Source: Natrinema pellirubrum DSM 15624 (lineage in GTDB: Archaea; Halobacteriota; Halobacteria; Halobacteriales; Natrialbaceae). From it: a DNA stretch of 64,000 nucleotides. Within the stretch, counting starts at the first letter, position 1, and the number at the start of each line of letters is the position of its first letter. This document shows, piece by piece, positions 1-64,000 of this stretch. Under the pieces are notes generated by a model. The model did no database searches, was not told where the DNA came from, and was given only the letters and a program-made list of their open reading frames with translations. Location: assembly GCF_000230735.2 (NCBI RefSeq), contig NC_019962.1, forward strand, positions 992,001-1,056,000. The letters run 5' to 3'. The position numbers and the translations under genes are program-made.

Positions 1-426
1 GCCGTCGGGCACCTCGATCGCCCGTTCGACGTCCTCGGCGAGGTAGGGTTCGATCTCGCGGGCCTCCCGCCCCGAGAGGACCCGTGCCGGAATCCCGCAG
101 TCGCGACAGCCCTCGAGTTTTGCCCGGAAGTAGTCGTCCGAGTCCTCGGGTCGCTGGACGAACAGGCCGCCGGTCTCCTCGACACAGTGCCCGGCGATCT
201 CCCGGAGCGTTTCGTTCTCCTCGATACATTCGGTCGCGCTGGCCTGATCGGAGACGGCATAGCGGCCGCCGCTGTGTAACAGGCCGTGCATCCGACCGGT
301 GGTTCCGTCCGTGAGGGTCCCCCGTTCGACGAGCGTGACCTCGAGACCGCGGGTCGCCAGATCGCGGGCGATCCCACAGCCGGTCGAGCCGCCGCCGAGG
401 ACGAGGACCTCGGTGTCCCGTGCCAT
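1..426 (-). CDS. glpA: Anaerobic glycerol-3-phosphate dehydrogenase subunit A, N-terminal part (truncated by window edge)
   Basis: This is the first 142 codons of the FAD-binding catalytic subunit that oxidises sn-glycerol 3-phosphate to dihydroxyacetone phosphate at the membrane. The protein begins [20 protein letters not shown], so a Rossmann GxGxxG-type FAD motif starts near residue 10. It continues with the family's [18 protein letters not shown] block, which fits the GlpA/GlpD oxidoreductase family. The ATG at 426 is the only sensible start, and an AT-rich TATA-like stretch lies about 35 nt upstream (457-466 on the minus strand). The gene is divergent from glpK, the usual haloarchaeal arrangement with glpB and glpC following. 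Those genes and the C-terminus lie outside the window, so completeness cannot be judged. Confidence 0.88.
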
Positions 427-666
427 TCGTTCACCGGACCTACGGTCACCTCACTCTTTATTTTATCGCCGCCGAGCCAACACTCGTAACTCACTTTTGC
501 CACACCGTCACTGACGGCGATTTGGCGGCGAACCTCCCGTCTCGATCTACCTATTCCCCATCGTTCGTGAAATCGTTGGTAACATTTATAACGATCGTCG
601 GTGTCGTTTACTGGTATCACGCGACCGGCAGTAAACGAATCGCGTGGCGGTACGAGGTGACTACCA
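427..666. promoter_or_regulatory. Divergent glpA/glpK promoter region with a perfect 10-bp dyad
   Basis: Two promoters point away from each other. The glpK TATA element is at 585-590 (tttata), and the glpA element is on the other strand near 457-466. Just downstream of the glpK TATA a perfect inverted repeat has arms at 604-613 (TCGTTTACTG) and 629-638 (CAGTAAACGA) with a 15-nt spacer, spanning the expected transcription start. A Shine-Dalgarno-like GAGGTGA at 654-660 precedes the GTG start of glpK by 6 nt, so glpK probably has a leader of about 50 nt. The dyad may be an operator or a leader hairpin; which protein binds is unknown. Confidence 0.6.
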
Positions 667-2208
667 GTGACAGACACAACGTACGTCGGAGCGGTCGACC
701 AGGGAACGACCGGGACCCGGTTTATCGTGTTCGATCACGAGGGTCAGGTCGTCGCGAACGCCTACGAGACACACGAACAGATCTACCCCGAGCCCGGCTG
801 GGTCGAACACGACCCGATGGAGATCTGGGAGAACACCAAGGCCGTGATCCAGCAGGCGCTCGGACAGGCGGGAATCTCCCCGTCCCAGCTCGCAGCCATT
901 GGCGTGACCAACCAGCGGGAGACGACGGTTCTCTGGGACGCCGACAGCGGGAAACCGGTCCACAACGCCATCGTCTGGCAGGACCGCCGAACCACCGATC
1001 GCGTCGAGGCCCTCGAGGAGGAGGGAAAAGTCGAGGCGATCCGCGAGAAGACCGGCCTCGAGGCCGACGCCTACTTCTCGGCGACGAAGGCCGAATGGCT
1101 GCTCGATAACGCCGATCCGATCAAACTCGAGCGCGCCCGGCCCGAGGACATCCGCGACCGGGCGGAGAAAGGCGACGTGTTGTTCGGGACGATCGACACG
1201 TGGTTGATCTACAACCTGACCGGGAACCACGTCACCGAGGTCACGAACGCCTCGCGGACGATGTTGTACGACATCCACGACCTCGAATGGGACGACGACC
1301 TGCTCGAGGAGTTCTCGATCCCCGAGGCGATGTTGCCCGAGGTCCGGCCCTCCAGCGACGACGACACCTACGGCACGACCGACCCCGACGGGTTCCTCGA
1401 GGCCGAGGTGCCGGTCGCGGGCGCGCTGGGCGACCAGCAGGCCGCGCTGTTCGGCCAGACCTGTTTCGACGCCGGCGACGCCAAGAACACCTACGGCACC
1501 GGCTCCTTCTTCCTGATGAACACCGGTGACGAGGCCGTCGAGAGCGACCACGGGCTGCTGACGACGATCGGGTTCCAGCGCTCGGGCGAACCGGTCCAGT
1601 ACGCACTCGAGGGCTCGATCTTCGTCACCGGCGCGGCCATCGAGTGGCTCGAGGACATGACGCTGATCGAGGACCCCGCCGAGACGGCGGAACTGGCCCG
1701 CAGCGTCGACTCAACGGACGGCGTCTACGTCGTCCCCGCCTTTACCGGGCTGGGCGCACCCCACTGGGACCAACGGGCCCGCGGCACCATCGTCGGGATG
1801 ACCCGTGGCACCCGGAAAGAACACGTCGTTCGCGCGACGCTCGAGTCGATCGCCTACCAGACTCGCGACGTCGCCGAGGCGATGGAGGCCGACTCGGGCA
1901 TCGAGATGCGATCGCTGAAGGTCGACGGCGGCGCGGTCAAGAACAACTACCTCTGTCAACTCCAGTCCGATATCATCGGCTCGGAGATCGTCCGCCCCGT
2001 CGTCGACGAGACGACGGCGCTGGGCTCGGCCTACGCGGCCGGCCTCGCCGTCGGCTACTGGGACGACCCCGACGAGTTGCGGAGCAACTGGCAGGTCGAC
2101 GCCGAGTTCGAGCCCGAGATGGATCCCGACCGCGCGGACCGACGATACGAACGATGGAACGACGCCGTCAAGCGCTCGCGCGACTGGGCGCGTGACGAGG
2201 AGGACTAA
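667..2208 (+). CDS. glpK: Glycerol kinase
   Basis: This enzyme phosphorylates glycerol with ATP to sn-glycerol 3-phosphate in the cytoplasm, the entry step for glycerol made by halophilic algae. The 513-residue length is normal for FGGY-family glycerol kinases. The phosphate-binding motif DQGTTGTRF is at residues 11-19, the GTGSF block lies mid-protein, and the C-terminal adenosine-binding region GGAVKNNYLCQLQSDI is intact. The start is GTG at 667, chosen because it follows GAGGTGA by 6 nt. Two nucleotides separate it from the next gene, so they form an operon. Likely controlled through the promoter dyad at 604-638. Confidence 0.97.
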   Translation: MTDTTYVGAVDQGTTGTRFIVFDHEGQVVANAYETHEQIYPEPGWVEHDPMEIWENTKAVIQQALGQAGISPSQLAAIGVTNQRETTVLWDADSGKPVHNAIVWQDRRTTDRVEALEEEGKVEAIREKTGLEADAYFSATKAEWLLDNADPIKLERARPEDIRDRAEKGDVLFGTIDTWLIYNLTGNHVTEVTNASRTMLYDIHDLEWDDDLLEEFSIPEAMLPEVRPSSDDDTYGTTDPDGFLEAEVPVAGALGDQQAALFGQTCFDAGDAKNTYGTGSFFLMNTGDEAVESDHGLLTTIGFQRSGEPVQYALEGSIFVTGAAIEWLEDMTLIEDPAETAELARSVDSTDGVYVVPAFTGLGAPHWDQRARGTIVGMTRGTRKEHVVRATLESIAYQTRDVAEAMEADSGIEMRSLKVDGGAVKNNYLCQLQSDIIGSEIVRPVVDETTALGSAYAAGLAVGYWDDPDELRSNWQVDAEFEPEMDPDRADRRYERWNDAVKRSRDWARDEED

Positions 2209-2210
2209 CG

Positions 2211-3287
2211 ATGTTGCAGCCGCTCGTTACCGTCCCCATCGTCGGCATGGAACTCGAGGCCTTCGCCGTCCTGCTCATCGCCGCCCTCGCCGGCGGCGCG
2301 TTCGGCGCGGCCCTCGGTGCCCTTCCCTCGTTCGTCTTCACCGGTTTCGTTGTCTTCCTCGGCGAGGGGATCGCGATTCTGCAGGACGAGATCGGAAGCG
2401 AAATCGGCGTCGCCGGAGCGGGCGATATCGCGACCGGTATCACCGGGACCATCGGCTTCGGTGCGGTCACCGGCCCACACATCGCCTTCGCCGGCGGCGT
2501 CGCCGCGACGGCCTACGCCGGACGGACGTATCCCGAGATGGAACCCAACGACTGGGACTACCACTTCGGCAAAGACATCCTCTACGCGTTCGGCACCAAG
2601 CCCGACATCCTCGCGGTCGGGGCCGTCTTCGGGGCGGTCGGGATGCTCATCACGCGCGTCATGGGCGGGCTCGGCTTCCCGACCGACAACATCGCGCTCT
2701 CGGTCGTCGCCACGGCGTTCCTCGCCCGACTCGCGTTCGGGTACCCGATCGTGGGCAAGGTCGGCGGTTCGAGCGTCCTCGACATGTCGCCGTTCGAGCG
2801 CGAGGAAAAGCGCATGGCCGCCGACGGCGGCACCGAGACCGACCGGCTGGCGACCGAGCCCTGGCTCCCCCACCAGTACAAGTGGTCCGGCGTGACCGCC
2901 ATCGGGATCGTCGGCGGACTGCTCGGGGGCTACATCTGGCTCGAGACCGGGAGCTACTTCATGGGCTACGCGATTTCGGCCATGAGCCTCCTTTTCCTCA
3001 ACCTCGGCGTCGAGAAGATCCCGGTCACCCATCACATCACGCTGCTGGGTACCGTGGGCGCGGTGATCGCTATGCCCGCGATGGGCAGCGAACTGGTCGC
3101 GTTGCTCGCCGCCGGTGCCTTCGGCGCGATCAGCGGCCTGCTCGGCGAGGTGAGCCAGCGCGTGTTCTACTCCCACTCCGGGACACACGTCGACCCGCCG
3201 GCGATGGCTATCGCCGAGTTCATGCTTGTCCTCGGCGTCCTCTATCTGGTCGGCTTGCTCCCCAACGCGGGCTATCTCTCTCTCTGA
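2211..3287 (+). CDS. glpX: Polytopic membrane protein downstream of glpK (glpX-like, putative glycerol facilitator)
   Basis: This 358-residue protein is mostly hydrophobic, with about eight to ten predicted membrane segments rich in Gly and Ala. A central soluble loop near residues 185-225 carries charged residues. It starts 2 nt after glpK, behind the GAGGAGGA Shine-Dalgarno-like sequence at the end of glpK. The equivalent gene after glpK in Haloferax volcanii has been called glpX and proposed as a glycerol facilitator, but it is unrelated to bacterial GlpX (fructose bisphosphatase) and shows no aquaporin NPA motifs. Glycerol transport is therefore inferred from the operon, not from a known transporter fold. 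Confidence 0.7.
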   Translation: MLQPLVTVPIVGMELEAFAVLLIAALAGGAFGAALGALPSFVFTGFVVFLGEGIAILQDEIGSEIGVAGAGDIATGITGTIGFGAVTGPHIAFAGGVAATAYAGRTYPEMEPNDWDYHFGKDILYAFGTKPDILAVGAVFGAVGMLITRVMGGLGFPTDNIALSVVATAFLARLAFGYPIVGKVGGSSVLDMSPFEREEKRMAADGGTETDRLATEPWLPHQYKWSGVTAIGIVGGLLGGYIWLETGSYFMGYAISAMSLLFLNLGVEKIPVTHHITLLGTVGAVIAMPAMGSELVALLAAGAFGAISGLLGEVSQRVFYSHSGTHVDPPAMAIAEFMLVLGVLYLVGLLPNAGYLSL

Positions 3288-3423
3288 GCGGCCAGGGTTT
3301 CGCGTTTTCGACGACCGACATCTCAGTTACGCTCGAGCAGCGACGACGATACGCGAGTCGCCGTCGCGGCGGACGGTCCTACCGATCCGACCGTTTTAGG
3401 GGCCGGCTTACCCATTGCTCGGT

Positions 3424-4104
3424 ATGACCGCTGATCCGCCGCTGGTGCTGGATATCGACGGGACGCTCACCCGCCCGGAGGGGTGGGGCATCGACCCCCG
3501 CGTCTTCGATCCGATCCGCGAGTGGGAGGCCCCGGTCGTCATCGCCACCGGGAAGGCGTTTCCCTACCCTGTCGCCCTCTGTCATTTCGTCGGAATTCCG
3601 GAACTCGTCGTCGCCGAAAACGGCGGCGTCGTCTACACCGGTGACGACGTCTTCTTCACCGCCGATCGCGAGGCCGCTCGCGCCGTCGCCGAGGAGTACC
3701 GCGCGGCGGGCTACGACCTGGGCTGGGGCGCGGAAGACACTGTCAACCGCTGGCGCGAAACCGAGATCGCGGTCAATCTGGAGCAGCCGCTCGAGCCCTT
3801 GCGCGAGATCGCCGCCGACCACGGCCTCGAGGTGATCGACACCGGCTACGCCTACCACGTCAAGGACACCGATCCGAACAAGGGCGAGGGACTCGAGACG
3901 ATCGCCGACCGTGTCGGGATCGACCTCACCGACTGTGTAGCGGTCGGCGACTCAGTCAACGACGTCTCGTCGTTCGAGGCCGTCGGCCGGAGTTTCGCCG
4001 TCGGCAACGCCGACGAACTGGCGAAAGCGGCCGCCGACGAGGTCCTCGACGCCGTCCACGCCGACGGGACGCTCGCGGTCCTCGAGCGGGTCCGCGAGTC
4101 GTAA
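3424..4104 (+). CDS. pgp: Archaeal phosphoglycolate phosphatase (HAD superfamily, Cof-like)
   Basis: A 226-residue HAD-family hydrolase predicted to dephosphorylate 2-phosphoglycolate. HAD motif I is LDIDGTLT near the N-terminus (nucleophile and acid Asp), and motif IV is VGDSVNDVSSFE near residue 175, with the GDSxND signature of Cof-type phosphatases. The C2-type cap lies between them. The ATG at 3424 is preferred to an upstream in-frame TTG at 3415 because the TATA-like ttttagg at 3393-3399 would give a leaderless transcript starting there. It is monocistronic and convergent with the next gene. Substrate identity follows archaeal family assignment only. Confidence 0.85.
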   Translation: MTADPPLVLDIDGTLTRPEGWGIDPRVFDPIREWEAPVVIATGKAFPYPVALCHFVGIPELVVAENGGVVYTGDDVFFTADREAARAVAEEYRAAGYDLGWGAEDTVNRWRETEIAVNLEQPLEPLREIAADHGLEVIDTGYAYHVKDTDPNKGEGLETIADRVGIDLTDCVAVGDSVNDVSSFEAVGRSFAVGNADELAKAAADEVLDAVHADGTLAVLERVRES

Positions 4105-4145
4105 CGCGGTCATCGGAGCGGGGACCGCGCCGCGATCGCCAATCG

Positions 4146-5066
4146 TTACTCGCCGTTCTCGAGGACGTCCTCGAGCCACTGCTCAGGAACGACCCGTATC
4201 TGGTCGTCCGCGCCCAGCGAGTCGGTCGTGAGGAAGACGAGGTCGTCACCCGAGGCGACGGCCAGCCCGCCGCCGGCGACCGCGTCCCAGTGAGTCAACA
4301 CGGTGTCTGGCACCGTCAGCGACCGCTCGCCGTCGACCTCGGAACTGGCGACGTACCGGAGCCCGTCGCCGTCCCGAATCGGATCGAACTGCCCCGAGAC
4401 GACGACGGCGTCGTCGGCCTCGCGGATCCCCCAGAAGACCTCCGACCCCAGCGACAGGATCGTCCGGTCGAACGCGGTCTGGGGGACCGGCACCTCGCTG
4501 CTGTGTTCGTCGAACGCCGCCGCACCCAACTGCTCGTAGGCTTCGGGTTCGGCGACTTCGGCAGCGTCCGGTTCGCGCTCGGCGTCGCCGGACTCGGCCG
4601 CAGTAGTCGGCCCGCCCGCGGCGTCACCGGACTCGGGACTCGAGGCCGCGTCCTCGATGTCGATCGATGTCCTGGCGACCTCGCTGGCCGCGTCGCCGCC
4701 GGCGTGGTCCTCGCGACCGGCGTTTCGTTCCCGCCCCTCGAGACCCTCGATGTCGGGTGACGTACTGGCGACGGCCGTCGGTTCGACGCCGGTCCGGTCG
4801 CGAGCCGCCCGACGTTGGTCGATCGCGATCACGAGAAGGAGCCCGCCCGCGCCGAGCCGCAGGTAGCCGTGGCCGCGGTCGCCGCGTCGCAGCGCCCGGA
4901 CGCCGCTCAGGAGACTCGCGAAGCCAGCGGCGCCGGCCGGCGCACCCGATCGAACGCCGCTTCGAACGGTATCGAGCGCTTCGGCGAGGGTATCGTCGAT
5001 CCCCGCGATGCGTCGCTCGTCTGCCGGCTCCTCGTCGGTCTCGGTGGTGCTGTCTCGCTGGTTCAT
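4146..5066 (-). CDS. Haloarchaeal hypothetical protein with one membrane segment and acidic linker
   Basis: I do not recognise a named family. The 306-residue protein has an acidic N-terminus. A short hydrophobic region near residues 70-82 is followed by a basic QRRAARDR stretch and could anchor it in the membrane. A long low-complexity Ala/Glu/Asp/Ser linker covers about residues 95-185, and a conserved-looking folded domain occupies about 190-306. That domain has features of a surface or regulatory beta-rich module (FWGIREADDAVVVSG) but no catalytic motif. It lies 29 nt downstream of the small gene at 5096-5464 on the same strand, so the two may be co-transcribed. Confidence 0.6.
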   Translation of the reverse strand: MNQRDSTTETDEEPADERRIAGIDDTLAEALDTVRSGVRSGAPAGAAGFASLLSGVRALRRGDRGHGYLRLGAGGLLLVIAIDQRRAARDRTGVEPTAVASTSPDIEGLEGRERNAGREDHAGGDAASEVARTSIDIEDAASSPESGDAAGGPTTAAESGDAEREPDAAEVAEPEAYEQLGAAAFDEHSSEVPVPQTAFDRTILSLGSEVFWGIREADDAVVVSGQFDPIRDGDGLRYVASSEVDGERSLTVPDTVLTHWDAVAGGGLAVASGDDLVFLTTDSLGADDQIRVVPEQWLEDVLENGE

Positions 5067-5095
5067 GCTGAAATCGAACTCGCGGTCCGTCAGGT

Positions 5096-5464
5096 TCAGT
5101 TCCCGGCGCTCGAGTCGCCCTCGCCTGCCCCCTCGGCGAACTCGTCGGTCTCGTCCGCGGCCGATGACTGGACGTCGCCCATGTCGAACGGCGAGCCGAC
5201 TTCGTCCTCGTTGATCGCCCGGTCGAGCGTCCCTTTGTCCGTCACCGCACCCAGTCCCTTCTCCTCGACCGCGGACTGGATCTCACCCGCGTCGATGGCC
5301 GAGTCGACGCTCCCGTCGTTCGTCGACGATTGCAACGCGCGGCGGACGACGAGATAGCCCGCGAGCGCCGCACCGCCGGAGGCGACCGCTCCCGGAACCC
5401 CGTAGCGTTTGTACCCGAACGTGACCGCTTTCTTGCCGATCGTGTAGGCCCCAATCATGGTCAT
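5096..5464 (-). CDS. Small haloarchaeal protein with glycine-rich membrane-like segment and acidic tail
   Basis: A 122-residue protein of unknown function. Residues 1-45 are basic then hydrophobic (GVPGAVASGGAALAGYLVV), consistent with one membrane helix. The remainder is strongly acidic and low in complexity. ATG codons at 5464 and 5458 are both usable; 5464 is taken. A much longer open frame reads through this region upstream, but its N-terminal part has the Arg/Val/Asp composition of antisense shadows and is rejected. Same strand as 4146-5066, with the short gap suggesting an operon. Confidence 0.55.
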   Translation of the reverse strand: MTMIGAYTIGKKAVTFGYKRYGVPGAVASGGAALAGYLVVRRALQSSTNDGSVDSAIDAGEIQSAVEEKGLGAVTDKGTLDRAINEDEVGSPFDMGDVQSSAADETDEFAEGAGEGDSSAGN

Positions 5465-5596
5465 CGCTTGGATCGGTACGGGAAAGAGCGCGAGGCTTTC
5501 GTACGGAAGCCGGTCGTCCGCTGATGGGTGGCGGCCCGATGGCCTCTTCGAACCAGGTCTCAGAACGCTTTTCCCCTTCTTGTCGTAAGTTCGGGT

Positions 5597-5932
5597 ATGG
5601 TTTCGCTGCAGGCGATCGCCGTCGCCGTCGTCGGGTTCGCGATCGTCATCGCCGCCGCGGCCGCCGTCTACCGGGACGCGAGCCGACTCGAGATCTCGCG
5701 GCCGGCGCTGTGGGCGGGGTTCGTGTTCGTCACCTGCGGGGGTGGGCTCGTCACCTATCTGGGACCGCCGGACGTACCGATCCCCGGCCTGCTCGTGATG
5801 GTGATCGCGGGGCCGGCGCTGTATCTCTTCGAGAGCGACGACACCAGACACGGCGACGAGCCCGCCGATCCGCACGCGCTGCCCGACGGTCCCGGCAGCG
5901 ACTCCGCGAGCGACCGCTCCGGCGAGGAGTAG
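5597..5932 (+). CDS. Small membrane protein, three predicted helices
   Basis: A 111-residue protein with hydrophobic stretches at about residues 5-25, 37-55 and 62-78, followed by an acidic soluble tail of about 35 residues. The ATG at 5597 is chosen because the hydrophobic N-terminus begins there and the in-frame upstream extension overlaps the divergent promoter region. It lies 63 nt before taw1 and on the same strand. No family name can be given. Confidence 0.65.
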   Translation: MVSLQAIAVAVVGFAIVIAAAAAVYRDASRLEISRPALWAGFVFVTCGGGLVTYLGPPDVPIPGLLVMVIAGPALYLFESDDTRHGDEPADPHALPDGPGSDSASDRSGEE

Positions 5933-5995
5933 GCCGCCGTCGGTCGCCCCCGACACCACACACCTTTTGACGGGTCCCGTCCAACGACCCCCAAG

Positions 5996-7024
5996 ATGAG
6001 CGACTCCGCGAACCCCGGGGGCGATGCAGGTGCTGATGCCACCGCCGACGGCGACGACGGCGGGCCGGCACAGGTCTCGAGTCCGGACTACCACAGCGAG
6101 AACCACACGGCCGCCCAGACCTGCGGCTGGACGGCCAACGCCGTCCGCGGCGAGGGGAAGTGTTACAAGAACATCTTCTACGGCATCGAGTCCCATCGCT
6201 GCATCCAGATGACGCCGGTGGTCAAGTGCAACGAGCGCTGTGTCTTCTGCTGGCGCGACCACCAGGGCCACGCCTACGAGATGGACGACGTCGAGTGGGA
6301 CGACCCCGAGGCAGTCGTCGACGCCTCGATCCGGCTCCAGAAGAAACTGCTCTCGGGCTTCGGCGGCAACGACGAGGTCCCGGGCGAGGTGTTCGACCAG
6401 GCGATGGAGCCGCGCCACGTCGCCATCTCGCTGGACGGCGAACCGACGCTCTACCCCTACCTGCCCGAACTCATCGAGGCCTTCCACGACCGCGATATCA
6501 CCACCTTCCTCGTCTCGAACGGCACCCGCCCCGAGGTCCTGCGGGAGTGTGACCCGACGCAACTCTACGTCAGCGTCGACGCCCCCGAACGCCACACCTT
6601 CGATCAGGTCGTCGGCGCGATGGAGGACGACGCCTGGGAGCGCCTGCTCGAGACGATGGACGCTCTCGCCGCGAAAGACGAGACCCGGACCGTCCTCCGG
6701 ACGACGCTCGTCGAGGGTGAGAACATGCACCACCCGGACTGGTACGCCGGCTTCTACCAGCAGGCCGATCCGGACTTCATCGAACTGAAGGCGTACATGC
6801 ACGTCGGCCACTCCCAGGGTCGACTCGACCGCTCGGCGATGCCCGACCACGAGGCGGTCGTGGAGTTCGCCGAGCGGGTCGGCGAATACATGCCGGCATT
6901 CGACGAGGTCAAAGAGGTGCCGGCCTCCCGCGTCGCCTTGCTCGCCAAGACCGGCGATACGTGGGTCCCAAAGCTGAAGAAAGGCAGCGAGTTCTGGGAG
7001 CGCGATCCGGTCGTGGGCGATTAG
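5996..7024 (+). CDS. taw1: tRNA 4-demethylwyosine synthase (radical SAM)
   Basis: This enzyme builds the tricyclic imidazopurine of wyosine derivatives at G37 of tRNA-Phe from N1-methylguanosine and pyruvate. The radical SAM cluster motif CNERCVFC provides Cys78, Cys82 and Cys85, followed by WRDHQGH, typical of TYW1/Taw1. Additional cysteines at residues 43, 56 and 69 match those that hold the second Fe-S cluster in this family. The ISLDGEPTLYPYL block is the GE motif of radical SAM proteins. At 342 residues it is the standalone archaeal form without the flavodoxin domain of eukaryotic TYW1. The first 30 residues are low-complexity and poorly conserved. Confidence 0.95.
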   Translation: MSDSANPGGDAGADATADGDDGGPAQVSSPDYHSENHTAAQTCGWTANAVRGEGKCYKNIFYGIESHRCIQMTPVVKCNERCVFCWRDHQGHAYEMDDVEWDDPEAVVDASIRLQKKLLSGFGGNDEVPGEVFDQAMEPRHVAISLDGEPTLYPYLPELIEAFHDRDITTFLVSNGTRPEVLRECDPTQLYVSVDAPERHTFDQVVGAMEDDAWERLLETMDALAAKDETRTVLRTTLVEGENMHHPDWYAGFYQQADPDFIELKAYMHVGHSQGRLDRSAMPDHEAVVEFAERVGEYMPAFDEVKEVPASRVALLAKTGDTWVPKLKKGSEFWERDPVVGD

Positions 7025-7273
7025 ACGCGTCCCGCCAGCCGTGTCGGCCGCTCCGCTCGCGGCCTCGATTCGATCACTAATCCAGACACGCTCTTTCTTT
7101 ACGTCTGATACGTCAGGTGGTCGGCCATAGAATCCTATCTGTTCCTCTAGAAGGAAACGTAATAAATGATCGATCGACTCCGGGACCGCATCGCCACCGC
7201 GCGGGAACGGGGTCGTTGATCCGACCCGACGGCGGCGATAACACTTACGTACTGAACGGATGAACGTTCTCCA

Positions 7274-8077
7274 GTGACTCTCCGATCGTTTATCGACGAC
7301 GTCGGTTCGCCCGATCGGACGATCGCGATCGTCGCCGACGGTTCCACGGGGCCGCTCGCCGAGATGCTCTCCGACGCGTTCGCGGGCCAGCCGATCGCCG
7401 TCGAACGGGCCGAAGCCGGTTCGATCGGATCGGATCTCGACCCCGAAATCGACGTCGCGCTCGCAACTGAGGGCGATACGGCCGTGTTGCTCGAGGACGG
7501 AAAGCCGGTCGCGGCCTCGCCGATGCATACGTTGTACGACGCGATCCTCGCGATCAACTCGGACCTGTTCGTCACTGGCGCGCGCGGCATGGGTGAGATC
7601 GCCTTCCCCGACGTGCTGGCGGGGCTGGAAGGCACCCGGCTCCGACTGCGTGGCTACCCGCTCGCACACAAGGAAAAACTCCTGTTGATCGTCGTCTCGC
7701 GGTATATCGAACAGCGGGCCTGGGCGGCCGGCAGCGGCACGTTACAGAGCGCGTTCCAGCAACTCTCGCGCATCGATGACGAGATCGGGACCTACGAGAC
7801 CTACGCGGAACTCGCCGAAACCGACGTCGACGTTCACGTCTACGGCGTCGACGACGGCTGTCCGCCGGAACTGGACGCGACGGTTCACACCGGGACGGGG
7901 CCGGAGTATCGGGACGGATGGTTCGTCGTCTTCGATCCCGACGATCGCAGGGCACCCGACGCCGTCGGCACCGCACTCGTCTGTCTCGAGACCGAACCCC
8001 GCGTCTGGGACGGCTTCTGGACGACCGACCCCGACCGCGTCGCGCGGATCGCGGACTACATCGCGCGGGAACTGTAG
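7274..8077 (+). CDS. DICT sensory domain-containing protein
   Basis: A 267-residue stand-alone DICT-domain protein. DICT domains occur with bacterial diguanylate cyclases and two-component proteins and are common as single genes in haloarchaea; they are thought to sense light, redox state or small ligands. Recognisable blocks are MTLRSFIDDV at the N-terminus, NSDLFVTGARGM, RLRLRGYPLAHKEKLLLIVVSRYIE, and the C-terminal WDGFWTTDPDRVARIADYI. The start is GTG at 7274, with a TATA-like gataacactta at 7237-7247 that would make it leaderless. No output domain is present, so it must act through a partner. The 249-nt upstream gap shows no gene I can support. Confidence 0.8.
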   Translation: MTLRSFIDDVGSPDRTIAIVADGSTGPLAEMLSDAFAGQPIAVERAEAGSIGSDLDPEIDVALATEGDTAVLLEDGKPVAASPMHTLYDAILAINSDLFVTGARGMGEIAFPDVLAGLEGTRLRLRGYPLAHKEKLLLIVVSRYIEQRAWAAGSGTLQSAFQQLSRIDDEIGTYETYAELAETDVDVHVYGVDDGCPPELDATVHTGTGPEYRDGWFVVFDPDDRRAPDAVGTALVCLETEPRVWDGFWTTDPDRVARIADYIAREL

Positions 8078-8169
8078 CCCGACCGATCATGGGAGGCGGT
8101 GGGTTTTTCCGTTCGGTCCCCAACTCCGGAATACGCGATAAACGCTCGTGAACCCCGTCACAGTTTCGT

Positions 8170-8221
8170 TACGCATGCCACATTCGGTATGCTTTTACCC
8201 GCATGGGCAATAGGGACGAGT
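8170..8221 (+). promoter_or_regulatory. rbkR promoter with near-perfect inverted repeat
   Basis: The TATA-like cttttaccc lies at 8192-8200, about 25 nt before the rbkR ATG. Immediately upstream and overlapping its edge is GCATGCC (8173-8179), a 6-nt spacer, then GGTATGC (8186-8192), an inverted repeat with one mismatch. The position over the BRE/TATA fits repression by RbkR binding its own promoter, which is known for this protein family but not shown for this site. Confidence 0.5.
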
Positions 8222-8929
8222 ATGTCAGTACTCACGGAGTCCGCCGTCGGGCACGACGAACTCGCCGTGCTCAAACTCCTCGCGCTCGAGGGCGGGCTCG
8301 AGGGCGACGTCAAGATCTCCTGTTCTCGCCTCGCCGAGCGGCTCGACGCCTCGAACCAGACCGCCTCGCGACGTCTCCAACGGCTCGAGAGCGCCGACCT
8401 GCTCGAGCGCGATACCGTCAGCGACGGCCAGTGGGTCGCGATCACCGACACCGGCGAGCGAGCCCTCCACGCGGAGTACGAGGACTACCGCCGGATCTTC
8501 GAGACGGACTCACAGATCTCGCTCGAGGGAACTATCACGAGCGGGATGGGCGAGGGTCGCCACTACATCTCCCTGCCGGGCTATCAGCGCCAGTTCGAGG
8601 ACCGGCTCGGCTACGAGCCGTTCCCCGGGACGCTCAACGTCGACCTGCGCGAGGACAGCGTCCGCCGGCGCAGCGCCATGGCCTCGCTCGAGCCCGTCCC
8701 GATCGACGGCTGGGAGTCCGATGACCGGACCTACGGCCCCGCCGTCTGTTACCCCGCGACGATCGAGACCGCCGACGGCGCGACCTACGACGACGCCTAC
8801 ACCATCGCCCCCGAACGCACCCACCACGACGACGACCAGCTCGAGGTGATCGCCCCCGACAAGCTGCGTGACGAACTCGGTCTCGAGGACGGCGATCACG
8901 TCACCGTCTCGGTGGGTGATCGCGAATGA
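8222..8929 (+). CDS. rbkR: Bifunctional transcription regulator / CTP-dependent riboflavin kinase
   Basis: A 235-residue fusion. Residues about 11-90 form a winged helix-turn-helix ([22 protein letters not shown]). Residues about 98-230 form archaeal CTP-dependent riboflavin kinase, which makes FMN from riboflavin; key motifs are [18 protein letters not shown] and [14 protein letters not shown]. Proteins of this architecture, named RbkR, are known to regulate riboflavin genes in archaea as well as to catalyse FMN formation. The ATG at 8222 gives a leaderless transcript from the TATA at 8192-8200. Its TGA overlaps the ATG of ribB by 4 nt, so translation is coupled within the riboflavin operon. 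Confidence 0.93.
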
Positions 8930-9645
8930 CGGGTCATCACGCGGGCCCACAGTCCAACGCCGACGGCACCGGGGCGGGTTCGGGTACCGGTGGCCCGGCC
9001 GCCGATGCGTTCGACCGCGCACTCGAGTCGCTTCGGACGGGCGAGCCGATCCTCGTCCACGACGCGGCCGACCGCGAGGGCGAGACGGACCTGATCTACC
9101 ACGCCGACGCCGTCACTCCCGAGGCCGTGGCCCGACTGCGCAACGACGCCGGCGGGCTGATCTGCGTCGCGCTGGGCTACGAGATCGCCGAGGCGTTCGA
9201 CCTCCCGTTTTACTCGGACGCGGTCGAGCATCCCGCGACGGCCGACCACGAACTCGGCTACGACGACCGCTCGTCGTTCTCGCTGACGGTCAACCACCGC
9301 GACACCTACACCGGAATTACCGACGACGACCGCTCGACGACCATTCGGGAGTTGGGCGCGGCCGCCGCCACGCCCGAGACGACCGCGTTCGCCGAGGAGT
9401 TCCGCGTCCCCGGCCACGTCCACCTGCTCAAGGGCGCACCGGACCTGTTGGCCCAGCGTGAGGGCCACACCGAACTCGGGCTCGCGCTGGCCGACGCCGC
9501 CGGCCGCTCGCCCGCCGTCGTCGTCTGTGAGATGCTCGACGACGAGACCGGCGACGCGCTCTCCCCGGCCGACGCCCGCGACTACGCCGACCGCCACGGC
9601 TTCGCCTACCTCGAGGGCAGCGAAGTCCTCGAGCGCTGTCGATAG
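8926..9645 (+). CDS. ribB: 3,4-dihydroxy-2-butanone-4-phosphate synthase
   Basis: It converts ribulose 5-phosphate to 3,4-dihydroxy-2-butanone 4-phosphate plus formate, supplying the xylene ring carbons of riboflavin. The active-site loop is [11 protein letters not shown] near residue 45, and [22 protein letters not shown] contains the second conserved region, as in archaeal RibB. Length is 239 residues without a fused GTP cyclohydrolase II domain. The first 25 residues are a Gly/Pro-rich extension. It is translationally coupled to rbkR through an ATGA overlap, so product and regulator of the pathway are co-expressed. Confidence 0.93.
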
Positions 9646-9786
9646 CCTGCCGATTCGAGCGCTGTCTCGAGTCGGCCACCAATCGCTGGCTGCCGACAAC
9701 ACAGCGATGACGGCGACAGCGCCGACGGGACCACACGCAGGTCGAATCGCGAACACTTAGTACGGTGGCTTGTAACACTCCTGATC

Positions 9787-10725
9787 ATGGGATTCGACGA
9801 GATGGACGTCGACACGATCTGGATGGACGGCGAGTTCGTCGACTGGGACGACGCGCAGGTCCACGTTCTCACGCACGGACTCCACTACGGCAGCGGCGTC
9901 TTCGAGGGCGCGCGCTGTTACGACACCGAGAACGGCCCCGCGCTCTTTCGCTGGGAGGAACACCTCGATCGGCTCTTCCAGTCGGCCAAGCCCTACGAGA
10001 TGGACATCGAACACTCGAAGGAAGAACTCACTGCGGCGACGAAGGAACTCATCCAGCGCCAGGAACTGCGGTCGTGTTACATCCGCCCGGTTGCCTTCTA
10101 CGGCTACAACTCGCTGGGCGTCAGTCCGAAGGACTGTCCGACCCGCACTGCCATCGCCGCCTGGCCGTGGGGTGCCTACCTCGGCGAGGACGCCCTCGAG
10201 AACGGCATCGACGTGATGATCTCCTCGTGGCGGAAACACGCCTCGAGCCAGATCCCGACCAACGCCAAGACCACGGGCCTGTACGTCAACAGTATGCTCG
10301 CGGGCGAGGAGGCCCGCCGGAACGGCTACGCGGAAGCGATCGTCCTCAACAAGGAGGGCAACGTCGCCGAAGGCCCCGGCGAGAACGTCTTCCTCGTGCG
10401 CGATGACGAGATCTACACGCCCGGCCTCTCGGAGTCGATCCTCGACGGGATCACCCGCGATGCGGTTATTCGGATTGCGGAGGAACTGGGCTACACTGTC
10501 CACGACGACGTCTCGATCTCGCGGGGCGAACTCAACACCGCCGACGAACTGTTCTTCACCGGCTCAGCCGCCGAAGTGACGCCGATCCGGAAAGTCGACA
10601 ACGTCGTCGTCGGGGACGGCTCCCGCGGCCCCGTCACCGAGGAGATCCAACAGCAGTTCTTCGACATCGTCGAACAGGGCTCCGAAGAGTACGACGAGTG
10701 GTTCGAGTTCGTCGACATCGAATAG
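9787..10725 (+). CDS. ilvE: Branched-chain amino acid aminotransferase
   Basis: A fold-type IV PLP enzyme transferring amino groups between glutamate and the 2-oxo acids of Leu, Ile and Val. The 312-residue length is typical. The N-terminal HGLHYGSGVFEGARCY block, the PLP-binding Lys161 in TNAKTTGLY, the NVAEGPGENVF block and the LFFTGSAAEVTPI phosphate-binding region are all present. The ATG at 9787 follows a TATA-like cttagtacg near 9756-9764, consistent with a leaderless monocistronic transcript. Substrate range (branched-chain versus aromatic or D-amino acids) cannot be settled from sequence, but the block pattern fits IlvE. Confidence 0.94.
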   Translation: MGFDEMDVDTIWMDGEFVDWDDAQVHVLTHGLHYGSGVFEGARCYDTENGPALFRWEEHLDRLFQSAKPYEMDIEHSKEELTAATKELIQRQELRSCYIRPVAFYGYNSLGVSPKDCPTRTAIAAWPWGAYLGEDALENGIDVMISSWRKHASSQIPTNAKTTGLYVNSMLAGEEARRNGYAEAIVLNKEGNVAEGPGENVFLVRDDEIYTPGLSESILDGITRDAVIRIAEELGYTVHDDVSISRGELNTADELFFTGSAAEVTPIRKVDNVVVGDGSRGPVTEEIQQQFFDIVEQGSEEYDEWFEFVDIE

Positions 10726-11034
10726 CGGCTCTCTCGACTGTATAGCGCGTGACGACCCGGTTTTACCGGGGTATGATTCCACCGCTGTGGCCTGTTCCTC
10801 GAGAAGCCACTCGCCGTGGCCGGGAGCGCGCCTCGAGTACTACGAGAGGCGCGCGACTCGGGGGAGGGCAGGCGAACACCCGTTACTGACCGCGAGCGAG
10901 GCCGAAGGCCGAGCGAGCGGGCCGACGACCGATGTGAAGTGAGCGTAGTGAACGGAACGGAGGGAGGAGTGCTTTTCATCGAAGTTTTCCCGAGGGTGCG
11001 CCGCAGGCGCACCCGCCGAGGAAAAGTTCGGTGC
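10726..11034. terminator. Intergenic region between convergent genes with two strong hairpins
   Basis: No gene is supported in these 309 nt between ilvE and the convergent DUF502 gene. Two perfect inverted repeats stand out. The first is GCGCGCCTC at 10826-10834 with GAGGCGCGC at 10846-10854. The second is GGGTGCGCC at 10994-11002, loop GCA, GGCGCACCC at 11006-11014, flanked by ttttccc and gaggaaaag. They may act as bidirectional transcription-end structures. Between them lies low-complexity gagcgaggc-like sequence often seen in haloarchaeal spacers. Confidence 0.45.
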
Positions 11035-11724
11035 TTAATCGTCGTCGGACCCGGTCCGCCCGGCCTCGTCGATGACGTCGATCGAGACGCCGGCATCCAT
11101 CCCCCGCCGGTTCGCGTCGCCGAAGCCGGCGCTGAGAACGCGGATCAGGGCGTCCTCGACGTCCTCGTCGAGTTCGGTGATCTCGTCGGACTCGACCTCG
11201 ACGACGTAGCCTGTCGTGATGTTGGGTGACGTCGGTAAGAACAGTACCTCACGCCCGTCGTCGGTCACTTTACCGGTCTTGAACGCGGTCATCCGGAGCC
11301 CCTCCCAGGTCTCGATCTTGACCGGCTTCTGCAGGGATTCCTGTTCGCCGAAGGCCGTCTCGGCGGCCATCTTCGAGGCGTTGTAGACGACCCGCATCAC
11401 CGGCACGCGGTTGGCGATGTTGTCGACGAGTCGCTCGACGAGGCCGCCGACCGTCGTCCGCATCAGATAGCCGACCGAGAACGTCAGGATGATAAAGACC
11501 GTCAGGGCGACGATCACGCGGAGGAACTGGGCGATCTGCTCGCGGGTCTGGACCGCCTGTTGACCGTCGCCGGGGATAAACGCCTCGAGCGCGGCCGCGT
11601 CGAGAATGAGCCCGGGCGTCAGTCCGGCGACGAGTCCGTAGAGCCAGTAGAGCGCATAGAGCGTGACCAAGATCGGGCCGAGAACGATCAGCCCGCTCGC
11701 GAAGTCCCGCTTCCACGAAGCCAT
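11035..11724 (-). CDS. DUF502 family membrane protein
   Basis: A 229-residue integral membrane protein of the DUF502 family, whose function is unknown. Two hydrophobic segments lie near residues 9-32 and 65-90, followed by a soluble domain with the family's VPVMRVVYNASKMAAETAF and GREVLFLPTSPNITTGYVVEV blocks. The ATG at 11724 (MASWKRDFASG) matches the usual family N-terminus; a GTG five codons upstream is possible. The tail is acidic (ending SDDD). It is divergent from the following transporter and convergent with ilvE. Confidence 0.85.
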   Translation of the reverse strand: MASWKRDFASGLIVLGPILVTLYALYWLYGLVAGLTPGLILDAAALEAFIPGDGQQAVQTREQIAQFLRVIVALTVFIILTFSVGYLMRTTVGGLVERLVDNIANRVPVMRVVYNASKMAAETAFGEQESLQKPVKIETWEGLRMTAFKTGKVTDDGREVLFLPTSPNITTGYVVEVESDEITELDEDVEDALIRVLSAGFGDANRRGMDAGVSIDVIDEAGRTGSDDD

Positions 11725-11871
11725 TATCCATTCCCTCACACTGCTGGCTAATGAGCCCTTCCCTTCGGTCGATACTGTCAGTCGAACGCGACTGTGCCGT
11801 GCCGGCGGTCCGAGCCGGCGACGCCCTCGTCACGGACAAATTTCAAGCCAGTAGCCCGACTACTGAGCGGC

Positions 11872-13245
11872 ATGAGCCTCGAGGGGGAGTCGACCGAGGA
11901 GGCCGATCCGCTCGATCCGTTCCGGCAGTTCGTCTCGCTCGAGCGGGACGTGCTGGTCCTCTCGGTGGCGATGTTCGCCTTCAGTCTGGGGTTTCAGATG
12001 ACGAGCCGGTACATGGGCGAGTACCTGTACGCCCTCGGGGCCTCAGGGCTGGTCGTGGGGCTGTTCGGCTCGTTCGGAAACGTAATCAGCGCGGTGTATC
12101 CCTATCCCGGCGGCGCGATCTCGGATCGGATCGGCTCGCGGTACGCACTGACCGCGTTCGGGCTGTGTTCGACGGTCGGCTTCGGAATTTGGCTCGTCGC
12201 GCCGACGCTGGCGGACGTTTCGGTCGGTCCGACCTCGCTTGCGGTCGTCGCGGTCTTTCTCGGGCTCGTCCTCGCGCAGGCCTGGAAGTCCTTCGGGCTC
12301 GGGGCGACGTTCGCCATCGTCAAGCAGGCCGTTCCCCCGTCGCGGCTGGCGGCCGGCTTCGCCAGCACCGAGACGTTCCGCCGGACGGCCTTCCTCGTCG
12401 GCCCGCTGCTTGCTGCCGCGCTCTTTTATCCGTTCGGCTCGAGCGACGGCGGGATCGTCACCGCCTTCCAGTTGATCCTGGTCGTCGCGGTCGCCTTCGG
12501 CGCGCTGGGAACGCTGGTCCAACACTGGCTCTACGACCCCGCGGGCGACGACATCGGTTCGGCGTTCGAGGGTGTCACGCAGTTGCTCGCCGACCTCCGG
12601 GCGCTGCCGGCCGAACTACGCCCGCTGCTGGTCGCGGATACGCTCGTCCGCTTCGCCAACGGGATGGTCTACGTCTTCTTCGTCATCGTCGTCACGCGCT
12701 TTCTCGAGGTCGGGCTCTCGCTGTCGCTGCCGGTGATCGGCGCGGTCGATCTCTCGCCGCAGTCGTATTTCGGGGTGTTGCTGGGGATCGAGATGCTCGT
12801 GGCCCTGGTGACGATGATTCCGGTCGCGAGAGCGGCCGAGCGCGTCGGGCTCAAGCCGGTCGTCGCGATCGGCTTTGCGGTTTATGCGATCTTCCCGATC
12901 CTGCTGATCAACGCGCCGCCGGACGCGGCCGTCCTCGCGGTTCTCTTTGCCTTCTCCGGGCTCCGGTTCGCCGGGCTGCCGGCGCACAAGGCGTTGATCG
13001 TCGGCCCCGCCGAACGAGGTGCCGGCGGTCGGGTCACGGGCGCGTACTACCTGTTGCGAAATCTGATCGTGATTCCCAGCGCCGCGCTGGGTGGGCTGCT
13101 CTGGGATGGCGTTCCCAACCCGTTGACCGGTGCCGAACTGTTCGCCGGCGATCCGATCGTCGCCTTTACCGTCGCGACCGCCATCGGACTGTTCGGGACG
13201 GGCTATTTCCTCCTGTTCGGCGAGGAGTTCGAGGCCTATCAGTAA
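11872..13245 (+). CDS. Major facilitator superfamily transporter
   Basis: A 457-residue membrane protein with about twelve hydrophobic segments in two halves, typical of MFS permeases. The loop between helices 2 and 3 carries GGAISDRIGSRYALT, the MFS motif A variant (DRxGxR), and a matching AERVGLKP element lies in the second half. The ATG at 11872 is preferred to an in-frame upstream start because the N-terminal soluble leader is short and acidic. No substrate can be inferred: neighbours are unrelated and no substrate-specific signature is visible. Confidence 0.85.
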   Translation: MSLEGESTEEADPLDPFRQFVSLERDVLVLSVAMFAFSLGFQMTSRYMGEYLYALGASGLVVGLFGSFGNVISAVYPYPGGAISDRIGSRYALTAFGLCSTVGFGIWLVAPTLADVSVGPTSLAVVAVFLGLVLAQAWKSFGLGATFAIVKQAVPPSRLAAGFASTETFRRTAFLVGPLLAAALFYPFGSSDGGIVTAFQLILVVAVAFGALGTLVQHWLYDPAGDDIGSAFEGVTQLLADLRALPAELRPLLVADTLVRFANGMVYVFFVIVVTRFLEVGLSLSLPVIGAVDLSPQSYFGVLLGIEMLVALVTMIPVARAAERVGLKPVVAIGFAVYAIFPILLINAPPDAAVLAVLFAFSGLRFAGLPAHKALIVGPAERGAGGRVTGAYYLLRNLIVIPSAALGGLLWDGVPNPLTGAELFAGDPIVAFTVATAIGLFGTGYFLLFGEEFEAYQ

Positions 13246-13346
13246 CGATCACCGTTACGGAGTCCTGCACCTGGGATGTCCCGTCTCGAGTCCGCCGGGT
13301 CGCCGCGGTCGATGGATCGGCCGGCGTTGCTCGACCGCTCGATCGG

Positions 13347-14876
13347 TTAGAGGAACAGGCGGTAGTAGTACGGACTGACGAACCCCTCGATCAGCGCCGC
13401 AACGGCGAGTACCATGCCGATTCCGACCAGGACCCAGAACGCCCGCTCGAGAGTGTCCGCCAGTTCGACCCGACTGGCCCGTCCCCGGAGGGTCCGCCAC
13501 CCGGCCGCTCCGACGGCGATCCCCAGCGCCGCCGACACGAGGATCGCCGGAATCTCGAAGATGCCGTGGGGAGCCACGAACGCCGCCAGTTGTGTCGGAT
13601 CCGTCTCGAGGCGTGCGATCGCACCGAGGAAGACGCCGTTGAAAAGCAGCGAGACGATCGCCGGGACGACGAGCGCGAGCCCGCCGTAGGCCGTCGAGAG
13701 CGCGACCAGCCAGTTGTTGCCGAACAGTTCGACGGCCGCCGCGGGCGGGAAATGTCCCTCGAGGCGGCCGGCGATCGAGGCCTCGACGGTGCCGGCGTAG
13801 GGATCGGCGACGAGCCAGCCGGCCCAGAAACTCAGCCCGGCGAGGACGATGACCAGGACGTGGGTGCCCGGATGCGAGCGGACGAACGCGGTCAGCGCCG
13901 ACCAGCCACGTCCCAGGCCGGCTCTGAACTGGCCCCGAGGAGAGCGGGGCGGCGACGCGGGCGGCTCGAGCCGGTCGCGATAGCCACAGTAGACGGCCGT
14001 TTTCAGCAGGTCCAGCGTTGGGAAGAGAACGAACGACGTGACCAGCGAGCCCAGCGCGACGACATCGACGAGCGAGAGCAGTCCGGAGACCGTCGAGAGC
14101 GCGAGGAACGCCCCGACAGCCATGACGTAGTAGAAGCCAGCCTCGACCGGCTGTCTGCGGATGAAGCCGGCCGCGTGCCGTAGTGAGCCGACGACGCCCG
14201 CGTCGTCGACGACGACCGCGACCGGGGCGAACGCGAACACGGCGCGAATCGCGAGGAGCGCGATGATCGCGACGCCGACGGCCAGCAACACGACGGGGAC
14301 GGCCAGCAGGCTCAACCCGCCCAACAGCGAGACGCTGCCGGCAACCACTGCGGTCACGGTCCCCACGGCGACGAGAATAACCGCCCAGCACAGTAGCTCG
14401 AGGACGAACAGGCCGAGAAAGCGCGGCCAGTACCGACGAGCGCCGGAGAGCGCGGCGACGAGTCCGCGCTCGTCCCGAAGCCGCCCGTAACAGGCCCCGA
14501 GTTGGCCCGCGGCGACGGCGGCCGAGGCGAGCGCGAACAGCGCGATACTCACAAGGACCGTCACCGCAGCGAGCGCGAGCAGCGGCGGCGTCACCAGCTG
14601 ATCGACGACCGGCTCGAGGCCGGCCGCCCACGATTCGAACTGTTCGGGATCGGCGTTGGGATCGGTTGGCGGCTGTTCGAGGTCGGTCAAGTGAGTCCGA
14701 ATCGTCTCGAGGCGGCCGGTCGTCGCGAGAAAGAGGTAGGCGACGGCGACGGCCAGAAACGGGACGGTGCGGACGATCGCGGGGATCGACGCACCGATGA
14801 GATAGGCCGGGAGGAAATCGCCCGGCCGGCGACGGAGGACGGCCACGACGGCGGCGACGTAATCTGACAGGGACAT
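13347..14876 (-). CDS. Polytopic membrane protein with C-terminal SpoIIM (DUF95) domain
   Basis: A 509-residue fusion of two membrane modules. The N-terminal part (about 1-310) has six or more helices and resembles the integral membrane domain found with glycerophosphodiester phosphodiesterases. The C-terminal part (about 330-509) has the SpoIIM/DUF95 hallmarks: GNNWLVALSTAYGGL, then LFNGVFLGAI, then APHGIFEIPAILVSAALG. Bacterial SpoIIM acts in septal peptidoglycan remodelling during engulfment, which an archaeon lacks, so a membrane-organising or transport role is only a guess. It starts with ATG at 14876 and is convergent with the MFS gene. Confidence 0.8.
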   Translation of the reverse strand: MSLSDYVAAVVAVLRRRPGDFLPAYLIGASIPAIVRTVPFLAVAVAYLFLATTGRLETIRTHLTDLEQPPTDPNADPEQFESWAAGLEPVVDQLVTPPLLALAAVTVLVSIALFALASAAVAAGQLGACYGRLRDERGLVAALSGARRYWPRFLGLFVLELLCWAVILVAVGTVTAVVAGSVSLLGGLSLLAVPVVLLAVGVAIIALLAIRAVFAFAPVAVVVDDAGVVGSLRHAAGFIRRQPVEAGFYYVMAVGAFLALSTVSGLLSLVDVVALGSLVTSFVLFPTLDLLKTAVYCGYRDRLEPPASPPRSPRGQFRAGLGRGWSALTAFVRSHPGTHVLVIVLAGLSFWAGWLVADPYAGTVEASIAGRLEGHFPPAAAVELFGNNWLVALSTAYGGLALVVPAIVSLLFNGVFLGAIARLETDPTQLAAFVAPHGIFEIPAILVSAALGIAVGAAGWRTLRGRASRVELADTLERAFWVLVGIGMVLAVAALIEGFVSPYYYRLFL

Positions 14877-14970
14877 ACGCTTCGCTTGGGCGGCGTCTCA
14901 GTTAAATGATCGTTCTCGATGGCTGAGTAGAGCCGGCAGTTCGAGGCCCTGATCGACCGGTGGGATCGCG

Positions 14971-15294
14971 TTATCGCGAGTACGTCTCGAGACGGACGAT
15001 CCGATCGTCCGCGAGTTCGAAGACGTCCGCGAACTCGAAGAGCGTCGCGCCGTCGTCGACGACGCGACCCTGCACCGCGACGCGGTCGCCGTCGGCGATG
15101 ACGGCCGCGAGTTCGTGGCCGGTGTCCGGATTCGGCCGCTCGTCACGCATGAACGCGACGAACGCAGCCCGGTCGTCGAAGGTGCGGTCGGGGCGGCGCT
15201 GGACGAACTGAGGAGCGAGGACCGTCTCGAGCGCCTCGTAGTCGTGATCGTCGAGGGCATCGTAGTAGCGCCTGACGAGGGTGGCGGGGGTCAT
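14971..15294 (-). CDS. SnoaL-like / NTF2-fold protein
   Basis: A 107-residue protein of the NTF2-like superfamily. It begins MTPATLVRRYYDALDDHDYE, the characteristic first helix, followed by an LAPQFVQRRPDRTFDDR block and the beta-sheet ending FADVFELADDRIVRLETY. Such proteins bind small hydrophobic ligands or act as isomerases and polyketide cyclases; no active site can be named here. The ATG at 15294 is chosen because the longer upstream frame is antisense to the peroxiredoxin and has shadow composition. Confidence 0.82.
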   Translation of the reverse strand: MTPATLVRRYYDALDDHDYEALETVLAPQFVQRRPDRTFDDRAAFVAFMRDERPNPDTGHELAAVIADGDRVAVQGRVVDDGATLFEFADVFELADDRIVRLETYSR

Positions 15295-15337
15295 ACACGA
15301 CGTTTCGTCGCGACTGACAAAAGAGTGGACGCTCCGA

Positions 15338-16240
15338 TCAGTCGTCCGCGACGTCCCCGTCGACGGTCTCGAGGAGGGTTTCGGGTTCGGGCGGCTCCTC
15401 TCGGTCGGCCGCGGCGGCGTGAACGGGGTCGGCATCCGTCCGGTAGTCGTCGCCGGTCGTCTCGTCGCCGCGGCCGTAGTGGTCCGCCGCGCTCGCGTAC
15501 CACTTCGCGGCGTTGCGCCGATCCGTCGCCTGTTCGTTCGCCCGTTCCGCGATCCGGGCGACGGCCTCGTCGTCCGCGTACCGCCTGGCGGCATCGAACG
15601 CCTCAAGCGCGTCGGTAAGCGGCTCGACGGCGGCGTCGAAGGCGGCGGCTGCCGTCACCCAGTCCTCGGCCGCGAACGCCTCGCGGCCCCGCTCGTACTC
15701 CGTCACGCCCTCGCGGTAGTGGGTGTGCGCGATCCGGTAGCGCTCGACGGCCGCATCGTCGTCGGAGATCGTTTCGATCGTCTCGCGGATCTCCGCCAGG
15801 GGCGGCTGCCGTTGTGGGTCGTCGCTCGACCAGGCGCAGTGGACAGTCCGTTCCCCATCGAGGACGAACACGGCGCGTTTGGCCGCCTGCCGGTGGCCGT
15901 ACTGGTCGTCCGAAAGGACGCCGTAGGTCGTCGCGATCGAGCCGTCGCTGTCCGACACGAGCGGGAAATCGAGGTCGTAGCGGTCCGCGAACGCCCGATG
16001 GCTAAACGCGGAGTCGGTCGAAACCCCGACGATCGAAACGTCGTTCTGGAGCCCGAACAGGTCGAGATCGCGGAGTGAACAGAGTTCCTCGGTACAGCTC
16101 GGGCTGAAATCGGCCGGGTAGAAGACCAACAGGACGACGCCGCTGTCGGCGGTCACCTCGTCGAACGTGACGTGACGGATCTCGTCGTCGATCGCTGCGG
16201 GCCCGTCGAACGTCGGTGCGGTTGCCCCCGTCTCGAGCAT
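15338..16240 (-). CDS. Peroxiredoxin (AhpC/TSA, Bcp/PrxQ-like) with C-terminal helical extension
   Basis: Residues about 1-150 are a thioredoxin-fold peroxidase that reduces hydroperoxides. The peroxidatic site is [13 protein letters not shown]: Cys49 with the upstream Pro and Ser of the active-site loop, and Cys54 five residues later, the spacing of the resolving Cys in atypical 2-Cys Bcp/PrxQ. Residues about 165-275 form an Ala-rich helical region ([27 protein letters not shown]) that looks like tetratricopeptide repeats, followed by an acidic tail. At 300 residues it is about twice the usual Bcp length. The ATG at 16240 is used; upstream in-frame starts exist but add no homologous sequence. 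Confidence 0.85.
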
Positions 16241-16424
16241 ACCACTCGTTCGGCCTACGACTGCCATATGCACACCGATCGCACGGAGCGAGCGAGTCGG
16301 ATCGGCGGCACTGACCGCACCGTCGACCGGAGTCAGCAAGGGACGCGACGCGGATTCGCTTCCGGAGCGGCCGATTCGACCGCGGTTCGCGACCCTTTTG
16401 TCCCGAGCCGACCTGTGTTCGGCC

Positions 16425-16931
16425 GTGGAGTGTCACGTCTACTACGAGGGCGACGACGACCCCGAGAAGTGTACCGCGCGTCGCCTCGAGCAGTTCGACG
16501 AGGCGACCCTCTACCGGTCGATGGGGCAGGTGCCCTACGGGGTCGTTCTCAACCCCCACGCCGAGCAGGCGCTCTCGCCGGCCGACCGCGAGGAGGGGCT
16601 GGGGACGCTGGTCGCCCTCGATTGCTCGTGGGAGTCCGCCGAGGAGGCGTCGTTCCAGATGCGCGGCGTCCACCGGGCGCTGCCCTTCCTCGTCGCCGCG
16701 AATCCGATCAACTACGGCCGGCCGTTCCGGCTGACCACCGTCGAGGCGCTGGCCGCGGCCTGCTGTATTTTCGACGAGTACGACCGCGCCGAGGAACTGC
16801 TCGAGCCGTTCCGCTGGGGCGAGACCTTCCTGACGTTAAACGAGGAACCGCTGCGTCGCTACAGCGAGTGTGCCGACTCGAGCGAGGTCGTCGCGGTCCA
16901 GGAAGACTATCTGGCCGACGAGGAGGAGTGA
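16425..16931 (+). CDS. tsr3: Small-subunit rRNA aminocarboxypropyltransferase (DUF367)
   Basis: Tsr3 transfers the 3-amino-3-carboxypropyl group of SAM to a uridine or pseudouridine in the decoding region of small-subunit rRNA. The 168-residue protein carries the family blocks [58 protein letters not shown] and [11 protein letters not shown]. The GTG at 16425 (MECHVYYEG) is preferred over the TTG at 16398, because a TATA-like cccttttg at 16393-16400 sits 25-30 nt before it and family members begin at this point. Confidence 0.92.
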
Positions 16932-16949
16932 CACCCGACGCGAGGCGGC

Positions 16950-17867
16950 TCACCCGGTGTTCTCGTCGCTCGGCGGTGCCGACCGCCGTGCGAGCCACGA
17001 CTCGTACCCGGCGTACCCGAGCGCGACGGCGGCGAACGATACGAGGAGGACGACTGGAACGACCGCTCGACCGCCAGCGGAGTCGCCGCTTCGGGTGACG
17101 AGGGCGGCGAACCCGACGGCGAACGCGAGGAAGCCGATCCCGATGGCCGCCAGGACGATCCGCATCGGACGGGTCGTGCCGGCCGTCTTCGGTGGCGTCG
17201 TCGGCGTCGCCGCGAGCCCCCACTCGAGGGCGCGGTCGACGGCCGCAGCATGTCGATCCGGCACCGGGACGAAACGCGGCGGACCGTGGACTCGCCGGAT
17301 CACGACGAACTGCCACCGTGAGAGCGGCCCCAGGGAGAGCCGCCGGACGCCGATCACGTTCTCGAGGTCGATCACCGTTGGCCCGCCGAAATCGTCGTCC
17401 TCACCCAGTTGCAGCCATCGTTCGTCTCGCTCGAGCGTGACCGTCGCCGTCAGCGGGCCGAGAAACACCATCGACAGGAACCCGAGGACGAACAACGCAA
17501 GCGTTAGCTCGGGTACAGTGGCGATCGTGCCCGCAATGAGGACGGTACCGACGGCCGTCGCGACGACGATTCCGCGTTTCGTGAGCCGGTCGGTTCCCGC
17601 GTACTGAGCGATCCACTTGGAGCCGTTCGTCCCGTACTGAACGAGTAGCCAACAGTACAGCAGGGACATCGGACCGCCGACGAGCCCGAGGACCACGACG
17701 AGCGCCAGCGTCGATCCGGTGACCGCGCCGACTAGCGTGAAAACAGCGAGACTCAGTAGCACGACGAGCCCGAGCCCACCACCGATCCCATAAGGGGCGT
17801 ACGCGGCGAGCCGCGAGAGCCAGCTGTTGTGCGGGCCCATCGTCCACCGGATCGATTCCGTAGCCAT
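16950..17867 (-). CDS. Membrane protein with internal soluble domain
   Basis: A 305-residue protein of unknown function. Hydrophobic segments lie near residues 23-45, 48-70, 88-106, 112-132, 245-267 and 273-293, giving about six helices. Between the fourth and fifth is a soluble beta-rich region (about 140-225) with an ERDERWLQLGEDDDFGGPTV block that resembles a PH-like module. The ATG at 17867 is the first reasonable start. It is divergent from the L40e gene and convergent with tsr3. Confidence 0.7.
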   Translation of the reverse strand: MATESIRWTMGPHNSWLSRLAAYAPYGIGGGLGLVVLLSLAVFTLVGAVTGSTLALVVVLGLVGGPMSLLYCWLLVQYGTNGSKWIAQYAGTDRLTKRGIVVATAVGTVLIAGTIATVPELTLALFVLGFLSMVFLGPLTATVTLERDERWLQLGEDDDFGGPTVIDLENVIGVRRLSLGPLSRWQFVVIRRVHGPPRFVPVPDRHAAAVDRALEWGLAATPTTPPKTAGTTRPMRIVLAAIGIGFLAFAVGFAALVTRSGDSAGGRAVVPVVLLVSFAAVALGYAGYESWLARRSAPPSDENTG

Positions 17868-17984
17868 TACTCGAGCGGACACGCTGGCCGGCCCTAAATG
17901 TTGCCTCGGCAACCCGTTTTGCGGCTGCCTTCCCACGGCGACCCCAATCACAGCCGTTAAATGGGCCACGGGCGAAGCCGGGGT

Positions 17985-18134
17985 ATGGCCAGTTTCGACG
18001 CCGCTGAGAAACGGACGCTCGAGAAGATGATCTGCATGCGCTGTAACGCTCGCAACTCCAAGCGAGCCCAGCGCTGTCGCAAGTGTGGCTACGAGAAGCT
18101 TCGCCCCAAGGCGAAGGAACCGCGCGCGGCATAA
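17985..18134 (+). CDS. rpl40e: 50S ribosomal protein L40e
   Basis: A 49-residue zinc-ribbon ribosomal protein. After [16 protein letters not shown] it has CMRC and CRKC pairs separated by [10 protein letters not shown], which bind one zinc ion, and a basic C-terminus. This is the archaeal form without the ubiquitin fusion of eukaryotes. The sequence is strongly conserved across haloarchaea, so the identification is firm despite the size. The ATG at 17985 follows the TATA-like gccgttaaat at 17953-17962. Confidence 0.95.
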
Positions 18135-18282
18135 CCGGCTCGGTCTCGGAGGCGACCGTTTCGGGATCGCCTCCGCACCTTACGGCGTATTTTCGATGTT
18201 CAGGTCGGCGAGTCACATCCGTAACCGAGTCCGCTGGTCGGTCGACGGGTCGAAGACGACACGGAAGGAGGTCGGATCGTGA

Positions 18283-19128
18283 TCAGTCGTCGGCGGACGT
18301 TCCGGTATCGACCGCAGTGGCGTGGGTGACCCCCGCGATCACGCGTTCGTTGCTGGCGACCCAGCGCAAGAGCAGGTACGCGAAGACGTACTTCGCGCCG
18401 ATGTCGAGCAGCGAGTACCCCCACGAGGTAAGCGCGGTCGATTCGACGAGTGCGATCCCCTCGACCCCGAGCGCCCAGACGATCGGGTACCCGAGCCACA
18501 GCACCACGGTCAACGCCCGCAAGGTGGCAAATATTTCGCCGCTTCCGGAAGCTTCGGCGTCCACCGGCCACTCCACGAGTAGTGCATACAGGACCACGAG
18601 GAAGAAGGCGCAACTGACGGCGTAGAACACCCATCGGAACGCGTACGACGAGGTGATCAGTGCCGCCGCGAGACCGGTCACGCACATCCCGACGTCGGCG
18701 GCGATGACGACGAACAGGTCAGCGGTGTCGACCCCCGCCAGCAGCCCGAGCGCCAACAGGATCAGCGGCGTCGACAGCGTCCACGTGAGATACCGCCCCC
18801 ACTGGCTGAGGACTTCCTCGCCCGCGAGCGCGTGGCCGGCCGGCATCTCCACCAGTCCGGCCGTGAGCCCGGATAGCATCCCCAGATAACTCGCTATCGA
18901 GACTAACGGGATCAGAACCGTCGCGGCGAAGATCAGCCGTGCCCGATGCGCTCGAACGTTGCGGGACATGTACACGAAAAGCAGTACCGACAGGCCCGCC
19001 AGTGCAACGTTTACCCATAGCGACGCACTCAACAGCGCGTCGTTCTGGATCCGTGTCACCGCCCCGCTCTGTCCCGATTGCATCTGGACCAGTGCCCCTG
19101 TCGCACTCGCGACCAGTTCGTCGAACAT
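18283..19128 (-). CDS. hop: Halorhodopsin (light-driven inward chloride pump)
   Basis: A 281-residue seven-helix retinal protein. In helix C the sequence GRYLTWTLSTPLILLA gives Thr115, Ser119 and Ala126 at the positions of bacteriorhodopsin Asp85, Thr89 and Asp96. This TSA pattern defines halorhodopsins and excludes a proton pump. Arg112 is the conserved chloride-site arginine, and Lys246 in LLDIGAKYVFA is the retinal Schiff-base lysine. The B-C loop (VEMPAGHALAGEEVLSQW) has the short Halobacterium type, without the longer insertion of the Natronomonas protein. The ATG at 19128 has a TATA-like CTTAGCC on its strand at 19158-19164. No opsin-activating brp/blh gene is nearby. Confidence 0.97.
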   Translation of the reverse strand: MFDELVASATGALVQMQSGQSGAVTRIQNDALLSASLWVNVALAGLSVLLFVYMSRNVRAHRARLIFAATVLIPLVSIASYLGMLSGLTAGLVEMPAGHALAGEEVLSQWGRYLTWTLSTPLILLALGLLAGVDTADLFVVIAADVGMCVTGLAAALITSSYAFRWVFYAVSCAFFLVVLYALLVEWPVDAEASGSGEIFATLRALTVVLWLGYPIVWALGVEGIALVESTALTSWGYSLLDIGAKYVFAYLLLRWVASNERVIAGVTHATAVDTGTSADD

Positions 19129-19469
19129 CGTGCGTTCCGAGCCAATCGCTGCGCGGGCTAAGTTCTAGGCGTCGTATTGTTCGATTAATGCTTTATTTTC
19201 GTGATCTTTTTCGGCGATCCGAGGCAAGCCCGCAATACGTACCGACCCAGCATGACACGGATCCGTAACTGCAGGAGCTACGAGTGCCCCCAGATGCCGG
19301 GACCGAACCCGACCGCGTGGTCCGGCTACTCGACAGGGTAGCTCCCCCGCTCGAGCGCCATCTCGCACCCACCTTTTTCCCGCTCGGGTCGGCGTTGCCG
19401 ACCGCTCACGGCAAAAATCTGGATCAAAAAGACCGCTCGCTCACGGGCGCTGCCCGTTCGCTCGCGGCC
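19129..19469. promoter_or_regulatory. hop upstream region, otherwise empty
   Basis: These 341 nt hold no gene I can support. The hop-proximal end is AT-rich on the minus strand, with TATA-like CTTAGCC at 19158-19164 and GAAAATAAAGC at 19189-19199, either of which could drive hop. I see no convincing match to the Bat activator site described for the bop promoter. The other half is the 3' flank of the hydrolase gene, with a poly-A/T patch (ggcaaaaatctggatcaaaaag) near 19412-19433 that could assist termination. Confidence 0.45.
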
Positions 19470-20087
19470 CTACTCGTCGGGATACTTCGGTTCGCGCTTC
19501 TCCGCCCGCTCGAGCGCCGTTTCCACCACGTCGTGAACATCCCCGTGGAAGACGCTACCGTGGCCAGCGTACATGTGTTCGACGCCCTCGGGCATGCGCT
19601 CGAGCAGGTCCCGGATGCTCTCGATGAGCCGCTCGCGGGACTGCCCGGCCATGTCGGTCCGGCCGAAGCTGCCGTAGTCGAAGGCCCCGTCGTCGTGGAC
19701 GACGACGTCGCCGGAGAACAACGACGACTCCGAGACGACGGAAACGTGATCGTCGGCGTGGCCGGGCGTGTAGACCACGTCGAACTCCTCGTCGCCGATC
19801 CGGACGGTGTCGCCGTCCTCGAGGGCGTGGGTCCTGGTCGGATGGTCCGCGTAGGCGTAGACCTCGGGGTCGAAGGCGTCGACGACGGCCTCGAGTCGCT
19901 CGACGTGATCGCCGTGCTGGTGGGTCATGACCACGGCGTCGACATCGTCGGTGTGGCTCCGAACCTCGTCGATGACGCCGTCCCACGCGCCGGCGTCGAC
20001 CAGCGTCGTGTGCCCGTCCTCGCCGATCGCGAGGAATGCGTTACAAGTGAACGTTTCCGCGCCCTCGGTGACGTGAACGACTTCCAT
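19470..20087 (-). CDS. MBL-fold metallo-hydrolase
   Basis: A 205-residue metallo-beta-lactamase-fold hydrolase. The metal-binding motif THQHGDH is at residues 55-61, a further ligand region is YTPGHADDHVSV, then FSGDVVVHDDG supplies the bridging Asp, and AGHGSVFHGD gives the last His. This pattern fits glyoxalase II-like or lactonase-like enzymes. The substrate is unknown. The ATG at 20087 follows a TATA-like GTTTTTGCC on its strand at 20111-20119. Confidence 0.88.
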   Translation of the reverse strand: MEVVHVTEGAETFTCNAFLAIGEDGHTTLVDAGAWDGVIDEVRSHTDDVDAVVMTHQHGDHVERLEAVVDAFDPEVYAYADHPTRTHALEDGDTVRIGDEEFDVVYTPGHADDHVSVVSESSLFSGDVVVHDDGAFDYGSFGRTDMAGQSRERLIESIRDLLERMPEGVEHMYAGHGSVFHGDVHDVVETALERAEKREPKYPDE

Positions 20088-20284
20088 ACTCGATCACTCG
20101 AGGGCCGACGGCAAAAACGGTGTCATCGCTGCGGAACGACCTCGTCCTATCGTCCTTTCTTTCTTATATAACGGTAGCTAACTGTCGGGGCTGATCCCGT
20201 TCACGCGTGGCTACAGTGGTTCGGAAACCCTCATAAACTGGTGACCACTGAATTTTTCAATCGGTATCCCATAGGATTACTCGT
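20088..20284. promoter_or_regulatory. Divergent promoter region with an extra strong TATA box
   Basis: Between divergent genes there are three TATA-like elements: GTTTTTGCC at 20111-20119 (minus strand, for the hydrolase), tttttcaat near 20253-20261 (plus strand, for the gene at 20285), and a strong cttatataac at 20163-20172. The last is not at leaderless distance from either gene, so it may give a longer leader or an unannotated RNA. Confidence 0.4.
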
Positions 20285-20461
20285 ATGGGATTCGGGAGCT
20301 ACGACGAATCCGAACAGCAGGAAGTCGACGCCGATTTTGACGACGATGACGCAGTGAAGTCGGGAGCGAACAGCCACGACGGAACCATCGAGTTCGAGAA
20401 CGGTGCCTCGAGCGACGAGTTGCTCGACCGGCTCAAGGAGATCAAAGACGACGACAGGTGA
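20285..20461 (+). CDS. Small acidic haloarchaeal protein (DUF5786-like)
   Basis: A 58-residue very acidic protein beginning MGFGSYDESEQQEVDADFDDDD and ending SSDELLDRLKEIKDDDR, a pattern I recognise as a widespread haloarchaeal family of unknown function. The C-terminal 15 residues could form an amphipathic helix. Only 3 nt separate it from the DUF99 gene, so they are probably co-transcribed. Confidence 0.8.
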   Translation: MGFGSYDESEQQEVDADFDDDDAVKSGANSHDGTIEFENGASSDELLDRLKEIKDDDR

Positions 20462-20464
20462 GAG

Positions 20465-21055
20465 ATGAAAGCCGGGGTACGGGCGCTGGGCATCGCCGAA
20501 TCGTACCGCGGTGATCACGATCGGAACCGAAGCACGATCGCCGGTGCCGTCGTCCGCGCCGACCGCGTCTGTGATGGGTTCGCGTACGGCTCCTGTCGCG
20601 TCGGCGGCACCGATGGCACCGACGCCGTTGCCGGGCTGGTCGACGACCTCGGCCGACCGGACGCCCGGTACGTGCTGCTCGGCACCGTTGCCCCCGCGTG
20701 GTACAACCTGCTCGATCTCACGCGTCTTTTCGAAGCAGTCGACCGACCGGTCATCGCAGTGACCTTCGAGGCCAGCGACGGCCTCGAGGCCGGCCTCCGG
20801 GATGCCTTCTCGGGACCGGACCTCGAGACGCGACTCGAGACCTGCCGGTCGCTGCCCGAGCGCCACGCGGTGTCGGTCAACGACGAGACGGTCTACGTCA
20901 GAGCGGTCGGCCTCGAGCCGGCCGAGGCTGCGGCGGTCGTCCGCGGGTTCACGCCCGAGGGCGGCCGCCCGGAGCCGATCCGGGTCGCGCGCGAGGCGGC
21001 TCGCGCCGCGGACGCGTACGCCCGATCGCTCGAGTTGGTACGGGAGGATGGCTGA
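20465..21055 (+). CDS. DUF99 / UPF0215 family protein
   Basis: A 196-residue archaeal protein of the DUF99 family, distantly related in fold to endonuclease V; no activity is established. Typical family blocks are MKAGVRALGIAESY at the N-terminus, VVRADRVCDGFAYGSCRVGGTD, and the RPVIAVTFEASDGLE region. It follows the 58-residue gene by 3 nt. A role in nucleic-acid metabolism is suggested only by the fold relationship and by the uracil-DNA glycosylase gene about 100 nt downstream on the same strand. Confidence 0.82.
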   Translation: MKAGVRALGIAESYRGDHDRNRSTIAGAVVRADRVCDGFAYGSCRVGGTDGTDAVAGLVDDLGRPDARYVLLGTVAPAWYNLLDLTRLFEAVDRPVIAVTFEASDGLEAGLRDAFSGPDLETRLETCRSLPERHAVSVNDETVYVRAVGLEPAEAAAVVRGFTPEGGRPEPIRVAREAARAADAYARSLELVREDG

Positions 21056-21158
21056 AGTGCGGCTCGGGGTGTAGCGGAGGTGTGGCCCGGGGTGTGGCCG
21101 ACGATCGGCGGCAACTGCGACCCGAAAGACGTAGTAGCCGCCCGTCACAGCCACCGGT

Positions 21159-21752
21159 ATGGAAATGGAGGACTGTCGGGTCACGGAGTGTACGCGCTGT
21201 CCGGCGCTGGTCGACTCGCGGAGCCGGATCGTCAACGGAACCGGTCCCACGGACGCCGACTTACTGTTCGTCGGCGAGGGGCCGGGTGCCAACGAGGACG
21301 AACAGGGCGAACCGTTCGTCGGCCGCAGCGGGACGGTCCTCGACGACGCCCTCCGGACCGCTGGCCTCGACCGGATCGACGTCCGCATCACCAACTGCGT
21401 GCGCTGTCGGCCGCCGGAGAACCGCGACCCGACGACTGAGGAACTCGAGAACTGCCGGGGCTATCTCGAGCGCGAGATCGCGGCCGTCGACCCCGAAGTC
21501 GTCGTCACGCTGGGGAAAGTCCCCAGCGAACACCTGCTCGAGCGATCCGTCGCGGTGACCAAGGAGGCTGGCTCGCTCGAGGAGGTCCGGATCGACGGAA
21601 TGCCGCGGCGCGTGTTGCTCTGTGTCCATCCCGCGGCGACGCTGTACGACCGCAGTCAGGAGGAGACGTTCGAGGACGCGATCCGGCAGGCGGCCGAATT
21701 GGCAGGGATCAGCGAGAGCGAGGGCGGACAGTCCCGGCTCGACGGGTTCTGA
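21159..21752 (+). CDS. udg4: Family 4 uracil-DNA glycosylase (Fe-S)
   Basis: This enzyme removes uracil arising from cytosine deamination. The 197-residue protein has motif A GEGPGANEDEQGEPFVGRSG, the TNCVRCRPPENRDP region, and the C-terminal HPAATLYD block in place of the classic HPSPL motif, all typical of thermophile and archaeal family-4 enzymes. Cysteines at CTRC near residues 11-14, plus those at NCVRC and later, are the ligands expected for the [4Fe-4S] cluster. The ATG at 21159 could alternatively be the second Met two codons on. Confidence 0.93.
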   Translation: MEMEDCRVTECTRCPALVDSRSRIVNGTGPTDADLLFVGEGPGANEDEQGEPFVGRSGTVLDDALRTAGLDRIDVRITNCVRCRPPENRDPTTEELENCRGYLEREIAAVDPEVVVTLGKVPSEHLLERSVAVTKEAGSLEEVRIDGMPRRVLLCVHPAATLYDRSQEETFEDAIRQAAELAGISESEGGQSRLDGF

Positions 21753-21867
21753 GCGACCGGCATGACAGATCGGCGAATACTCGCCGTGAGAACAGGCGGC
21801 GAGTAGTCGAGCGGAGACGATACCGTTCACTGAGTATATTAGTGTCGGCTGTCAAGAACTGGGACGG

Positions 21868-22296
21868 ATGTCCTCCGCCTCTGAATTCGCCCCCGCTGAT
21901 CCCGTGTGGCGGTACGGTGTGTACCTGTTTCCTATCGCACCGCTTTTGACGCTGATTTCCACCGCTGCACTCCGTTTCTTCGTCGTAGCTGCCGACAGAG
22001 AGGCCCTCGGTGCCGGACTGGTTTCTTTCGCCGTGACCGTCCTCGCCGGCTGGCTGTCGTTCCTGTTCGCCGCTGTCGTAGCGGTCGCGCTGCTCATGGA
22101 CGCACTCGCGCTTCGAGACCGGCCGGGATGGAATCCGAACCCGTGGCTTGTAGGCGCGCTCGGACTCGTTCACGTCGCCGGGGCGGAACTGGCGGTTGCG
22201 TACCTGTTTTCGGTCCCAGCGATCGGGTACTACGTGTACCGACGACGGCAGCGTCTCCACGGTAGCGAGGGCCGTGGAAGAGCGGGGACCCTGTGA
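21868..22296 (+). CDS. Small membrane protein, four predicted helices
   Basis: A 142-residue protein of unknown function with hydrophobic segments near residues 18-38, 48-75, 92-110 and 108-123, followed by a basic C-terminus (YRRRQRLHGSEGRGR). The ATG at 21868 follows the TATA-like gagtatatta at 21832-21841 at about leaderless spacing. No conserved catalytic residue is visible. Confidence 0.65.
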   Translation: MSSASEFAPADPVWRYGVYLFPIAPLLTLISTAALRFFVVAADREALGAGLVSFAVTVLAGWLSFLFAAVVAVALLMDALALRDRPGWNPNPWLVGALGLVHVAGAELAVAYLFSVPAIGYYVYRRRQRLHGSEGRGRAGTL

Positions 22297-22391
22297 GTGA
22301 TCGACCGGCGTTCGAGTGGCCGTCTCTCCCCTGAGGTGCGGCCGGTTGCCCGAAGGGTAATTCACTTCAACGCGCCGCTCCGAGTGAACGT

Positions 22392-23054
22392 ATGAGCGCC
22401 GTTTCGTCTTCGACCGAGCAATCCCTCGCGTCCGTGGTCGTCGTCGACTACGGACTCGGGAACCTCCGCAGTGTCACCCGCGGGTTGGAACGTGCGGGTG
22501 CCGACGTCGAGATCACCGACGATCCGGCCGCATTCGAGGCGGCCGACGGGGTGGTCCTGCCTGGTGTCGGCGCGTTCCGCGAAGGTGTCGAGAACGCCGA
22601 CCCGCTCCGCGAGGATCTCCTCGCAGTCGCCGAGCGCGGGACCCCCCTCTTCGGCATCTGCCTTGGGATGCAGATGCTGCTGACCTCGAGTGAGGAGGGC
22701 GAGACCGACGGCGAGTCGGCCGTCCAGGGACTGGATCTGATCCCCGGGACCAACGTTCGCTTCGACGAGGGTCAGAAGGTCCCCCACATGGGCTGGAACG
22801 AACTCTCGGTCGAGCGCGATCACCCGCTCGTCGAGGGGGTAGACGGCCAGTACGCCTACTTCGTTCACTCCTACTACGCGGCTCCCGACGACGAAGCGGC
22901 GACGGTCGCGACGACCGACTACGAACGCGAGTTCCCCTCGATCGTCGCGAACGAGGCAGGGAACGTCTTCGGCACGCAGTTCCACCCGGAGAAGAGCGGC
23001 GAGACGGGGCTGCAGATCCTGCGGAACTTCGTAGAGATTTGTGCCGACGAGTAA
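22392..23054 (+). CDS. hisH: Imidazole glycerol phosphate synthase, glutamine amidotransferase subunit
   Basis: HisH hydrolyses glutamine and channels ammonia to HisF, which forms imidazole glycerol phosphate for histidine synthesis. The 220-residue class I amidotransferase has nucleophile Cys90 in FGICLGMQML and the catalytic pair His198 and Glu200 in QFHPEKSG, with the oxyanion PGVGAF loop upstream. hisF is not adjacent, so the his genes are dispersed in this genome. Its 3' end is partly repeated 176 nt downstream (see the remnant at 23177-23253). Confidence 0.95.
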   Translation: MSAVSSSTEQSLASVVVVDYGLGNLRSVTRGLERAGADVEITDDPAAFEAADGVVLPGVGAFREGVENADPLREDLLAVAERGTPLFGICLGMQMLLTSSEEGETDGESAVQGLDLIPGTNVRFDEGQKVPHMGWNELSVERDHPLVEGVDGQYAYFVHSYYAAPDDEAATVATTDYEREFPSIVANEAGNVFGTQFHPEKSGETGLQILRNFVEICADE

Positions 23055-23176
23055 GGCGAGCGCGAGCGACCATCGGGAGTGAGCGGGTTTTGATCCGGAT
23101 TTTTGCGTGATCGGTGAGAGAGCGACGCGGCCGAACTCGAGCGGAAAAAGGTAGCGCGCGAGACGGGGTGGCGTGC

Positions 23177-23253
23177 GAGACGGGGCTGCAGATCCTGCAA
23201 TCTTGTGGAGATTTATCCTGCGGGACCTCGCGGAGGTCTGCGCCGGCGAGTCG
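23177..23253 (+). pseudogene. Remnant duplicate of the hisH 3' end
   Basis: Positions 23177-23198 are identical over 22 nt to hisH 23001-23022 (codons for ETGLQIL). The match then decays, and a second resemblance to the hisH tail appears at 23218-23253, which reads LRDLAEVCAGES against LRNFVEICADE in hisH. It has no start codon and no hisH-like stop at the equivalent place, so it is non-coding debris. It lies between hisH and the replication origin. Confidence 0.55.
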
Positions 23254-23388
23254 TCCCGCCAGGACGCTACCAGCGACCGAAACGATAGTTGCCGGCCGAA
23301 ACGAAGTAGTTCACCGCGATGTGCCGCTCGTTTGCTGCCGCACGCTTCTGTCTGCTCATAGATGAATACATGAGTAGGTGGCGAAGAG

Positions 23389-23412
23389 ACACACCCCGCG
23401 TTGCCGCTGTAT
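23389..23412 (-). repeat. Inverted ORB-like element (left arm of origin)
   Basis: Read on the minus strand this is ATACAGCGGCA followed by ACGCGGGGTGTGT. All 24 bases match the first plus-strand element at 23862-23885, forming a perfect inverted repeat with 449 bp between the arms. It is the only element of this family left of the AT-rich patch. Confidence 0.8.
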
Positions 23413-23504
23413 CAGCCGCGACGTTTTGCCTCTCCGGAGGGCCCCCCTTGAATTTCGGTTCACGGATCGCTGTAGGACTGCTAGACAGTAGATGCGTTAC
23501 CGAC

Positions 23505-23596
23505 GGTTACCAAACAGAATAACCAACAATATATACTAGTGCTGTGTGACCGTCCATTGAGTGAATTGGCTACAGTAGCGTCCAATGGCGATTGGA
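23505..23596. other. AT-rich patch (candidate duplex unwinding element) and small palindrome
   Basis: Positions 23505-23546 form the most AT-rich stretch of the origin, with runs such as accaacaatatatacta, whereas flanking DNA is GC-rich. At 23581-23596 a palindrome TCCAAT-ggcg-ATTGGA follows. The placement between oppositely oriented ORB elements is where unwinding is expected in archaeal origins; the role is inferred from position. Confidence 0.55.
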
Positions 23597-23632
23597 CATG
23601 GGTTCGTCGCTCGAGACGAAACTCCCCGTCGC

Positions 23633-23719
23633 TTTTGGCTGTCATCGGCTCCTTTTCGGCTATTATCGGTGTCACTTTCGGCTACCATCGGTGCCGATTT
23701 CGGCTATCATCGGTACGGT
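23633..23719 (+). repeat. Four tandem 21-22-bp iterons inside the origin
   Basis: Head-to-tail units start at 23633, 23654, 23676 and 23698, and a partial fifth (tttcggcc) starts at 23719. The shared core is tttYggctNtYatcgg with small changes, for example tttcggctattatcgg, tttcggctaccatcgg and tttcggctatcatcgg. The period is 21, 22, 22 and 21 bp, two helical turns, so repeated binding on one face of the DNA is possible. They do not resemble the ORB elements. Confidence 0.75.
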
Positions 23720-23860
23720 TTCGGCCGAGTCGTTCGGTCTCCGTCGGGGTCACTGCGTGCCGGTACGAGTTCTGTCCACGGTGCCACGCTGTCTATCGGT
23801 CAGCCCGATCTGTGAGTCAACACCGGACCGCCACTTCGAGTCGACAGCCACCATCACAGC

Positions 23861-24296
23861 TATACAGCGGCAACGCGGGGTGTGTGTCCGCCGTATACAG
23901 CGGCACCGAGGGGTGAAAACCGACCGACTCACGCCTAATGGAAACTCTTTTTATCCGATACAGCGGAAGGACGGTATCCGTTCGGTTCCCCGGACCGAAC
24001 CCGAATCTACCGATAACGGTCGTCTGAGCCCACGGATACCACTGGCGGCTCATCGCCGTTCGGTTCGCTTCTGTCGGCGGAACCGCCATGCTATACAGCG
24101 GCAGTCCGGGGTTCCGATGGATCTCGGCCCCAGTCCGGTGGCAGTTCTCCGACGGCAGCCCAGCGCAATCGGCCCACGTATACAGCGGCACCGAGGGGTG
24201 GTTATTCACCTATACAGCGGCACTCTGGGGTGTGTGTTCGCAGAATTTAGCGACTCAAACCGCGGAACTCGAGGCATACAGCGGCAGTCCGGTTCC
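23861..24296 (+). repeat. Seven ORB-like origin recognition boxes, all in plus orientation
   Basis: Elements begin at 23861, 23894, 23957, 24092, 24179, 24211 and 24275. The core is tATACAGCGGCA, then four variable bases, then a G-string GGGGTG. Elements 1, 2, 5 and 6 have both parts. Element 4 ends GGGGTT. Elements 3 (gatacagcggaaggacgg) and 7 (catacagcggcagtccgg) lack the full G-string. Elements 2 and 5 are identical over 22 nt. All point toward orc1/cdc6. G-strings at ORB ends are a known halophile feature. Confidence 0.85.
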
Positions 24297-24337
24297 GAAC
24301 GGTTAAGTAGTCGACGCCGAAAGGAGCTGGCACCCGA

Positions 24338-25537
24338 ATGTCGGATTCGACGGACTACTTCGGCAGTGAGAACGAAATCTTTCGGAACAAGGAGCTGCTG
24401 CAGGTTTCACACCTCCCGGACGGCGATCGAATCATCGGCCGCGAGGACGAACTGACCAACCTCGCGAACGCGATCAAACCGGCGACTCGAGGAAACACGC
24501 CGAACAACGTCCTCGTGTACGGGAAGACAGGAACCGGGAAGTCACTGTGTTCGAAGTTCATCACGAATCAGGCGATCGAGCGCGCGGAGGGCAACGACGT
24601 CTCGATCGGCGTCGCGTACGTCGACTGCCTCCAGGAGTCGACGGAAACGCAGGCAGTGCAGTCCACGGGCCATCAACTCAACGACCAGTCCAAGACCGAC
24701 GTCTCGATTCCACACTCGGGACTGAGTACGGCCGAATACTACCGTCGCCTCTGGCACATCGTCGACACCTGCTACGACGTCGCCCTGATCATCTTAGACG
24801 AAGTCGACAAGATCGAGGACGACGACATCCTGATGCAACTCTCTCGAGCGGTCGAATCCGGCAAACTCACCGAGAGTACCGTCGGCGTTATCGGAATCTC
24901 GAACAAGGTCCGGTACAAGGACTCGCTGGACGAGCGCATCAAATCGAGCCTCTGTGAACGCGAGTACGTCTTCTCGCCGTACGATGCGACCCAGATCCGG
25001 GAAATCTTGCGCTCACGGTCCGACGCGTTTCACGAGGGCGTCCTCGAGGACGGCGTCGTTCCCCGCGTGGCAGCGCTCGCGGCCCGCGAACACGGTGACG
25101 CACGGAAGGCGATCGATATCCTCCGCTTTGCGGGTGAGATCGCCGAGGAGAACGCCCTCGAGACGGTCACTGAGGATTGCGTCGATCAGGCACACGAGCG
25201 CGAGGAAACCAGCCGACTGGCCGAGCTGATATCCAAAAGCCCCAGTCACGCGAAACTCGTCCTCGAGGCGATGGCGCTGTTGACCCAGCAAAAGGAGGGC
25301 GACGACGCGCCGGTGACGACCAACGAGGCGTACGACCTCTACAAACGTCTCTGCGATCGGGACGGCTCGGAACACCTGAAGCTCCGCCGGGTTCGCGATA
25401 TCCTCTCGGAACTCGAGTTCCTCTCGATCATCGATCAGGAGCGCAAGTGGGCCGGAAAGGGGAAAGGCAACTACATGGAGAATCGGCTGATCGATGATCC
25501 CGAGGTCATCATCGCCGCCTGTAACGAGTCCGAGTAG
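24338..25537 (+). CDS. orc1: Orc1/Cdc6 replication initiator
   Basis: A 399-residue AAA+ initiator that binds ORB elements and opens the origin. Walker A is GKTGTGKS at residues 62-69, Walker B IILDEVDK at about 151-158, and sensor 1 lies in VGVIGISNKVRYKD. The DARKAIDILRFAGEIA block is the sensor 2 region. A C-terminal winged helix (about 305-395) contains the KLRRVRDILSELEFL DNA-binding helix. The ATG at 24338 is preceded by aaggagctgg and a TATA-like ggttaagtag at 24300-24309, so the promoter lies at the edge of the ORB array and initiator binding could autoregulate it. Haloarchaea carry several orc paralogues; this one is origin-linked. Confidence 0.95.
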   Translation: MSDSTDYFGSENEIFRNKELLQVSHLPDGDRIIGREDELTNLANAIKPATRGNTPNNVLVYGKTGTGKSLCSKFITNQAIERAEGNDVSIGVAYVDCLQESTETQAVQSTGHQLNDQSKTDVSIPHSGLSTAEYYRRLWHIVDTCYDVALIILDEVDKIEDDDILMQLSRAVESGKLTESTVGVIGISNKVRYKDSLDERIKSSLCEREYVFSPYDATQIREILRSRSDAFHEGVLEDGVVPRVAALAAREHGDARKAIDILRFAGEIAEENALETVTEDCVDQAHEREETSRLAELISKSPSHAKLVLEAMALLTQQKEGDDAPVTTNEAYDLYKRLCDRDGSEHLKLRRVRDILSELEFLSIIDQERKWAGKGKGNYMENRLIDDPEVIIAACNESE

Positions 25538-25660
25538 CGTTCTCGATCACGGTGAACGATATCGGTCGCGAGCGTGCTGCCATCGTGGCGACGAGGAGAG
25601 TGACACTTCTCGTCGATTCGCTCACTCCGTCTGGTTCTGTAGGAACGGAGACCGACGCCC

Positions 25661-26017
25661 TCAGAGCAGTTCGCGGACCTCGGAGTACCACATATCGTGG
25701 TAGTCGACGTGGCCGACCCGGCGAGCGATGGCGACCGCAAGGGAGTGCCAGCACTTCTCGGTGGGGTCGTCGGCGTCTAAGTTGTACTCGCTGTCCTTGC
25801 AGGTACAGCCGCCGTCCTCGACGATATACTCGTCCTCGTAGCCGACGACGATGGTGAAATCCCGGTAGGACTTCACGCGGTTCTCGCCGACCGCCTCGAT
25901 GGCCCGGGCCCCGCGGTCGCCGTGGACTCGCGTGATCGCCCCGACGATCTCCGGCGTCAGCTCGCCGGCCTCCTCGAGACTCGCCTGCCATCGCTCGACG
26001 GGATTGGCCTCCGACAC
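25661..26017 (-). CDS. SWIM zinc-finger protein
   Basis: A 118-residue protein whose C-terminal half has the SWIM metal motif: CTCK, a 14-residue insert, then CWH, giving the CxC...CxH ligand set. SWIM domains bind DNA or mediate protein contacts, for example with recombinases. The N-terminal helix region is [20 protein letters not shown]. The start is taken as GTG at 26017, because a TATA-like ATTTTACAG on the same strand at 26037-26047 would make it leaderless. It is divergent from trm1. Confidence 0.82.
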
Positions 26018-26138
26018 GTCCGTGACTGTGCGCCGAACTGTAAAATCGGTTTGGTTGTCCGCCGCCGGCCCGCCGTCTCCCCATCGGCCGCCGGCGGGAG
26101 ACCACACCGCTTTTCGCCCGCTACCCACGAGACGTGGT

Positions 26139-27254
26139 ATGCGCGTCACCGAGGGCGGGGTCGAACTCGAGGTCCCCGGCGAGCAGACCGAGGGCATCGA
26201 GGAGGCGGTCTTCTACAACCCGCGACAGGAGCTGAACCGGGACTTGACGATCGCGACGCTGCGGGCCTACCGCGAGCGCGAGGATCGCGCCGAGACGTAT
26301 CTCGACGCGATGACCGCAAGCGGCGTCCGCGGAGTTCGAGCCGCGGCCGACGGCTGGGACGTGACCTGCTGTGACGTCGACGAGGAAGCGGTTTCCCTCG
26401 CCCGGGACAACCTCGAGCGAAACGACTGCGAGGGGCGGGTCGAACACCGCAACGTCAACGCGCTGATGCACGAGGAGCCGTTCGACGTGATCGATCTGGA
26501 TCCCTACGGGACGCCGATGCCGTTTGCCGACGCCGCGTTCGCGAACTGCCGGGATCTGGTCTGTGTCACCGCGACCGATACCGCGCCGATGTGTGGCGCA
26601 CACTTCAACAGCGGCGTGCGTTCCTACTCCGCGATCCCCCGTAACACCGACTATCACGCGGAGATGGGCGTCCGGACCCTCATGTCGGCGCTGGCCCGCA
26701 GCGCGGCCCGGTTCGACGTCGGCGTCGAACCGCTGCTTACCCACGCGACCAGCCACTACGTCCGGACCTACCTCGAGCTGACCCACAAAGCCACCGCGGC
26801 CGACGCCGCGATCGACGAGTTAGGCCACCTCTATCACTGCGAAGACTGCCTCTACCGCGAGGCCGACCCCGGGCTGATCGCCGACCCGCTCGAGCGCTGT
26901 CCCCACTGCGACGGGAACCGCGTCCTCGCGGCCGGCCCGGTCTGGCTCGGCCCCGTGCAGGACTCGTCGTTCATCGGGGCGGTTCGCGACGAGATCCCCT
27001 ACACGTTCGATACCGCGCCCGAGGCCCGGGAACTCTGTGACACGCTCGCGGCGGAACTCGACACGCCGACCCACTACGATCAGCACAAACTCTGTCGGAA
27101 CTGGGGGCTGCCGGCCAACGCGATGGACGAGTTCCTCGCCGACCTGCGCGAGGCGGGCCACGCCGCTTCCCGGGCCCACTACGGCGGGACGACGTTCAAA
27201 ACCGACGCGACCGTCGGTGAGATCAGGGCGGCGACGGAAGGGAACCTCGACTGA
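26139..27254 (+). CDS. trm1: tRNA (guanine26-N2)-dimethyltransferase
   Basis: It uses SAM to form N2,N2-dimethylguanosine at position 26 of tRNA. The 371-residue protein shows the SAM site region [16 protein letters not shown], the catalytic IDLDPYGTP motif, the [20 protein letters not shown] block and a zinc-binding set, [10 protein letters not shown] with CPHCDGNR. Length and order match archaeal Trm1. The ATG at 26139 follows a TATA-like cgcttttcg near 26108-26116; the longer upstream frame overlaps the SWIM gene and is rejected. Confidence 0.95.
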
Positions 27255-27292
27255 TCGACGGGGATCGAGATGTCGGCCGGCCGTCGAGCCCG

Positions 27293-27493
27293 TTACTCGA
27301 GGTCGGCATAGAGGCGAACGAGTCCGCACTCGGGACAGCAGACGCCCTGTACTTTCGCCGTGTTCTGGACTCCTACCTTGCCTAACAGCCCGTTACGTTT
27401 CCCGGTCGTGATCGACAGGCGCATTCCCTCGGTGTCGCGGACGGTGGTCTCTTTCATCGTCACGCCGCAGTCGGGACAGCGTCGTTGCTCCAT
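27293..27493 (-). CDS. Small zinc-ribbon protein
   Basis: A 66-residue protein with CPDC near residue 6 and CPEC near residue 53, a classical zinc ribbon with a long loop. The intervening sequence (TKRNGLLGKVGVQ-like) is basic. No function is known; similar short zinc-ribbon proteins are frequent in haloarchaea. It is convergent with trm1, with 38 nt between stop codons. Confidence 0.75.
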   Translation of the reverse strand: MEQRRCPDCGVTMKETTVRDTEGMRLSITTGKRNGLLGKVGVQNTAKVQGVCCPECGLVRLYADLE

Positions 27494-27693
27494 GCGATGG
27501 GGTTATATTCCCGACAGAAAGAAGTTCGCGCTCGAGCCGCCGTCGCCGGTCTCCGATCGGCGGTCGAAACCGACCGCTACGGGACGCCGACCCGGATCAG
27601 CCCGATGGTACTGTCGGGGCCGTCCGGCGTAACAGCCCGTTGGATCCCTGTGTCGTGCGATTACATATTGGGTGGGACCTCGAACGGCGGGCC

Positions 27694-29001
27694 GTGATCG
27701 ATCGGGGACGAGGGGTGGATCTGACGGGACGGGTCCTTCGGCTCGCGAAGGACCAACAGTTGACGCTGCTGGCGGCCGGGGTCGCCTTCTATGGCTTTCT
27801 GTCGCTGGTACCGCTGATGTTGCTGGCGCTCGGCCTCGCGGCGTCAGTGGGGGGCGAAGCGCTCGCGGACCGGCTCTCCGCGGCCGCGACCGACATTCTC
27901 ACCGTTCAGGCCCAGACGCTGCTGGCCGACGCCGTCACTGACGAAACGGGTCGTCGCGGGGCGACCGTCGCCGGCATCCTCGGCCTGCTGTGGGGCTCGA
28001 GCCGCGTCCTCCGTGGCCTCGATCGGGCCTTCTCGCAGGTCTACGACACGGTCGGAGAGAAGTCGCTACTCGATACGATCTGGGACGCGATGATCGTCTC
28101 GATCGCCATCACGGCCGGCCTCGCGCTGCTGGGGGCGCTCGAGCTGGTCGTTCGGTTCCCGCCGGGGCTCGAGGTGTCGTTCGCAGTGGCGGTCGTCGGC
28201 CAACTGTTCGTCGTGCTGGGGCTGTTCGTCACCTTCCTGCCGCTGTACGTGATCTTCCCGGACGCGAACGTCGGGATCCGCGAGGCGGCACCTGGAACGG
28301 TCATCGCCGCAGTCGGCTGGTTCGTTCTGAGCCGCACGTTCTCGCTATACGCCGGGTTACTCTCCGATTACGCGGTCTACGGTGCGCTTGGGGCCGTCTT
28401 TCTCGTCCTCATCTGGCTGTACGTCGGTGCGATCATCCTCGTTTTCGCGGCGGTGGTCAACGCGGTGCTGGCCGACCGTGAACTGGATCGGCAGCTACAA
28501 AGTCCCGGCCGACGACAGATTCCGACAGAAGCGATGACCGACGACGCCACGGGCGCCGACGAGGGAGCCACGGAGGACCGCGCCAGCGACCGCGCACGCG
28601 AATCGAGCGCGAGCGCCCGAACCCGCGATCGAGCCGACGATCCGGCGGCGCTTCGCGAGGAAATCGAGCGGCTTCGCGATCGCGTCGACGACTTCGAGTC
28701 CGACGTCGAAGAGCGCACCGTTCGGAAAGAGTCCCTCGAGAGCGAGTTGAAACGCTACGTCCGCCGTCGGGTCCGACGCGGCCACGCCCGCGACTGGGGG
28801 CCGTATCTCGTCTTGCTCTACGGCACGGCGATGTCGATCGGCGCGTTCTACTTCCTCAACGGAGGCTGGGCGATCCTCGCGATGCTCGTGGTCTGGACCT
28901 CGACGCTCGGTCTCTACGTCCTGATGGTCCTGCTCGGCTTCGGCATCTCCCTGCTTGGACTCCCCGGTCGGCTCCGCGATGCGGTCGGCGACCGCCGATA
29001 G
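27694..29001 (+). CDS. YihY/UPF0761 (BrkB-like) membrane protein with coiled-coil extension
   Basis: A 435-residue protein. The first 265 residues hold about six helices with the YihY family blocks TLLAAGVAFYGFLSLVPL, LWGSSRVLRGLDRAFSQVY and FLPLYVIFPDANV. Residues about 270-325 are an acidic low-complexity linker, then a charged coiled coil (ALREEIERLRDRVDDFESDVEER), and two more helices near the C-terminus. The start is GTG at 27694, because the TATA-like ttacatatt at 27661-27669 lies about 27 nt upstream; a TTG further upstream is less likely. YihY proteins were once called ribonuclease BN, which is now known to be wrong; the true role is unknown. Confidence 0.85.
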   Translation: MIDRGRGVDLTGRVLRLAKDQQLTLLAAGVAFYGFLSLVPLMLLALGLAASVGGEALADRLSAAATDILTVQAQTLLADAVTDETGRRGATVAGILGLLWGSSRVLRGLDRAFSQVYDTVGEKSLLDTIWDAMIVSIAITAGLALLGALELVVRFPPGLEVSFAVAVVGQLFVVLGLFVTFLPLYVIFPDANVGIREAAPGTVIAAVGWFVLSRTFSLYAGLLSDYAVYGALGAVFLVLIWLYVGAIILVFAAVVNAVLADRELDRQLQSPGRRQIPTEAMTDDATGADEGATEDRASDRARESSASARTRDRADDPAALREEIERLRDRVDDFESDVEERTVRKESLESELKRYVRRRVRRGHARDWGPYLVLLYGTAMSIGAFYFLNGGWAILAMLVVWTSTLGLYVLMVLLGFGISLLGLPGRLRDAVGDRR

Positions 29002-29796
29002 CTACCGAACGCGAGCAGTCTGGCTGACGAACCGCCGTACCCGATCCGTGTACGTCTCGGGTCGGTGGAGGTTACAGATGTGGCCGGCTCCCGCCAGCAC
29101 TTCGACCCGGCCGTCCCGGGCCGCGGCGGCGTGGTCGCGCTCGCCGCGGCGCATGAGTTTGTCGTTCTCGCCGTTGAGTATCAGCGTCGAGTCCGGGTAC
29201 GTCGAGAGTGCGGCCCGGAAATCGCGACCGGCGATGTCCGGTCCCGCGTCGCCGAACTGCTTGGGATAGAAGCCGGCGTCGATGATCTCGCGCTCGATAT
29301 CGGGCGCGAGATCGCGCTGTCGAACCCAGCGGGCAGCGAGTTTCTCGACGGCCCGCTTCCCGATGTCGGGCTTGGTAAGGAGTCGCGACATCCCGCCGGT
29401 CAGCCGCGTGCCGAGTTCCATCGTATTGACCGGGTTGACGCTACTGCCCGACAGCACCAGCGCGTCGACCTCGTCGGGATGCCGGTAGGCGTACTCCGTC
29501 GCCGCGTAGCCCCCCAGCGAGAGCCCGACGAGCGTCGCGGAGCCGTCGGTGTGGCGGTCCACGACCGACTCGAGGACGTCGATCGCCGGCTCCATCCGGA
29601 ACGGCTTCCCCGCGCGGGTGCCGTGGCCGGGTAAATCGGGCGCGACGGTGTGATACTCCCCGGAAAGCGCCCGTGTCTGGGGGAGCCACATCTTCCGGGT
29701 GAACATCGCGCCGTGTACGAACACGATCGAGTCGGCGTCCGACGGGCCGGCGACGTCGATGCCGGTCTCGTCGGGTCCCTCGCCTGTCCAGTCCAT
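29002..29796 (-). CDS. Alpha/beta hydrolase
   Basis: A 264-residue alpha/beta-fold hydrolase. The oxyanion HG motif is FVHGAMFTRKMW, the nucleophile elbow is GLSLGG, the acid is probably the Asp in LILNGENDKLM, and the His lies in AGAGHICNLHRPE near the C-terminus. This order resembles esterases and meta-cleavage hydrolases, but no substrate can be named. The ATG at 29796 is chosen over a GTG six codons upstream. Its stop codon directly abuts the stop of the YihY gene in tail-to-tail arrangement. Confidence 0.87.
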   Translation of the reverse strand: MDWTGEGPDETGIDVAGPSDADSIVFVHGAMFTRKMWLPQTRALSGEYHTVAPDLPGHGTRAGKPFRMEPAIDVLESVVDRHTDGSATLVGLSLGGYAATEYAYRHPDEVDALVLSGSSVNPVNTMELGTRLTGGMSRLLTKPDIGKRAVEKLAARWVRQRDLAPDIEREIIDAGFYPKQFGDAGPDIAGRDFRAALSTYPDSTLILNGENDKLMRRGERDHAAAARDGRVEVLAGAGHICNLHRPETYTDRVRRFVSQTARVR

Positions 29797-29871
29797 AGCC
29801 GGTGGGAGTATCACGAGAGCGACCTTAGTGGTCCGCCCGGCCCATTACGGCGACGGCGGCCGAGACGACCG

Positions 29872-30183
29872 CTACTCGAGTCCCCGGCCGCCGTCGCTTC
29901 CGGAGTCGGCGTCCGCGTCGGGCGTCGCGGCCGGTTCCGTCGGCAGCCCACCCTCGAGCCGGACCGCATCGCGGGTGATCTCACGGACCGAGTCTCGATC
30001 CAGTGTGACGCGATACCGGGCTCCTTTCTCCCACCCGAGCGAGGATTTGATCGACTCGACGGCCGACGGGTCGGGCCGAACGTGAGCGACGTCGCCCGCG
30101 ACCGCCGCGACGACGCCGACGGTCTCGCCGGTGGCGTTCTCGACGGGTTTGTCGATATCGTCGTCGGAAAAAACGGCGCACAT
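29872..30183 (-). CDS. PRC-barrel-like protein
   Basis: A 103-residue protein beginning MCAVFSDDDIDKPVENATGE, followed by VGVVAAVAGDVAHVRPDPS and SIKSSLGWEKG. I recognise this as a haloarchaeal variant of PRC-barrel-type domains, which bind RNA or proteins in other systems. The C-terminal 30 residues are an acidic low-complexity tail. The ATG at 30183 is used; the longer frame upstream is arginine-rich shadow. Function unknown. Confidence 0.7.
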   Translation of the reverse strand: MCAVFSDDDIDKPVENATGETVGVVAAVAGDVAHVRPDPSAVESIKSSLGWEKGARYRVTLDRDSVREITRDAVRLEGGLPTEPAATPDADADSGSDGGRGLE

Positions 30184-30341
30184 ACCGTCGGCTACCGCAA
30201 CTCGGGACAAGTCGGTCGTGCCTGCGATGGCCGGGCGGTGATCGGCGGGGGAAGCGACCGGGAGACGGTTCGCCGGCCGGTCGATCGGGATCGAAACGGC
30301 GCGCCGACGTCTCGAGAGCGGATCGAGTTCCAGCCCCGGGT

Positions 30342-30956
30342 TCACTCGCCGTCCGCGTCCCCGCGCTCGAGTTGGTCGCCGCCGAACTCGTCGTCGCTCT
30401 CGATCCGGGAGGCCTGCGGTCCGCTCTGGTCTTGATACTTCGAGCCCCGCTCGCTCCCGTAGGGGCGGTCGGCTTCGGTCTTGAGTTCGGTGAAGGTGAG
30501 CTGCGAGATCCGCATCCCCGGCGTGAGCGCGACGGGTGCAGAGCCCAAGTTCGACAGCTCGAGGGTGATCTGGCCGCGATAGCCGGGATCACAGAGGCCG
30601 GCTGTGGCGTGGACGACGACCGCGAGTCGGCCCAGCGAGGACCGCCCCTCGACGTGAGCGATCAGGTCCGCGGGAATCTCGACGCGTTCGTGAGTCGTCC
30701 CAAGCACGAAATCGCCCGGGTGGAGGATGAAGTCGTCGTCCTCGTCGACGACGGTCTCGGAGACGTAATCGTCGACTTCGTCCTCGGAGTTGGGGTGAAT
30801 ACAGGGGATGTTCGTCCGCTGGAACTCGAGAAACTCCCGGCCCAGTCGGAGGTCGACGCTCGCGGGCTGGATCTGCAGTTCCGGGTCGTCTAACGGCTCG
30901 ACGACGAGGTCGCCGGCCTCGAGTCGGTCGAGGATGTCCGCGTCGGAGAGGATCAT
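30342..30956 (-). CDS. dcd: dCTP deaminase
   Basis: It deaminates dCTP to dUTP for thymidylate synthesis. The 204-residue trimeric-fold protein has ASVDLRLG, the active-site strand [27 protein letters not shown] (with the conserved Arg and Ser of the dUTPase-like fold), and the catalytic Glu in ITLELSN. The C-terminus is acidic. The ATG at 30956 follows a TATA-like CTTTAGGG near 30980-30988 on its strand. Some archaeal homologues are bifunctional dCTP deaminase/dUTPases; sequence alone does not decide here. Confidence 0.92.
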
Positions 30957-31159
30957 ATCGAGAGGGAGCGAACACGGCACCCTAAAGTCCTCGGTCCGCC
31001 GTCGCTCACGGCGCGGTCCCGGTTCGATCCACGGGTGACCGGCGACCCTCGGTCGAGCCAACGGTTTACATCATTTATAATGTTGATACAATTCAAGCGC
31101 CTGTAACCCGTGGATGGACGGCCTAACCGATTATAACGCTGTACGATGAAGGTGGGTCC

Positions 31160-31975
31160 ATGAGTGGGAGGCAGGGCCGATTCAACGGGGACACGGAAGT
31201 GCTACACCAGCGGGCGGTCAGGGTTCCGCTCCCCGATCTCGAGGCCGAGCGGCTGTTCCACGAGAACATGCTGACGATCGCGGCCGCGTTGGAGCGGAAG
31301 GCGGACCTGCTCGCCGATCCCGAAGTAACGGTGTTAGACGCCTACGAAGCACAGTTCGATCACGCCGCCGAGAGCTTCGAGCGGCGACTCCGACGGATCG
31401 TCGGCGACGATTACAAGGCGGTCGCGCGGGCGTATCATCGCGGGGATCGTGACGACCGCATCGGCGCGATCGCCGCGTACTACCTCGAGGGGGCCTGGCG
31501 GGCCCAACAGCAGGCCACGATCACGGACATGCTGTACGTCCCGCTGGTCATCCGGTATCCGGACAGTTTCACGGTCAACATCCGCTTTGCCAGCGGGCAC
31601 AAGACGGCCGAGGCGATCCGATACGAGTCGCCCGAACACTCCACGGACGACCTCGACGAGGAGTACGCCGAAACCTACTACGACGAGAGTTACTACTCCC
31701 AGCGGCGGGCGGCGACGTATCTCGAAGCGGGTGCCGAGATCATCCGCGAGGAGTTCCCCGACCCCGACGAGACCGCCCGGGAAGAGCGGGAGTACGGCGG
31801 TTTCGTCTCGGCGAGCGGCCGCCGGGGATCGGTATTCTCGGCGATGATCGAACGGGTCGAGCCCGATCCCGACCGGTTCGAGGGGCCGATCGACGAACCG
31901 ACGCTAGTCGAGGCGGGGCCCGAGGCCAGACGAACGGAACGGGAGTACTTCCGCGAGAGCGAAGTCGTTCACTGA
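31160..31975 (+). CDS. Haloarchaeal conserved-type hypothetical protein
   Basis: A 271-residue soluble, acidic protein I cannot assign. It is predicted mostly helical in the first 120 residues ([40 protein letters not shown]), followed by a tyrosine-rich stretch [17 protein letters not shown] near 165-182. No catalytic or metal motif is visible. The ATG at 31160 lies about 25 nt after a clear TATA box gattataac at 31130-31138. It is followed by pth2 on the same strand after 68 nt. Confidence 0.7.
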
Positions 31976-32043
31976 CGGCTCGCCGGCGTCCGTCGCAGCG
32001 ATCGATAGGTACCGCTAAAGGCATCGACGTCTTCGAATCGGCC

Positions 32044-32382
32044 ATGAAACAGGCCATCGTCGCTCGCACGGATATCGGGATGGGACAGGGAAAGCTCGCC
32101 GCACAGGTCGCTCACGCGTCGCTGTCGGCCTACGAGAACGCCGACCGGCAACTGCGAGACCAGTGGAAGGAAGGGGGCCAAAAGAAGGTCGTCCTGAAAG
32201 GCGAGAGCGAGCGCCAGCTTCACGAACTCTCCGAGATCGCCGAGCGAAAGGGGATTCCCACCGGACTCATCCGAGACGCCGGTCACACCCAACTCGAGCC
32301 GGGGACCGTCACCGCGCTGGCAGTCGGCCCGGCGGCCGACGACCGCGTCGACAGCGTGACCGGCGAGCTGTCGCTGTTTTAA
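32044..32382 (+). CDS. pth2: Peptidyl-tRNA hydrolase (Pth2 type)
   Basis: It releases tRNA from peptidyl-tRNAs that drop off ribosomes. The 112-residue length is exact for the family. Motifs include [24 protein letters not shown] (catalytic Lys and Gln region with the GKxxAQ-AHA signature) and [29 protein letters not shown]-like cgctaaagg near 32012-32020 precedes the ATG. It ends 3 nt before the convergent EamA gene. Confidence 0.95.
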
Positions 32383-32385
32383 CCG

Positions 32386-33366
32386 TCAGTCCGACCGGTA
32401 GCCGCGGGGGTCGTCCCTGACTGCGGGTTCGTCGTCGGGCAGCGGCGGATCGGGGGTGACCCGATCGCGCAGCGCCTCGAGATCGACCGACTTGCTGCCC
32501 AGCACCGCGAAGCCGGCGAAGATCGTCAGGAAGCCGGCGACCGCCAGCGCGTCGATCGTCTCACCAAGCAGCGCCCAGCCACCCAGCGTCGAGACGACGG
32601 GCACGACGTAGAAGATCAGGTTCGCGCGGATCGCGCCGGCCGCGTCGATCAGGCCGAAGTAGGCGATGTAGGCGAGGACGCCCGCGAAGACGCTGACGTA
32701 CCCCAGTGCCGCGACCGCTTCGACGGTCCAGTCGATCGCGGCCGCCGACTCGCCGCCCGTCCACGCCAGCAGGTGACACAGCACTGCGGCGAAGGGCAGT
32801 CCCCAGGCGACTCGGACCGTACTCGAGAGGTCGCTGTCCGCCCGACGGATCAGCACGGCCCCGAGCGCGGCGGCGATCGCGCCGACGAAGAGGATCCCCT
32901 TGCCGACGGCACCGCCCAGCAGGTTCGCGGGGTCGGGACTGACCACGAGACCGACGCCGAGCAGGCCGAGTCCCATCCCGGCCGCGCCGCGGGCGGAGAG
33001 CCGCTCGTCCGAGAGGAAGAACGCGGCGAAGATCGGCGTCATGATGGGGTTGAGACTGTACATGATCGAAGCTACCGCGCTGGTGACGTACTGCTGACCG
33101 ACGAACAGCAAGGCGTTGGTCAGCCCGATTGCGAGGACGCCGGTCGCGAGGACGGCCCCGACGTCGCTGCGAGTCCGGGGCAGCAGGTCGGCCCGTGGGG
33201 TCGTCAGCCCGACGTAGGCAAGCATGATGACGGCGGCCACGTCGAACCGGAACGCGACGAACAGCAGGGGCGGAAAGTACGCAAGCCCGGCTTTCGCGGC
33301 GACGAACGTGCCGCCGAAGAACAGGCTCGAGAGGGCGAAGAAGACCGCGGTGCGACGCGCTACCAC
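32386..33366 (-). CDS. EamA-family (DMT superfamily) transporter
   Basis: A 326-residue membrane protein with ten predicted helices in two repeated EamA halves. The first half contains FFGGTFVAAKAGLAYFPPLLFVAFRF, and a PxxxxxxxxxLxE-like ending occurs in each half (NPIMTPIFAAFFLSDERL, YVVPVVSTLGGWALLGETI). The substrate is unknown; relatives export amino acids or metabolites. The start is GTG at 33366. The C-terminal 40 residues are an acidic cytoplasmic tail. Confidence 0.88.
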   Translation of the reverse strand: MVARRTAVFFALSSLFFGGTFVAAKAGLAYFPPLLFVAFRFDVAAVIMLAYVGLTTPRADLLPRTRSDVGAVLATGVLAIGLTNALLFVGQQYVTSAVASIMYSLNPIMTPIFAAFFLSDERLSARGAAGMGLGLLGVGLVVSPDPANLLGGAVGKGILFVGAIAAALGAVLIRRADSDLSSTVRVAWGLPFAAVLCHLLAWTGGESAAAIDWTVEAVAALGYVSVFAGVLAYIAYFGLIDAAGAIRANLIFYVVPVVSTLGGWALLGETIDALAVAGFLTIFAGFAVLGSKSVDLEALRDRVTPDPPLPDDEPAVRDDPRGYRSD

Positions 33367-33546
33367 GACGCCGTCACCACCGTCGGAATCGCGTGCGGCG
33401 ACCCGAACGCGGGCGACGCGGGAAGAGCGAAGATCATCGTACTCTCAGGTAGGTGCCGGTAGCATATAGTTTCGTTCAGAAACGATTCCAGAGCAAGAAA
33501 TATGGGCGGGCCGGGAAAGGGACCGGCGACGCGACACCCGCGCGGG

Positions 33547-33565
33547 CCGTGAAACCCTTTCACGG
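33547..33565. promoter_or_regulatory. Perfect 8-3-8 palindrome upstream of the HTH regulator gene
   Basis: CCGTGAAA, CCC, TTTCACGG form a perfect dyad ending 38 nt before the ATG of the regulator at 33604, next to the TATA-like gcgaaaacgg at 33567-33576. This placement is typical of an archaeal autoregulatory operator that blocks TFB/TBP. A GGAGAGGTGA Shine-Dalgarno-like sequence lies at 33591-33600. Confidence 0.5.
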
Positions 33566-33603
33566 TGCGAAAACGGTTTGGTCTCGGCCCGGAGAGGTGA
33601 CGT

Positions 33604-34398
33604 ATGGAATCGGCGCTCGAGGAGATCGAGTTCCTGGCGCTCTCGGAGAACCGCGTCGCGGTGCTGGACCTGCTCTCGGCGGGGCGACACACCCGAAGGG
33701 AACTGGCCGACGAAACGGGGGCCTCCCAGGCGACGCTGGGCCGAATCCTCGGGGACTTCGAGGACCGGTCGTGGGTCAGACACGACGGCAGCGAGTACGT
33801 CGCGACAGCGACTGGCCGACTCGTCGCGGAGGGATTCACCGACCTCCAGGAGATCCTCGAGACTGAGGGGCGGCTCCGTGACATCGTCGATTACCTGCCG
33901 ACCCATGCGATGGACTTCGATCTCCGGCGGCTCTCGGATGCGACGATCACCGTCCCGACGGCGACGCGGCCGAACGCACCGCTCTCGCGACTGCTCGAGT
34001 TCGTCCGCGATGGCGACGAAATCAGGACGTTTTCACACACGTTCAACGGACAGGCGCTACAGGTCGTCAGCGACCGTGTAACCGGCGGCGACCAGCGCTT
34101 TCGGGGCGTCTTCGGCCGCAACGCGATCGAGGCGCTCGCCGAGGAGTCGGAGCTTCGCGACCGGCTCGAGGCCCTGCTCACGGCCGAGGACGCCGAGATC
34201 AGGGTCCGCGAGGAGGGCGTTCCGATCGCGATCATGATCGTCGACGACCTGGTCTATCTCCTCCTGCGTGACGAGGACGGCATCCTGCGGGCCTCCGTCG
34301 ATACCGACGACGACGCCGTCCGGGCGTGGGCCGAAGACTCGCTGGATCATTACTGGCGGACCGCGACGCCGCTCGCGGTCGAGGATCTCACCGACTGA
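33604..34398 (+). CDS. Winged-helix transcriptional regulator (FilR1-type middle domain)
   Basis: A 264-residue regulator. The N-terminal 75 residues form a winged HTH: ALSENRVAVLDLLSAGRHTRRELADETGASQATLGRILGDFEDR, where the recognition helix is the ASQATLGRIL region. The C-terminal domain (about 110-255) matches the FilR1 middle domain (DUF1724) pattern, with GVFGRNAIEALAEESELRDRL and an IAIMIVDDLVYLLLRDEDG sensor core that probably binds a ligand. It lies divergent from the EamA transporter, a classic regulator-target layout, and has a perfect palindrome upstream at 33547-33565. Confidence 0.85.
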   Translation: MESALEEIEFLALSENRVAVLDLLSAGRHTRRELADETGASQATLGRILGDFEDRSWVRHDGSEYVATATGRLVAEGFTDLQEILETEGRLRDIVDYLPTHAMDFDLRRLSDATITVPTATRPNAPLSRLLEFVRDGDEIRTFSHTFNGQALQVVSDRVTGGDQRFRGVFGRNAIEALAEESELRDRLEALLTAEDAEIRVREEGVPIAIMIVDDLVYLLLRDEDGILRASVDTDDDAVRAWAEDSLDHYWRTATPLAVEDLTD

Positions 34399-34447
34399 CG
34401 GGAGCGAAGAACGCGAGGCGATGTCGCTCGAGTCGGCCCTCTCTCTC

Positions 34448-36130
34448 CTACGGCGAGGCCGACTCGGCCGCCGTCGCCTCGTGGTTCGGTGAGATCGGCG
34501 TCGGGAATTCGAGCCCCGCCGCAGGCCGCGCCGCCGCGAGCGGGTCCGGCCCGACCGCGATCGAAGCGGGCTCGGGCTCCGTCTCCTCCTCGCCGGTCTC
34601 CTCGATGACGTACTCCTGGCCGATCGTCGACGCCTGCAAGTTGTCGACGGGCGCGTGATCCTCGGTCAACACCGGCACGTCGTCGGTGTTCGGGTCGTCC
34701 ATGTACGCGTCGACCTCGCCGCTCAGGTCGATCGGCAGGTCGCGGCGCTCGTTGCGGGCCGCGAGGTCGTCTTCGGTGAACTCGGTGTCGGCCTTCGTCG
34801 CGGCGACCTCGATGTTCTGGACCGAGCCCAGACTCGAGGTCCGGAAGCTGTAGGTCGAGGGGAACGCCTCGTCGATCGTCTTGTACTGGGCCCGGTAGAA
34901 CGCCGAGCCGGCCCCGCTGGGCGCGGCGATGACGTTCGCGAGGAAGACCCCGTCGTCGGAGAGTCGGTCCTCGACGAGTTCCATGAATTCCAGTTGCGTG
35001 AGGTGGATCGGCACCTGGTCCTTCTGGTAGGCGTCGAGGACGATCAGGTCGTAGGTCTCGTCGGTCTCCTGCAGGAAGATCCGGCCGTCCTCGGTGTGGG
35101 TAGTCATGTTCTCGCCCTCCTCGAGACGGAAGTACTCCTTGGCCGCCTGCGTCACCTCGGGGTCGAGTTCGACGACGTCGACGTCGACATCGTAGCGCCG
35201 CTCGAAGTCCTTCGGGCCGGTGTAGCCACCCCCGCCGATGAACAACACGTCGTCGACCTCGTCGGGGTCGTCGGTCATCAGCATCGGCAAGTGGAAATAC
35301 CGCGTGTACTCGAAGACGTGTCGGTTTGGATCCTCGAGGTCCATCGCGCTGTGGCGTGCGCCGTCGAGATACAGCGTTCGCACGTCGCCGTCGTCGATGA
35401 CCTCGAGTTCCTGATAGGCCGTCTGGGTCTCGTAGACGACGTCGCCGCGGTGGTCAAAGGCGACGGGGCCGAGGCCGCCGGCGACGACCAACAGCAGGGC
35501 GATGCCGATGCTGGCGGCCGCGGGCCGGGGAGCGACCCGCGGCAGGGTCAGCGCGAACGCGGTGCCGACGAGAATAAAGCCGAACAGTAGCCCGATCGCG
35601 TCGATTCCCAGCGTCGGAATCAGGAAGTACGTGGTCGCGCCCGCGCCGACGATGCTGCCGATGGTGCCCAGCGCGTAGACGTGGCCCGACGCCTCGCCGG
35701 TGCCTTCTTTCTCGGAGAGTTCGGCCGAGTAGGGACTGATAAAACCGAGCAGATAGGTCGGCGGGCCGAACAGGATCAGGACAGCCGGCAGCGAGGCGTA
35801 GCGGGCCGGCAGCGGCATCGTCGACGCTGACAGCAGGAGTTGATCGCTGGCATAGACGACGATCGCGACGTAGCCGGCCGTCCCCAGCAGGATCCAGCTC
35901 ATCCGCGCGTTCGAGGCGGTATCGGCACGTTTGCCACCTTGCCAGTAACCCAGGCTCAGTGCGGCGAGGAAGACGGTGATGATGCTCCCCCACGTGTAGA
36001 TGCTGTTCCCGAACTGCGGGGCGATGATCCGGCCCGCGAGGATCTCGAGACCCATACTGGTGACGCCGGAGACGAACACCGCGACGTCGGGTTTCGTCGG
36101 GCGGTACGCGGAGGGCTGCCCCAGACTCAT
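34448..36130 (-). CDS. Membrane-anchored spermidine synthase-like protein
   Basis: A 560-residue fusion. Residues 1-220 contain about seven helices (VFVSGVTSMGLEILAGRII, FISPYSAELSEKEGTGEASGHVYALGTIGSIVG). Residues about 240-490 form a Rossmann-like aminopropyltransferase/methyltransferase fold, with VLFIGGGGYTGPKDF as the nucleotide-binding glycine loop, VDVVELDPEV for the acidic ribose contact, and YDLIVLDAYQKDQVP at the catalytic Asp position. The C-terminal 50 residues are low-complexity. Such fusions are common in haloarchaea, which generally contain little polyamine, so the substrate is unclear. ATG at 36130. Confidence 0.87.
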   Translation of the reverse strand: MSLGQPSAYRPTKPDVAVFVSGVTSMGLEILAGRIIAPQFGNSIYTWGSIITVFLAALSLGYWQGGKRADTASNARMSWILLGTAGYVAIVVYASDQLLLSASTMPLPARYASLPAVLILFGPPTYLLGFISPYSAELSEKEGTGEASGHVYALGTIGSIVGAGATTYFLIPTLGIDAIGLLFGFILVGTAFALTLPRVAPRPAAASIGIALLLVVAGGLGPVAFDHRGDVVYETQTAYQELEVIDDGDVRTLYLDGARHSAMDLEDPNRHVFEYTRYFHLPMLMTDDPDEVDDVLFIGGGGYTGPKDFERRYDVDVDVVELDPEVTQAAKEYFRLEEGENMTTHTEDGRIFLQETDETYDLIVLDAYQKDQVPIHLTQLEFMELVEDRLSDDGVFLANVIAAPSGAGSAFYRAQYKTIDEAFPSTYSFRTSSLGSVQNIEVAATKADTEFTEDDLAARNERRDLPIDLSGEVDAYMDDPNTDDVPVLTEDHAPVDNLQASTIGQEYVIEETGEEETEPEPASIAVGPDPLAAARPAAGLEFPTPISPNHEATAAESASP

Positions 36131-36248
36131 TACCGGGACATAGCGGGCCCGGCAGGAGAACTTGTCGCCTCGGTACGGATTCGCCGGGAGTCACCCGAGT
36201 CGAGCGCCGGTCCGGCGTTTTATCCCGGCTCCGTGCGTGCGGACCGGT

Positions 36249-36659
36249 ATGCGCGAGGTGACGGTCTCCCGAGTCGTCGCTGCGGCTCCGACCGAGCTGT
36301 CGGCGTGGCTCGAGCCGGCGACCATCGTCGAGGCCGAGGGGAGTTTCGCGGTCGAACGCGTCGAGGAACGGGGCGATGCGACGGTCGTCGTCGCCAGCGG
36401 CCCGGGGATCCAGTTGCCGCTGCGGTTCGAGGATCGCGACGGGTCGATCTACTACACGCAGGAAAGCGAGCGCGGCCCCTTCTCGGCGATGGGAACACGG
36501 CTCGAGGTCGAGTCCGTCGACCACGGACGGACCCGACTCACCGCCCGCTCGACGGTCGAACTCGCCGCACCCCTGCCGTTCGGCGATCGGATCGCCGCCT
36601 GGAAACGGCGGGGCGAACTCACGAATCTGCTCGAGTCGGCCGAGACCGCCGTCGGGTAG
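36249..36659 (+). CDS. SRPBCC-fold (START/polyketide cyclase-like) protein
   Basis: A 136-residue protein with the pattern of the SRPBCC superfamily: MREVTVSRVVAAAPTELSAWL at the N-terminus (first strand and helix), repeated beta strands with TRLEVESVDHGRTRLTARSTVEL, and a long C-terminal helix FGDRIAAWKRRGELTNLLE. These fold around a hydrophobic ligand cavity. The ATG at 36249 follows the TATA-like cgttttatc at 36213-36221 with leaderless spacing. Ligand unknown. Confidence 0.78.
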   Translation: MREVTVSRVVAAAPTELSAWLEPATIVEAEGSFAVERVEERGDATVVVASGPGIQLPLRFEDRDGSIYYTQESERGPFSAMGTRLEVESVDHGRTRLTARSTVELAAPLPFGDRIAAWKRRGELTNLLESAETAVG

Positions 36660-36765
36660 CGGTCGAAACGGGGCGCTGAGTCGTGGGGTCGACGATCACT
36701 GTCCTGTTTCTGATACAGAATGTAATGAAAACCTACTTGTGAAGAGGGAAACGAAATCGGATCGT

Positions 36766-38706
36766 ATGCCGCAGTATCCCCGCCGAACCCTCCTCGGTGG
36801 TATCGGGACGACGATGGCGCTCGGATTGGCAGGTACTACTGCCAGCTCGACCGCCGCGAACGGTACGCGCGATTCCGCCGATGCACCGAGTTTCGACACC
36901 CTCCTCGATCGGCTCCCGGCCTCGGTCGCGGCCGATCAGTTGACGATGTCGGTGATGGACCTCGAGCGCCGGCGCGAGGCAAACGAACCCTACGGGCCAA
37001 ACGCCACCACCGGCGCGTTCGAGATCGACGACGAGACCGTCGCGAAACAGGCGACCGTCTACGCGACGGGTGACGAGTTCACCCAGTCGGTGACGGTCCT
37101 TACCGGCGAGATCGACCTCGACGGCGACGGCGAGTCCCGCGAAACCGACGACGGGATCGCGTACGACCGTTACGAAGCTGGCGAGCAGGTCGCCGCGGTC
37201 ACGGACGAGGCCGTCGTTATCGCGCAGGAGGCGGCCGTCCTCTCCGACGCCGTCGCCGCGGGTGCGGGCGATGCCGATCGACTCCTCGATTCGATGCCTC
37301 TGCTCGCGGAGGCGTTCGACAGCTACGAGGACGCCGACGGATACAGCGTCAGCGTCGGTGACGACTTCCAGCCGCCGGAGATCGACGCGACCGCCGAATA
37401 CGTCGTCCGGGCGATGACCGTCCTCGGTCCGGACACGATGGCGATGGACTTCGGGGTCTCCTTTACCGACGCGGACGACGTGACCGACGAACTCGTCGAA
37501 CGCCTCGAAGGGGAGTTCGCCTATATGGCGACGACCAACGAGCCGACGACCGAGGTCGACGGCAGTCTCGTCACCATCACCGTGGAGCGCGACCTCGCGG
37601 CCGAACGGGCCGCCCAGGAACACGACAGCCCCGGCGCGCTTCACGTCGCGCGCGATCTCGACCTCGACGACGACCTCCTCGAGATCGAGATCGGCCACGG
37701 CGATCCGACCCCGATCGAGGACCTCACGCTGGAAGTCGGCGACGAGGAGTACGATCGCGACGTCTGGACCAACGGGCACGGTACCCTCGAGGAAGGCGAC
37801 ACGATCGTGATCGAGACCGACGACGTCGAACCGAACTGCTCGGTGACGCTCACTCACGATCACGAGTACGGCTCGAGTTCGAGTTCGACGACGCTGCTCA
37901 GTCACTTCCGGTTCGAGTTCGCGTACGACCCCGACGCGACGGAACTCACCGTCGAGTACGCCGACGAGTTCCCGCTCGACGGCGACGAGGTGTGGCTCGC
38001 GGTCCACGAGGACCGGCCAACCTACGGCTTCCGTGGGGACGACGCCGAGCCGACGGCGACCGCTCAGCCGTGGACGGGAACGACGATGGAGTCCGGTGAC
38101 GACGCGACGATCGCGGACGTCGACCCGGGCGACGTGGTCTCCGTCTGCTGGGGCGAGCCGAGTTTCCGGGAAAGTCTCTCGACCCATCGCGCCCAGCCGC
38201 CGGGAACCGTTGTGTTCGAGTACGACTACGAGGAGCAATCGCTTGCGGCGACCCTCGAACTGGACGACGACACCGAACGGTCCGCCTCGGCCTACGAACT
38301 CCTGATCGACGGCGAGCCGGCCGACACGCAGTGGGCCGACGCGGCCGACACCGTCGCCTCGGGTACGACGATCGAGGTCGACGCCGTCCCGGTCGGTGCC
38401 GACGTCGAGGTCGTCTGGGGCGAAGACGACGTCCGTGTCGGCAGCGCGTACCCGCAACCGACGATCGACCTCGCGTTCACCGACGACGGAACCGCGGTCG
38501 AACACGTCGGCGGCGATTCGGTGGACGCATCGGCGCTCGAAGCTCGCGTGTGGACCGAGGGCGACAACGTCGAAATCGACCTCGCGGACGAGATCGACGG
38601 TGACTTCGAGAAGGGCGACACGATCCCCGTCGACGCGTCGGCGACGCACGGACTGTCCCTGATCTACGAAGGACAGTACCACATCGGCTACGCCCACACG
38701 GCCTAG
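36766..38706 (+). CDS. Tat-exported protein with four tandem beta-domains
   Basis: A 646-residue acidic extracellular protein. The N-terminus YPRRTLLGGIGTTMALGLAG is a twin-arginine signal (RR at residues 6-7, hydrophobic core after it), without a clear lipobox Cys. Residues about 40-290 form a conserved-looking module of unknown type. Residues about 295-646 contain four related units of about 85-100 residues (starting near 293, 380, 480 and 566), each with a strand pair around F-YD or LAF-D, a W or V-W position, a GD or EGD turn and a final VxVxWGE-like strand, like the C-terminal domains of archaeal type IV pilins. Cysteines are almost absent. Function unknown; probably cell-surface or secreted. 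Confidence 0.78.
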   Translation: MPQYPRRTLLGGIGTTMALGLAGTTASSTAANGTRDSADAPSFDTLLDRLPASVAADQLTMSVMDLERRREANEPYGPNATTGAFEIDDETVAKQATVYATGDEFTQSVTVLTGEIDLDGDGESRETDDGIAYDRYEAGEQVAAVTDEAVVIAQEAAVLSDAVAAGAGDADRLLDSMPLLAEAFDSYEDADGYSVSVGDDFQPPEIDATAEYVVRAMTVLGPDTMAMDFGVSFTDADDVTDELVERLEGEFAYMATTNEPTTEVDGSLVTITVERDLAAERAAQEHDSPGALHVARDLDLDDDLLEIEIGHGDPTPIEDLTLEVGDEEYDRDVWTNGHGTLEEGDTIVIETDDVEPNCSVTLTHDHEYGSSSSSTTLLSHFRFEFAYDPDATELTVEYADEFPLDGDEVWLAVHEDRPTYGFRGDDAEPTATAQPWTGTTMESGDDATIADVDPGDVVSVCWGEPSFRESLSTHRAQPPGTVVFEYDYEEQSLAATLELDDDTERSASAYELLIDGEPADTQWADAADTVASGTTIEVDAVPVGADVEVVWGEDDVRVGSAYPQPTIDLAFTDDGTAVEHVGGDSVDASALEARVWTEGDNVEIDLADEIDGDFEKGDTIPVDASATHGLSLIYEGQYHIGYAHTA

Positions 38707-38744
38707 GCCGGGTTTCGCTCCCCGGTCGGCGTCTCGGCCGAGGT

Positions 38745-39944
38745 TCAGTTGGTCGTGATAACTTCGATCACGTCCCGCGACTCGACTTCGTAGTCCTTCC
38801 CGAGCTGGCGATTGCTCCGACAGTCGATCGCGTGCAGGAACCCGTCGCCGATATCGGAGTGGAGGCTGTAAGCGAAGTCCTCCGCGGTCGAGTTCGGCGG
38901 GATCAGATAGCAGTCGGGCAACACCTCGCCGCGTTCGTTGCCCAGCCCGTTCGCACCGCCGGGGAACACCGGCGTCACGCCCAGCACGTCGAAGAGCGCG
39001 GTCTCGAGTGCCGCCTGGACGCCCGTCGCACCGAACTGCTCGAGGAAGTCTCGGATCTGCTCGAGTCCCTGTTCCTGGTCGCCGGAGACGTCGCCCGTGA
39101 TTTCAAAGTCGTCGTCGCCGGGCCGGTAGTCGACGACGCCGGCCTTGTCGGCCGATTTCAGCGCCTTCTCGGCGTGGGCACTACAGGGCACGATCGTCAG
39201 GTGATCGTAGTCCGGATCGTTCGCGATCGCCTCGTAGTTTTCCTGTGCCTCGGGTGTGTCCATCTTGTTCGCCGCGATGACCATCGGCTTGGTCTCCTTG
39301 CGGATCTCGCGGGCCAGCTCGAGTTTGTCCTCGTCGTCCCAGGCCTCGGGTTCGAAACCGACATCGACCCGCCGGATCAGGCGCTTGATCTCGTCGTCGC
39401 TGGTTTTGAACGCGCTCATCTGCTCGGCGAGTTCCTCCTCGATGGCGTCGTCCTCGGTCGTGTAGCCCGACTCGTAGCGTTCGATCCCCTTCTCGAGGAC
39501 GTCGAGATACCACTGATCGAGTTCCACCTCGAGGAAGTCGATGTCGTCACGGGGGTCGTGGCCCTCGGTGGGTTCACCTTCGGCGTCGGTTTGCCCGGAG
39601 AAGTCGACGACGTGGACGAGGACGTCGGTCTCGTTCAGATCCGAAAGGAACTGATTGCCCAGCCCGTTGCCCTCGTGTGCGCCGGGGATGAGCCCGGCGA
39701 CGTCGACGAGTTTCGTCGGAACGAAACGGGTTCCGTCGTCGCAGTAGCCGACGTTGGGCGTACACTCCTCGTCGAATTCGGGGGCCGCACAGTCGACGCG
39801 GACGTAGGCCTCGCCCACGCTGGGGTCGATCGTCGTGAACGGGTAGGCCCCCTCGGGCACGTCGTTCATCGTCGCGGCGTTGAAGAAAGAGGACTTGCCG
39901 ACGGACGGTTTGCCGACCAGTCCGATCCGGTAACTCGTACTCAT
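38745..39944 (-). CDS. ychF: YchF/OLA1-type GTP-binding protein
   Basis: A 399-residue Obg-related translation-associated nucleotidase. G1 is GLVGKPSVGKSS at residues 8-19. G3 has the form DVAGLIPGAHEGNGLGNQF. The G4 NKMD motif is present (IAANKMDTPEAQ), whereas YchF itself usually has a variant NxxE and prefers ATP, so this archaeal branch may keep guanine specificity. A helical insert and a C-terminal TGS domain (residues about 310-399, ending in ESRDVIEVIT) complete the architecture. ATG at 39944. Confidence 0.92.
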   Translation of the reverse strand: MSTSYRIGLVGKPSVGKSSFFNAATMNDVPEGAYPFTTIDPSVGEAYVRVDCAAPEFDEECTPNVGYCDDGTRFVPTKLVDVAGLIPGAHEGNGLGNQFLSDLNETDVLVHVVDFSGQTDAEGEPTEGHDPRDDIDFLEVELDQWYLDVLEKGIERYESGYTTEDDAIEEELAEQMSAFKTSDDEIKRLIRRVDVGFEPEAWDDEDKLELAREIRKETKPMVIAANKMDTPEAQENYEAIANDPDYDHLTIVPCSAHAEKALKSADKAGVVDYRPGDDDFEITGDVSGDQEQGLEQIRDFLEQFGATGVQAALETALFDVLGVTPVFPGGANGLGNERGEVLPDCYLIPPNSTAEDFAYSLHSDIGDGFLHAIDCRSNRQLGKDYEVESRDVIEVITTN

Positions 39945-40042
39945 TATCCGTCCGTGGCGCGGCCAGCGTAAACGGGTTTCCCTCCGTCGCTGGGGTGGTA
40001 TGTATGGGCGTAGCAGATTCGCGCAGTAGACTCGAGCGGGGG

Positions 40043-41017
40043 CTAGACGTGCGTCGGCGGCTCGACCGCGGTCGCGATATCGAGTTCGGCGGCGACGTCG
40101 TCGAGCAGGTCGCCTTTGACCTCCGAACTTCGCCAGCCGATTTCGGCGACCAGCGGCGGCTCGAACTCGGATCGAATCGTCTCGAGCCGTTCGTCTTCCG
40201 TGGCGACCCGCTCGCGGAGGTAGCGTGCGCCCCGGCCGTTCTCGTCGGGGTCCGGCGACGGCGTGAGCTTGTTGGCGACGAGTCCACGGACGGCGAGGTC
40301 CTTTTCGCGGATGTCGGCGATCGAGCGGCGGGTTTCGTTGACCGACAGTTCGTCGGGGTTGAGGACGAGGAAGAACGCGGCATCGTCGTGTAGCGCCGAC
40401 CCGGCGAACTCGAAGAAGGACTTGCGCTCCTCGAGTCGCGCTAGAACGGGGTCGCCCTCCATCACGCGGCGGGGCTCGTTGTTGCCGACGGCGGCCTTCT
40501 CGAAGAGGTCGATGCTGGTCCGGCGCTTGTACATCAGCCGGTCGATCCAGTCCTCGAGCAGGTCGGGCAGGCCGAGCAGGCGGAGGGTGCTGCCCGACGG
40601 CGCAGTGTCGAAGACGACCCGGTCGTAGTCGTCGGCGTTGCGCATCACCTCGATGAACCGGTCGAACAGCGCGGACTCGTAGGCCCCCGGCGTCCCGTGG
40701 GCCTTCTCGAGCTGGCGGTTGATCTCGTTGACCATCGAGGCCGACACCTGTTCGGAGAGGTCCTGCCGGATCTCGTCGAGATGTCGGGTGACTTCGTCCT
40801 CGGGGTCGATCTGCATGGCCTCTAACCCCTCGACCCCCTCGACCGGTCGCGGCGAGTCCCCGAACGGCTGGTCGAAGACGTCCGTGACGGAGTGGGCGGG
40901 GTCGGTCGAGACGACGAGGGTGCGGTGGCCGTCGCGGGCGCACTTGAGCCCGTAGGCACACGACACTGTCGTTTTGCCAACGCCGCCCTTGCCGCCGAAG
41001 AAGACGAACGGCTCCAT
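40043..41017 (-). CDS. ArsA/Get3-family ATPase
   Basis: A 324-residue single-domain ATPase. The deviant P-loop GGKGGVGKTTVSCAYGLK is at residues 8-25, switch I VVSTDPAHSVTDVF follows, and switch II is YDRVVFDTAPSGSTLRLLGLP, the DTAPTGHTLRL-like block of Get3/ArsA. It lacks the CxxC zinc motif of eukaryotic Get3 and the arsenite cysteines of ArsA, so a tail-anchored-protein targeting-like or unknown chaperone role is more likely than arsenite export. Its ATG overlaps by one base (TGATG) the stop of the 98-residue gene upstream, so translation is coupled. Confidence 0.9.
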   Translation of the reverse strand: MEPFVFFGGKGGVGKTTVSCAYGLKCARDGHRTLVVSTDPAHSVTDVFDQPFGDSPRPVEGVEGLEAMQIDPEDEVTRHLDEIRQDLSEQVSASMVNEINRQLEKAHGTPGAYESALFDRFIEVMRNADDYDRVVFDTAPSGSTLRLLGLPDLLEDWIDRLMYKRRTSIDLFEKAAVGNNEPRRVMEGDPVLARLEERKSFFEFAGSALHDDAAFFLVLNPDELSVNETRRSIADIREKDLAVRGLVANKLTPSPDPDENGRGARYLRERVATEDERLETIRSEFEPPLVAEIGWRSSEVKGDLLDDVAAELDIATAVEPPTHV

Positions 41018-41313
41018 CAGAAGTGGTACTGCTGGCCCTTTCGTTCGAGATACGTGCCGCGGTCCCACAGCCGCCGCTCCCAGGCCTCGAACTCGTCCTC
41101 GAGATAGGGCAGCAGTTCGGCGGTGTAGTAGGAGACGGGCGAGGGAATGCCGAAGGCGTCGGGGAAACACGCCAGGATGAACGCGTCCTCCGCGTCCTCG
41201 GCTTCCTTCTCGATCTTCTCGTAGGCCGGGTGCGAGATCATCCCGTGATAGAGCCCCCGGAGCCACTCCTCGAGCGTCTCGCGAAACGCGTCGATCCGGT
41301 CGGCCAGGTCCAT
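41017..41313 (-). CDS. Small helical protein coupled to the ArsA/Get3-like ATPase
   Basis: A 98-residue, predicted mostly helical protein beginning MDLADRIDAFRETLEEWLRGL and containing ILACFPDAFGIPSPVSYYTAEL. I know no characterised family for it. Its stop overlaps the ATG of the following ATPase by one base, which argues for a functional pair, perhaps as cofactor or adaptor. ATG at 41313. Confidence 0.75.
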   Translation of the reverse strand: MDLADRIDAFRETLEEWLRGLYHGMISHPAYEKIEKEAEDAEDAFILACFPDAFGIPSPVSYYTAELLPYLEDEFEAWERRLWDRGTYLERKGQQYHF

Positions 41314-41388
41314 GCCTGTATCTGTGTATCGAACGCTAAAAACCCTCGTGGCTCGCTTTCAAGACGTTCCGGCGTCTGGTATCCGGCT

Positions 41389-42615
41389 ATGAGAACGGCT
41401 ACGGACGACGGACGTCCTGTCACGATCCTCTCGGGCAGTCTCGGGGCGGGGAAGACGACGCTTTTGAACCATCTGCTGTCGAACGCCGGCGACCGGTCGC
41501 TTGCAGTGTTGGTCAACGACATGGGCGAGGTCAACGTCGACGCCGATCTCGTCGCCGAAGGATCGGAACTCGAACTCGACGACGGCGTCGCGGAACTCTC
41601 GAACGGCTGTATCTGCTGTGAACTGCAGGACGACCTCGAGACCGCCGTAGTCAGGTTGGCCCGCGATCGCTCGTTCGACCATCTGATCGTCGAGTCGTCG
41701 GGCATCTCCGAGCCCGCGCCGGTCGCGCGGCTGTTCACGACCGAGTCCCGGGTCGCGGCGCTGTACGACGTCGACACCCTCGTGACCGTCCTCGACACCC
41801 CCGCCTTCCTCGAGGCCTTCGCGGGCGAGGGCGCTCCCGAACGCCGCGGCGACGAGGACGACCGCCCCCTTTCTGACCTGCTCGTCGAGCAGGTCGAGGT
41901 CTCGAATCTGGTGTTGCTCAACAAGGCCGATCGCTGTAGCGAGGCGGAACTCGAGGAGGCCGAAGAACTCGTCGGTGCGCTCCAGCCCGACGCGGAGACG
42001 ATCCGCACGGAGTTTGCGGCGGTCGATCCCGACCGACTGCTCGGTGCCGGCCTATTCGACCCGGATCGGGTGACCGACCTACCGGGCTGGAAGCGCGCAC
42101 TCGAGTCGACCGACAGAGAGGGCACCGATCACGAGGGCGACGGCCGTCACGACGACCACCACGGCCATCACCACCCCGACGAGGTCTACGGCGTCTCCTC
42201 GTTCGTCTACCGGGCCCGGCGGCCGTTCCACCCCGAGCGGTTCGCCGCCGTCCTCCGCGAGTTGCCGCGGTCGATCGTCCGCTCGAAGGGGACCGCGTGG
42301 CTCGCGGACAACGAAATGCGAGTGTCGATCGCGGGGGCGGGTCCCTCTATCCGGGCCACCGCACAGGGCCCTTGGATCGCCAGCTTACCCGCGGTCGAAC
42401 GGGACATGTACCGGTCGAATCGTCCCGATCTCGAGTGGCACGACGAACACGGCGACCGGCGGACAGAACTGGTGTTCATCGGCACCGACTACGACGAGGC
42501 GGCGCTGCGGAAGGGCCTTGAGGACGCATTGGTCACCGACGCGGAGTGGGAGGACGCCCTCGAGGGGCCGTTCCCCGACGAGCAGGGGGCGGACGTCGTC
42601 ATCCGTGAGCCGTGA
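41389..42615 (+). CDS. COG0523 (CobW/G3E) GTPase, putative zinc metallochaperone
   Basis: A 408-residue G3E-family GTPase. Walker A is GSLGAGKTT at residues 16-24, the metal motif GCICCEL gives Cys74, Cys76 and Cys77 (CxCC), and the G4-like LLNKADR is present. A histidine-rich loop (HDDHHGHHHPDE) near residues 250-263 suggests zinc or nickel binding. The CobW C-terminal domain follows with FHPERFAAVLRELP and KGTAWLADNE. The ATG at 41389 is chosen because an in-frame upstream region is antisense to the preceding gene pair. Divergent from the 98-residue gene. Confidence 0.9.
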   Translation: MRTATDDGRPVTILSGSLGAGKTTLLNHLLSNAGDRSLAVLVNDMGEVNVDADLVAEGSELELDDGVAELSNGCICCELQDDLETAVVRLARDRSFDHLIVESSGISEPAPVARLFTTESRVAALYDVDTLVTVLDTPAFLEAFAGEGAPERRGDEDDRPLSDLLVEQVEVSNLVLLNKADRCSEAELEEAEELVGALQPDAETIRTEFAAVDPDRLLGAGLFDPDRVTDLPGWKRALESTDREGTDHEGDGRHDDHHGHHHPDEVYGVSSFVYRARRPFHPERFAAVLRELPRSIVRSKGTAWLADNEMRVSIAGAGPSIRATAQGPWIASLPAVERDMYRSNRPDLEWHDEHGDRRTELVFIGTDYDEAALRKGLEDALVTDAEWEDALEGPFPDEQGADVVIREP

Positions 42616-42627
42616 CCGGGCCCCGTC

Positions 42628-42831
42628 TCAACACGCACAGTCGCGACCGGTCGCGCGCTCGAAGCGCATCTCCGAACCGCAGTCCGGGCAGACCGGCTCC
42701 CCCTCGAGGTCGACGTCCCTGATGCGGACGGCGCAGTCGTCACACCAGTAGGCTCCCGTGGAGCCGTCGTCGGGCCGCTCTTTCGGCGCGGGCGAGCTGA
42801 GGGCCGTTTTGACCGAGTCGATGAGTCCCAT
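42628..42831 (-). CDS. Small zinc-ribbon protein
   Basis: A 67-residue protein with WCDDC at about residue 30, CPDC at about 48 and a C-terminal CAC, giving a zinc ribbon plus two extra cysteines. It is convergent with the putative zinc metallochaperone gene, 12 nt between stops. The partnership is suggestive but unproven. ATG at 42831. Confidence 0.75.
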   Translation of the reverse strand: MGLIDSVKTALSSPAPKERPDDGSTGAYWCDDCAVRIRDVDLEGEPVCPDCGSEMRFERATGRDCAC

Positions 42832-42921
42832 ACGGGGTCGTTCGGTCGGCGGTCACTAATATCGTGCGACTGTATACCACAGGCGCACGACGGTAAACGG
42901 GAACCGGGAGAACCGTTCATC

Positions 42922-43242
42922 TCAGCCGACCACGAGCGGCACGGCGAGCGCGACGAGCAGGGCCCCGAGGATCGGAATGAGATAGAACACCCGCTGTGCG
43001 CGGACCGCGGCCGCCACTTCGTGATCGAGCTCGGGTCGGGCGGTCCAGATCTGCCGGTAGAAGGCGCCGGCGGCGGTGACGACGAACACCGCCGTCGAGA
43101 GCCAGATCGCCGCCTCGAGGGACAGGCCCAGCGCCTGTCCGTACAGCGGCCCGAACGACAGCAGGGCCATGAACGCGAGTCCGACCACGACGCCGAACGG
43201 GACCGGATCGACGGGCGTGCCGTCGCGATTACGGAGTTGCAT
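42922..43242 (-). CDS. Small membrane protein, three predicted helices
   Basis: A 106-residue protein with hydrophobic segments near residues 14-34, 42-62 and 87-106. The first ten residues (MQLRNRDGTP) are polar and cytoplasm-like. No family is recognised. ATG at 43242. Confidence 0.62.
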   Translation of the reverse strand: MQLRNRDGTPVDPVPFGVVVGLAFMALLSFGPLYGQALGLSLEAAIWLSTAVFVVTAAGAFYRQIWTARPELDHEVAAAVRAQRVFYLIPILGALLVALAVPLVVG

Positions 43243-43349
43243 ACCCGCCGTTCGGACTCGAGTGGCAAAGAGCTAGACCGTGCGGTTTCCGGGCCGTCCG
43301 ACCGACCGCGCCGGCGAAGCTATAAGTGGCGGTGCCGCCGTCTCCCTGT

Positions 43350-43574
43350 ATGAACGACGAGGACTCCGACCGCGAGGGGTTCGAGGCCGGCGTGTCATCC
43401 TCGCAGGGAGATCCGCGGGTCCTGCTCGTGATGAACGCCGTCCTCTCGACGCTGTTCGGTTGGACGGTCGTCTGGGGACTGTCCTTTCTGGACGTCCTCG
43501 AGTTCAGTCCTATCAATGTCGCCACGGCGGCGATACTGCTGTTCGCGCTGACGTATCTCGTGACGATGTCCTGA
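43350..43574 (+). CDS. Small membrane protein, two predicted helices
   Basis: A 74-residue protein with an acidic 22-residue N-terminus and hydrophobic helices near residues 25-44 and 51-71. The TATA-like agctataag at 43318-43326 lies about 26 nt before the ATG, so expression from a leaderless transcript is likely. Family unknown. Confidence 0.65.
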   Translation: MNDEDSDREGFEAGVSSSQGDPRVLLVMNAVLSTLFGWTVVWGLSFLDVLEFSPINVATAAILLFALTYLVTMS

Positions 43575-43611
43575 CCGTCGGTCCGTTCGCTCGCGGAACC
43601 GGCGGGGCTGG

Positions 43612-43836
43612 TCAGCGGCCGTAAATGAGCCGGTGGCCGAGGTCGTCGATCCGATCGGTCACGCGGCCGATCCACGCGCCCGGCGAGACGCGCCGGAGTG
43701 TCTCGTCGTCGACCTCGATCGCGTCCTCGCCGAACGGGTCGCGAGCGTCGTCCCCGTCATCCTCGTCGCTCGAGGCGACGTCGACGACCGTCGACATCGA
43801 ACACCGGCCACAGGCTTCGGTCCGTTTGCTCCCCAT
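43612..43836 (-). CDS. Small acidic protein with N-terminal CxxC
   Basis: A 74-residue protein starting MGSKRTEACGRCSMSTVVDV, with one CGRC pair, an acidic middle and a helical C-terminal part (GAWIGRVTDRIDDLGHRLIYGR). One CxxC pair could form half of a zinc site in a dimer. No family is recognised. ATG at 43836. Confidence 0.55.
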   Translation of the reverse strand: MGSKRTEACGRCSMSTVVDVASSDEDDGDDARDPFGEDAIEVDDETLRRVSPGAWIGRVTDRIDDLGHRLIYGR

Positions 43837-43951
43837 GGTAACGCCTTACACGAAGAAACAGCTCCGGCGGCTAAAGCCTACCGCTCGAGCGCCGCAGCGC
43901 CGGCTCGCCGTCCACCGACGGGTATTTGATATTCCGAGCGCAACGAGTGGT

Positions 43952-44038
43952 ATGCGAAACCCCGTCACGGACCCGACCGGAACCGAGCCGACGCCGGATC
44001 GCGACCGAACCAGCCCGCGGCCCGTCGCCGCGCGATGA
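43952..44038 (+). CDS. Possible 28-codon leader peptide coupled to the next gene
   Basis: An ATG at 43952 lies about 25 nt after the TATA-like tatttgatat at 43923-43932, where a leaderless transcript would begin. It opens a 28-codon frame (MRNPVTDPTGTEPTPDRDRT...) whose TGA overlaps the ATG of the following 202-residue gene (ATGA). The composition is Thr/Pro/Arg-rich, not clearly protein-like. It may be a real micro-ORF, or simply lie in the leader. Confidence 0.35.
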   Translation: MRNPVTDPTGTEPTPDRDRTSPRPVAAR

Positions 44039-44643
44039 GCGACGAGCGGGCGCCGGCGGAACTACCGGCCGAAATCCGCGAGGCGGTCCCCGACTGGGAG
44101 GACGAGTACCTCGACCGGGTGTCCGACCGACTGCTGTACAACTACGACCTCGAGAAGGACCACCGGGCCGGCGGCGAGCGCTGGGACCTCTACGGGAAGC
44201 TGCGGGTCCGAAGTCAGAAACAGTTCTTCCACCCGGCGCTGTCCTACGCCGACCACGAGGCCGAGGAGTACCTCTTCGCCCGTCGGGAGTCCCGGCCGAC
44301 GGTCGCGGAACTCGAGCGACTCGTCGATCTGGGCCACGACCTCGCGGACGAGCGGGTCGTCCCCGACGAGGAACACTTCGGCACGGACTTCTCGTTCGTC
44401 CTCGTCGCGGACGAGATTTCCGACGACGTCCGGGAGTTCGTTTCGGGCTTTCGCGATCGGACTCTCCTGAAGTTCGGCTATCACGGCCACTACGAGGTGA
44501 ACCTCGTCGTCGTGGTCCCCGAGAAGGAGGACCACGTCGCCAGCGAGGCCGCCGACGTGGCCGAGGCGTTTACCCTCTGGGACGACGTGACGACGCCCGA
44601 CGAGGGCCTTCTCTCGCGGTTCGCGAAGCGGTTCTGGCAGTAA
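44035..44643 (+). CDS. Haloarchaeal hypothetical protein
   Basis: A 202-residue acidic soluble protein I cannot name. It has mixed helix and strand with the conserved-looking blocks DLEKDHRAGGERWDLYGKL, FFHPALSYADHEAEEYLFA and LLKFGYHGHYEVNLVVVVPEK; the last resembles an internal beta-alpha core. No metal or catalytic signature is clear. It starts 4 nt inside the preceding micro-ORF. The 217 nt after it, up to cstA, hold no gene I can support. Confidence 0.68.
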   Translation: MSDERAPAELPAEIREAVPDWEDEYLDRVSDRLLYNYDLEKDHRAGGERWDLYGKLRVRSQKQFFHPALSYADHEAEEYLFARRESRPTVAELERLVDLGHDLADERVVPDEEHFGTDFSFVLVADEISDDVREFVSGFRDRTLLKFGYHGHYEVNLVVVVPEKEDHVASEAADVAEAFTLWDDVTTPDEGLLSRFAKRFWQ

Positions 44644-44860
44644 CCGGCGGGCCCGTTTTCGCTCGGACGGCAACGTCGACGACACGAGATCAGTCACCGC
44701 CGTCCGCGACGATTTCGGAGCGATCGTTCGAACCCACAGTCGGCGGTGTGAGTCGCCGACGGATGTACGGGTCGCAGACGGCTGCGAGTCCCGAGTGACT
44801 CGAGACGCGGTACTGTCGGTCTACGAGACACGGCGAAAGAACGGATCGGCGAGGACGACG

Positions 44861-46711
44861 TCAGTCGTCGCCGGGTTCGGCGGCGGGCGTCTCGGGGCCG
44901 CGACGGACGCGACTGATGTTCCGGTAGCCCAGCCTGACGAGCGCGAGCGCGAGGCCGATGAGAACGAGGCCAAGCGCCATCTGCACGACCGCGGAGAGTT
45001 GCTCGCTGAGAGTTCCTGCACCGCCCTCGATCAGGTTCAGATAGAGGTTCTCGTAGAACACCAGAATCGAGAGCCCGAGGACGGTGATCGTGACCATGAC
45101 GGCCATCGGGACGCCGGTCGAGACGAGCTGTTTGCTGTCGTCCCAGTTGGCCAGCCAGACGGTCGCGGTCAGCAGGGCAAGCGCGGCCAGCAGCTGGTTC
45201 GCACCGCCGAACAGCTGCCAGAGGACGACCCACTGCCCGGAGATAACCAGCAGGTACGCCGGGACGGCCTGGACGATCGGGTTGGTGTACCGGCCGCGGA
45301 CGAACGATCGCGGGTCCGCGTTCAGGCCCGTGTCGGTCCGTCCGGCGGGCGTGCCGACGATCTCTTCCATCATGTACCGGCCGAGGCGGACGGCCGTGTC
45401 GGTCGAGGTCAGCAGGAAGCTACAGAGGACCAGCGCCATGAACACGGCGCCGGCGGTCTCGGGGACGCCGAAACTCGTGAGGATGATGCCGCCGCCCGAG
45501 GCGAAGTTCGGCAGAGCGGCACCGATGCCGCCGCCGACGTCGGGCGCGCCCCACACGGCGAGCGTCGAGAGCGCGACCGCGGCCAGCAGGCCCTCACCGA
45601 GCATGCCGCCGTAGCCGATCAGGCGGGCGTCGGTCTCCTTGTCGAGCTGTTTGGCCGTGGTCCCCGAGGAGACCAGCGAATGGAACCCGCTGATCGTCCC
45701 ACAGGCGATCGTGATGAAAAGCAGCGGGAACAGCGGCGCGTAGCCGGCCGCTTCCGCGCCCCAGAACCCTTCGAACGCGGCGATCGAGCTGTCGATGACG
45801 AGGTCCTGATTGGCCGTCCCGAAGAACGTGCCGACGATGACCGCGAGGGTCGCACCACCGACACCGGCGTACAGCAGGAACGACGACAGGTAGTCACGCG
45901 GCTGGAGCAACACCCACACCGGAAGCGCGCTCGCGACCGCCGCGTAGACCAGAATTATCGGCACCCAGCCGGCGGTGTTGCCGCCGCCGATTCCCTCGAG
46001 CGCCGCGGCACCGGGCACCCAGCTCCCGTCACCGCCGAACAGCACGATGGTGCCCGAGGAATAGTCGCCGGCGAAGAGCGCGAGCGGGTACTCGAGGCCG
46101 ACCCAGACGGCCGCGAAGACCCCGGCGACGAACAGTATCGTCCCCGGGATGAACGGGCCGTTGAACTGGTAGAGGTAGACCCCGAAGGCCAGCGCCAGCC
46201 CGATATACAGCAGCGACGCCGTCACGACCTGTGGATAGGCGTTGAAGACGATCCCGACGACCAGTGCGAAGACGGCGACGACGAGGATGATCGTCAGGAA
46301 CGCGAACCACAGCAGCATGTTCTTCCCGCTCTCGCCGACGTACTCCCCGATCATGTAGCCGATCGACTTCCCCTCGTGGCGCAGACTGCCCGACAGCGAG
46401 ACGAAGTCGTGGACGGCGCCCATCAGCGGGTTCCCGATGGCGATCCACAGCAGCGCGGGCACCCAGCCCCAGATCGCTCCGGCCGTGATCGGTCCCACGA
46501 TCGGTGCCCCACCGGCGATACTCGAGTAGTGATGTCCCAACAGAACCGGTTTCTTCGACGGGACGTACTCCTGTCCGTCCTCGTACTTGTGTGCCGGTGT
46601 CTCCGCGTCTTCGTCGAGTTCGACGAAACGCGTCAAATATCGGGAATAACCCACGTACCCCACAGTGAACGTTACCAGCACTGCCGCGATGATCCATATG
46701 ACCTGTGTCAT
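44861..46711 (-). CDS. cstA: Carbon starvation protein A (peptide/pyruvate transporter family)
   Basis: A 616-residue membrane protein with about 16 helices. CstA-family transporters import peptides or pyruvate when carbon is short. Signature blocks are KKPVLLGHHYSSIAGGAPIVGPI near residue 57, HEGKSIGYMIGEYVG near 110, and YAPLFPLLFITIACGTISGFHSLVSSGTT mid-protein. Compared with the 701-residue E. coli protein it lacks part of the C-terminal region. The ATG at 46711 has an AGAGGTACC sequence just upstream. The long AT-rich upstream region suggests regulated transcription. Confidence 0.93.
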   Translation of the reverse strand: MTQVIWIIAAVLVTFTVGYVGYSRYLTRFVELDEDAETPAHKYEDGQEYVPSKKPVLLGHHYSSIAGGAPIVGPITAGAIWGWVPALLWIAIGNPLMGAVHDFVSLSGSLRHEGKSIGYMIGEYVGESGKNMLLWFAFLTIILVVAVFALVVGIVFNAYPQVVTASLLYIGLALAFGVYLYQFNGPFIPGTILFVAGVFAAVWVGLEYPLALFAGDYSSGTIVLFGGDGSWVPGAAALEGIGGGNTAGWVPIILVYAAVASALPVWVLLQPRDYLSSFLLYAGVGGATLAVIVGTFFGTANQDLVIDSSIAAFEGFWGAEAAGYAPLFPLLFITIACGTISGFHSLVSSGTTAKQLDKETDARLIGYGGMLGEGLLAAVALSTLAVWGAPDVGGGIGAALPNFASGGGIILTSFGVPETAGAVFMALVLCSFLLTSTDTAVRLGRYMMEEIVGTPAGRTDTGLNADPRSFVRGRYTNPIVQAVPAYLLVISGQWVVLWQLFGGANQLLAALALLTATVWLANWDDSKQLVSTGVPMAVMVTITVLGLSILVFYENLYLNLIEGGAGTLSEQLSAVVQMALGLVLIGLALALVRLGYRNISRVRRGPETPAAEPGDD

Positions 46712-46924
46712 GGTACCTCTAGACAAATACAGTGTGATGTATGATCTTAATTGTTGTTTGTTTACGTCCCGATATACTCCGCATCTGTAACCTTATACAG
46801 CATATATTGCTGGTGATATTGTCGGAGTCATAGACAAATATCGAAGTGGAACGTTGATACGCGAGATCGGTGACGGGTCGTCCCGTAACGCAGCCTCGTG
46901 TCGCAGGTAACGGGCCCGACCGCG
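46712..46924 (-). promoter_or_regulatory. cstA upstream region with dyad and spaced direct repeat
   Basis: An unusually AT-rich 213-nt spacer. It contains CAGCA-tatat-TGCTG at 46798-46812, a perfect 5-bp dyad, and two copies of tagacaaata at 46720-46729 and 46831-46840, 111 bp apart. Several TATA-like stretches occur (for example 46741-46765). They look like regulator sites for the starvation-type transporter; no known binding protein can be assigned. Confidence 0.45.
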
Positions 46925-47995
46925 TCACTCCTCGAGGACGGCCTCGAGCGCGTCCATCGTTCGCTCGACCCGGTCGACCCGGGCGTTGTGTCCCATGTGG
47001 CCGACCCGGAGGACGTCGGCAGCAAGGTCGCCGAGCCCGGTCGCGAGGACGATATCGTGATCGTCGGCCAGCGTCCGTTGCAGTTCCTCGGCCCGACCGG
47101 GGACCTCGAGTGCGGTCACCGTCGGCGACGACTGTGCGCCGTCGGGGTAAATCGACAGCCCGAGGTCGGCGGCTCGCTCGCGACACCGTTGTGCGGCCCG
47201 CTCGTGGCGCTCGAAGACGGTCTCGAGTCCCTCTTCGAGCAGCAGGTCGATTGCAGCACCGAGTCCGTAGAGGTTCGACGACAGGTGCGTGTAGGGGAAC
47301 CACTCCTCGTCGGCGGCGTCGCGCCAGGGCTCGAGATCGGTGTAGAAGCCGCGGGTCTCGAACGATTCGATCTTCGCCCAGGCGCGGTCGCTGACCGAGG
47401 CGACGGTTAGGCCCGGCGGCGCGCTGAAACACTTCTGGGAGGCTCCGAGACAAACGTCCATCCGGTCGGTCGGTACCGCCGTGCCACCAAGCGAGGAGAC
47501 GGCGTCGACGACGCTGATGACGCCGTGGTCCTCGAGCAGGGCCAGCACCGGCTCGAGGTCGTTCAGGACGCCGGTCGGCGTCTCGCAGTGGACCATCGTC
47601 GCCACGTCGAACGAGCCCTCCTCGAGGCGGGACTCGACGGCCGCGAGATCGATCGGATCGCGCCACGAGGAGTCACAGACGACGGCCTCGCCGTCGTAGC
47701 TCTCGACGAAGTCCGCGAAGCCCTCGCCGTAGGGGCCGTTGGCGATACACAGTACCCGGTCGCCGGGTTCGACCAGCGAGGCGACCGCGGCCTCGAGGCC
47801 GAGGATGCCCTCGCCGCCAAGGATCACGATATCGTCGTCGCCGTAGATCGCCCCGAGGTCGTCGGTCAGTTCTCGATAGAACTCGAAGAATTCGGGCTCG
47901 ACGTCGGGGTTGGGCGTCGGTTCGGCCATCCGGTCGCGGACAGCGGCCGGCACCGCGGTCGGCCCCGGCGTCATGCGGAGTCGGTCGTCGCTCAT
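46925..47995 (-). CDS. Class V aminotransferase (alanine-glyoxylate/serine-pyruvate family)
   Basis: A 356-residue PLP enzyme of fold type I. The N-terminal RMTPGPTAVPAAVRDRM block is typical of serine-pyruvate/alanine-glyoxylate aminotransferases. ILGGEGILGLEAAVASL binds the cofactor phosphate, SVVDAVSSLGGT holds the PLP-pyridine Asp, and the Schiff-base Lys lies in LGASQKCFSAPPGL. The ATG at 47995 is used; one nine codons upstream (48022) is equally possible. Exact amino donor and acceptor are not determinable. Confidence 0.88.
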   Translation of the reverse strand: MSDDRLRMTPGPTAVPAAVRDRMAEPTPNPDVEPEFFEFYRELTDDLGAIYGDDDIVILGGEGILGLEAAVASLVEPGDRVLCIANGPYGEGFADFVESYDGEAVVCDSSWRDPIDLAAVESRLEEGSFDVATMVHCETPTGVLNDLEPVLALLEDHGVISVVDAVSSLGGTAVPTDRMDVCLGASQKCFSAPPGLTVASVSDRAWAKIESFETRGFYTDLEPWRDAADEEWFPYTHLSSNLYGLGAAIDLLLEEGLETVFERHERAAQRCRERAADLGLSIYPDGAQSSPTVTALEVPGRAEELQRTLADDHDIVLATGLGDLAADVLRVGHMGHNARVDRVERTMDALEAVLEE

Positions 47996-48145
47996 ATCGG
48001 GACTACCGGCACGTTCGGTCATAAACCGCTCGAGAGTGGTCCGGAACACCCCCGGGGAGTCTCGAGCGGGCGGGAAAACGGGTATCAGTCGGGCCCTCGT
48101 CGGTTGGACCGAGTCACAATGGGAAGCGGTCTCTCTTCGCGCACA

Positions 48146-48784
48146 ATGGGTGAACGGCGAATCGACCACCCCTGCTTTGCGGCCCTCTATGACCGGTGTA
48201 TGCCGGACCGGCTGCTGGTCGGCCCTCACCGTGAGTATCTCGCGGCCGATCTCTCGGGACGGGTCCTCGACCTCGGCGCGGGGACGGGCGCGATGATTCC
48301 CTACGTCGCCGCGGGCGGCGACGACGACCTCGAGTACCATGCCGTCGAGCCGGACCCGAACATGCGCCGTCGGGCGGCGGCGACGGCCGACCGATCGGCC
48401 CTGCGGACCCATCTCCGGGACGACCGCGCGGAGTCGCTGCCGTACGTCGACGATGCGTTCGAGACCGTGATCTCGAGTCTGGTCTTCTGTACGATCGGGG
48501 AGCCGGACCGAGCGCTGGACGAGGTCGCCCGCGTGCTGGCGCCGGGCGGGGAGCTGCGCTTTCTCGAACACGTCCGTAACGACGGCTGGCGCGCGCGGGT
48601 ACAGGACCGACTGAACCCCATCTGGGAGCGGGCTGCAGGCGGCTGTCAACTGAACCGCGAGACCGTCGAGCGGTTCGTCGGCCACGACGCGTTCGACGTC
48701 CTCGAGATCGAACGCACCCGGGTCGGTGTCCTTCCGGCGACGCCGATCGTACGGGGCCGGCTCCGAAGACGGCGGGAGTCCTGA
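48146..48784 (+). CDS. Class I SAM-dependent methyltransferase
   Basis: A 212-residue methyltransferase. Motif I is RVLDLGAGTGAMIPYVAAGG near residues 38-58, followed by the acidic YHAVEPDPNMRRRA, motif II ESLPYVDDAFETVISSLVFCTI and motif III VLAPGGELRFLEHVR. It is related to UbiE/phospholipid methyltransferase-like enzymes, but the substrate is unknown. ATG codons at 48146 and 48119 are both plausible. Confidence 0.85.
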   Translation: MGERRIDHPCFAALYDRCMPDRLLVGPHREYLAADLSGRVLDLGAGTGAMIPYVAAGGDDDLEYHAVEPDPNMRRRAAATADRSALRTHLRDDRAESLPYVDDAFETVISSLVFCTIGEPDRALDEVARVLAPGGELRFLEHVRNDGWRARVQDRLNPIWERAAGGCQLNRETVERFVGHDAFDVLEIERTRVGVLPATPIVRGRLRRRRES

Positions 48785-48801
48785 TCGAGCGGCACTCGCG
48801 G

Positions 48802-49578
48802 CTACCGGATCGCCTTGGGGATGCGCTCGATGACGTCGGTCGCCACGACGCCGGGGCCGTACTCCGCGGTCGCGAGTTCGCCGGTCTTGCCGAGGATCCA
48901 CGCGCCCAACTCGGCGGCCTCCCGGCGGTCGGTCCCCTGCCCGAGCAGCGAGGCCGTGATTCCGGCCATCGTATCGCCGGTGCCGGCGACGGTCATGGCC
49001 GACGTACCGGTCTCATTTTTGATCCGCTCGCCGGCGGCGACGATCTCGTCGACCCCGCCCGTGAGCGTGACGACCGCACCGGTCTCCTCGGAAAATGCCT
49101 CGAGTGAGCCGTAGGCCTCATAGATCGGGTCATCTTCGGAGTCACTGGGCGTCAGGATCACGTTCGAGAGGTCGGCCTCGAGGGCGGGTTCGATCGCCAG
49201 CGCATCGACGACAGTCGGCGTCTCCATGCGGTCGACCGCCTCTCGGACCGCGTCGGGATCGGCGTCGACGAGGCCGGGGCCGATCACGACGGCGTCGGCC
49301 CACTCGGCCATCTCGAGCGTCCGTTCGATCGCGCCGTCGGAGAAGGCGTCGTGTCCGTAGCGGTCGACGAGCAGGTTCGGTGAGTGACCCGCGACGACCT
49401 CGTAGATCGGTTCGGGGACGACCGCCCGGACGTGGTCGGAGCCGGTCCGCAGCGCCGCACGCCCGGCCAGCGCGGGCTGGTTCGGATACGCGACGCTGCC
49501 GCCGACGATACCGACGCAGCCGTTGTCCCGTCCAGTGTCGTCGCTGACGTTCGAGAGCGTTTGCTGGAGGCGACCCAT
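48802..49578 (-). CDS. nnrD: NAD(P)H-hydrate dehydratase (ADP/ATP-dependent)
   Basis: A ribokinase-fold repair enzyme that restores damaged NAD(P)HX. The 258-residue protein has the GCVGIVGGSVAYPNQPALAGRAALRTGSDHV block, the VVIGPGLVDADPD motif, and the nucleotide-binding GTGDTMAGI near the C-terminus with the catalytic Asp. In many archaea this domain is fused to the epimerase NnrE; here it stands alone. The ATG at 49578 is chosen because the frame further upstream shows shadow composition. Confidence 0.88.
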   Translation of the reverse strand: MGRLQQTLSNVSDDTGRDNGCVGIVGGSVAYPNQPALAGRAALRTGSDHVRAVVPEPIYEVVAGHSPNLLVDRYGHDAFSDGAIERTLEMAEWADAVVIGPGLVDADPDAVREAVDRMETPTVVDALAIEPALEADLSNVILTPSDSEDDPIYEAYGSLEAFSEETGAVVTLTGGVDEIVAAGERIKNETGTSAMTVAGTGDTMAGITASLLGQGTDRREAAELGAWILGKTGELATAEYGPGVVATDVIERIPKAIR

Positions 49579-49684
49579 ATCTTCCCTCCCGAGCGGTCCC
49601 GTGTAGCCGTTCGGCAGGCGAGTTCCGGTTTGTGGCCAGCACCGACGCCGGAAGCTAATATGGATCGCCGTCGTAGCTCGAGCC

Positions 49685-50305
49685 ATGTTCGAGGACAGAA
49701 CCGACGCCGGCGACCGCCTCGCCGCAGCGCTCGTGGATCGTGGCCTCGACGTCGACGTCGTCCTCGGGATCCCTCGCGGTGCCTTGCCCGTCGCGCGGCC
49801 GGTCGCCGACGCGCTCGCGGCCGACATCGACGTGGTCGTCGCTCGTAAATTGGGTGCGCCGGAAAACCCCGAGGTGGCCCTGGGTGCCGTCGCCAGCGAC
49901 GGCAGCGTCTGGTACAACGACGGCCTGCTCGAGCGGCTCGATCCCGACGACGCCTACCTCGAGGAGATCCGAACCGAGGAAGCCGCGAACGCCCGCGAGA
50001 AGGCCGACCGCTACCGCGAGGGTGACGGGCTGCCGGAGCTGGCGGGAAAACGCGTGCTGGTCGTCGACGATGGCGTCGCGACCGGCGCGACCGCGACCGC
50101 CTGCCTCCGACAGGTCCGCGAGGCCGGCCCGGAGTGGGTCGGGCTCGCCGTCCCCGTCGGCTCCCCGCGCGCGATCGACGACCTCGAGCGGGAGGCCGAC
50201 GAGATCATCGCGCTGGAGACGCCGGCCGATTTCCGCGCCGTCGGCCAGTACTACCGGACCTTCGGCCAGGTCAGTGACGACGAAGCGATCGAATACCTCG
50301 AGTGA
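49685..50305 (+). CDS. Phosphoribosyltransferase family protein
   Basis: A 206-residue type I PRTase-fold protein. The PRPP-binding motif is VLVVDDGVATGATATA, and the N-terminal LAAALVDRGLDVDVVLGIPRGALPVA has the PRTase hood-and-core start. VVARKLGAPENPEVALGAV is characteristic of a broadly distributed predicted PRTase subgroup that may act on nucleobases or as a regulator. No specific nucleobase can be assigned. A TATA-like gctaatatg near 49653-49661 precedes it. Confidence 0.87.
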   Translation: MFEDRTDAGDRLAAALVDRGLDVDVVLGIPRGALPVARPVADALAADIDVVVARKLGAPENPEVALGAVASDGSVWYNDGLLERLDPDDAYLEEIRTEEAANAREKADRYREGDGLPELAGKRVLVVDDGVATGATATACLRQVREAGPEWVGLAVPVGSPRAIDDLEREADEIIALETPADFRAVGQYYRTFGQVSDDEAIEYLE

Positions 50306-50424
50306 GACGGCCAAACAGCGATCGATCGGAACGAATTCCGAGCCACGCGGAAACGATAGAGGGCCGAAATCACGGGGCAACGAGTCTCGAGATTCGGCGA
50401 CAGTGGGCCGTTTCTACGGTCGTG

Positions 50425-51747
50425 TTACGGCCACAGGCCGCGCGCCTCGTGGGCCTCGGCGACCCGTTCGAGCGCGACGGCGTAGGCGGCGTCGCGCCAC
50501 GAGACGTCCGCCCGTTCGACCTCGTCTTTCAGGGCGGTCCAGGCCCGGACCATCTCGGTCTCGAGTTCCTCGTTGACCCGCTCGAGCGCCCACGCGCGGC
50601 GGTTGATGTCCTGGAGCCACTCGAAGTAGGAGACGGTGACGCCGCCCGCGTTCGCGAGGATGTCCGGGATTACGTGGATCCCGCGTTCCTCGAGGATGGT
50701 GTCGGCCGCGAACGTCGTCGGGCCGTTGGCACCTTCGACGACGATGTCCGCGGCGATGGCGTCGGCGTTGTCGGCGGTGATGACGTTGCCGATCGCGGCT
50801 GGGACCAGAACGTCGACGTCTAGCTCGAGCAATTCTTCGTTCGAGAGCCGGCGCGGACTGTCGTCCTCGGTGAGGCCGGCCGCGAACCGGGTGACGGCTT
50901 CGGGCTCCTCGTCGTGGGAGGGGATCGCCGCGACGTCGATCCCGTCGGGGTCGTAGACCCCGCCGTTGACGTCGCTGACGGCGACGACGGTCGCGCCCCA
51001 GTCGGCGAGCAGGCGGGCGGCGTTAGCACCGACGCTGCCGAAGCCCTGAACGGCGACGGTCGTCTCGGAGAGGGGGTAGTCGTAGTACTCGCAGGTCTCC
51101 CGGGTGACGATGGCGACGCTTCGTCCCGGCGCTTCCTCGCGGCCGTAACTGCCGCCGATGACGGGGGGTTTGCCGGTGACGACGCCGGGGATGGTCTCGC
51201 CTTCCTGCATACTGTAGGCGTCCATCAGCCACGCCATCGTCTGCGGATCGGTCCCCATGTCCGGCGCGGGGATGTCCGTCTTCGGCCCGATCACGTCGCG
51301 CAGTTCCTGTGCGAACCGCCGTGTGAGCCGTTCGGTCTCGTCGTCGCTCAGGCGCTTGGGGTCGACGACGATCCCGCCTTTCGCGCCGCCGAAGGGCAGA
51401 TCCATCACCGCACACTTCCAGGTCATCCACATCGAGAGCCCGACACACTCGTCGCGGGTCACGTCGGGATGATAGCGCAGCCCGCCCTTGAAGGGGCCAC
51501 GAACGCTGTCGTGTTTGGCCCGGTAGCCGGTGAAGACCTCGACCGATCCGTCGTCGCGCTCGAGGGGTACCGTTACCTCGTGGACCGACGCGGGGTGGCG
51601 CAGCCGCTCGAGGGCCGCGTCGTCGACGTCCAGTCGGGCGGCGGCACGATCGAGTTGCCGGCGTGCCGTCTCGAGTGCGGTTTCCGGGTCGGACGATTCA
51701 GCCGTTGCTTCCCGGTTCGACGGCGAAGAACGCTTTTGTGATGACAT
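50425..51747 (-). CDS. gdhA: Glutamate dehydrogenase
   Basis: A 440-residue Glu/Leu/Phe/Val dehydrogenase family enzyme converting 2-oxoglutarate plus ammonia to glutamate. [13 protein letters not shown] and the catalytic-lysine block [16 protein letters not shown] are intact. The Rossmann motif [17 protein letters not shown] binds NAD(P), and [14 protein letters not shown] is present. NAD versus NADP preference is not clear. The ATG at 51747 lies 2 nt after the stop of the small zinc protein gene upstream, so they form an operon. Confidence 0.95.
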
Positions 51748-51749
51748 CG

Positions 51750-51896
51750 TTACTCGATCGGTGTGCGCCGGTTTCGCATTTCGGCCCCGCACTCGGGACA
51801 GGCGTCCGGCGCGGCAGCGCGGACGACAGTACCGCATTCAAAACACTCGTAGGTCGATTCCGTCTCGGGGTCGAGTTCGGCGTCTTTGTGTTGCAT
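51750..51896 (-). CDS. Rubrerythrin-like zinc-ribbon mini-protein upstream of gdhA
   Basis: A 48-residue protein with the sequence pattern [12 protein letters not shown]...[14 protein letters not shown]: two CxxC pairs like the rubredoxin-like domain of rubrerythrin, without the ferritin-like part. I recognise it as a conserved haloarchaeal family of unknown function. It ends 2 nt before gdhA, so both are probably on one mRNA. The ATG is at 51896; TATA-like sequence tattattcc on its strand lies near 51941-51950. Confidence 0.82.
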
Positions 51897-52008
51897 GTGA
51901 GAGATGACGAGCGCGGCTGATCGTGCGTTCGTCGCACTTAGGAATAATAGGGATATTAGGATGAACCTATTCGTCAGATAGCTAGCGTCGGCGGTTAGTG
52001 GGGGTTCA

Positions 52009-54972
52009 CTATTCAACCCCTCGAGACGGGTTTGCCGGCAGTCCGATCTCGTCGAACACGATCGCGAAGAGTTTCCGCTGGACGGTCCGGACGTGCCGGT
52101 AAAACGCCGCGGGCGAGATATCGAGTGTCTCAGCGATCGATTCGCCGGACTGCGCGCGGGGTGACTCGAAGTAGCCGCCGTAATATGCGAGCCGCACGAC
52201 CTCGAGTTGGCGGTCGGTAAGCCGGTCGCGGAGGCTCGCGTGGAAGTCACGCGGCGTCGTCCGTTCGACGGATCGTTTCGACCGGAGTTCGACCTCGGAG
52301 AACACCGTCGAGACGACGTCGGCACCGCCCCGCGCGTCGACGGAACTGGGGACGTCAACGACGACCCGCGTGTCGGTGGGGGTCGCCTCCACGCCGCGAA
52401 GCAGTACCCCGTGGTCCGCGAGTTGCAGTGCGAGAACCGGCCGCGAGAGATCCAGCAGGACCGCCCCGCCGGCGTCCTCGTCGGAGCCGTCGTCATCGGC
52501 GCCGTCACGGCCGATGACCCGCGCCCCCTCGACGGTGACGAGGTCCGTAGCCGCGGCGGCGACGGCGTCGGGCGATGCGCCCTCGACCGTCGCGACGACG
52601 GTCGCACCGTCCTCGCGGTGGCGAACGCCGCCGTCGAACGAGACGGTGCAATCGGTCCGTCGGGCGAGGCGGGTAAAGAGGACCGTCTCGTCGCCCACCG
52701 CGAACTCGAGGCGCGTACTCGAGTCCGAGAGGAGCGCGCGCTTGCGCTCGACGGCGGCGATCGCGGCGGCGATCGTCTCCCCGAGTTCGGCGAGGACGGT
52801 CCGGACCATCTCGTCGAACGCATCGGGCCGATCGGCGTAGACGGTCAGGACGCCGTACGTGAAGTCGTCGTATGACAGCGGGACGCTCACGGCGGACTGG
52901 AACTCACAGGCGAGCGCTTCCGACCGCCACGGTTCCTCGCGGAGCCCGTCGGCAACGTTCGCGACGCCGGTTACCGCCCGGTCGGTCGCGGTCCTGACCG
53001 CGGGTTCGGTACCCCCGGCCAGCGAGAGCGACACGCTGTCGAGATACGACTCGCCCTCGGTCGCGCCGCCGTCGGCGCGGACCGCGAGCCGATCGTCGCC
53101 GGCGTCGGCCGCCCCGATCCAGGCGAACGAAAACCGGTCGGCGGTCGTGAGGCGGTCGCAGACGGCGCGTTCGATCTCGTCGCGGGTCTCAGCGCCGACC
53201 AGCGCCTGATCGAGGTCCCTGATGATCTCGTTGATCCCGTTGAGCCGAGTGAGCTGGCGGTTGCGCCGCTCGAGTTCGCGGTCGCGTTCGCGAAGCGTTC
53301 GCTCGCGCCCGACGCGGTCGAGCGCGGCCTCGGCGGTCGTGGCCAGCAGGTCCGTCAACTCGCGAGCGACGTCGTCGAAGGCATCGGGCTCGCTCGAGCC
53401 CGCGACGAAGACGCCGTGGTCCCCGAGCGGAACGTACGCGACGCTTCGCAGTTCGGTTCCGGGATTCGAGAGCGACGGCGACTCGTGGACGTCCGCGAAG
53501 AACCGGCTCTCGCCGTCGACGAAGACCCGTCCGGGAACGCTATCCTCCGTCGCCCGATGGTCCCGGACCGGTCCGTGTAACCGCTCCATGGCCGGCGAGG
53601 ACGCGACCGGCCGCAGGACGTTCTCGTCCGTATCGAACAGGTACGCGGCGCTGGCCTCGAGATCGAGGACGTCCGCCGCGTCGTCGACGACGATATCGGC
53701 GATCTCGCGGTCCGTCTCGGCGTACAGCAGCTCCCGCGTGGTTCGGTGCAGCGCCGTCAGCGCCTCCTCGCGGCGTTTCCGCGTCGTCACGTCGCGGCAA
53801 CTGTAGAGGGTCGTCCCGCCCTGAATCGAGACTTCCCGGACGTTGACCAGCAGGGTGTGTTCCCGGCCCGCCCTGTCAGTAGCGGTACACTCGATGTTGG
53901 TCAGGACGCCGGCCGCCTCGAGTTCGTCGCGGTCGAAGAGGTCCGGTCCGAGCAGCTCGTCGATGGTCCCCATCTCGTGGATCTCGTCGTCGGAGTAGCC
54001 GAAGACGAAGTGGACGTTCGGACAGACGTAGGTAAACGCCCCGTCGTCGTCGGTGATGAGGACCGTGTCGGTCATGTTGTTGAGCGTTACGCGGTGCAGC
54101 TGCTCGGACTCGCGTAACTCCCGCTCGAGGCGGGCGCGCTCGGTGACGTCGTCCGCCCGCGCGAACAGCGAGATGACGGTCCCGGACTCGTCGCGGATCG
54201 GGCGGACGGTCACCTCGAACGTTCGACGCCGATCGGAATCGTCGGTCTCCGCCGCGGCGTCGCTCCCGTCTCGAGCGGTCGTGCCGTCGCCGTCGGCACG
54301 GACACACGTCAGCTCTCGGTGTGTGATCTCCCCGCTCGCGGCCGCGTCGATCGCGTCCCGGAGAACCGCTTCCCCGTCGACGGCCGACTCCCACCACGGG
54401 AGTTCCGCGAAGGGGCGGCCGCGGACGTCGGTCGGGGTCGCGGCGATCGCCTTGAGCGCGGGCTCGTTGGCCCGCCGCACGGTCCCGTCCGGCGCGAGCA
54501 GCCAGCCGTACGCCTCCGGATCGTCGAAGACGGCGTCGAACGCTCGAGCGCGGTCCCGCCGCCATCGGCGATCGCGAGCGGCCGACATCGCCCGTTCGAT
54601 CGCCGGTCGGAGGCCCTCGGCCGGTCCGTCGGCGGAGCCGTCGAGGGGGACGTACGCCGAGACGTCCGCGGCGATCGCCGCGCTGGCGACCGACTCGTCG
54701 CCGTCGACCGGCGCGAGAACGACCGGCAGGTCGGGCTCGCGCTCCCTGACCGCCTCGAGGAGGGCAAGCCCGCTCCGATCCGGGAGCGACTGGACGGTCA
54801 ACAGACAGTCGACGGACGTCGTTTCGAGGCGCTCGAGCGCCGCCGTGGCGGTCGACACCGCGGTCGCGTCGAGCGCGTCGTCGTCGAGGACGCTCGCCAG
54901 CGGCTCGGGTCTCGCTTCGGTGGGTACGACGACGAGGAGTCGAGCGCCATCGAGCGGCCGTTCGGAAGCCAT
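52009..54972 (-). CDS. Bat-like sensor/HTH_10 transcriptional regulator, large form
   Basis: A 987-residue regulator related to bacterio-opsin activator. Order: receiver-like domain (about 8-130) in which the usual phosphoacceptor Asp is replaced by Val (CLLTVQSLPDRSG); PAS 1 (about 145-280); PAS 2 (about 290-400); GAF 1 (about 410-555); a short coiled coil; GAF 2 (about 585-745); Bat domain (about 750-890); and HTH_10 (about 915-970) with DRQLEVVRLAYYGGYFESPR and the recognition helix SIAETLDISPAAFYRHVRT. Cofactor (heme, flavin or none) cannot be told. The stimulus may be light, oxygen or redox. ATG at 54972. Confidence 0.9.
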   Translation of the reverse strand: MASERPLDGARLLVVVPTEARPEPLASVLDDDALDATAVSTATAALERLETTSVDCLLTVQSLPDRSGLALLEAVREREPDLPVVLAPVDGDESVASAAIAADVSAYVPLDGSADGPAEGLRPAIERAMSAARDRRWRRDRARAFDAVFDDPEAYGWLLAPDGTVRRANEPALKAIAATPTDVRGRPFAELPWWESAVDGEAVLRDAIDAAASGEITHRELTCVRADGDGTTARDGSDAAAETDDSDRRRTFEVTVRPIRDESGTVISLFARADDVTERARLERELRESEQLHRVTLNNMTDTVLITDDDGAFTYVCPNVHFVFGYSDDEIHEMGTIDELLGPDLFDRDELEAAGVLTNIECTATDRAGREHTLLVNVREVSIQGGTTLYSCRDVTTRKRREEALTALHRTTRELLYAETDREIADIVVDDAADVLDLEASAAYLFDTDENVLRPVASSPAMERLHGPVRDHRATEDSVPGRVFVDGESRFFADVHESPSLSNPGTELRSVAYVPLGDHGVFVAGSSEPDAFDDVARELTDLLATTAEAALDRVGRERTLRERDRELERRNRQLTRLNGINEIIRDLDQALVGAETRDEIERAVCDRLTTADRFSFAWIGAADAGDDRLAVRADGGATEGESYLDSVSLSLAGGTEPAVRTATDRAVTGVANVADGLREEPWRSEALACEFQSAVSVPLSYDDFTYGVLTVYADRPDAFDEMVRTVLAELGETIAAAIAAVERKRALLSDSSTRLEFAVGDETVLFTRLARRTDCTVSFDGGVRHREDGATVVATVEGASPDAVAAAATDLVTVEGARVIGRDGADDDGSDEDAGGAVLLDLSRPVLALQLADHGVLLRGVEATPTDTRVVVDVPSSVDARGGADVVSTVFSEVELRSKRSVERTTPRDFHASLRDRLTDRQLEVVRLAYYGGYFESPRAQSGESIAETLDISPAAFYRHVRTVQRKLFAIVFDEIGLPANPSRGVE

Positions 54973-55168
54973 CGTTCCCGATACGACCTCCGGCCGATAG
55001 AACCCATCGGTCCGGTCGCGCTCGCTGGAATCGACACGCGTTCGCCGCTCGAGTCCCGCCGGACGACGTCCGTGTCGCCGTTACCGTCGACGATCCGTAC
55101 GGCGTGTCGCGAGGGCGAGAGCGGTCGCTGGCGAAGCCCGCGACGGCGTGAGAAAACTCCCGAGCGGC

Positions 55169-55342
55169 CTACCGGTGGTCTTCGACGGCGACGGCCGCCG
55201 ACTCGGCCATCGCGATCCAGGCGTCGTCTCGAGCGATGTCGGCGACGACGAGATGCGGCCGACCGTCGATCTCGTCGACCGCGCCGACGACGTCGCTCGC
55301 CCTGTCCGCCTCTCGTCCGACCGGTGTCGCTTCGGGCGTCAT
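55169..55342 (-). CDS. Small haloarchaeal protein (DUF7556-like)
   Basis: A 57-residue protein of the pattern MTPEATPVGREADRASDVVGAV-DEIDGRPHLVVADIARDDAWIAM. I recognise similar short proteins in other haloarchaea, with the conserved LVVADIxRDDAW core, which predicts a small alpha/beta module. It is flanked by the Bat-like gene and msrB. Function unknown. Confidence 0.68.
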   Translation of the reverse strand: MTPEATPVGREADRASDVVGAVDEIDGRPHLVVADIARDDAWIAMAESAAVAVEDHR

Positions 55343-55586
55343 GGTCGACCGTTCCACCACGTGAAGTATGAATGTTCCGGAAGGAGATCGATTGGTGGTT
55401 GAATATTGGACATAATGGACTAATTTCGTTTAGATACCGGCCCTATTTGCCGCTCGGGTTGAACCTCGGAACTCGGCGGTCGCTACCGGTCGGCCGTGCA
55501 GTCGCTCCCGCCGCAGCCCGTCCGACCGACGGCCGGTGGCCCGTCCATGTGCAGTCGCCGGCACAGCACTCCCTCGAGTCGGGCCA

Positions 55587-55988
55587 TCACTCGTCGTCGA
55601 AATCCAGCGCGACGGAGTTGATGCAGTATCGCTTGCCGGTCGGTTCGGGGCCGTCGTCGAAGACGTGACCCAGGTGGCCGCCGCAGTTCGCACACACCAC
55701 TTCCGTCCGTCGCATCCCGTGGCTCGTATCGAGGCGGGTTTCGACCCGGTCGCTGTCGGTGTCGTAGAAGCTGGGCCAGCCACAGCCGGACTCGAACTTC
55801 GTCTCGGAGTCGAACAGTTCGGCACCGCAGCCGGCACAGGCGTAGGTGCCGTCTTCCTTGTGGTCGACGTACTCGCCGCTGAACGCCGGCTCGGTTCCCG
55901 CTTCCCGGAGGATTCGGTACTCTTCGTCGCTCAGTCGGTCGCGCCACTCCTCGTCGGCCGATGGGGTTTCCGCTGGTTCGTTGCTCAT
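55587..55988 (-). CDS. msrB: Peptide-methionine (R)-S-oxide reductase
   Basis: A 133-residue repair enzyme that reduces R-methionine sulfoxide. The zinc-binding pairs are Cys51/Cys54 (CAGC) and Cys99/Cys102 (CANC). The catalytic Cys122 is in [11 protein letters not shown], with GWPSFYD and [10 protein letters not shown] as supporting motifs. A second recycling Cys is not evident, so a thioredoxin-type partner may reduce it directly. ATG at 55988. Upstream are the Bat-like regulators, consistent with but not proof of an oxidative-stress theme. Confidence 0.95.
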
Positions 55989-56137
55989 ACCCGCAGTAGG
56001 GGCGAGCCGTTGAAGAGTCTGTTCGTGGCCACGGCCCGACGCTCGTCGGACGGGCACCCATACGGTCTACTGTCAATCAGTACTGGTGTCCCCGCAGGAC
56101 GGTCGCGAGGACACGGGAAACAGTGACAGTAAACCGA

Positions 56138-56299
56138 TCAGCGGGTGGTGATGACGTCCGTACTCTCACAGTCCGGACACTGGGTCATCCGGCCCAGTTT
56201 CGGGACCTCGATCCGCCGCCAGTCGTCGTCTCCGCCGGGCGCTTCGAAGCCGCAGTTGCGACACCGTGACCGTCCGCGCGTCGCTTGATCCTGTGCCAT
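56138..56299 (-). CDS. 53-residue zinc-ribbon protein
   Basis: A micro-protein with CRNC near residue 13 and CPDC near residue 41, forming a zinc ribbon, in a basic and acidic mixed context (MAQDQATRGRSRCRNCGF ... MTQCPDCESTDVI). The ATG at 56299 is followed by a complete frame ending at 56138. The promoter carries a dyad across the TATA region at 56308-56328. Function unknown. Confidence 0.75.
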   Translation of the reverse strand: MAQDQATRGRSRCRNCGFEAPGGDDDWRRIEVPKLGRMTQCPDCESTDVITTR

Positions 56300-56789
56300 G
56301 GGCTACTCTATGTCATGGCCATACATAGGTATTTGTTCACATTCGAAGATCTCTCACCGGTTCCGACGGGTCGAGCGGCCGATCGCGACGATCGGCCGCG
56401 ACCGCGTCTGACAGGGGAACGCGTGGACGAGTTCGGAGATCGGCTCGACGGATCGGCCACCTCCTCGAGCGCCCGTCGACGGGCGAACCGCGTGCAGCGG
56501 GACGCCCGGTTCAGCGCTCGAGTCGTCGGTTCGGCGGTCCGGGACGCCGGATCTCCGTGGGAGCCGTCCACGAACAGTAATAAAAGCGTTGTCGAAACTG
56601 TCAGGTAGCCAACCAGGCGTCTCGATGAGAGTACGATCGTCGCTGTCGCTTCGATGACGTCGCTCACAGTGGTCGGCTCGTCGGACATCGGTGGGGCGAA
56701 GATCGCCGAGATGCTGGGGCCAAGCGGTTCGGTCCAGCACGCACGACCGTCCAATCGTGTTAAGAGGGCCAATCCCGTACGTCGGACCG
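56300..56789. promoter_or_regulatory. 490-nt spacer with a dyad over a promoter and no supported gene
   Basis: Next to the 53-residue gene, CTATGT (56308-56313), one base, the palindrome ATGGCCAT (56315-56322) and ACATAG (56323-56328) form a nearly symmetric 21-bp dyad over the region 9-29 nt before its ATG. A second AT-rich element, taataaaag, lies at 56577-56585. A TATA-like tgttaagagg at 56757-56766 serves the Bat-like gene at 56790. Several open frames cross the region, but all have Arg/Ser/Pro-rich shadow composition. Confidence 0.45.
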
Positions 56790-58391
56790 ATGGGAACTCG
56801 GCACGAACTCGCTGCGTCGGCGCTCGAGGACCTCCCGATCACCGTCGCACTCATCGATGAGAACGGAGAGATCCTGTTGACCAACCGTTCCTGGCGCGAG
56901 TTCGGTCCCGCGGACGGCCCCACGGACCACGTCGGCGTCGACTACCTCGCGAACGCCACGACGGCCGAGGACGAACACGCCCGGCGGGCGGTCGAGGGGA
57001 TCGAGGCCGTCCTCGCGGGCGACCGGGACGCGTTTTCGATGGAGTACCCGTGTCACTCGCCCGATCAGCAGCGCTGGTTCCTGATGCGTGTCACCCAGTT
57101 TTCACACGAGGGCCGACGGCTGGCGTCGCTGGTTCACCTCGAGATCACCGACCGGAAACTGGCCGAGATCGCCGCCGAGGAGAACGAACGCCGAATCCGT
57201 GAGGAACGGAAAACCGTCGAACACGTCCTCGAGCGGGTCGATGGGCTCGTCACCGAGATCACCGATGCGGCGGTCGGTGCGGAGACCCGGGCGGCCCTCG
57301 AGCGCGACGTCTGTACGCGGTTGACCGACACCGAGCCGTACGTCCTCGCCTGGACCGGCCGGGTCGACGTCACGAGACGGCGGCTCTCGCCTCGCGAGTG
57401 GGACAGTCGCGATGACGTTCCGCTCGAGGACGACGAACTCGTTCTCGAGAGCGACGAATCCCACCCCGCGGTTCGGGCGTTCGTCGACCACGAGCCGCAG
57501 GTGATCGACGATATCGACGCGTTCGACGACGCCGACCGCTGGTGGCCCGTGGGAGCCGGCGAGCGGTTCCAGTCGGTCGCCGCGTTACCGCTTGCCTACG
57601 GCGACGTGACCTACGGCGTCCTCGTGGTGTTTGCCGACGAAACGGATGCCTTCGACGAGCGGGAGTCGCTGGTCCTCGAGTCGCTCGCCGGGACGGTCGC
57701 GACCGCGATGAACGCCCTCGAGGCCAGGCGGATGCTCACGAGCGAGGCCGTCGTCTCGATCGAGGTCGCCGTCGAGGACCCGTCGCTGTTCGTCACGTCG
57801 CTGTCCGAGCGCGTCGACGCGACGATCAGCTACCGCGGGCTGACCTACGACGCCGACGAGACGCCGCAGTTGCTCCTGTATGCCGATCGCGAGATCGACC
57901 AGGAGGCGGTCCTCGCACCGGACGCGGACGTCCGCGACCTCTCGGTCCTCTCGAAAAACGACGGCGGGACCCTCCTCGAGGTCACCGCCGGGGATGGCCC
58001 AGTAACGGCGCTGAACGAACACGGCGCGGTGGTACAGGAGTTGTCGGTCAGCGACGGCGTCGCCGACCTCGCCGTCGAGTTTCCCGACAGCCGGTCCGCT
58101 CGCTCCGCGTACGACCTCCTCGAACGCCGGTACGATCGGGTCGAACTGATCAGCTACCACGAACAGGAGGAGCCGAGCCAACGGCCACACGACGTCTCGG
58201 CGCGGCTCGAGTCGTCGCTGACCGACCGACAGTTGCTGGCGTTGCGAAAGGCGTACCACGCGAATTACTTCGAGTGGCCCCGCGACATCTCCGGCGAGGA
58301 ACTGGCCGATTCGATGGACATCTCCCGATCGACGTTCCACCAGCACCTCCGGACCGCCCAGCGGAAGGTCCTCGAGGAACTGTTCGATTAG
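56790..58391 (+). CDS. Bat-like PAS-GAF-HTH_10 regulator
   Basis: A 533-residue relative of bacterio-opsin activator. Residues about 8-125 form a PAS domain (ITVALIDENGEILLTNRSWREFG). A coiled coil follows at about 126-160, GAF at about 160-310 (FQSVAALPLAYGDVTYGVLVVFADE), a Bat domain at about 315-465, and HTH_10 at about 475-530 with DRQLLALRKAYHANYFEWPRD and helix SMDISRSTFHQHLRTAQRK. It lacks the receiver-like and second GAF modules of the paralogue at 52009-54972. The next gene on the strand is crtB, 301 nt away, so carotenoid control is plausible. ATG at 56790. Confidence 0.9.
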   Translation: MGTRHELAASALEDLPITVALIDENGEILLTNRSWREFGPADGPTDHVGVDYLANATTAEDEHARRAVEGIEAVLAGDRDAFSMEYPCHSPDQQRWFLMRVTQFSHEGRRLASLVHLEITDRKLAEIAAEENERRIREERKTVEHVLERVDGLVTEITDAAVGAETRAALERDVCTRLTDTEPYVLAWTGRVDVTRRRLSPREWDSRDDVPLEDDELVLESDESHPAVRAFVDHEPQVIDDIDAFDDADRWWPVGAGERFQSVAALPLAYGDVTYGVLVVFADETDAFDERESLVLESLAGTVATAMNALEARRMLTSEAVVSIEVAVEDPSLFVTSLSERVDATISYRGLTYDADETPQLLLYADREIDQEAVLAPDADVRDLSVLSKNDGGTLLEVTAGDGPVTALNEHGAVVQELSVSDGVADLAVEFPDSRSARSAYDLLERRYDRVELISYHEQEEPSQRPHDVSARLESSLTDRQLLALRKAYHANYFEWPRDISGEELADSMDISRSTFHQHLRTAQRKVLEELFD

Positions 58392-58692
58392 ACGGACGAT
58401 AGTAGCTCTTGGAACGACGCCACACCAATCGCAACGCTGTCCTGCGATCGGGTGTACAGTGACTTTCAAGAGCGACTATATTGTACCGAGTTACCGAAGC
58501 GACCGCAGGGTGGGCGCGGTGGCGCCGGAACTGACCGACGACGATCCGTCCGACCCGTCGGTCGACGGGACTGTGTCGGGATCGTGACCGTCCTCCGACA
58601 ACGATTCTGAACATAGTGAGGGTATGCTACTTTATACTCTCCTGTCGTACCGTATACATCCGTTCGCCGGCGGGTAGGGTCAGCAACAGAGA
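58392..58692 (+). promoter_or_regulatory. crtB upstream region
   Basis: These 301 nt hold no gene. CCCGTCG-gt-CGACGGG at 58554-58569 is a perfect 7-bp hairpin that could end the Bat-like transcript. The AT-rich tactttatac at 58627-58636 is the best TATA box for crtB and would give a leader of about 30 nt. I do not find a convincing copy of the Bat activator site described for bop and crtB1 in Halobacterium. Confidence 0.45.
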
Positions 58693-59643
58693 ATGCAACA
58701 GGAACACATCGACGCAGGCAAGGCGATACAGAAGCGGACCGGGAAGACGTTCTATCTCGCGACGCGGTTTCTCCCCGAGCGAGTGCGACACGCCACGCAC
58801 GTCCTCTACGCGTTCTTTCGGATCGCCGACGAGGTCGTCGACGACGCCGCGGGCGTCGACCCGGCCCAACAGCGCGCACAACTCGAGGAACTCCGGGAAC
58901 AGGCACTGGGCGACCGCGAGCCTGACGGTCCGGTCCTCGAGGCGTTCGTCGAGCTTCGGGAGCGATACGGCATCAGCGACCACGAGGTCGACGTCTTCAT
59001 CGACGCGATGGCGACGGACATCGACACCCACCGGTACGAGACCTACGCGGACCTGGAGTCGTACATGCGCGGGTCGGCGGCTGCGGTCGGCGTGATGATG
59101 ACCGCCATCATGGAGCCCGAGGCCGAGGAGACGGCGATCCCCCACGCGGTAACACTCGGCGAGGCGTTCCAGATGACGAACTTCCTGCGGGACGTTCGGG
59201 AAGACGTCATCGAGCGGGATCGGATCTACATCCCACAGGAGACGCTTCGCGAACACGGCGTCGATCCGGCGCAGGTCGAACGCCTCGAACACTCCGAGTC
59301 GTTCGCGGCGGCGATGGAGGCCGAACTCAAACGAACCGAGGACCTCTACCGTGAAGGGGTCGCCGGCATCCGGTATCTCCCCGAGGACTGCCAGCTGCCC
59401 GTGTTGCTGGCGGCGGTCCTCTATGCGGAACACCACTCGCTCATCCGCGCCCAGGAGTACGATGTCCTCTCCGCCGAGCCGTCGCTGTCGACGGCTCGGA
59501 AGCTGTGGTGTCTCGCGAAGACGCGCTGGCACTGGCACTGGAACCGGGATCCGGAAGCGGTGTTCCAGCGGGTGTCGGCAGTGCCGACCCGCGAGCCCAG
59601 CCGTCACGGGCCCGAACACGGCGACGGTATCCCGACGCGGTAG
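58693..59643 (+). CDS. crtB: Phytoene synthase
   Basis: It condenses two geranylgeranyl diphosphates to phytoene, the first committed carotenoid step. The 316-residue protein has both aspartate-rich motifs of squalene/phytoene synthases: DEVVD with Asp46 and Asp50, and DVRED with Asp167 and Asp171. Other family blocks are KTFYLATRFLP and the YMRGSAAAVG region. Position opposite the crtD-lyeJ-cruF operon makes phytoene rather than squalene the likely product. ATG at 58693. Confidence 0.93.
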   Translation: MQQEHIDAGKAIQKRTGKTFYLATRFLPERVRHATHVLYAFFRIADEVVDDAAGVDPAQQRAQLEELREQALGDREPDGPVLEAFVELRERYGISDHEVDVFIDAMATDIDTHRYETYADLESYMRGSAAAVGVMMTAIMEPEAEETAIPHAVTLGEAFQMTNFLRDVREDVIERDRIYIPQETLREHGVDPAQVERLEHSESFAAAMEAELKRTEDLYREGVAGIRYLPEDCQLPVLLAAVLYAEHHSLIRAQEYDVLSAEPSLSTARKLWCLAKTRWHWHWNRDPEAVFQRVSAVPTREPSRHGPEHGDGIPTR

Positions 59644-59705
59644 CTTTTGAAACCCCTCGATATGGTGGCTATTCCTTCGTTGTGACCGGTTCCGTAACCG
59701 ACGGT

Positions 59706-59858
59706 ATGTCCACGGACACAGGGTCCGATATCACCGGCAACGACAAACGCATGGCCCGGACAACGGCGATCGGTCTCGGCGTCTGGCTCGCGATAACCGT
59801 CGCCGCAGTCGTGGTACTACTCCTACTGGGCGACGCCATCTCGAGCCTGTTCATCTGA
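59706..59858 (+). CDS. Small single-helix membrane protein
   Basis: A 50-residue protein with a polar N-terminus of about 20 residues, then a hydrophobic helix (GLGVWLAITVAAVVVLLLLG). The ATG at 59706 is used; an in-frame GTG lies eight codons upstream. It follows crtB by 62 nt on the same strand, and its stop directly abuts the convergent zinc-finger gene. Family unknown. Confidence 0.6.
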   Translation: MSTDTGSDITGNDKRMARTTAIGLGVWLAITVAAVVVLLLLGDAISSLFI

Positions 59859-60020
59859 TCACTCCGAGACGTCGTCGGTCGTCAGCGCCGCCGTCTCGGC
59901 GACGATGAACTTCGCCAGTTTGCGCTTTTCGTGTTCGTCGACCAGATGGTCCTCGAGTTGCCGATCGGCCCCGGGCGGCTCGCGGCAGACGGGACACTCG
60001 AGGGGTTCTTTGGTCGCCAT
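59859..60020 (-). CDS. 53-residue zinc-finger protein
   Basis: A micro-protein with CPVC near residue 9 and HLVDEH near residues 25-30, a CxxC plus HxxxxH arrangement like a C2H2 zinc finger, followed by a helical tail KRKLAKFIVAETAAL. It lies 95 nt downstream of cruF on the same strand, so it may be the last gene of the bacterioruberin operon. ATG at 60020. Confidence 0.7.
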   Translation of the reverse strand: MATKEPLECPVCREPPGADRQLEDHLVDEHEKRKLAKFIVAETAALTTDDVSE

Positions 60021-60115
60021 ACGGGGCCCACGAGGGCCACGAGCAAAAGCGAGTGGCCGGCATACTTGACTGCGTTCGACGCCGGCCGGGATCCGCGGTC
60101 GCGTTCGTCGGACCG

Positions 60116-61048
60116 TTACGTTCCCCGGACCATCCCGAGGTCGTAGCGGTCGGTCCGGAGCAGGCCGAGACAGAACGCGCCGGCCACCCCGGCCGCCAGC
60201 CAGTTCGTATAGAGGAGGTTGATCGCCCCCCACAGGAGGACGAAACTCACCAGGTCGTCCAGCGCGAACTCACAGGCCCGGACGCGGTCGACGAGCGCCC
60301 GCCGGTCAAAGGCGAGTTCGACGAGGACGACGGCGACGGTCCCAGAGAGGAGCCAGCCCCGGTAGTTCGAGAGGGGAACGCCGTAGTAGCCGCCGGGTGG
60401 CACGTACGACCAGAAACCGATGGCGACGGCCGCCGGATCGAGGACCAGATCGACTGCCACTACGGCGGCGATCGCGCCGAGCAGTCGGGGGACGAGCCGA
60501 GCAACCCGGTCGCCAAGCGCCAGCAACGTCAGCAGGTACGCGTTCAGTACTAACGGAACGAAAAACAGCGGCAGGGCAAGCGGCACCTCGCCGCCGAGCA
60601 TCGGCCCGAGGCTGATCCCGTATTCGAAGGTCCCGTAGGGCCAGCCGGTCCGAACGCCCAGCAGTTCGATCCCGTAGGTGTAGGCGATCAGGACGGCCAG
60701 TGGCAGGGTCGCCCGTCTGTCGACCTGCGGTAACAGGGCGACGACCAACGGCGAGCGCATCACCAGCGTCCCGAACAGGATCAGCAGCGGGTTGTACGAC
60801 AGCGCCGGCGGGAGCAATCCCTCGGCGCTGGCGACCAGCGTCACCGCACCGATCACGGGGAAGACGACCGCGATGGTAAACCGGTTCTCGCGGATCAGGG
60901 CTTCGAGGCGGCGCTGGACGGTCGCCCGGGTGGAATCATCGAGGGTCGCATCGCCGGAACGCGGACTCGAGGTGGCCGTGTTCGAGTCGCGACTCGAGGC
61001 GTCAGCTTCGGCCTCTGACCCCGGCGCGGTCGGTTCGCCGCTATCCAT
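60116..61048 (-). CDS. cruF: Bisanhydrobacterioruberin hydratase (CruF-type, DUF422)
   Basis: The last enzyme of bacterioruberin synthesis, adding water to the C5 ends of bisanhydrobacterioruberin. It is an integral membrane protein of 310 residues with about seven helices after a 50-residue low-complexity N-terminus. The family block SYVPPGGYYGVPLSNYRGWL (about residues 219-238) and the early GTFEYGISLGPMLGGEVPL region are conserved in carotenoid hydratases of the DUF422 group. It overlaps lyeJ by 8 nt, and the crtD-lyeJ-cruF order matches the pathway genes characterised in Haloarcula japonica. Assignment relies on this context as well as sequence. Confidence 0.88.
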   Translation of the reverse strand: MDSGEPTAPGSEAEADASSRDSNTATSSPRSGDATLDDSTRATVQRRLEALIRENRFTIAVVFPVIGAVTLVASAEGLLPPALSYNPLLILFGTLVMRSPLVVALLPQVDRRATLPLAVLIAYTYGIELLGVRTGWPYGTFEYGISLGPMLGGEVPLALPLFFVPLVLNAYLLTLLALGDRVARLVPRLLGAIAAVVAVDLVLDPAAVAIGFWSYVPPGGYYGVPLSNYRGWLLSGTVAVVLVELAFDRRALVDRVRACEFALDDLVSFVLLWGAINLLYTNWLAAGVAGAFCLGLLRTDRYDLGMVRGT

Positions 61049-61913
61049 ACAGCAGCCTCCAGAGTCCGCCCATGGTCAACGCTGCGCCGACGACGGTGTT
61101 GATCGCCGGGAACCACCAGTACGCACGGTCGACGGCGACGCTCGCGGTCGTGATTGCGACCACGAGTACGGGATAGACGAGCAGGAGGACTCCCATCCGA
61201 ACGTCGATCGCGCCGAAGGCGGCCGCGCTGGCGAGCCAGCACGCGCCACAGTAGGCGTAGGTCCGAGTTTCGCCCAGTACCGTCGCAGTCGTGCGGATCC
61301 CCGTCTCGCGGTCGGGCTCGATGTCGGGGATCGCGGAGAAGGTGTGCATCCCCATAGCCCAGAGCCAGCCGCCGACGATCGCGAGGAGGGGCGGTGCCGT
61401 CCCGGCGACGGCCGCGTACGCGGCGATCCCGGGCGTGACGTAGAGCCCGTTCGAGACCGAATCGAGCAGCGGCGTCGTCTTGAGCCGCGCCGGCGGGGCG
61501 CTGTAGGCCGCCCCGAGGACGAGGAAGGCCGCGAGCCAGGGCACCGCGGCCGCCCCGACCAGCGGGACGAGCAGGATCGCCAGCGCCGCACAGAGCCCGA
61601 CGGCCGCTGGGACGTACCCCTGTCCTCGATAGCGCGTCTCCCGATCCTCCTTTTTCGGGTTCGCGGCGTCGATATCCCGGTCGTAGACGTCGTTGATGCC
61701 GTAGAGGAAGACGTTCGCCGGCAGGAGAAAGTAGACGAACAGGGCGACCGTGGCCGGCGTGAGCAGCTCGTCGGGGGCGTCGGCGGCGTAGGCGACGCCG
61801 ACGACGACCGGCCCCGCGAGATAGAGCCAGAACCGCGGCCGCGAGAGCGACAGCAGGTACGACAGCTGCTCGCCGCGGTCGGTCTCGCCCGCTGCGGTCG
61901 GTTTCGAGGTCAT
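61041..61913 (-). CDS. lyeJ: Lycopene elongase / 1,2-hydratase (UbiA prenyltransferase)
   Basis: A 290-residue UbiA-family membrane enzyme with about eight to nine helices. It adds two C5 units to lycopene and hydrates it, giving the C50 precursor. The first aspartate-rich motif is NDVYDRDID near residue 70 (NDxxDxxxD), and the second is DIEPDRETG near residue 190. LSRPRFWLYLAGPVVVG is the family N-terminus. The ATG at 61913 is used. It overlaps cruF by 8 nt, so the two are translationally linked; crtD precedes it by 112 nt. Confidence 0.9.
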   Translation of the reverse strand: MTSKPTAAGETDRGEQLSYLLSLSRPRFWLYLAGPVVVGVAYAADAPDELLTPATVALFVYFLLPANVFLYGINDVYDRDIDAANPKKEDRETRYRGQGYVPAAVGLCAALAILLVPLVGAAAVPWLAAFLVLGAAYSAPPARLKTTPLLDSVSNGLYVTPGIAAYAAVAGTAPPLLAIVGGWLWAMGMHTFSAIPDIEPDRETGIRTTATVLGETRTYAYCGACWLASAAAFGAIDVRMGVLLLVYPVLVVAITTASVAVDRAYWWFPAINTVVGAALTMGGLWRLLYG

Positions 61914-62025
61914 CGATCGGCTCTCGAGGCTGTCCCGCACCGACTTCCGCGGCGCGGTCGGTCGTCTCGCTCCGAGCGGACGCGTCGCCCGATGCGTTCG
62001 ATCCGCCGGACCGCTCGAGCGGCCG

Positions 62026-63531
62026 TCACGGCGTGTGTGCGGTCCCGTGATCGTCGAGGACCGCGTCGGCGGTCAGTTCGCCGCTGATGAGACACATGGG
62101 CATGCCGATTCCGGGTGTGGTATCGCCGCCCACGAAGTAGAGTCCGTCGACTTCCTTCGAGCGGTGTGGGGGCCTGAAAAGCGCCGTCTGGCGGAGGGTG
62201 TGGGCCATCCCCAGTGCCGTCCCGTCGTGGCTGTTGTACCGGCTCGCGAAGTCGGAAACGGTGAACCGTTCCTCGAGGACGATCCGGTCCCGGAGGTCGG
62301 TGCCCGTGTTCGCGGCGATGTCGTCGAGGACCCGATCGCGGTACTCGTCGCGGATCTCGGGGGTGTCCTCGAGGCCGGGCGCGATCGGGACGAGGGCAAA
62401 GAGGGTGCTATGGCCCTCGGGCGCGACGGTGTCGTCCGTTTCGGAGGGGACACACAGGTAGTAGGCGGGATCGTCGGGCCACTGTGGGTCCTCGAAGATC
62501 TGATCGAAGTGGTCCTGCCAGTCGGTCGGCAGCACGAGCGTGTGATGTGCGAGTTCGTCGACCTCGCCCTCGACACCCAGATAGAGCAGAAAAGCGGAGG
62601 GCGCGTAGGTACGGTCCTCCCAGTAGTCGGCGTCGTAGCCGCGCCGTTCGGGGGTGAGCAGTTCCTGTTCGGTGTGGGCGTAGTCGGCGTTGCTGACGAC
62701 CAGATCCGCCGGGATCGGTCCCGAGGCGGTCTCGACCTCGAACCCGCCCGTCCGGCCCTTGATCTCCGTCGCCGGGCGACCTGTCTCGTACTCGACGCCG
62801 AGTTCCCGGCCGAGGTCCGTGACCCCGTCGACGACCGCGCCGATCCCGCCCTCGGGGTACCAGACGCCGAGGTTGAAATCGACGTGGCTCATCAGGTTGT
62901 ACAGCGCCGGCGTGTTCGTCGGCGAGCCGCCGAGGAAGACGAGCGTGTACTGCATGATCTGCTGGAGCTTCGGGTGGTCGAAGTAGCCCTCGACGTGGCC
63001 CTGCATCGAACCCAGCAGGGAGAGGCCGCGCGCCTGTCGGGCGACGTCGAGATCGAGGTAGTCCCGCAGCCGCGGCCGGTCCTCGTAGACGAAGTGTTCC
63101 ATCCCGACCTCGTAGTTCTCCTTGGACTTCTCGAGGTAGCGTTCCAGAGCCTCGCCCGCCCCCTGTTCGTACTCCTCGAAGACGGCTTTCGTCCGCTCCA
63201 AGTCCGGCGTGACGTCGACCCGGTCGCCGTCCTTGAAGAAGATCCGGTAGTGTGGATCGAGGTGTTCGAGGTCGTAATAGTCACTCGGGGTCCGGCCGAA
63301 CTCGGCGAAAAAGCGCTCGAAGACGTCGGGCATCAGATACCACGAGGGCCCCATATCGAACCGGAACCCGTCTTTCTCCAGCCGGCTTGCCCGGCCGCCG
63401 AGCTGTTCGTTCTTTTCGATGACGCGTACGTCGGCACCCGCATCGGCGAGATAACAGGCCGTCGAGAGCCCACCGATCCCGCTCCCGATCACGACGACCG
63501 ACTCACCGGCCAGCGATTGCATAGTCGACAT
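62026..63531 (-). CDS. crtD: Carotenoid desaturase (CrtD/CrtI family)
   Basis: A 501-residue FAD enzyme. The N-terminal VVVIGSGIGGLSTACYLADA binds FAD, followed by EKNEQLGGRASR, and the C-terminal LYFVGGDTTPGIGMPM is the family signature. Both phytoene desaturase (CrtI) and carotenoid 3,4-desaturase (CrtD) share this pattern. Operon position before lyeJ and cruF favours CrtD, as in Haloarcula japonica, in which case a CrtI would lie elsewhere in the genome. ATG codons at 63531 and 63522 are possible. A TATA-like GTTTAAC on its strand lies at 63549-63555. Confidence 0.85.
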   Translation of the reverse strand: MSTMQSLAGESVVVIGSGIGGLSTACYLADAGADVRVIEKNEQLGGRASRLEKDGFRFDMGPSWYLMPDVFERFFAEFGRTPSDYYDLEHLDPHYRIFFKDGDRVDVTPDLERTKAVFEEYEQGAGEALERYLEKSKENYEVGMEHFVYEDRPRLRDYLDLDVARQARGLSLLGSMQGHVEGYFDHPKLQQIMQYTLVFLGGSPTNTPALYNLMSHVDFNLGVWYPEGGIGAVVDGVTDLGRELGVEYETGRPATEIKGRTGGFEVETASGPIPADLVVSNADYAHTEQELLTPERRGYDADYWEDRTYAPSAFLLYLGVEGEVDELAHHTLVLPTDWQDHFDQIFEDPQWPDDPAYYLCVPSETDDTVAPEGHSTLFALVPIAPGLEDTPEIRDEYRDRVLDDIAANTGTDLRDRIVLEERFTVSDFASRYNSHDGTALGMAHTLRQTALFRPPHRSKEVDGLYFVGGDTTPGIGMPMCLISGELTADAVLDDHGTAHTP

Positions 63532-63676
63532 GAGTAGCTGACCCGTGTTAAACGTGGTTCACACATAGGTAGGGAACCCGACCCGTTATCAGGGAGGGTG
63601 AGCGATGGACGGCTTCCGTCCGCCGGCAGCCGTGCGTTCCCCGGGGATTCCTGTGTCCGGCTCGCGTAGCGGACGT

Positions 63677-64000
63677 ATGGACGGAACGACAGCCGTCGTG
63701 ACCGGCGGCACGCGCGGCATCGGCCGTGCCGTCGCCGAAGCGTTCGCGACCGAGGGAGCGACCGTCGTCATCGGCGCTCGAGACGCCGACGACGTCGCGG
63801 CGACCATCGACGACCTCGAGCGGGCGGGCGGGACCGCCGACGGGCACCGGACCGATGTCCGGGACGAGTACGACGTGGAGCGGCTGACCGAGACCGCCGC
63901 GCGAGCGGGCTCGGAGGGCGGGATCGACGTCGTCGTTCCCGCGGCGGGGGTCTATCACGGCGAACCGGGGCAGACGCCGATGGACGACGAGTCGTACTCG
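63677..64000 (+). CDS. Short-chain dehydrogenase/reductase, N-terminal part (truncated by window edge)
   Basis: The first 108 codons of an SDR-family oxidoreductase. The cofactor motif VVTGGTRGIGRAVAEAFA gives TGxxxGIG at residues 9-16. The HRTDVRDEYDVE block is the adenine-contact region, and IDVVVPAAGVYHG corresponds to the NAG motif (here AAG). The catalytic Ser-Tyr-Lys triad lies beyond the window. Substrate cannot be judged. Divergent from the carotenoid operon. Confidence 0.85.
   Translation, partial: MDGTTAVVTGGTRGIGRAVAEAFATEGATVVIGARDADDVAATIDDLERAGGTADGHRTDVRDEYDVERLTETAARAGSEGGIDVVVPAAGVYHGEPGQTPMDDESYS

Follow-up and report, generated by a model that had tools for sequence, protein, structure and literature searches.

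Organization of the orc1/cdc6 locus

The window, that is, the whole 64,000-nt stretch of DNA analysed here, corresponds to positions 992001-1056000 of a 3.79-Mb contig in a 4.35-Mb genome that is 99.9% complete. Within it, an orc1/cdc6 gene is preceded by a group of short repeated boxes and, further upstream, by hisH (Table 1). Orc1 carries the Walker A (GKTGTGKS, residue 62) and Walker B (LDEVD, residue 153) motifs and a winged helix with a GKGKG wing, and its closest solved structure is Cdc6-1 of S. solfataricus (2qby_A, E 6e-65). By the orc1 gene, the nearest named relative is Natrinema thermotolerans, whose Orc1 is 100% identical. Above the family cut-off, the genome contains about 16 orc/cdc6 matches, many of them with their own box type in the flanks. 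The downstream neighbour of orc1 gave no NCBIfam match. Immediately after hisH lies a partial duplicate of its 3′ end, a small pseudogene-like tail (24 identical nt at 22999-23022 and 23175-23198; 37 nt at 78% at 23016-23052 and 23215-23251).

Table 1. Features of the predicted origin and its flanks (window coordinates).
Feature	Position	Strand	Remarks
hisH	22392-23054	+	upstream neighbour; conserved synteny partner
Distal ORB, sole minus box	23389-23412	-	core toward gap, G-string outward; extended GGGGTGTGTC tail
AT-rich stretch, probable unwinding region	23448-23547		57% AT over 100 bp vs 33% in the window
Conserved origin core element	23522-23622	+	begins ~110 bp inside the minus box
Core: TATATA	23530-23535	+	
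Core: GTCCATTGAGTG	23552-23563	+	
Core: hairpin-forming repeats	23564-23610	+	
Three 22-bp imperfect tandem repeats (TTTCGGCTATYATCGGT..)	23654-23719	+	between core element and first plus box
Plus ORB 1	23862-23885	+	inverted partner of minus box; extended GGGGTGTG tail
Plus ORB 2	23895-23915	+	box core + GGGGTG
Plus box 3	23958-23974	+	core without G-string (GGTATCC)
Plus ORB 4	24093-24113	+	GGGGTT
Plus ORB 5	24180-24200	+	-158 from orc1 start; -157/-158 fixed in most relatives
Plus ORB 6	24212-24235	+	-126 from orc1 start; -125/-126 fixed in most relatives
Promoter-proximal box	24276-24292	+	-62; core only, TTCCGAACGG in place of G-string
Probable orc1 BRE/TATA (CCGAACGG-TTAAGTA)	24293-24309	+	directly abuts -62 box; 46 promoters listed
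orc1/cdc6 initiator gene	24338-25537	+	399 aa, full length; TIGR02928 417.9 bits (cut-off 181.3)
Probable SWIM-type zinc-finger protein gene	25661-26197	-	downstream neighbour; named by inspection

The preliminary description had reported a 24-bp perfect inverted repeat and a strong asymmetry of one box against seven, and both were borne out. Exact ATACAGCGG occurs eight times within 23389-24292, between hisH and orc1/cdc6, once on the minus strand (23404-23412) and seven times on the plus strand; 23389-23412 is the exact reverse complement of 23862-23885, with 449 bp between the arms, which can be extended to 27 nt at 96%. With at most one mismatch allowed, the whole window has 23 matches to ATACAGCGG, compared with an expectation of 7.6; all of 100 shuffles gave fewer. 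The G-string GGGGTG, which had been ascribed to the boxes in general, occurs in the minus box and the plus boxes at 23862, 23895, 24180 and 24212, but it reads GGGGTT at 24093, and the boxes at 23958 (GGTATC) and 24276 (GGTTCC) have no G-string; its absence from the gene-proximal box is conserved in relatives. A genome search with ACAGCGGMANNNNGGGGT gave six exact matches in 4.35 Mb, all within this array, as the preliminary description had expected. Two near-perfect isolated boxes (G000:C1:778361-778380 and G000:C1:219809-219828), which are not listed near any orc gene, may be chance occurrences or distant Orc1 sites. Mobile copies of the array were also sought in viral contigs, where 84 single exact matches and no stretch with two were found.

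Conservation of the array in relatives

Relatives were drawn from 149 genomes plus named genome contigs, and 47 distinct upstream sequences were compared. All of them keep the distal reversed box 0.5-1.4 kb upstream of orc1 (47/47); 46 loci have one minus box and the remaining one has three, and the number of plus boxes ranges from 4 to 19. Positions -62, -125/-126 and -157/-158 are nearly fixed, and plus-box spacings peak at 32 and 63 bp, or three and six turns of the helix (R 0.62 at 10.5 bp). Since related loci are not independent, p-values given here are rough. The gene order hisH - origin - orc1 - SWIM - trm1 is conserved in most loci with at least 90% Orc1 identity; loci with 81-88% Orc1 are sited elsewhere, some on plasmids such as pNVE414. 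On a Natrarchaeobius chitinivorans contig (L108) the array is strongly expanded, with 19 plus boxes from ~870 to 60 bp upstream of orc1, many in ~34-bp steps.

The last box abuts a CGAAC-TTTAAG-like motif in nearly all relatives, probably the BRE/TATA from which orc1 is transcribed; judged by the usual form of haloarchaeal promoters, 24293-24309 is the probable counterpart in the window. Among 45 relatives, 43 carry the extension GGGGTGTG after the core of the minus box and 43 after that of the first plus box; of the middle boxes 25/257 have it and of the last boxes 0/45, and GGGG occurs in the last box of 4/45 relatives. In 41/45 the inverted boxes enclose the AT-richest 60-mer of the origin. 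Because both G-strings of Haloarcula hispanica oriC1 are essential for autonomous replication (PMC3936714), the extended gap-flanking boxes are, by analogy, the likely firing sites.

Linkage of box type and Orc1

At least two exact TACAGCGGMANNNNGGGGTG boxes were present in 50/50 genomes with an Orc1 at least 60% identical and in 3/99 of the others (149 in total). As for the three exceptions, one has an ortholog overlooked by the first search (G052), one has an Orc1 of 48-52% identity (G096), and one has a contig ending ~400 bp past the boxes (G039). Plasmids of five other genera (Haladaptatus, Halorussus, Halobellus, Haloarcula and Halorubrum) encode Orc1 proteins of 61-65% identity together with TTTACAGCGGCAAC..GGGGTG boxes, and a TTTACATCGGCA box was found on one Natrinema plasmid. 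The clade with 57% identical Orc1 has TTTCACCGGAAAC..GGTGTG boxes and a GGSAEG wing, against GKGKG in the window Orc1, and the wing of the winged helix is a candidate specificity determinant.

A different sequence class had been proposed for the box. Comparison of the window box (TACAGCGGCAAC..GGGGTG) with those of other origins in the genome (TTTACTGGAAAC..GGGGTG, TTTCACCGGAAAC..GGTGTG and CCACTCGAAAC..GGGGTG) revealed a common ORB grammar, and a close box, TAACAGCGGAAACAGTGGGGTGGGGGGGT, has been published for Haloquadratum walsbyi and Halorubrum lacusprofundi (PMC3528665). The proposal was therefore dropped: judged by its letters, the box counts as a variant of the ORB (CAGYGGMAAC with G-string) and represents no new recognition class.

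The family is missing from about half of the same-family genomes, which implies that cells can do without this origin and that it may be dormant. Where present, the array, the core element described below and Orc1 (80-100% identical) are retained together, in ~45/91 same-family genomes, which argues that the module is under selection there. Relic boxes without orc1 were found at the hisH-SWIM-trm1 locus of two Natrinema genomes. One (G018, L236 2389-2512) has three boxes at spacings of 32 and 64 bp, the array stopping at the expected distance, and the other (G002, L235 1421-1442) has a single box; other genomes lack both boxes and orc1. Such relics are the scars expected on loss of an initiator/origin pair, and they reveal how haloarchaea lose origins. 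In Natronoglomus mannanivorans the orthologous Orc1 (G052 L273 2004-2989 / L118) is without residues ~167-231, and the boxes persist.

A conserved core element between the inverted boxes

Alignment from the minus box exposed a conserved stretch composed of a TAAATAC tract, CTGTGTNA, GTCCATTGAGTG and TTGRACG repeats of alternating orientation, which in the window includes the perfect hairpin GTCCAAT-GGCG-ATTGGAC (23580-23597). A sequence-only model of this core scored 71.5 bits in the window and also found six orthologous loci outside the training set. The second-best match in the genome, and the sole other one at E < 0.001, was C1:1230169-1230249 (22.1 bits, E 4e-4), which lies between the inverted boxes of the paralogous origin with 57% identical Orc1, whose boxes differ; a short pattern search of the genome returned the same two loci as its best. 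The stringent pattern TATAN{12,20}AAAGTCCAYTRAGT was found at 20 distinct places in 391 haloarchaeal genomes, most of them in the 57% clade and excluding the window core (ACCGTCC where the pattern needs AAAGTCC), and the reversed pattern gave one match. Nineteen of the 20 places adjoin an orc gene, and the remaining one is at a contig end. The looser pattern TAWA-N15..21-GTCCAYTRAG alone showed no enrichment over the reversed control (12 places versus about as many), and 3/12 places were beside orc genes. No description of the core was found in the literature searched, which took in the main text of PMC3528665.

Perfect stems of at least 6 bp with loops of 3-6 nt follow the motif in 26/42 family loci, compared with 2/42 in a control placed 100 bp further on and 4% of shuffles. 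Among related clades, 13/14 loci have a perfect stem of at least 6 bp whose distance hardly varies, and its sequences include several unrelated ones. Three half-sites covary within the window family (covariation 0.31 versus 0.20-0.22 in shuffles, 0/500) and two alternative stems are equally supported, so the core repeats may also be a site for a dimeric protein. Distances from the minus box to the core cluster at 109, 119, 130, 141 and 151.5, in phase at 10.5 bp (R 0.72, 11 collapsed clusters, rough p about 0.003); no helical phase was found from the core to the first plus box. This phasing points to an action of the single minus box on the core from a fixed helix face, which would explain why only one such box is retained. 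The phasing is no general rule, as it was not significant in the 57% clade (R 0.31).

Discussion

The preliminary description had predicted an ORB-array origin beside orc1/cdc6, and this prediction was supported by the adjacent TIGR02928 gene, by the linkage of boxes and Orc1 in 50/50 genomes and by the uniqueness of the cluster in the genome. An intact orc1/cdc6 gene adjoins the boxes, at least two inverted ORBs with G-string are present, an AT-rich stretch lies between them, and the ORB sequence is tied to the Orc1 family. The locus is a predicted ORB-type origin laid out as in known archaeal origins, an AT-rich stretch being framed by boxes for its own Orc1, and we predict that it is a chromosomal replication origin of a second type in this haloarchaeon. 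A chromosomal Orc1/ORB origin paired with its own initiator is, with high probability, the best explanation of the locus.

In the mechanism that we propose, the Orc1 encoded at 24338-25537 would bind the boxes. The two outer boxes with extended G-strings (23389-23412 and 23862-23885) are inverted, with their cores inward and the AT-rich stretch between them, as in the canonical archaeal oriC1, and Orc1 bound there would melt that stretch and the origin would fire in vivo. The core element, with its TATA tract, GTCCATTGAGTG and hairpin repeats, would be the focus of melting or of helicase loading. The remaining plus boxes, spaced mostly by 32 and 63 bp in relatives, would form an auxiliary array tuning Orc1 occupancy. 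As the last box abuts the probable BRE/TATA of orc1, autoregulation is suggested, the -62 box without G-string letting Orc1 limit its own transcription. Distinguishing gap-flanking, middle and promoter boxes sets candidate firing sites apart from candidate regulatory sites.

That boxes reach the orc1 BRE/TATA at the fixed positions -62, -125/-126 and -157/-158 would also suit an array acting mainly as a transcriptional operator of orc1, with no origin at all. Such an operator is very improbable, since an inverted box stands 0.5-1.4 kb upstream in 47/47 loci together with an AT-rich gap, and the core element recurs beside further orc genes whose boxes differ. A dormant or relic origin, in which the sequence and the initiator are kept without wild-type firing, as a backup or Orc1-titrating site, is a possibility to be taken seriously, if on the unlikely side. 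It would account for the patchy presence and the scars of loss, and the locus has no clear GC-skew switch: skew changes from -0.005 to +0.016 over 20 kb; 14% of nearby positions show a change at least as large, and the sign is the reverse of that seen at oriC1. There are precedents, too, in the dormant origins shown in Haloferax mediterranei (PMC4595724) and in the titrating ORB-rich region beside oriC2 of Haloarcula hispanica (PMC3936714). The joint retention of array, core and Orc1 in about half of the same-family genomes speaks against dormancy, as it indicates selection where the module is present.

For the core itself, the chances appear about even that haloarchaeal origins with different Orc1s and ORBs share an undescribed, ORB-independent element that marks initiation, either as a hairpin in melted DNA or as a short origin RNA; as part of the same reading, and held with equal reserve, the shared signal would be a TATA tract, 12-20 bp, AAAGTCCAYTRAGT and a hairpin of varying sequence. 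A rival reading takes 23522-23622 not for a melting site but for a promoter driving a short untranslated RNA, which bears a 5′ hairpin and serves to prime initiation or to regulate it. In its favour are a TATA-like tract 15-20 bp ahead of GTCCAYTRAG (TATA centre to CCA ~22-24 nt), a hairpin at a fixed distance whose sequence varies while the stem is kept, and compensatory changes in the stems. This promoter is nevertheless doubtful, as its TATA has no preceding BRE-like CGAA, unlike the orc1 promoter, and the spacer itself is conserved (CTGTGTNA). In addition, RNAalifold gave no single consensus fold for the core, with two alternative stems covarying equally well, and an Rfam search of the core gave sub-threshold matches only and none above the gathering score.

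Little is known of what, apart from the initiator boxes, steers initiation inside an archaeal origin. A short core kept while Orc1 and boxes diverge offers a direct mutational target, namely the TATA tract, GTCCATTGAG and the hairpin stem. An ortholog of the window origin appears to sit on the Haloterrigena turkmenica chromosome. If this placement is right, the window-type origin itself was probably already predicted by Wu et al. (2012), who predicted seven chromosomal origins in H. turkmenica (PMC3528665).

The predicted origin of the window is distinct from oriC1 of the same genome, which lies at the ends of contig C1 and has CCACTCGAAACGAAGGGGTGGGGGG boxes. Assignment of the locus as oriC1, the ancestral archaeal origin, was rejected because its initiator is not orthologous to the oriC1 Orc1 and it has no TCCA..GAAAC boxes. 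The ARS data of Natrinema J7 were likewise set aside as a test of this origin, since the ARS-2 primer (plasmid with eight ORBs) maps to oriC1. Another observation concerns pFJ2, a J7 plasmid with which no transformants were obtained: its start lies at oriC1, the best conserved of the origins (PMC5350488 Table 3, primer PARS-2; G000:C1:3790345).

As described in PMC3528665, haloarchaeal origins adjacent to orc/cdc6 genes likewise lie upstream of the gene, have inverted G-string ORBs around an AT-rich gap and carry an ORB sequence specific to the Orc1 family. The window differs from them in its box core (ACAGCGGCAAC), its one minus against seven plus boxes and its conserved promoter box without G-string, and in the core element, which the main text of that paper does not mention. 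Origin II of Hqr. walsbyi (HQ2959A) and of Hrr. lacusprofundi (Hla_3512) has boxes that share ACAGCGG plus G-string with the window; according to the same paper, two box types stand there beside one orc gene, compared with one type in the window. In Haloarcula hispanica oriC1, too, inverted G-string ORBs flank an AT-rich gap, with an inverted repeat inside the ORBs, but its repeat is G-rich and acts as an enhancer (PMC3936714), whereas that of the window is not G-rich and follows TATA-GTCCATTGAG; unlike that oriC1, moreover, the window has an Orc1 just 38% identical to the oriC1 initiator of its own genome. The many extra ORBs of the window recall those of H. hispanica oriC2-cdc6E, proposed there to titrate Cdc6, although the extra ORB-rich region lies downstream of cdc6E in H. 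hispanica (PMC3936714) and upstream of orc1 in the window.
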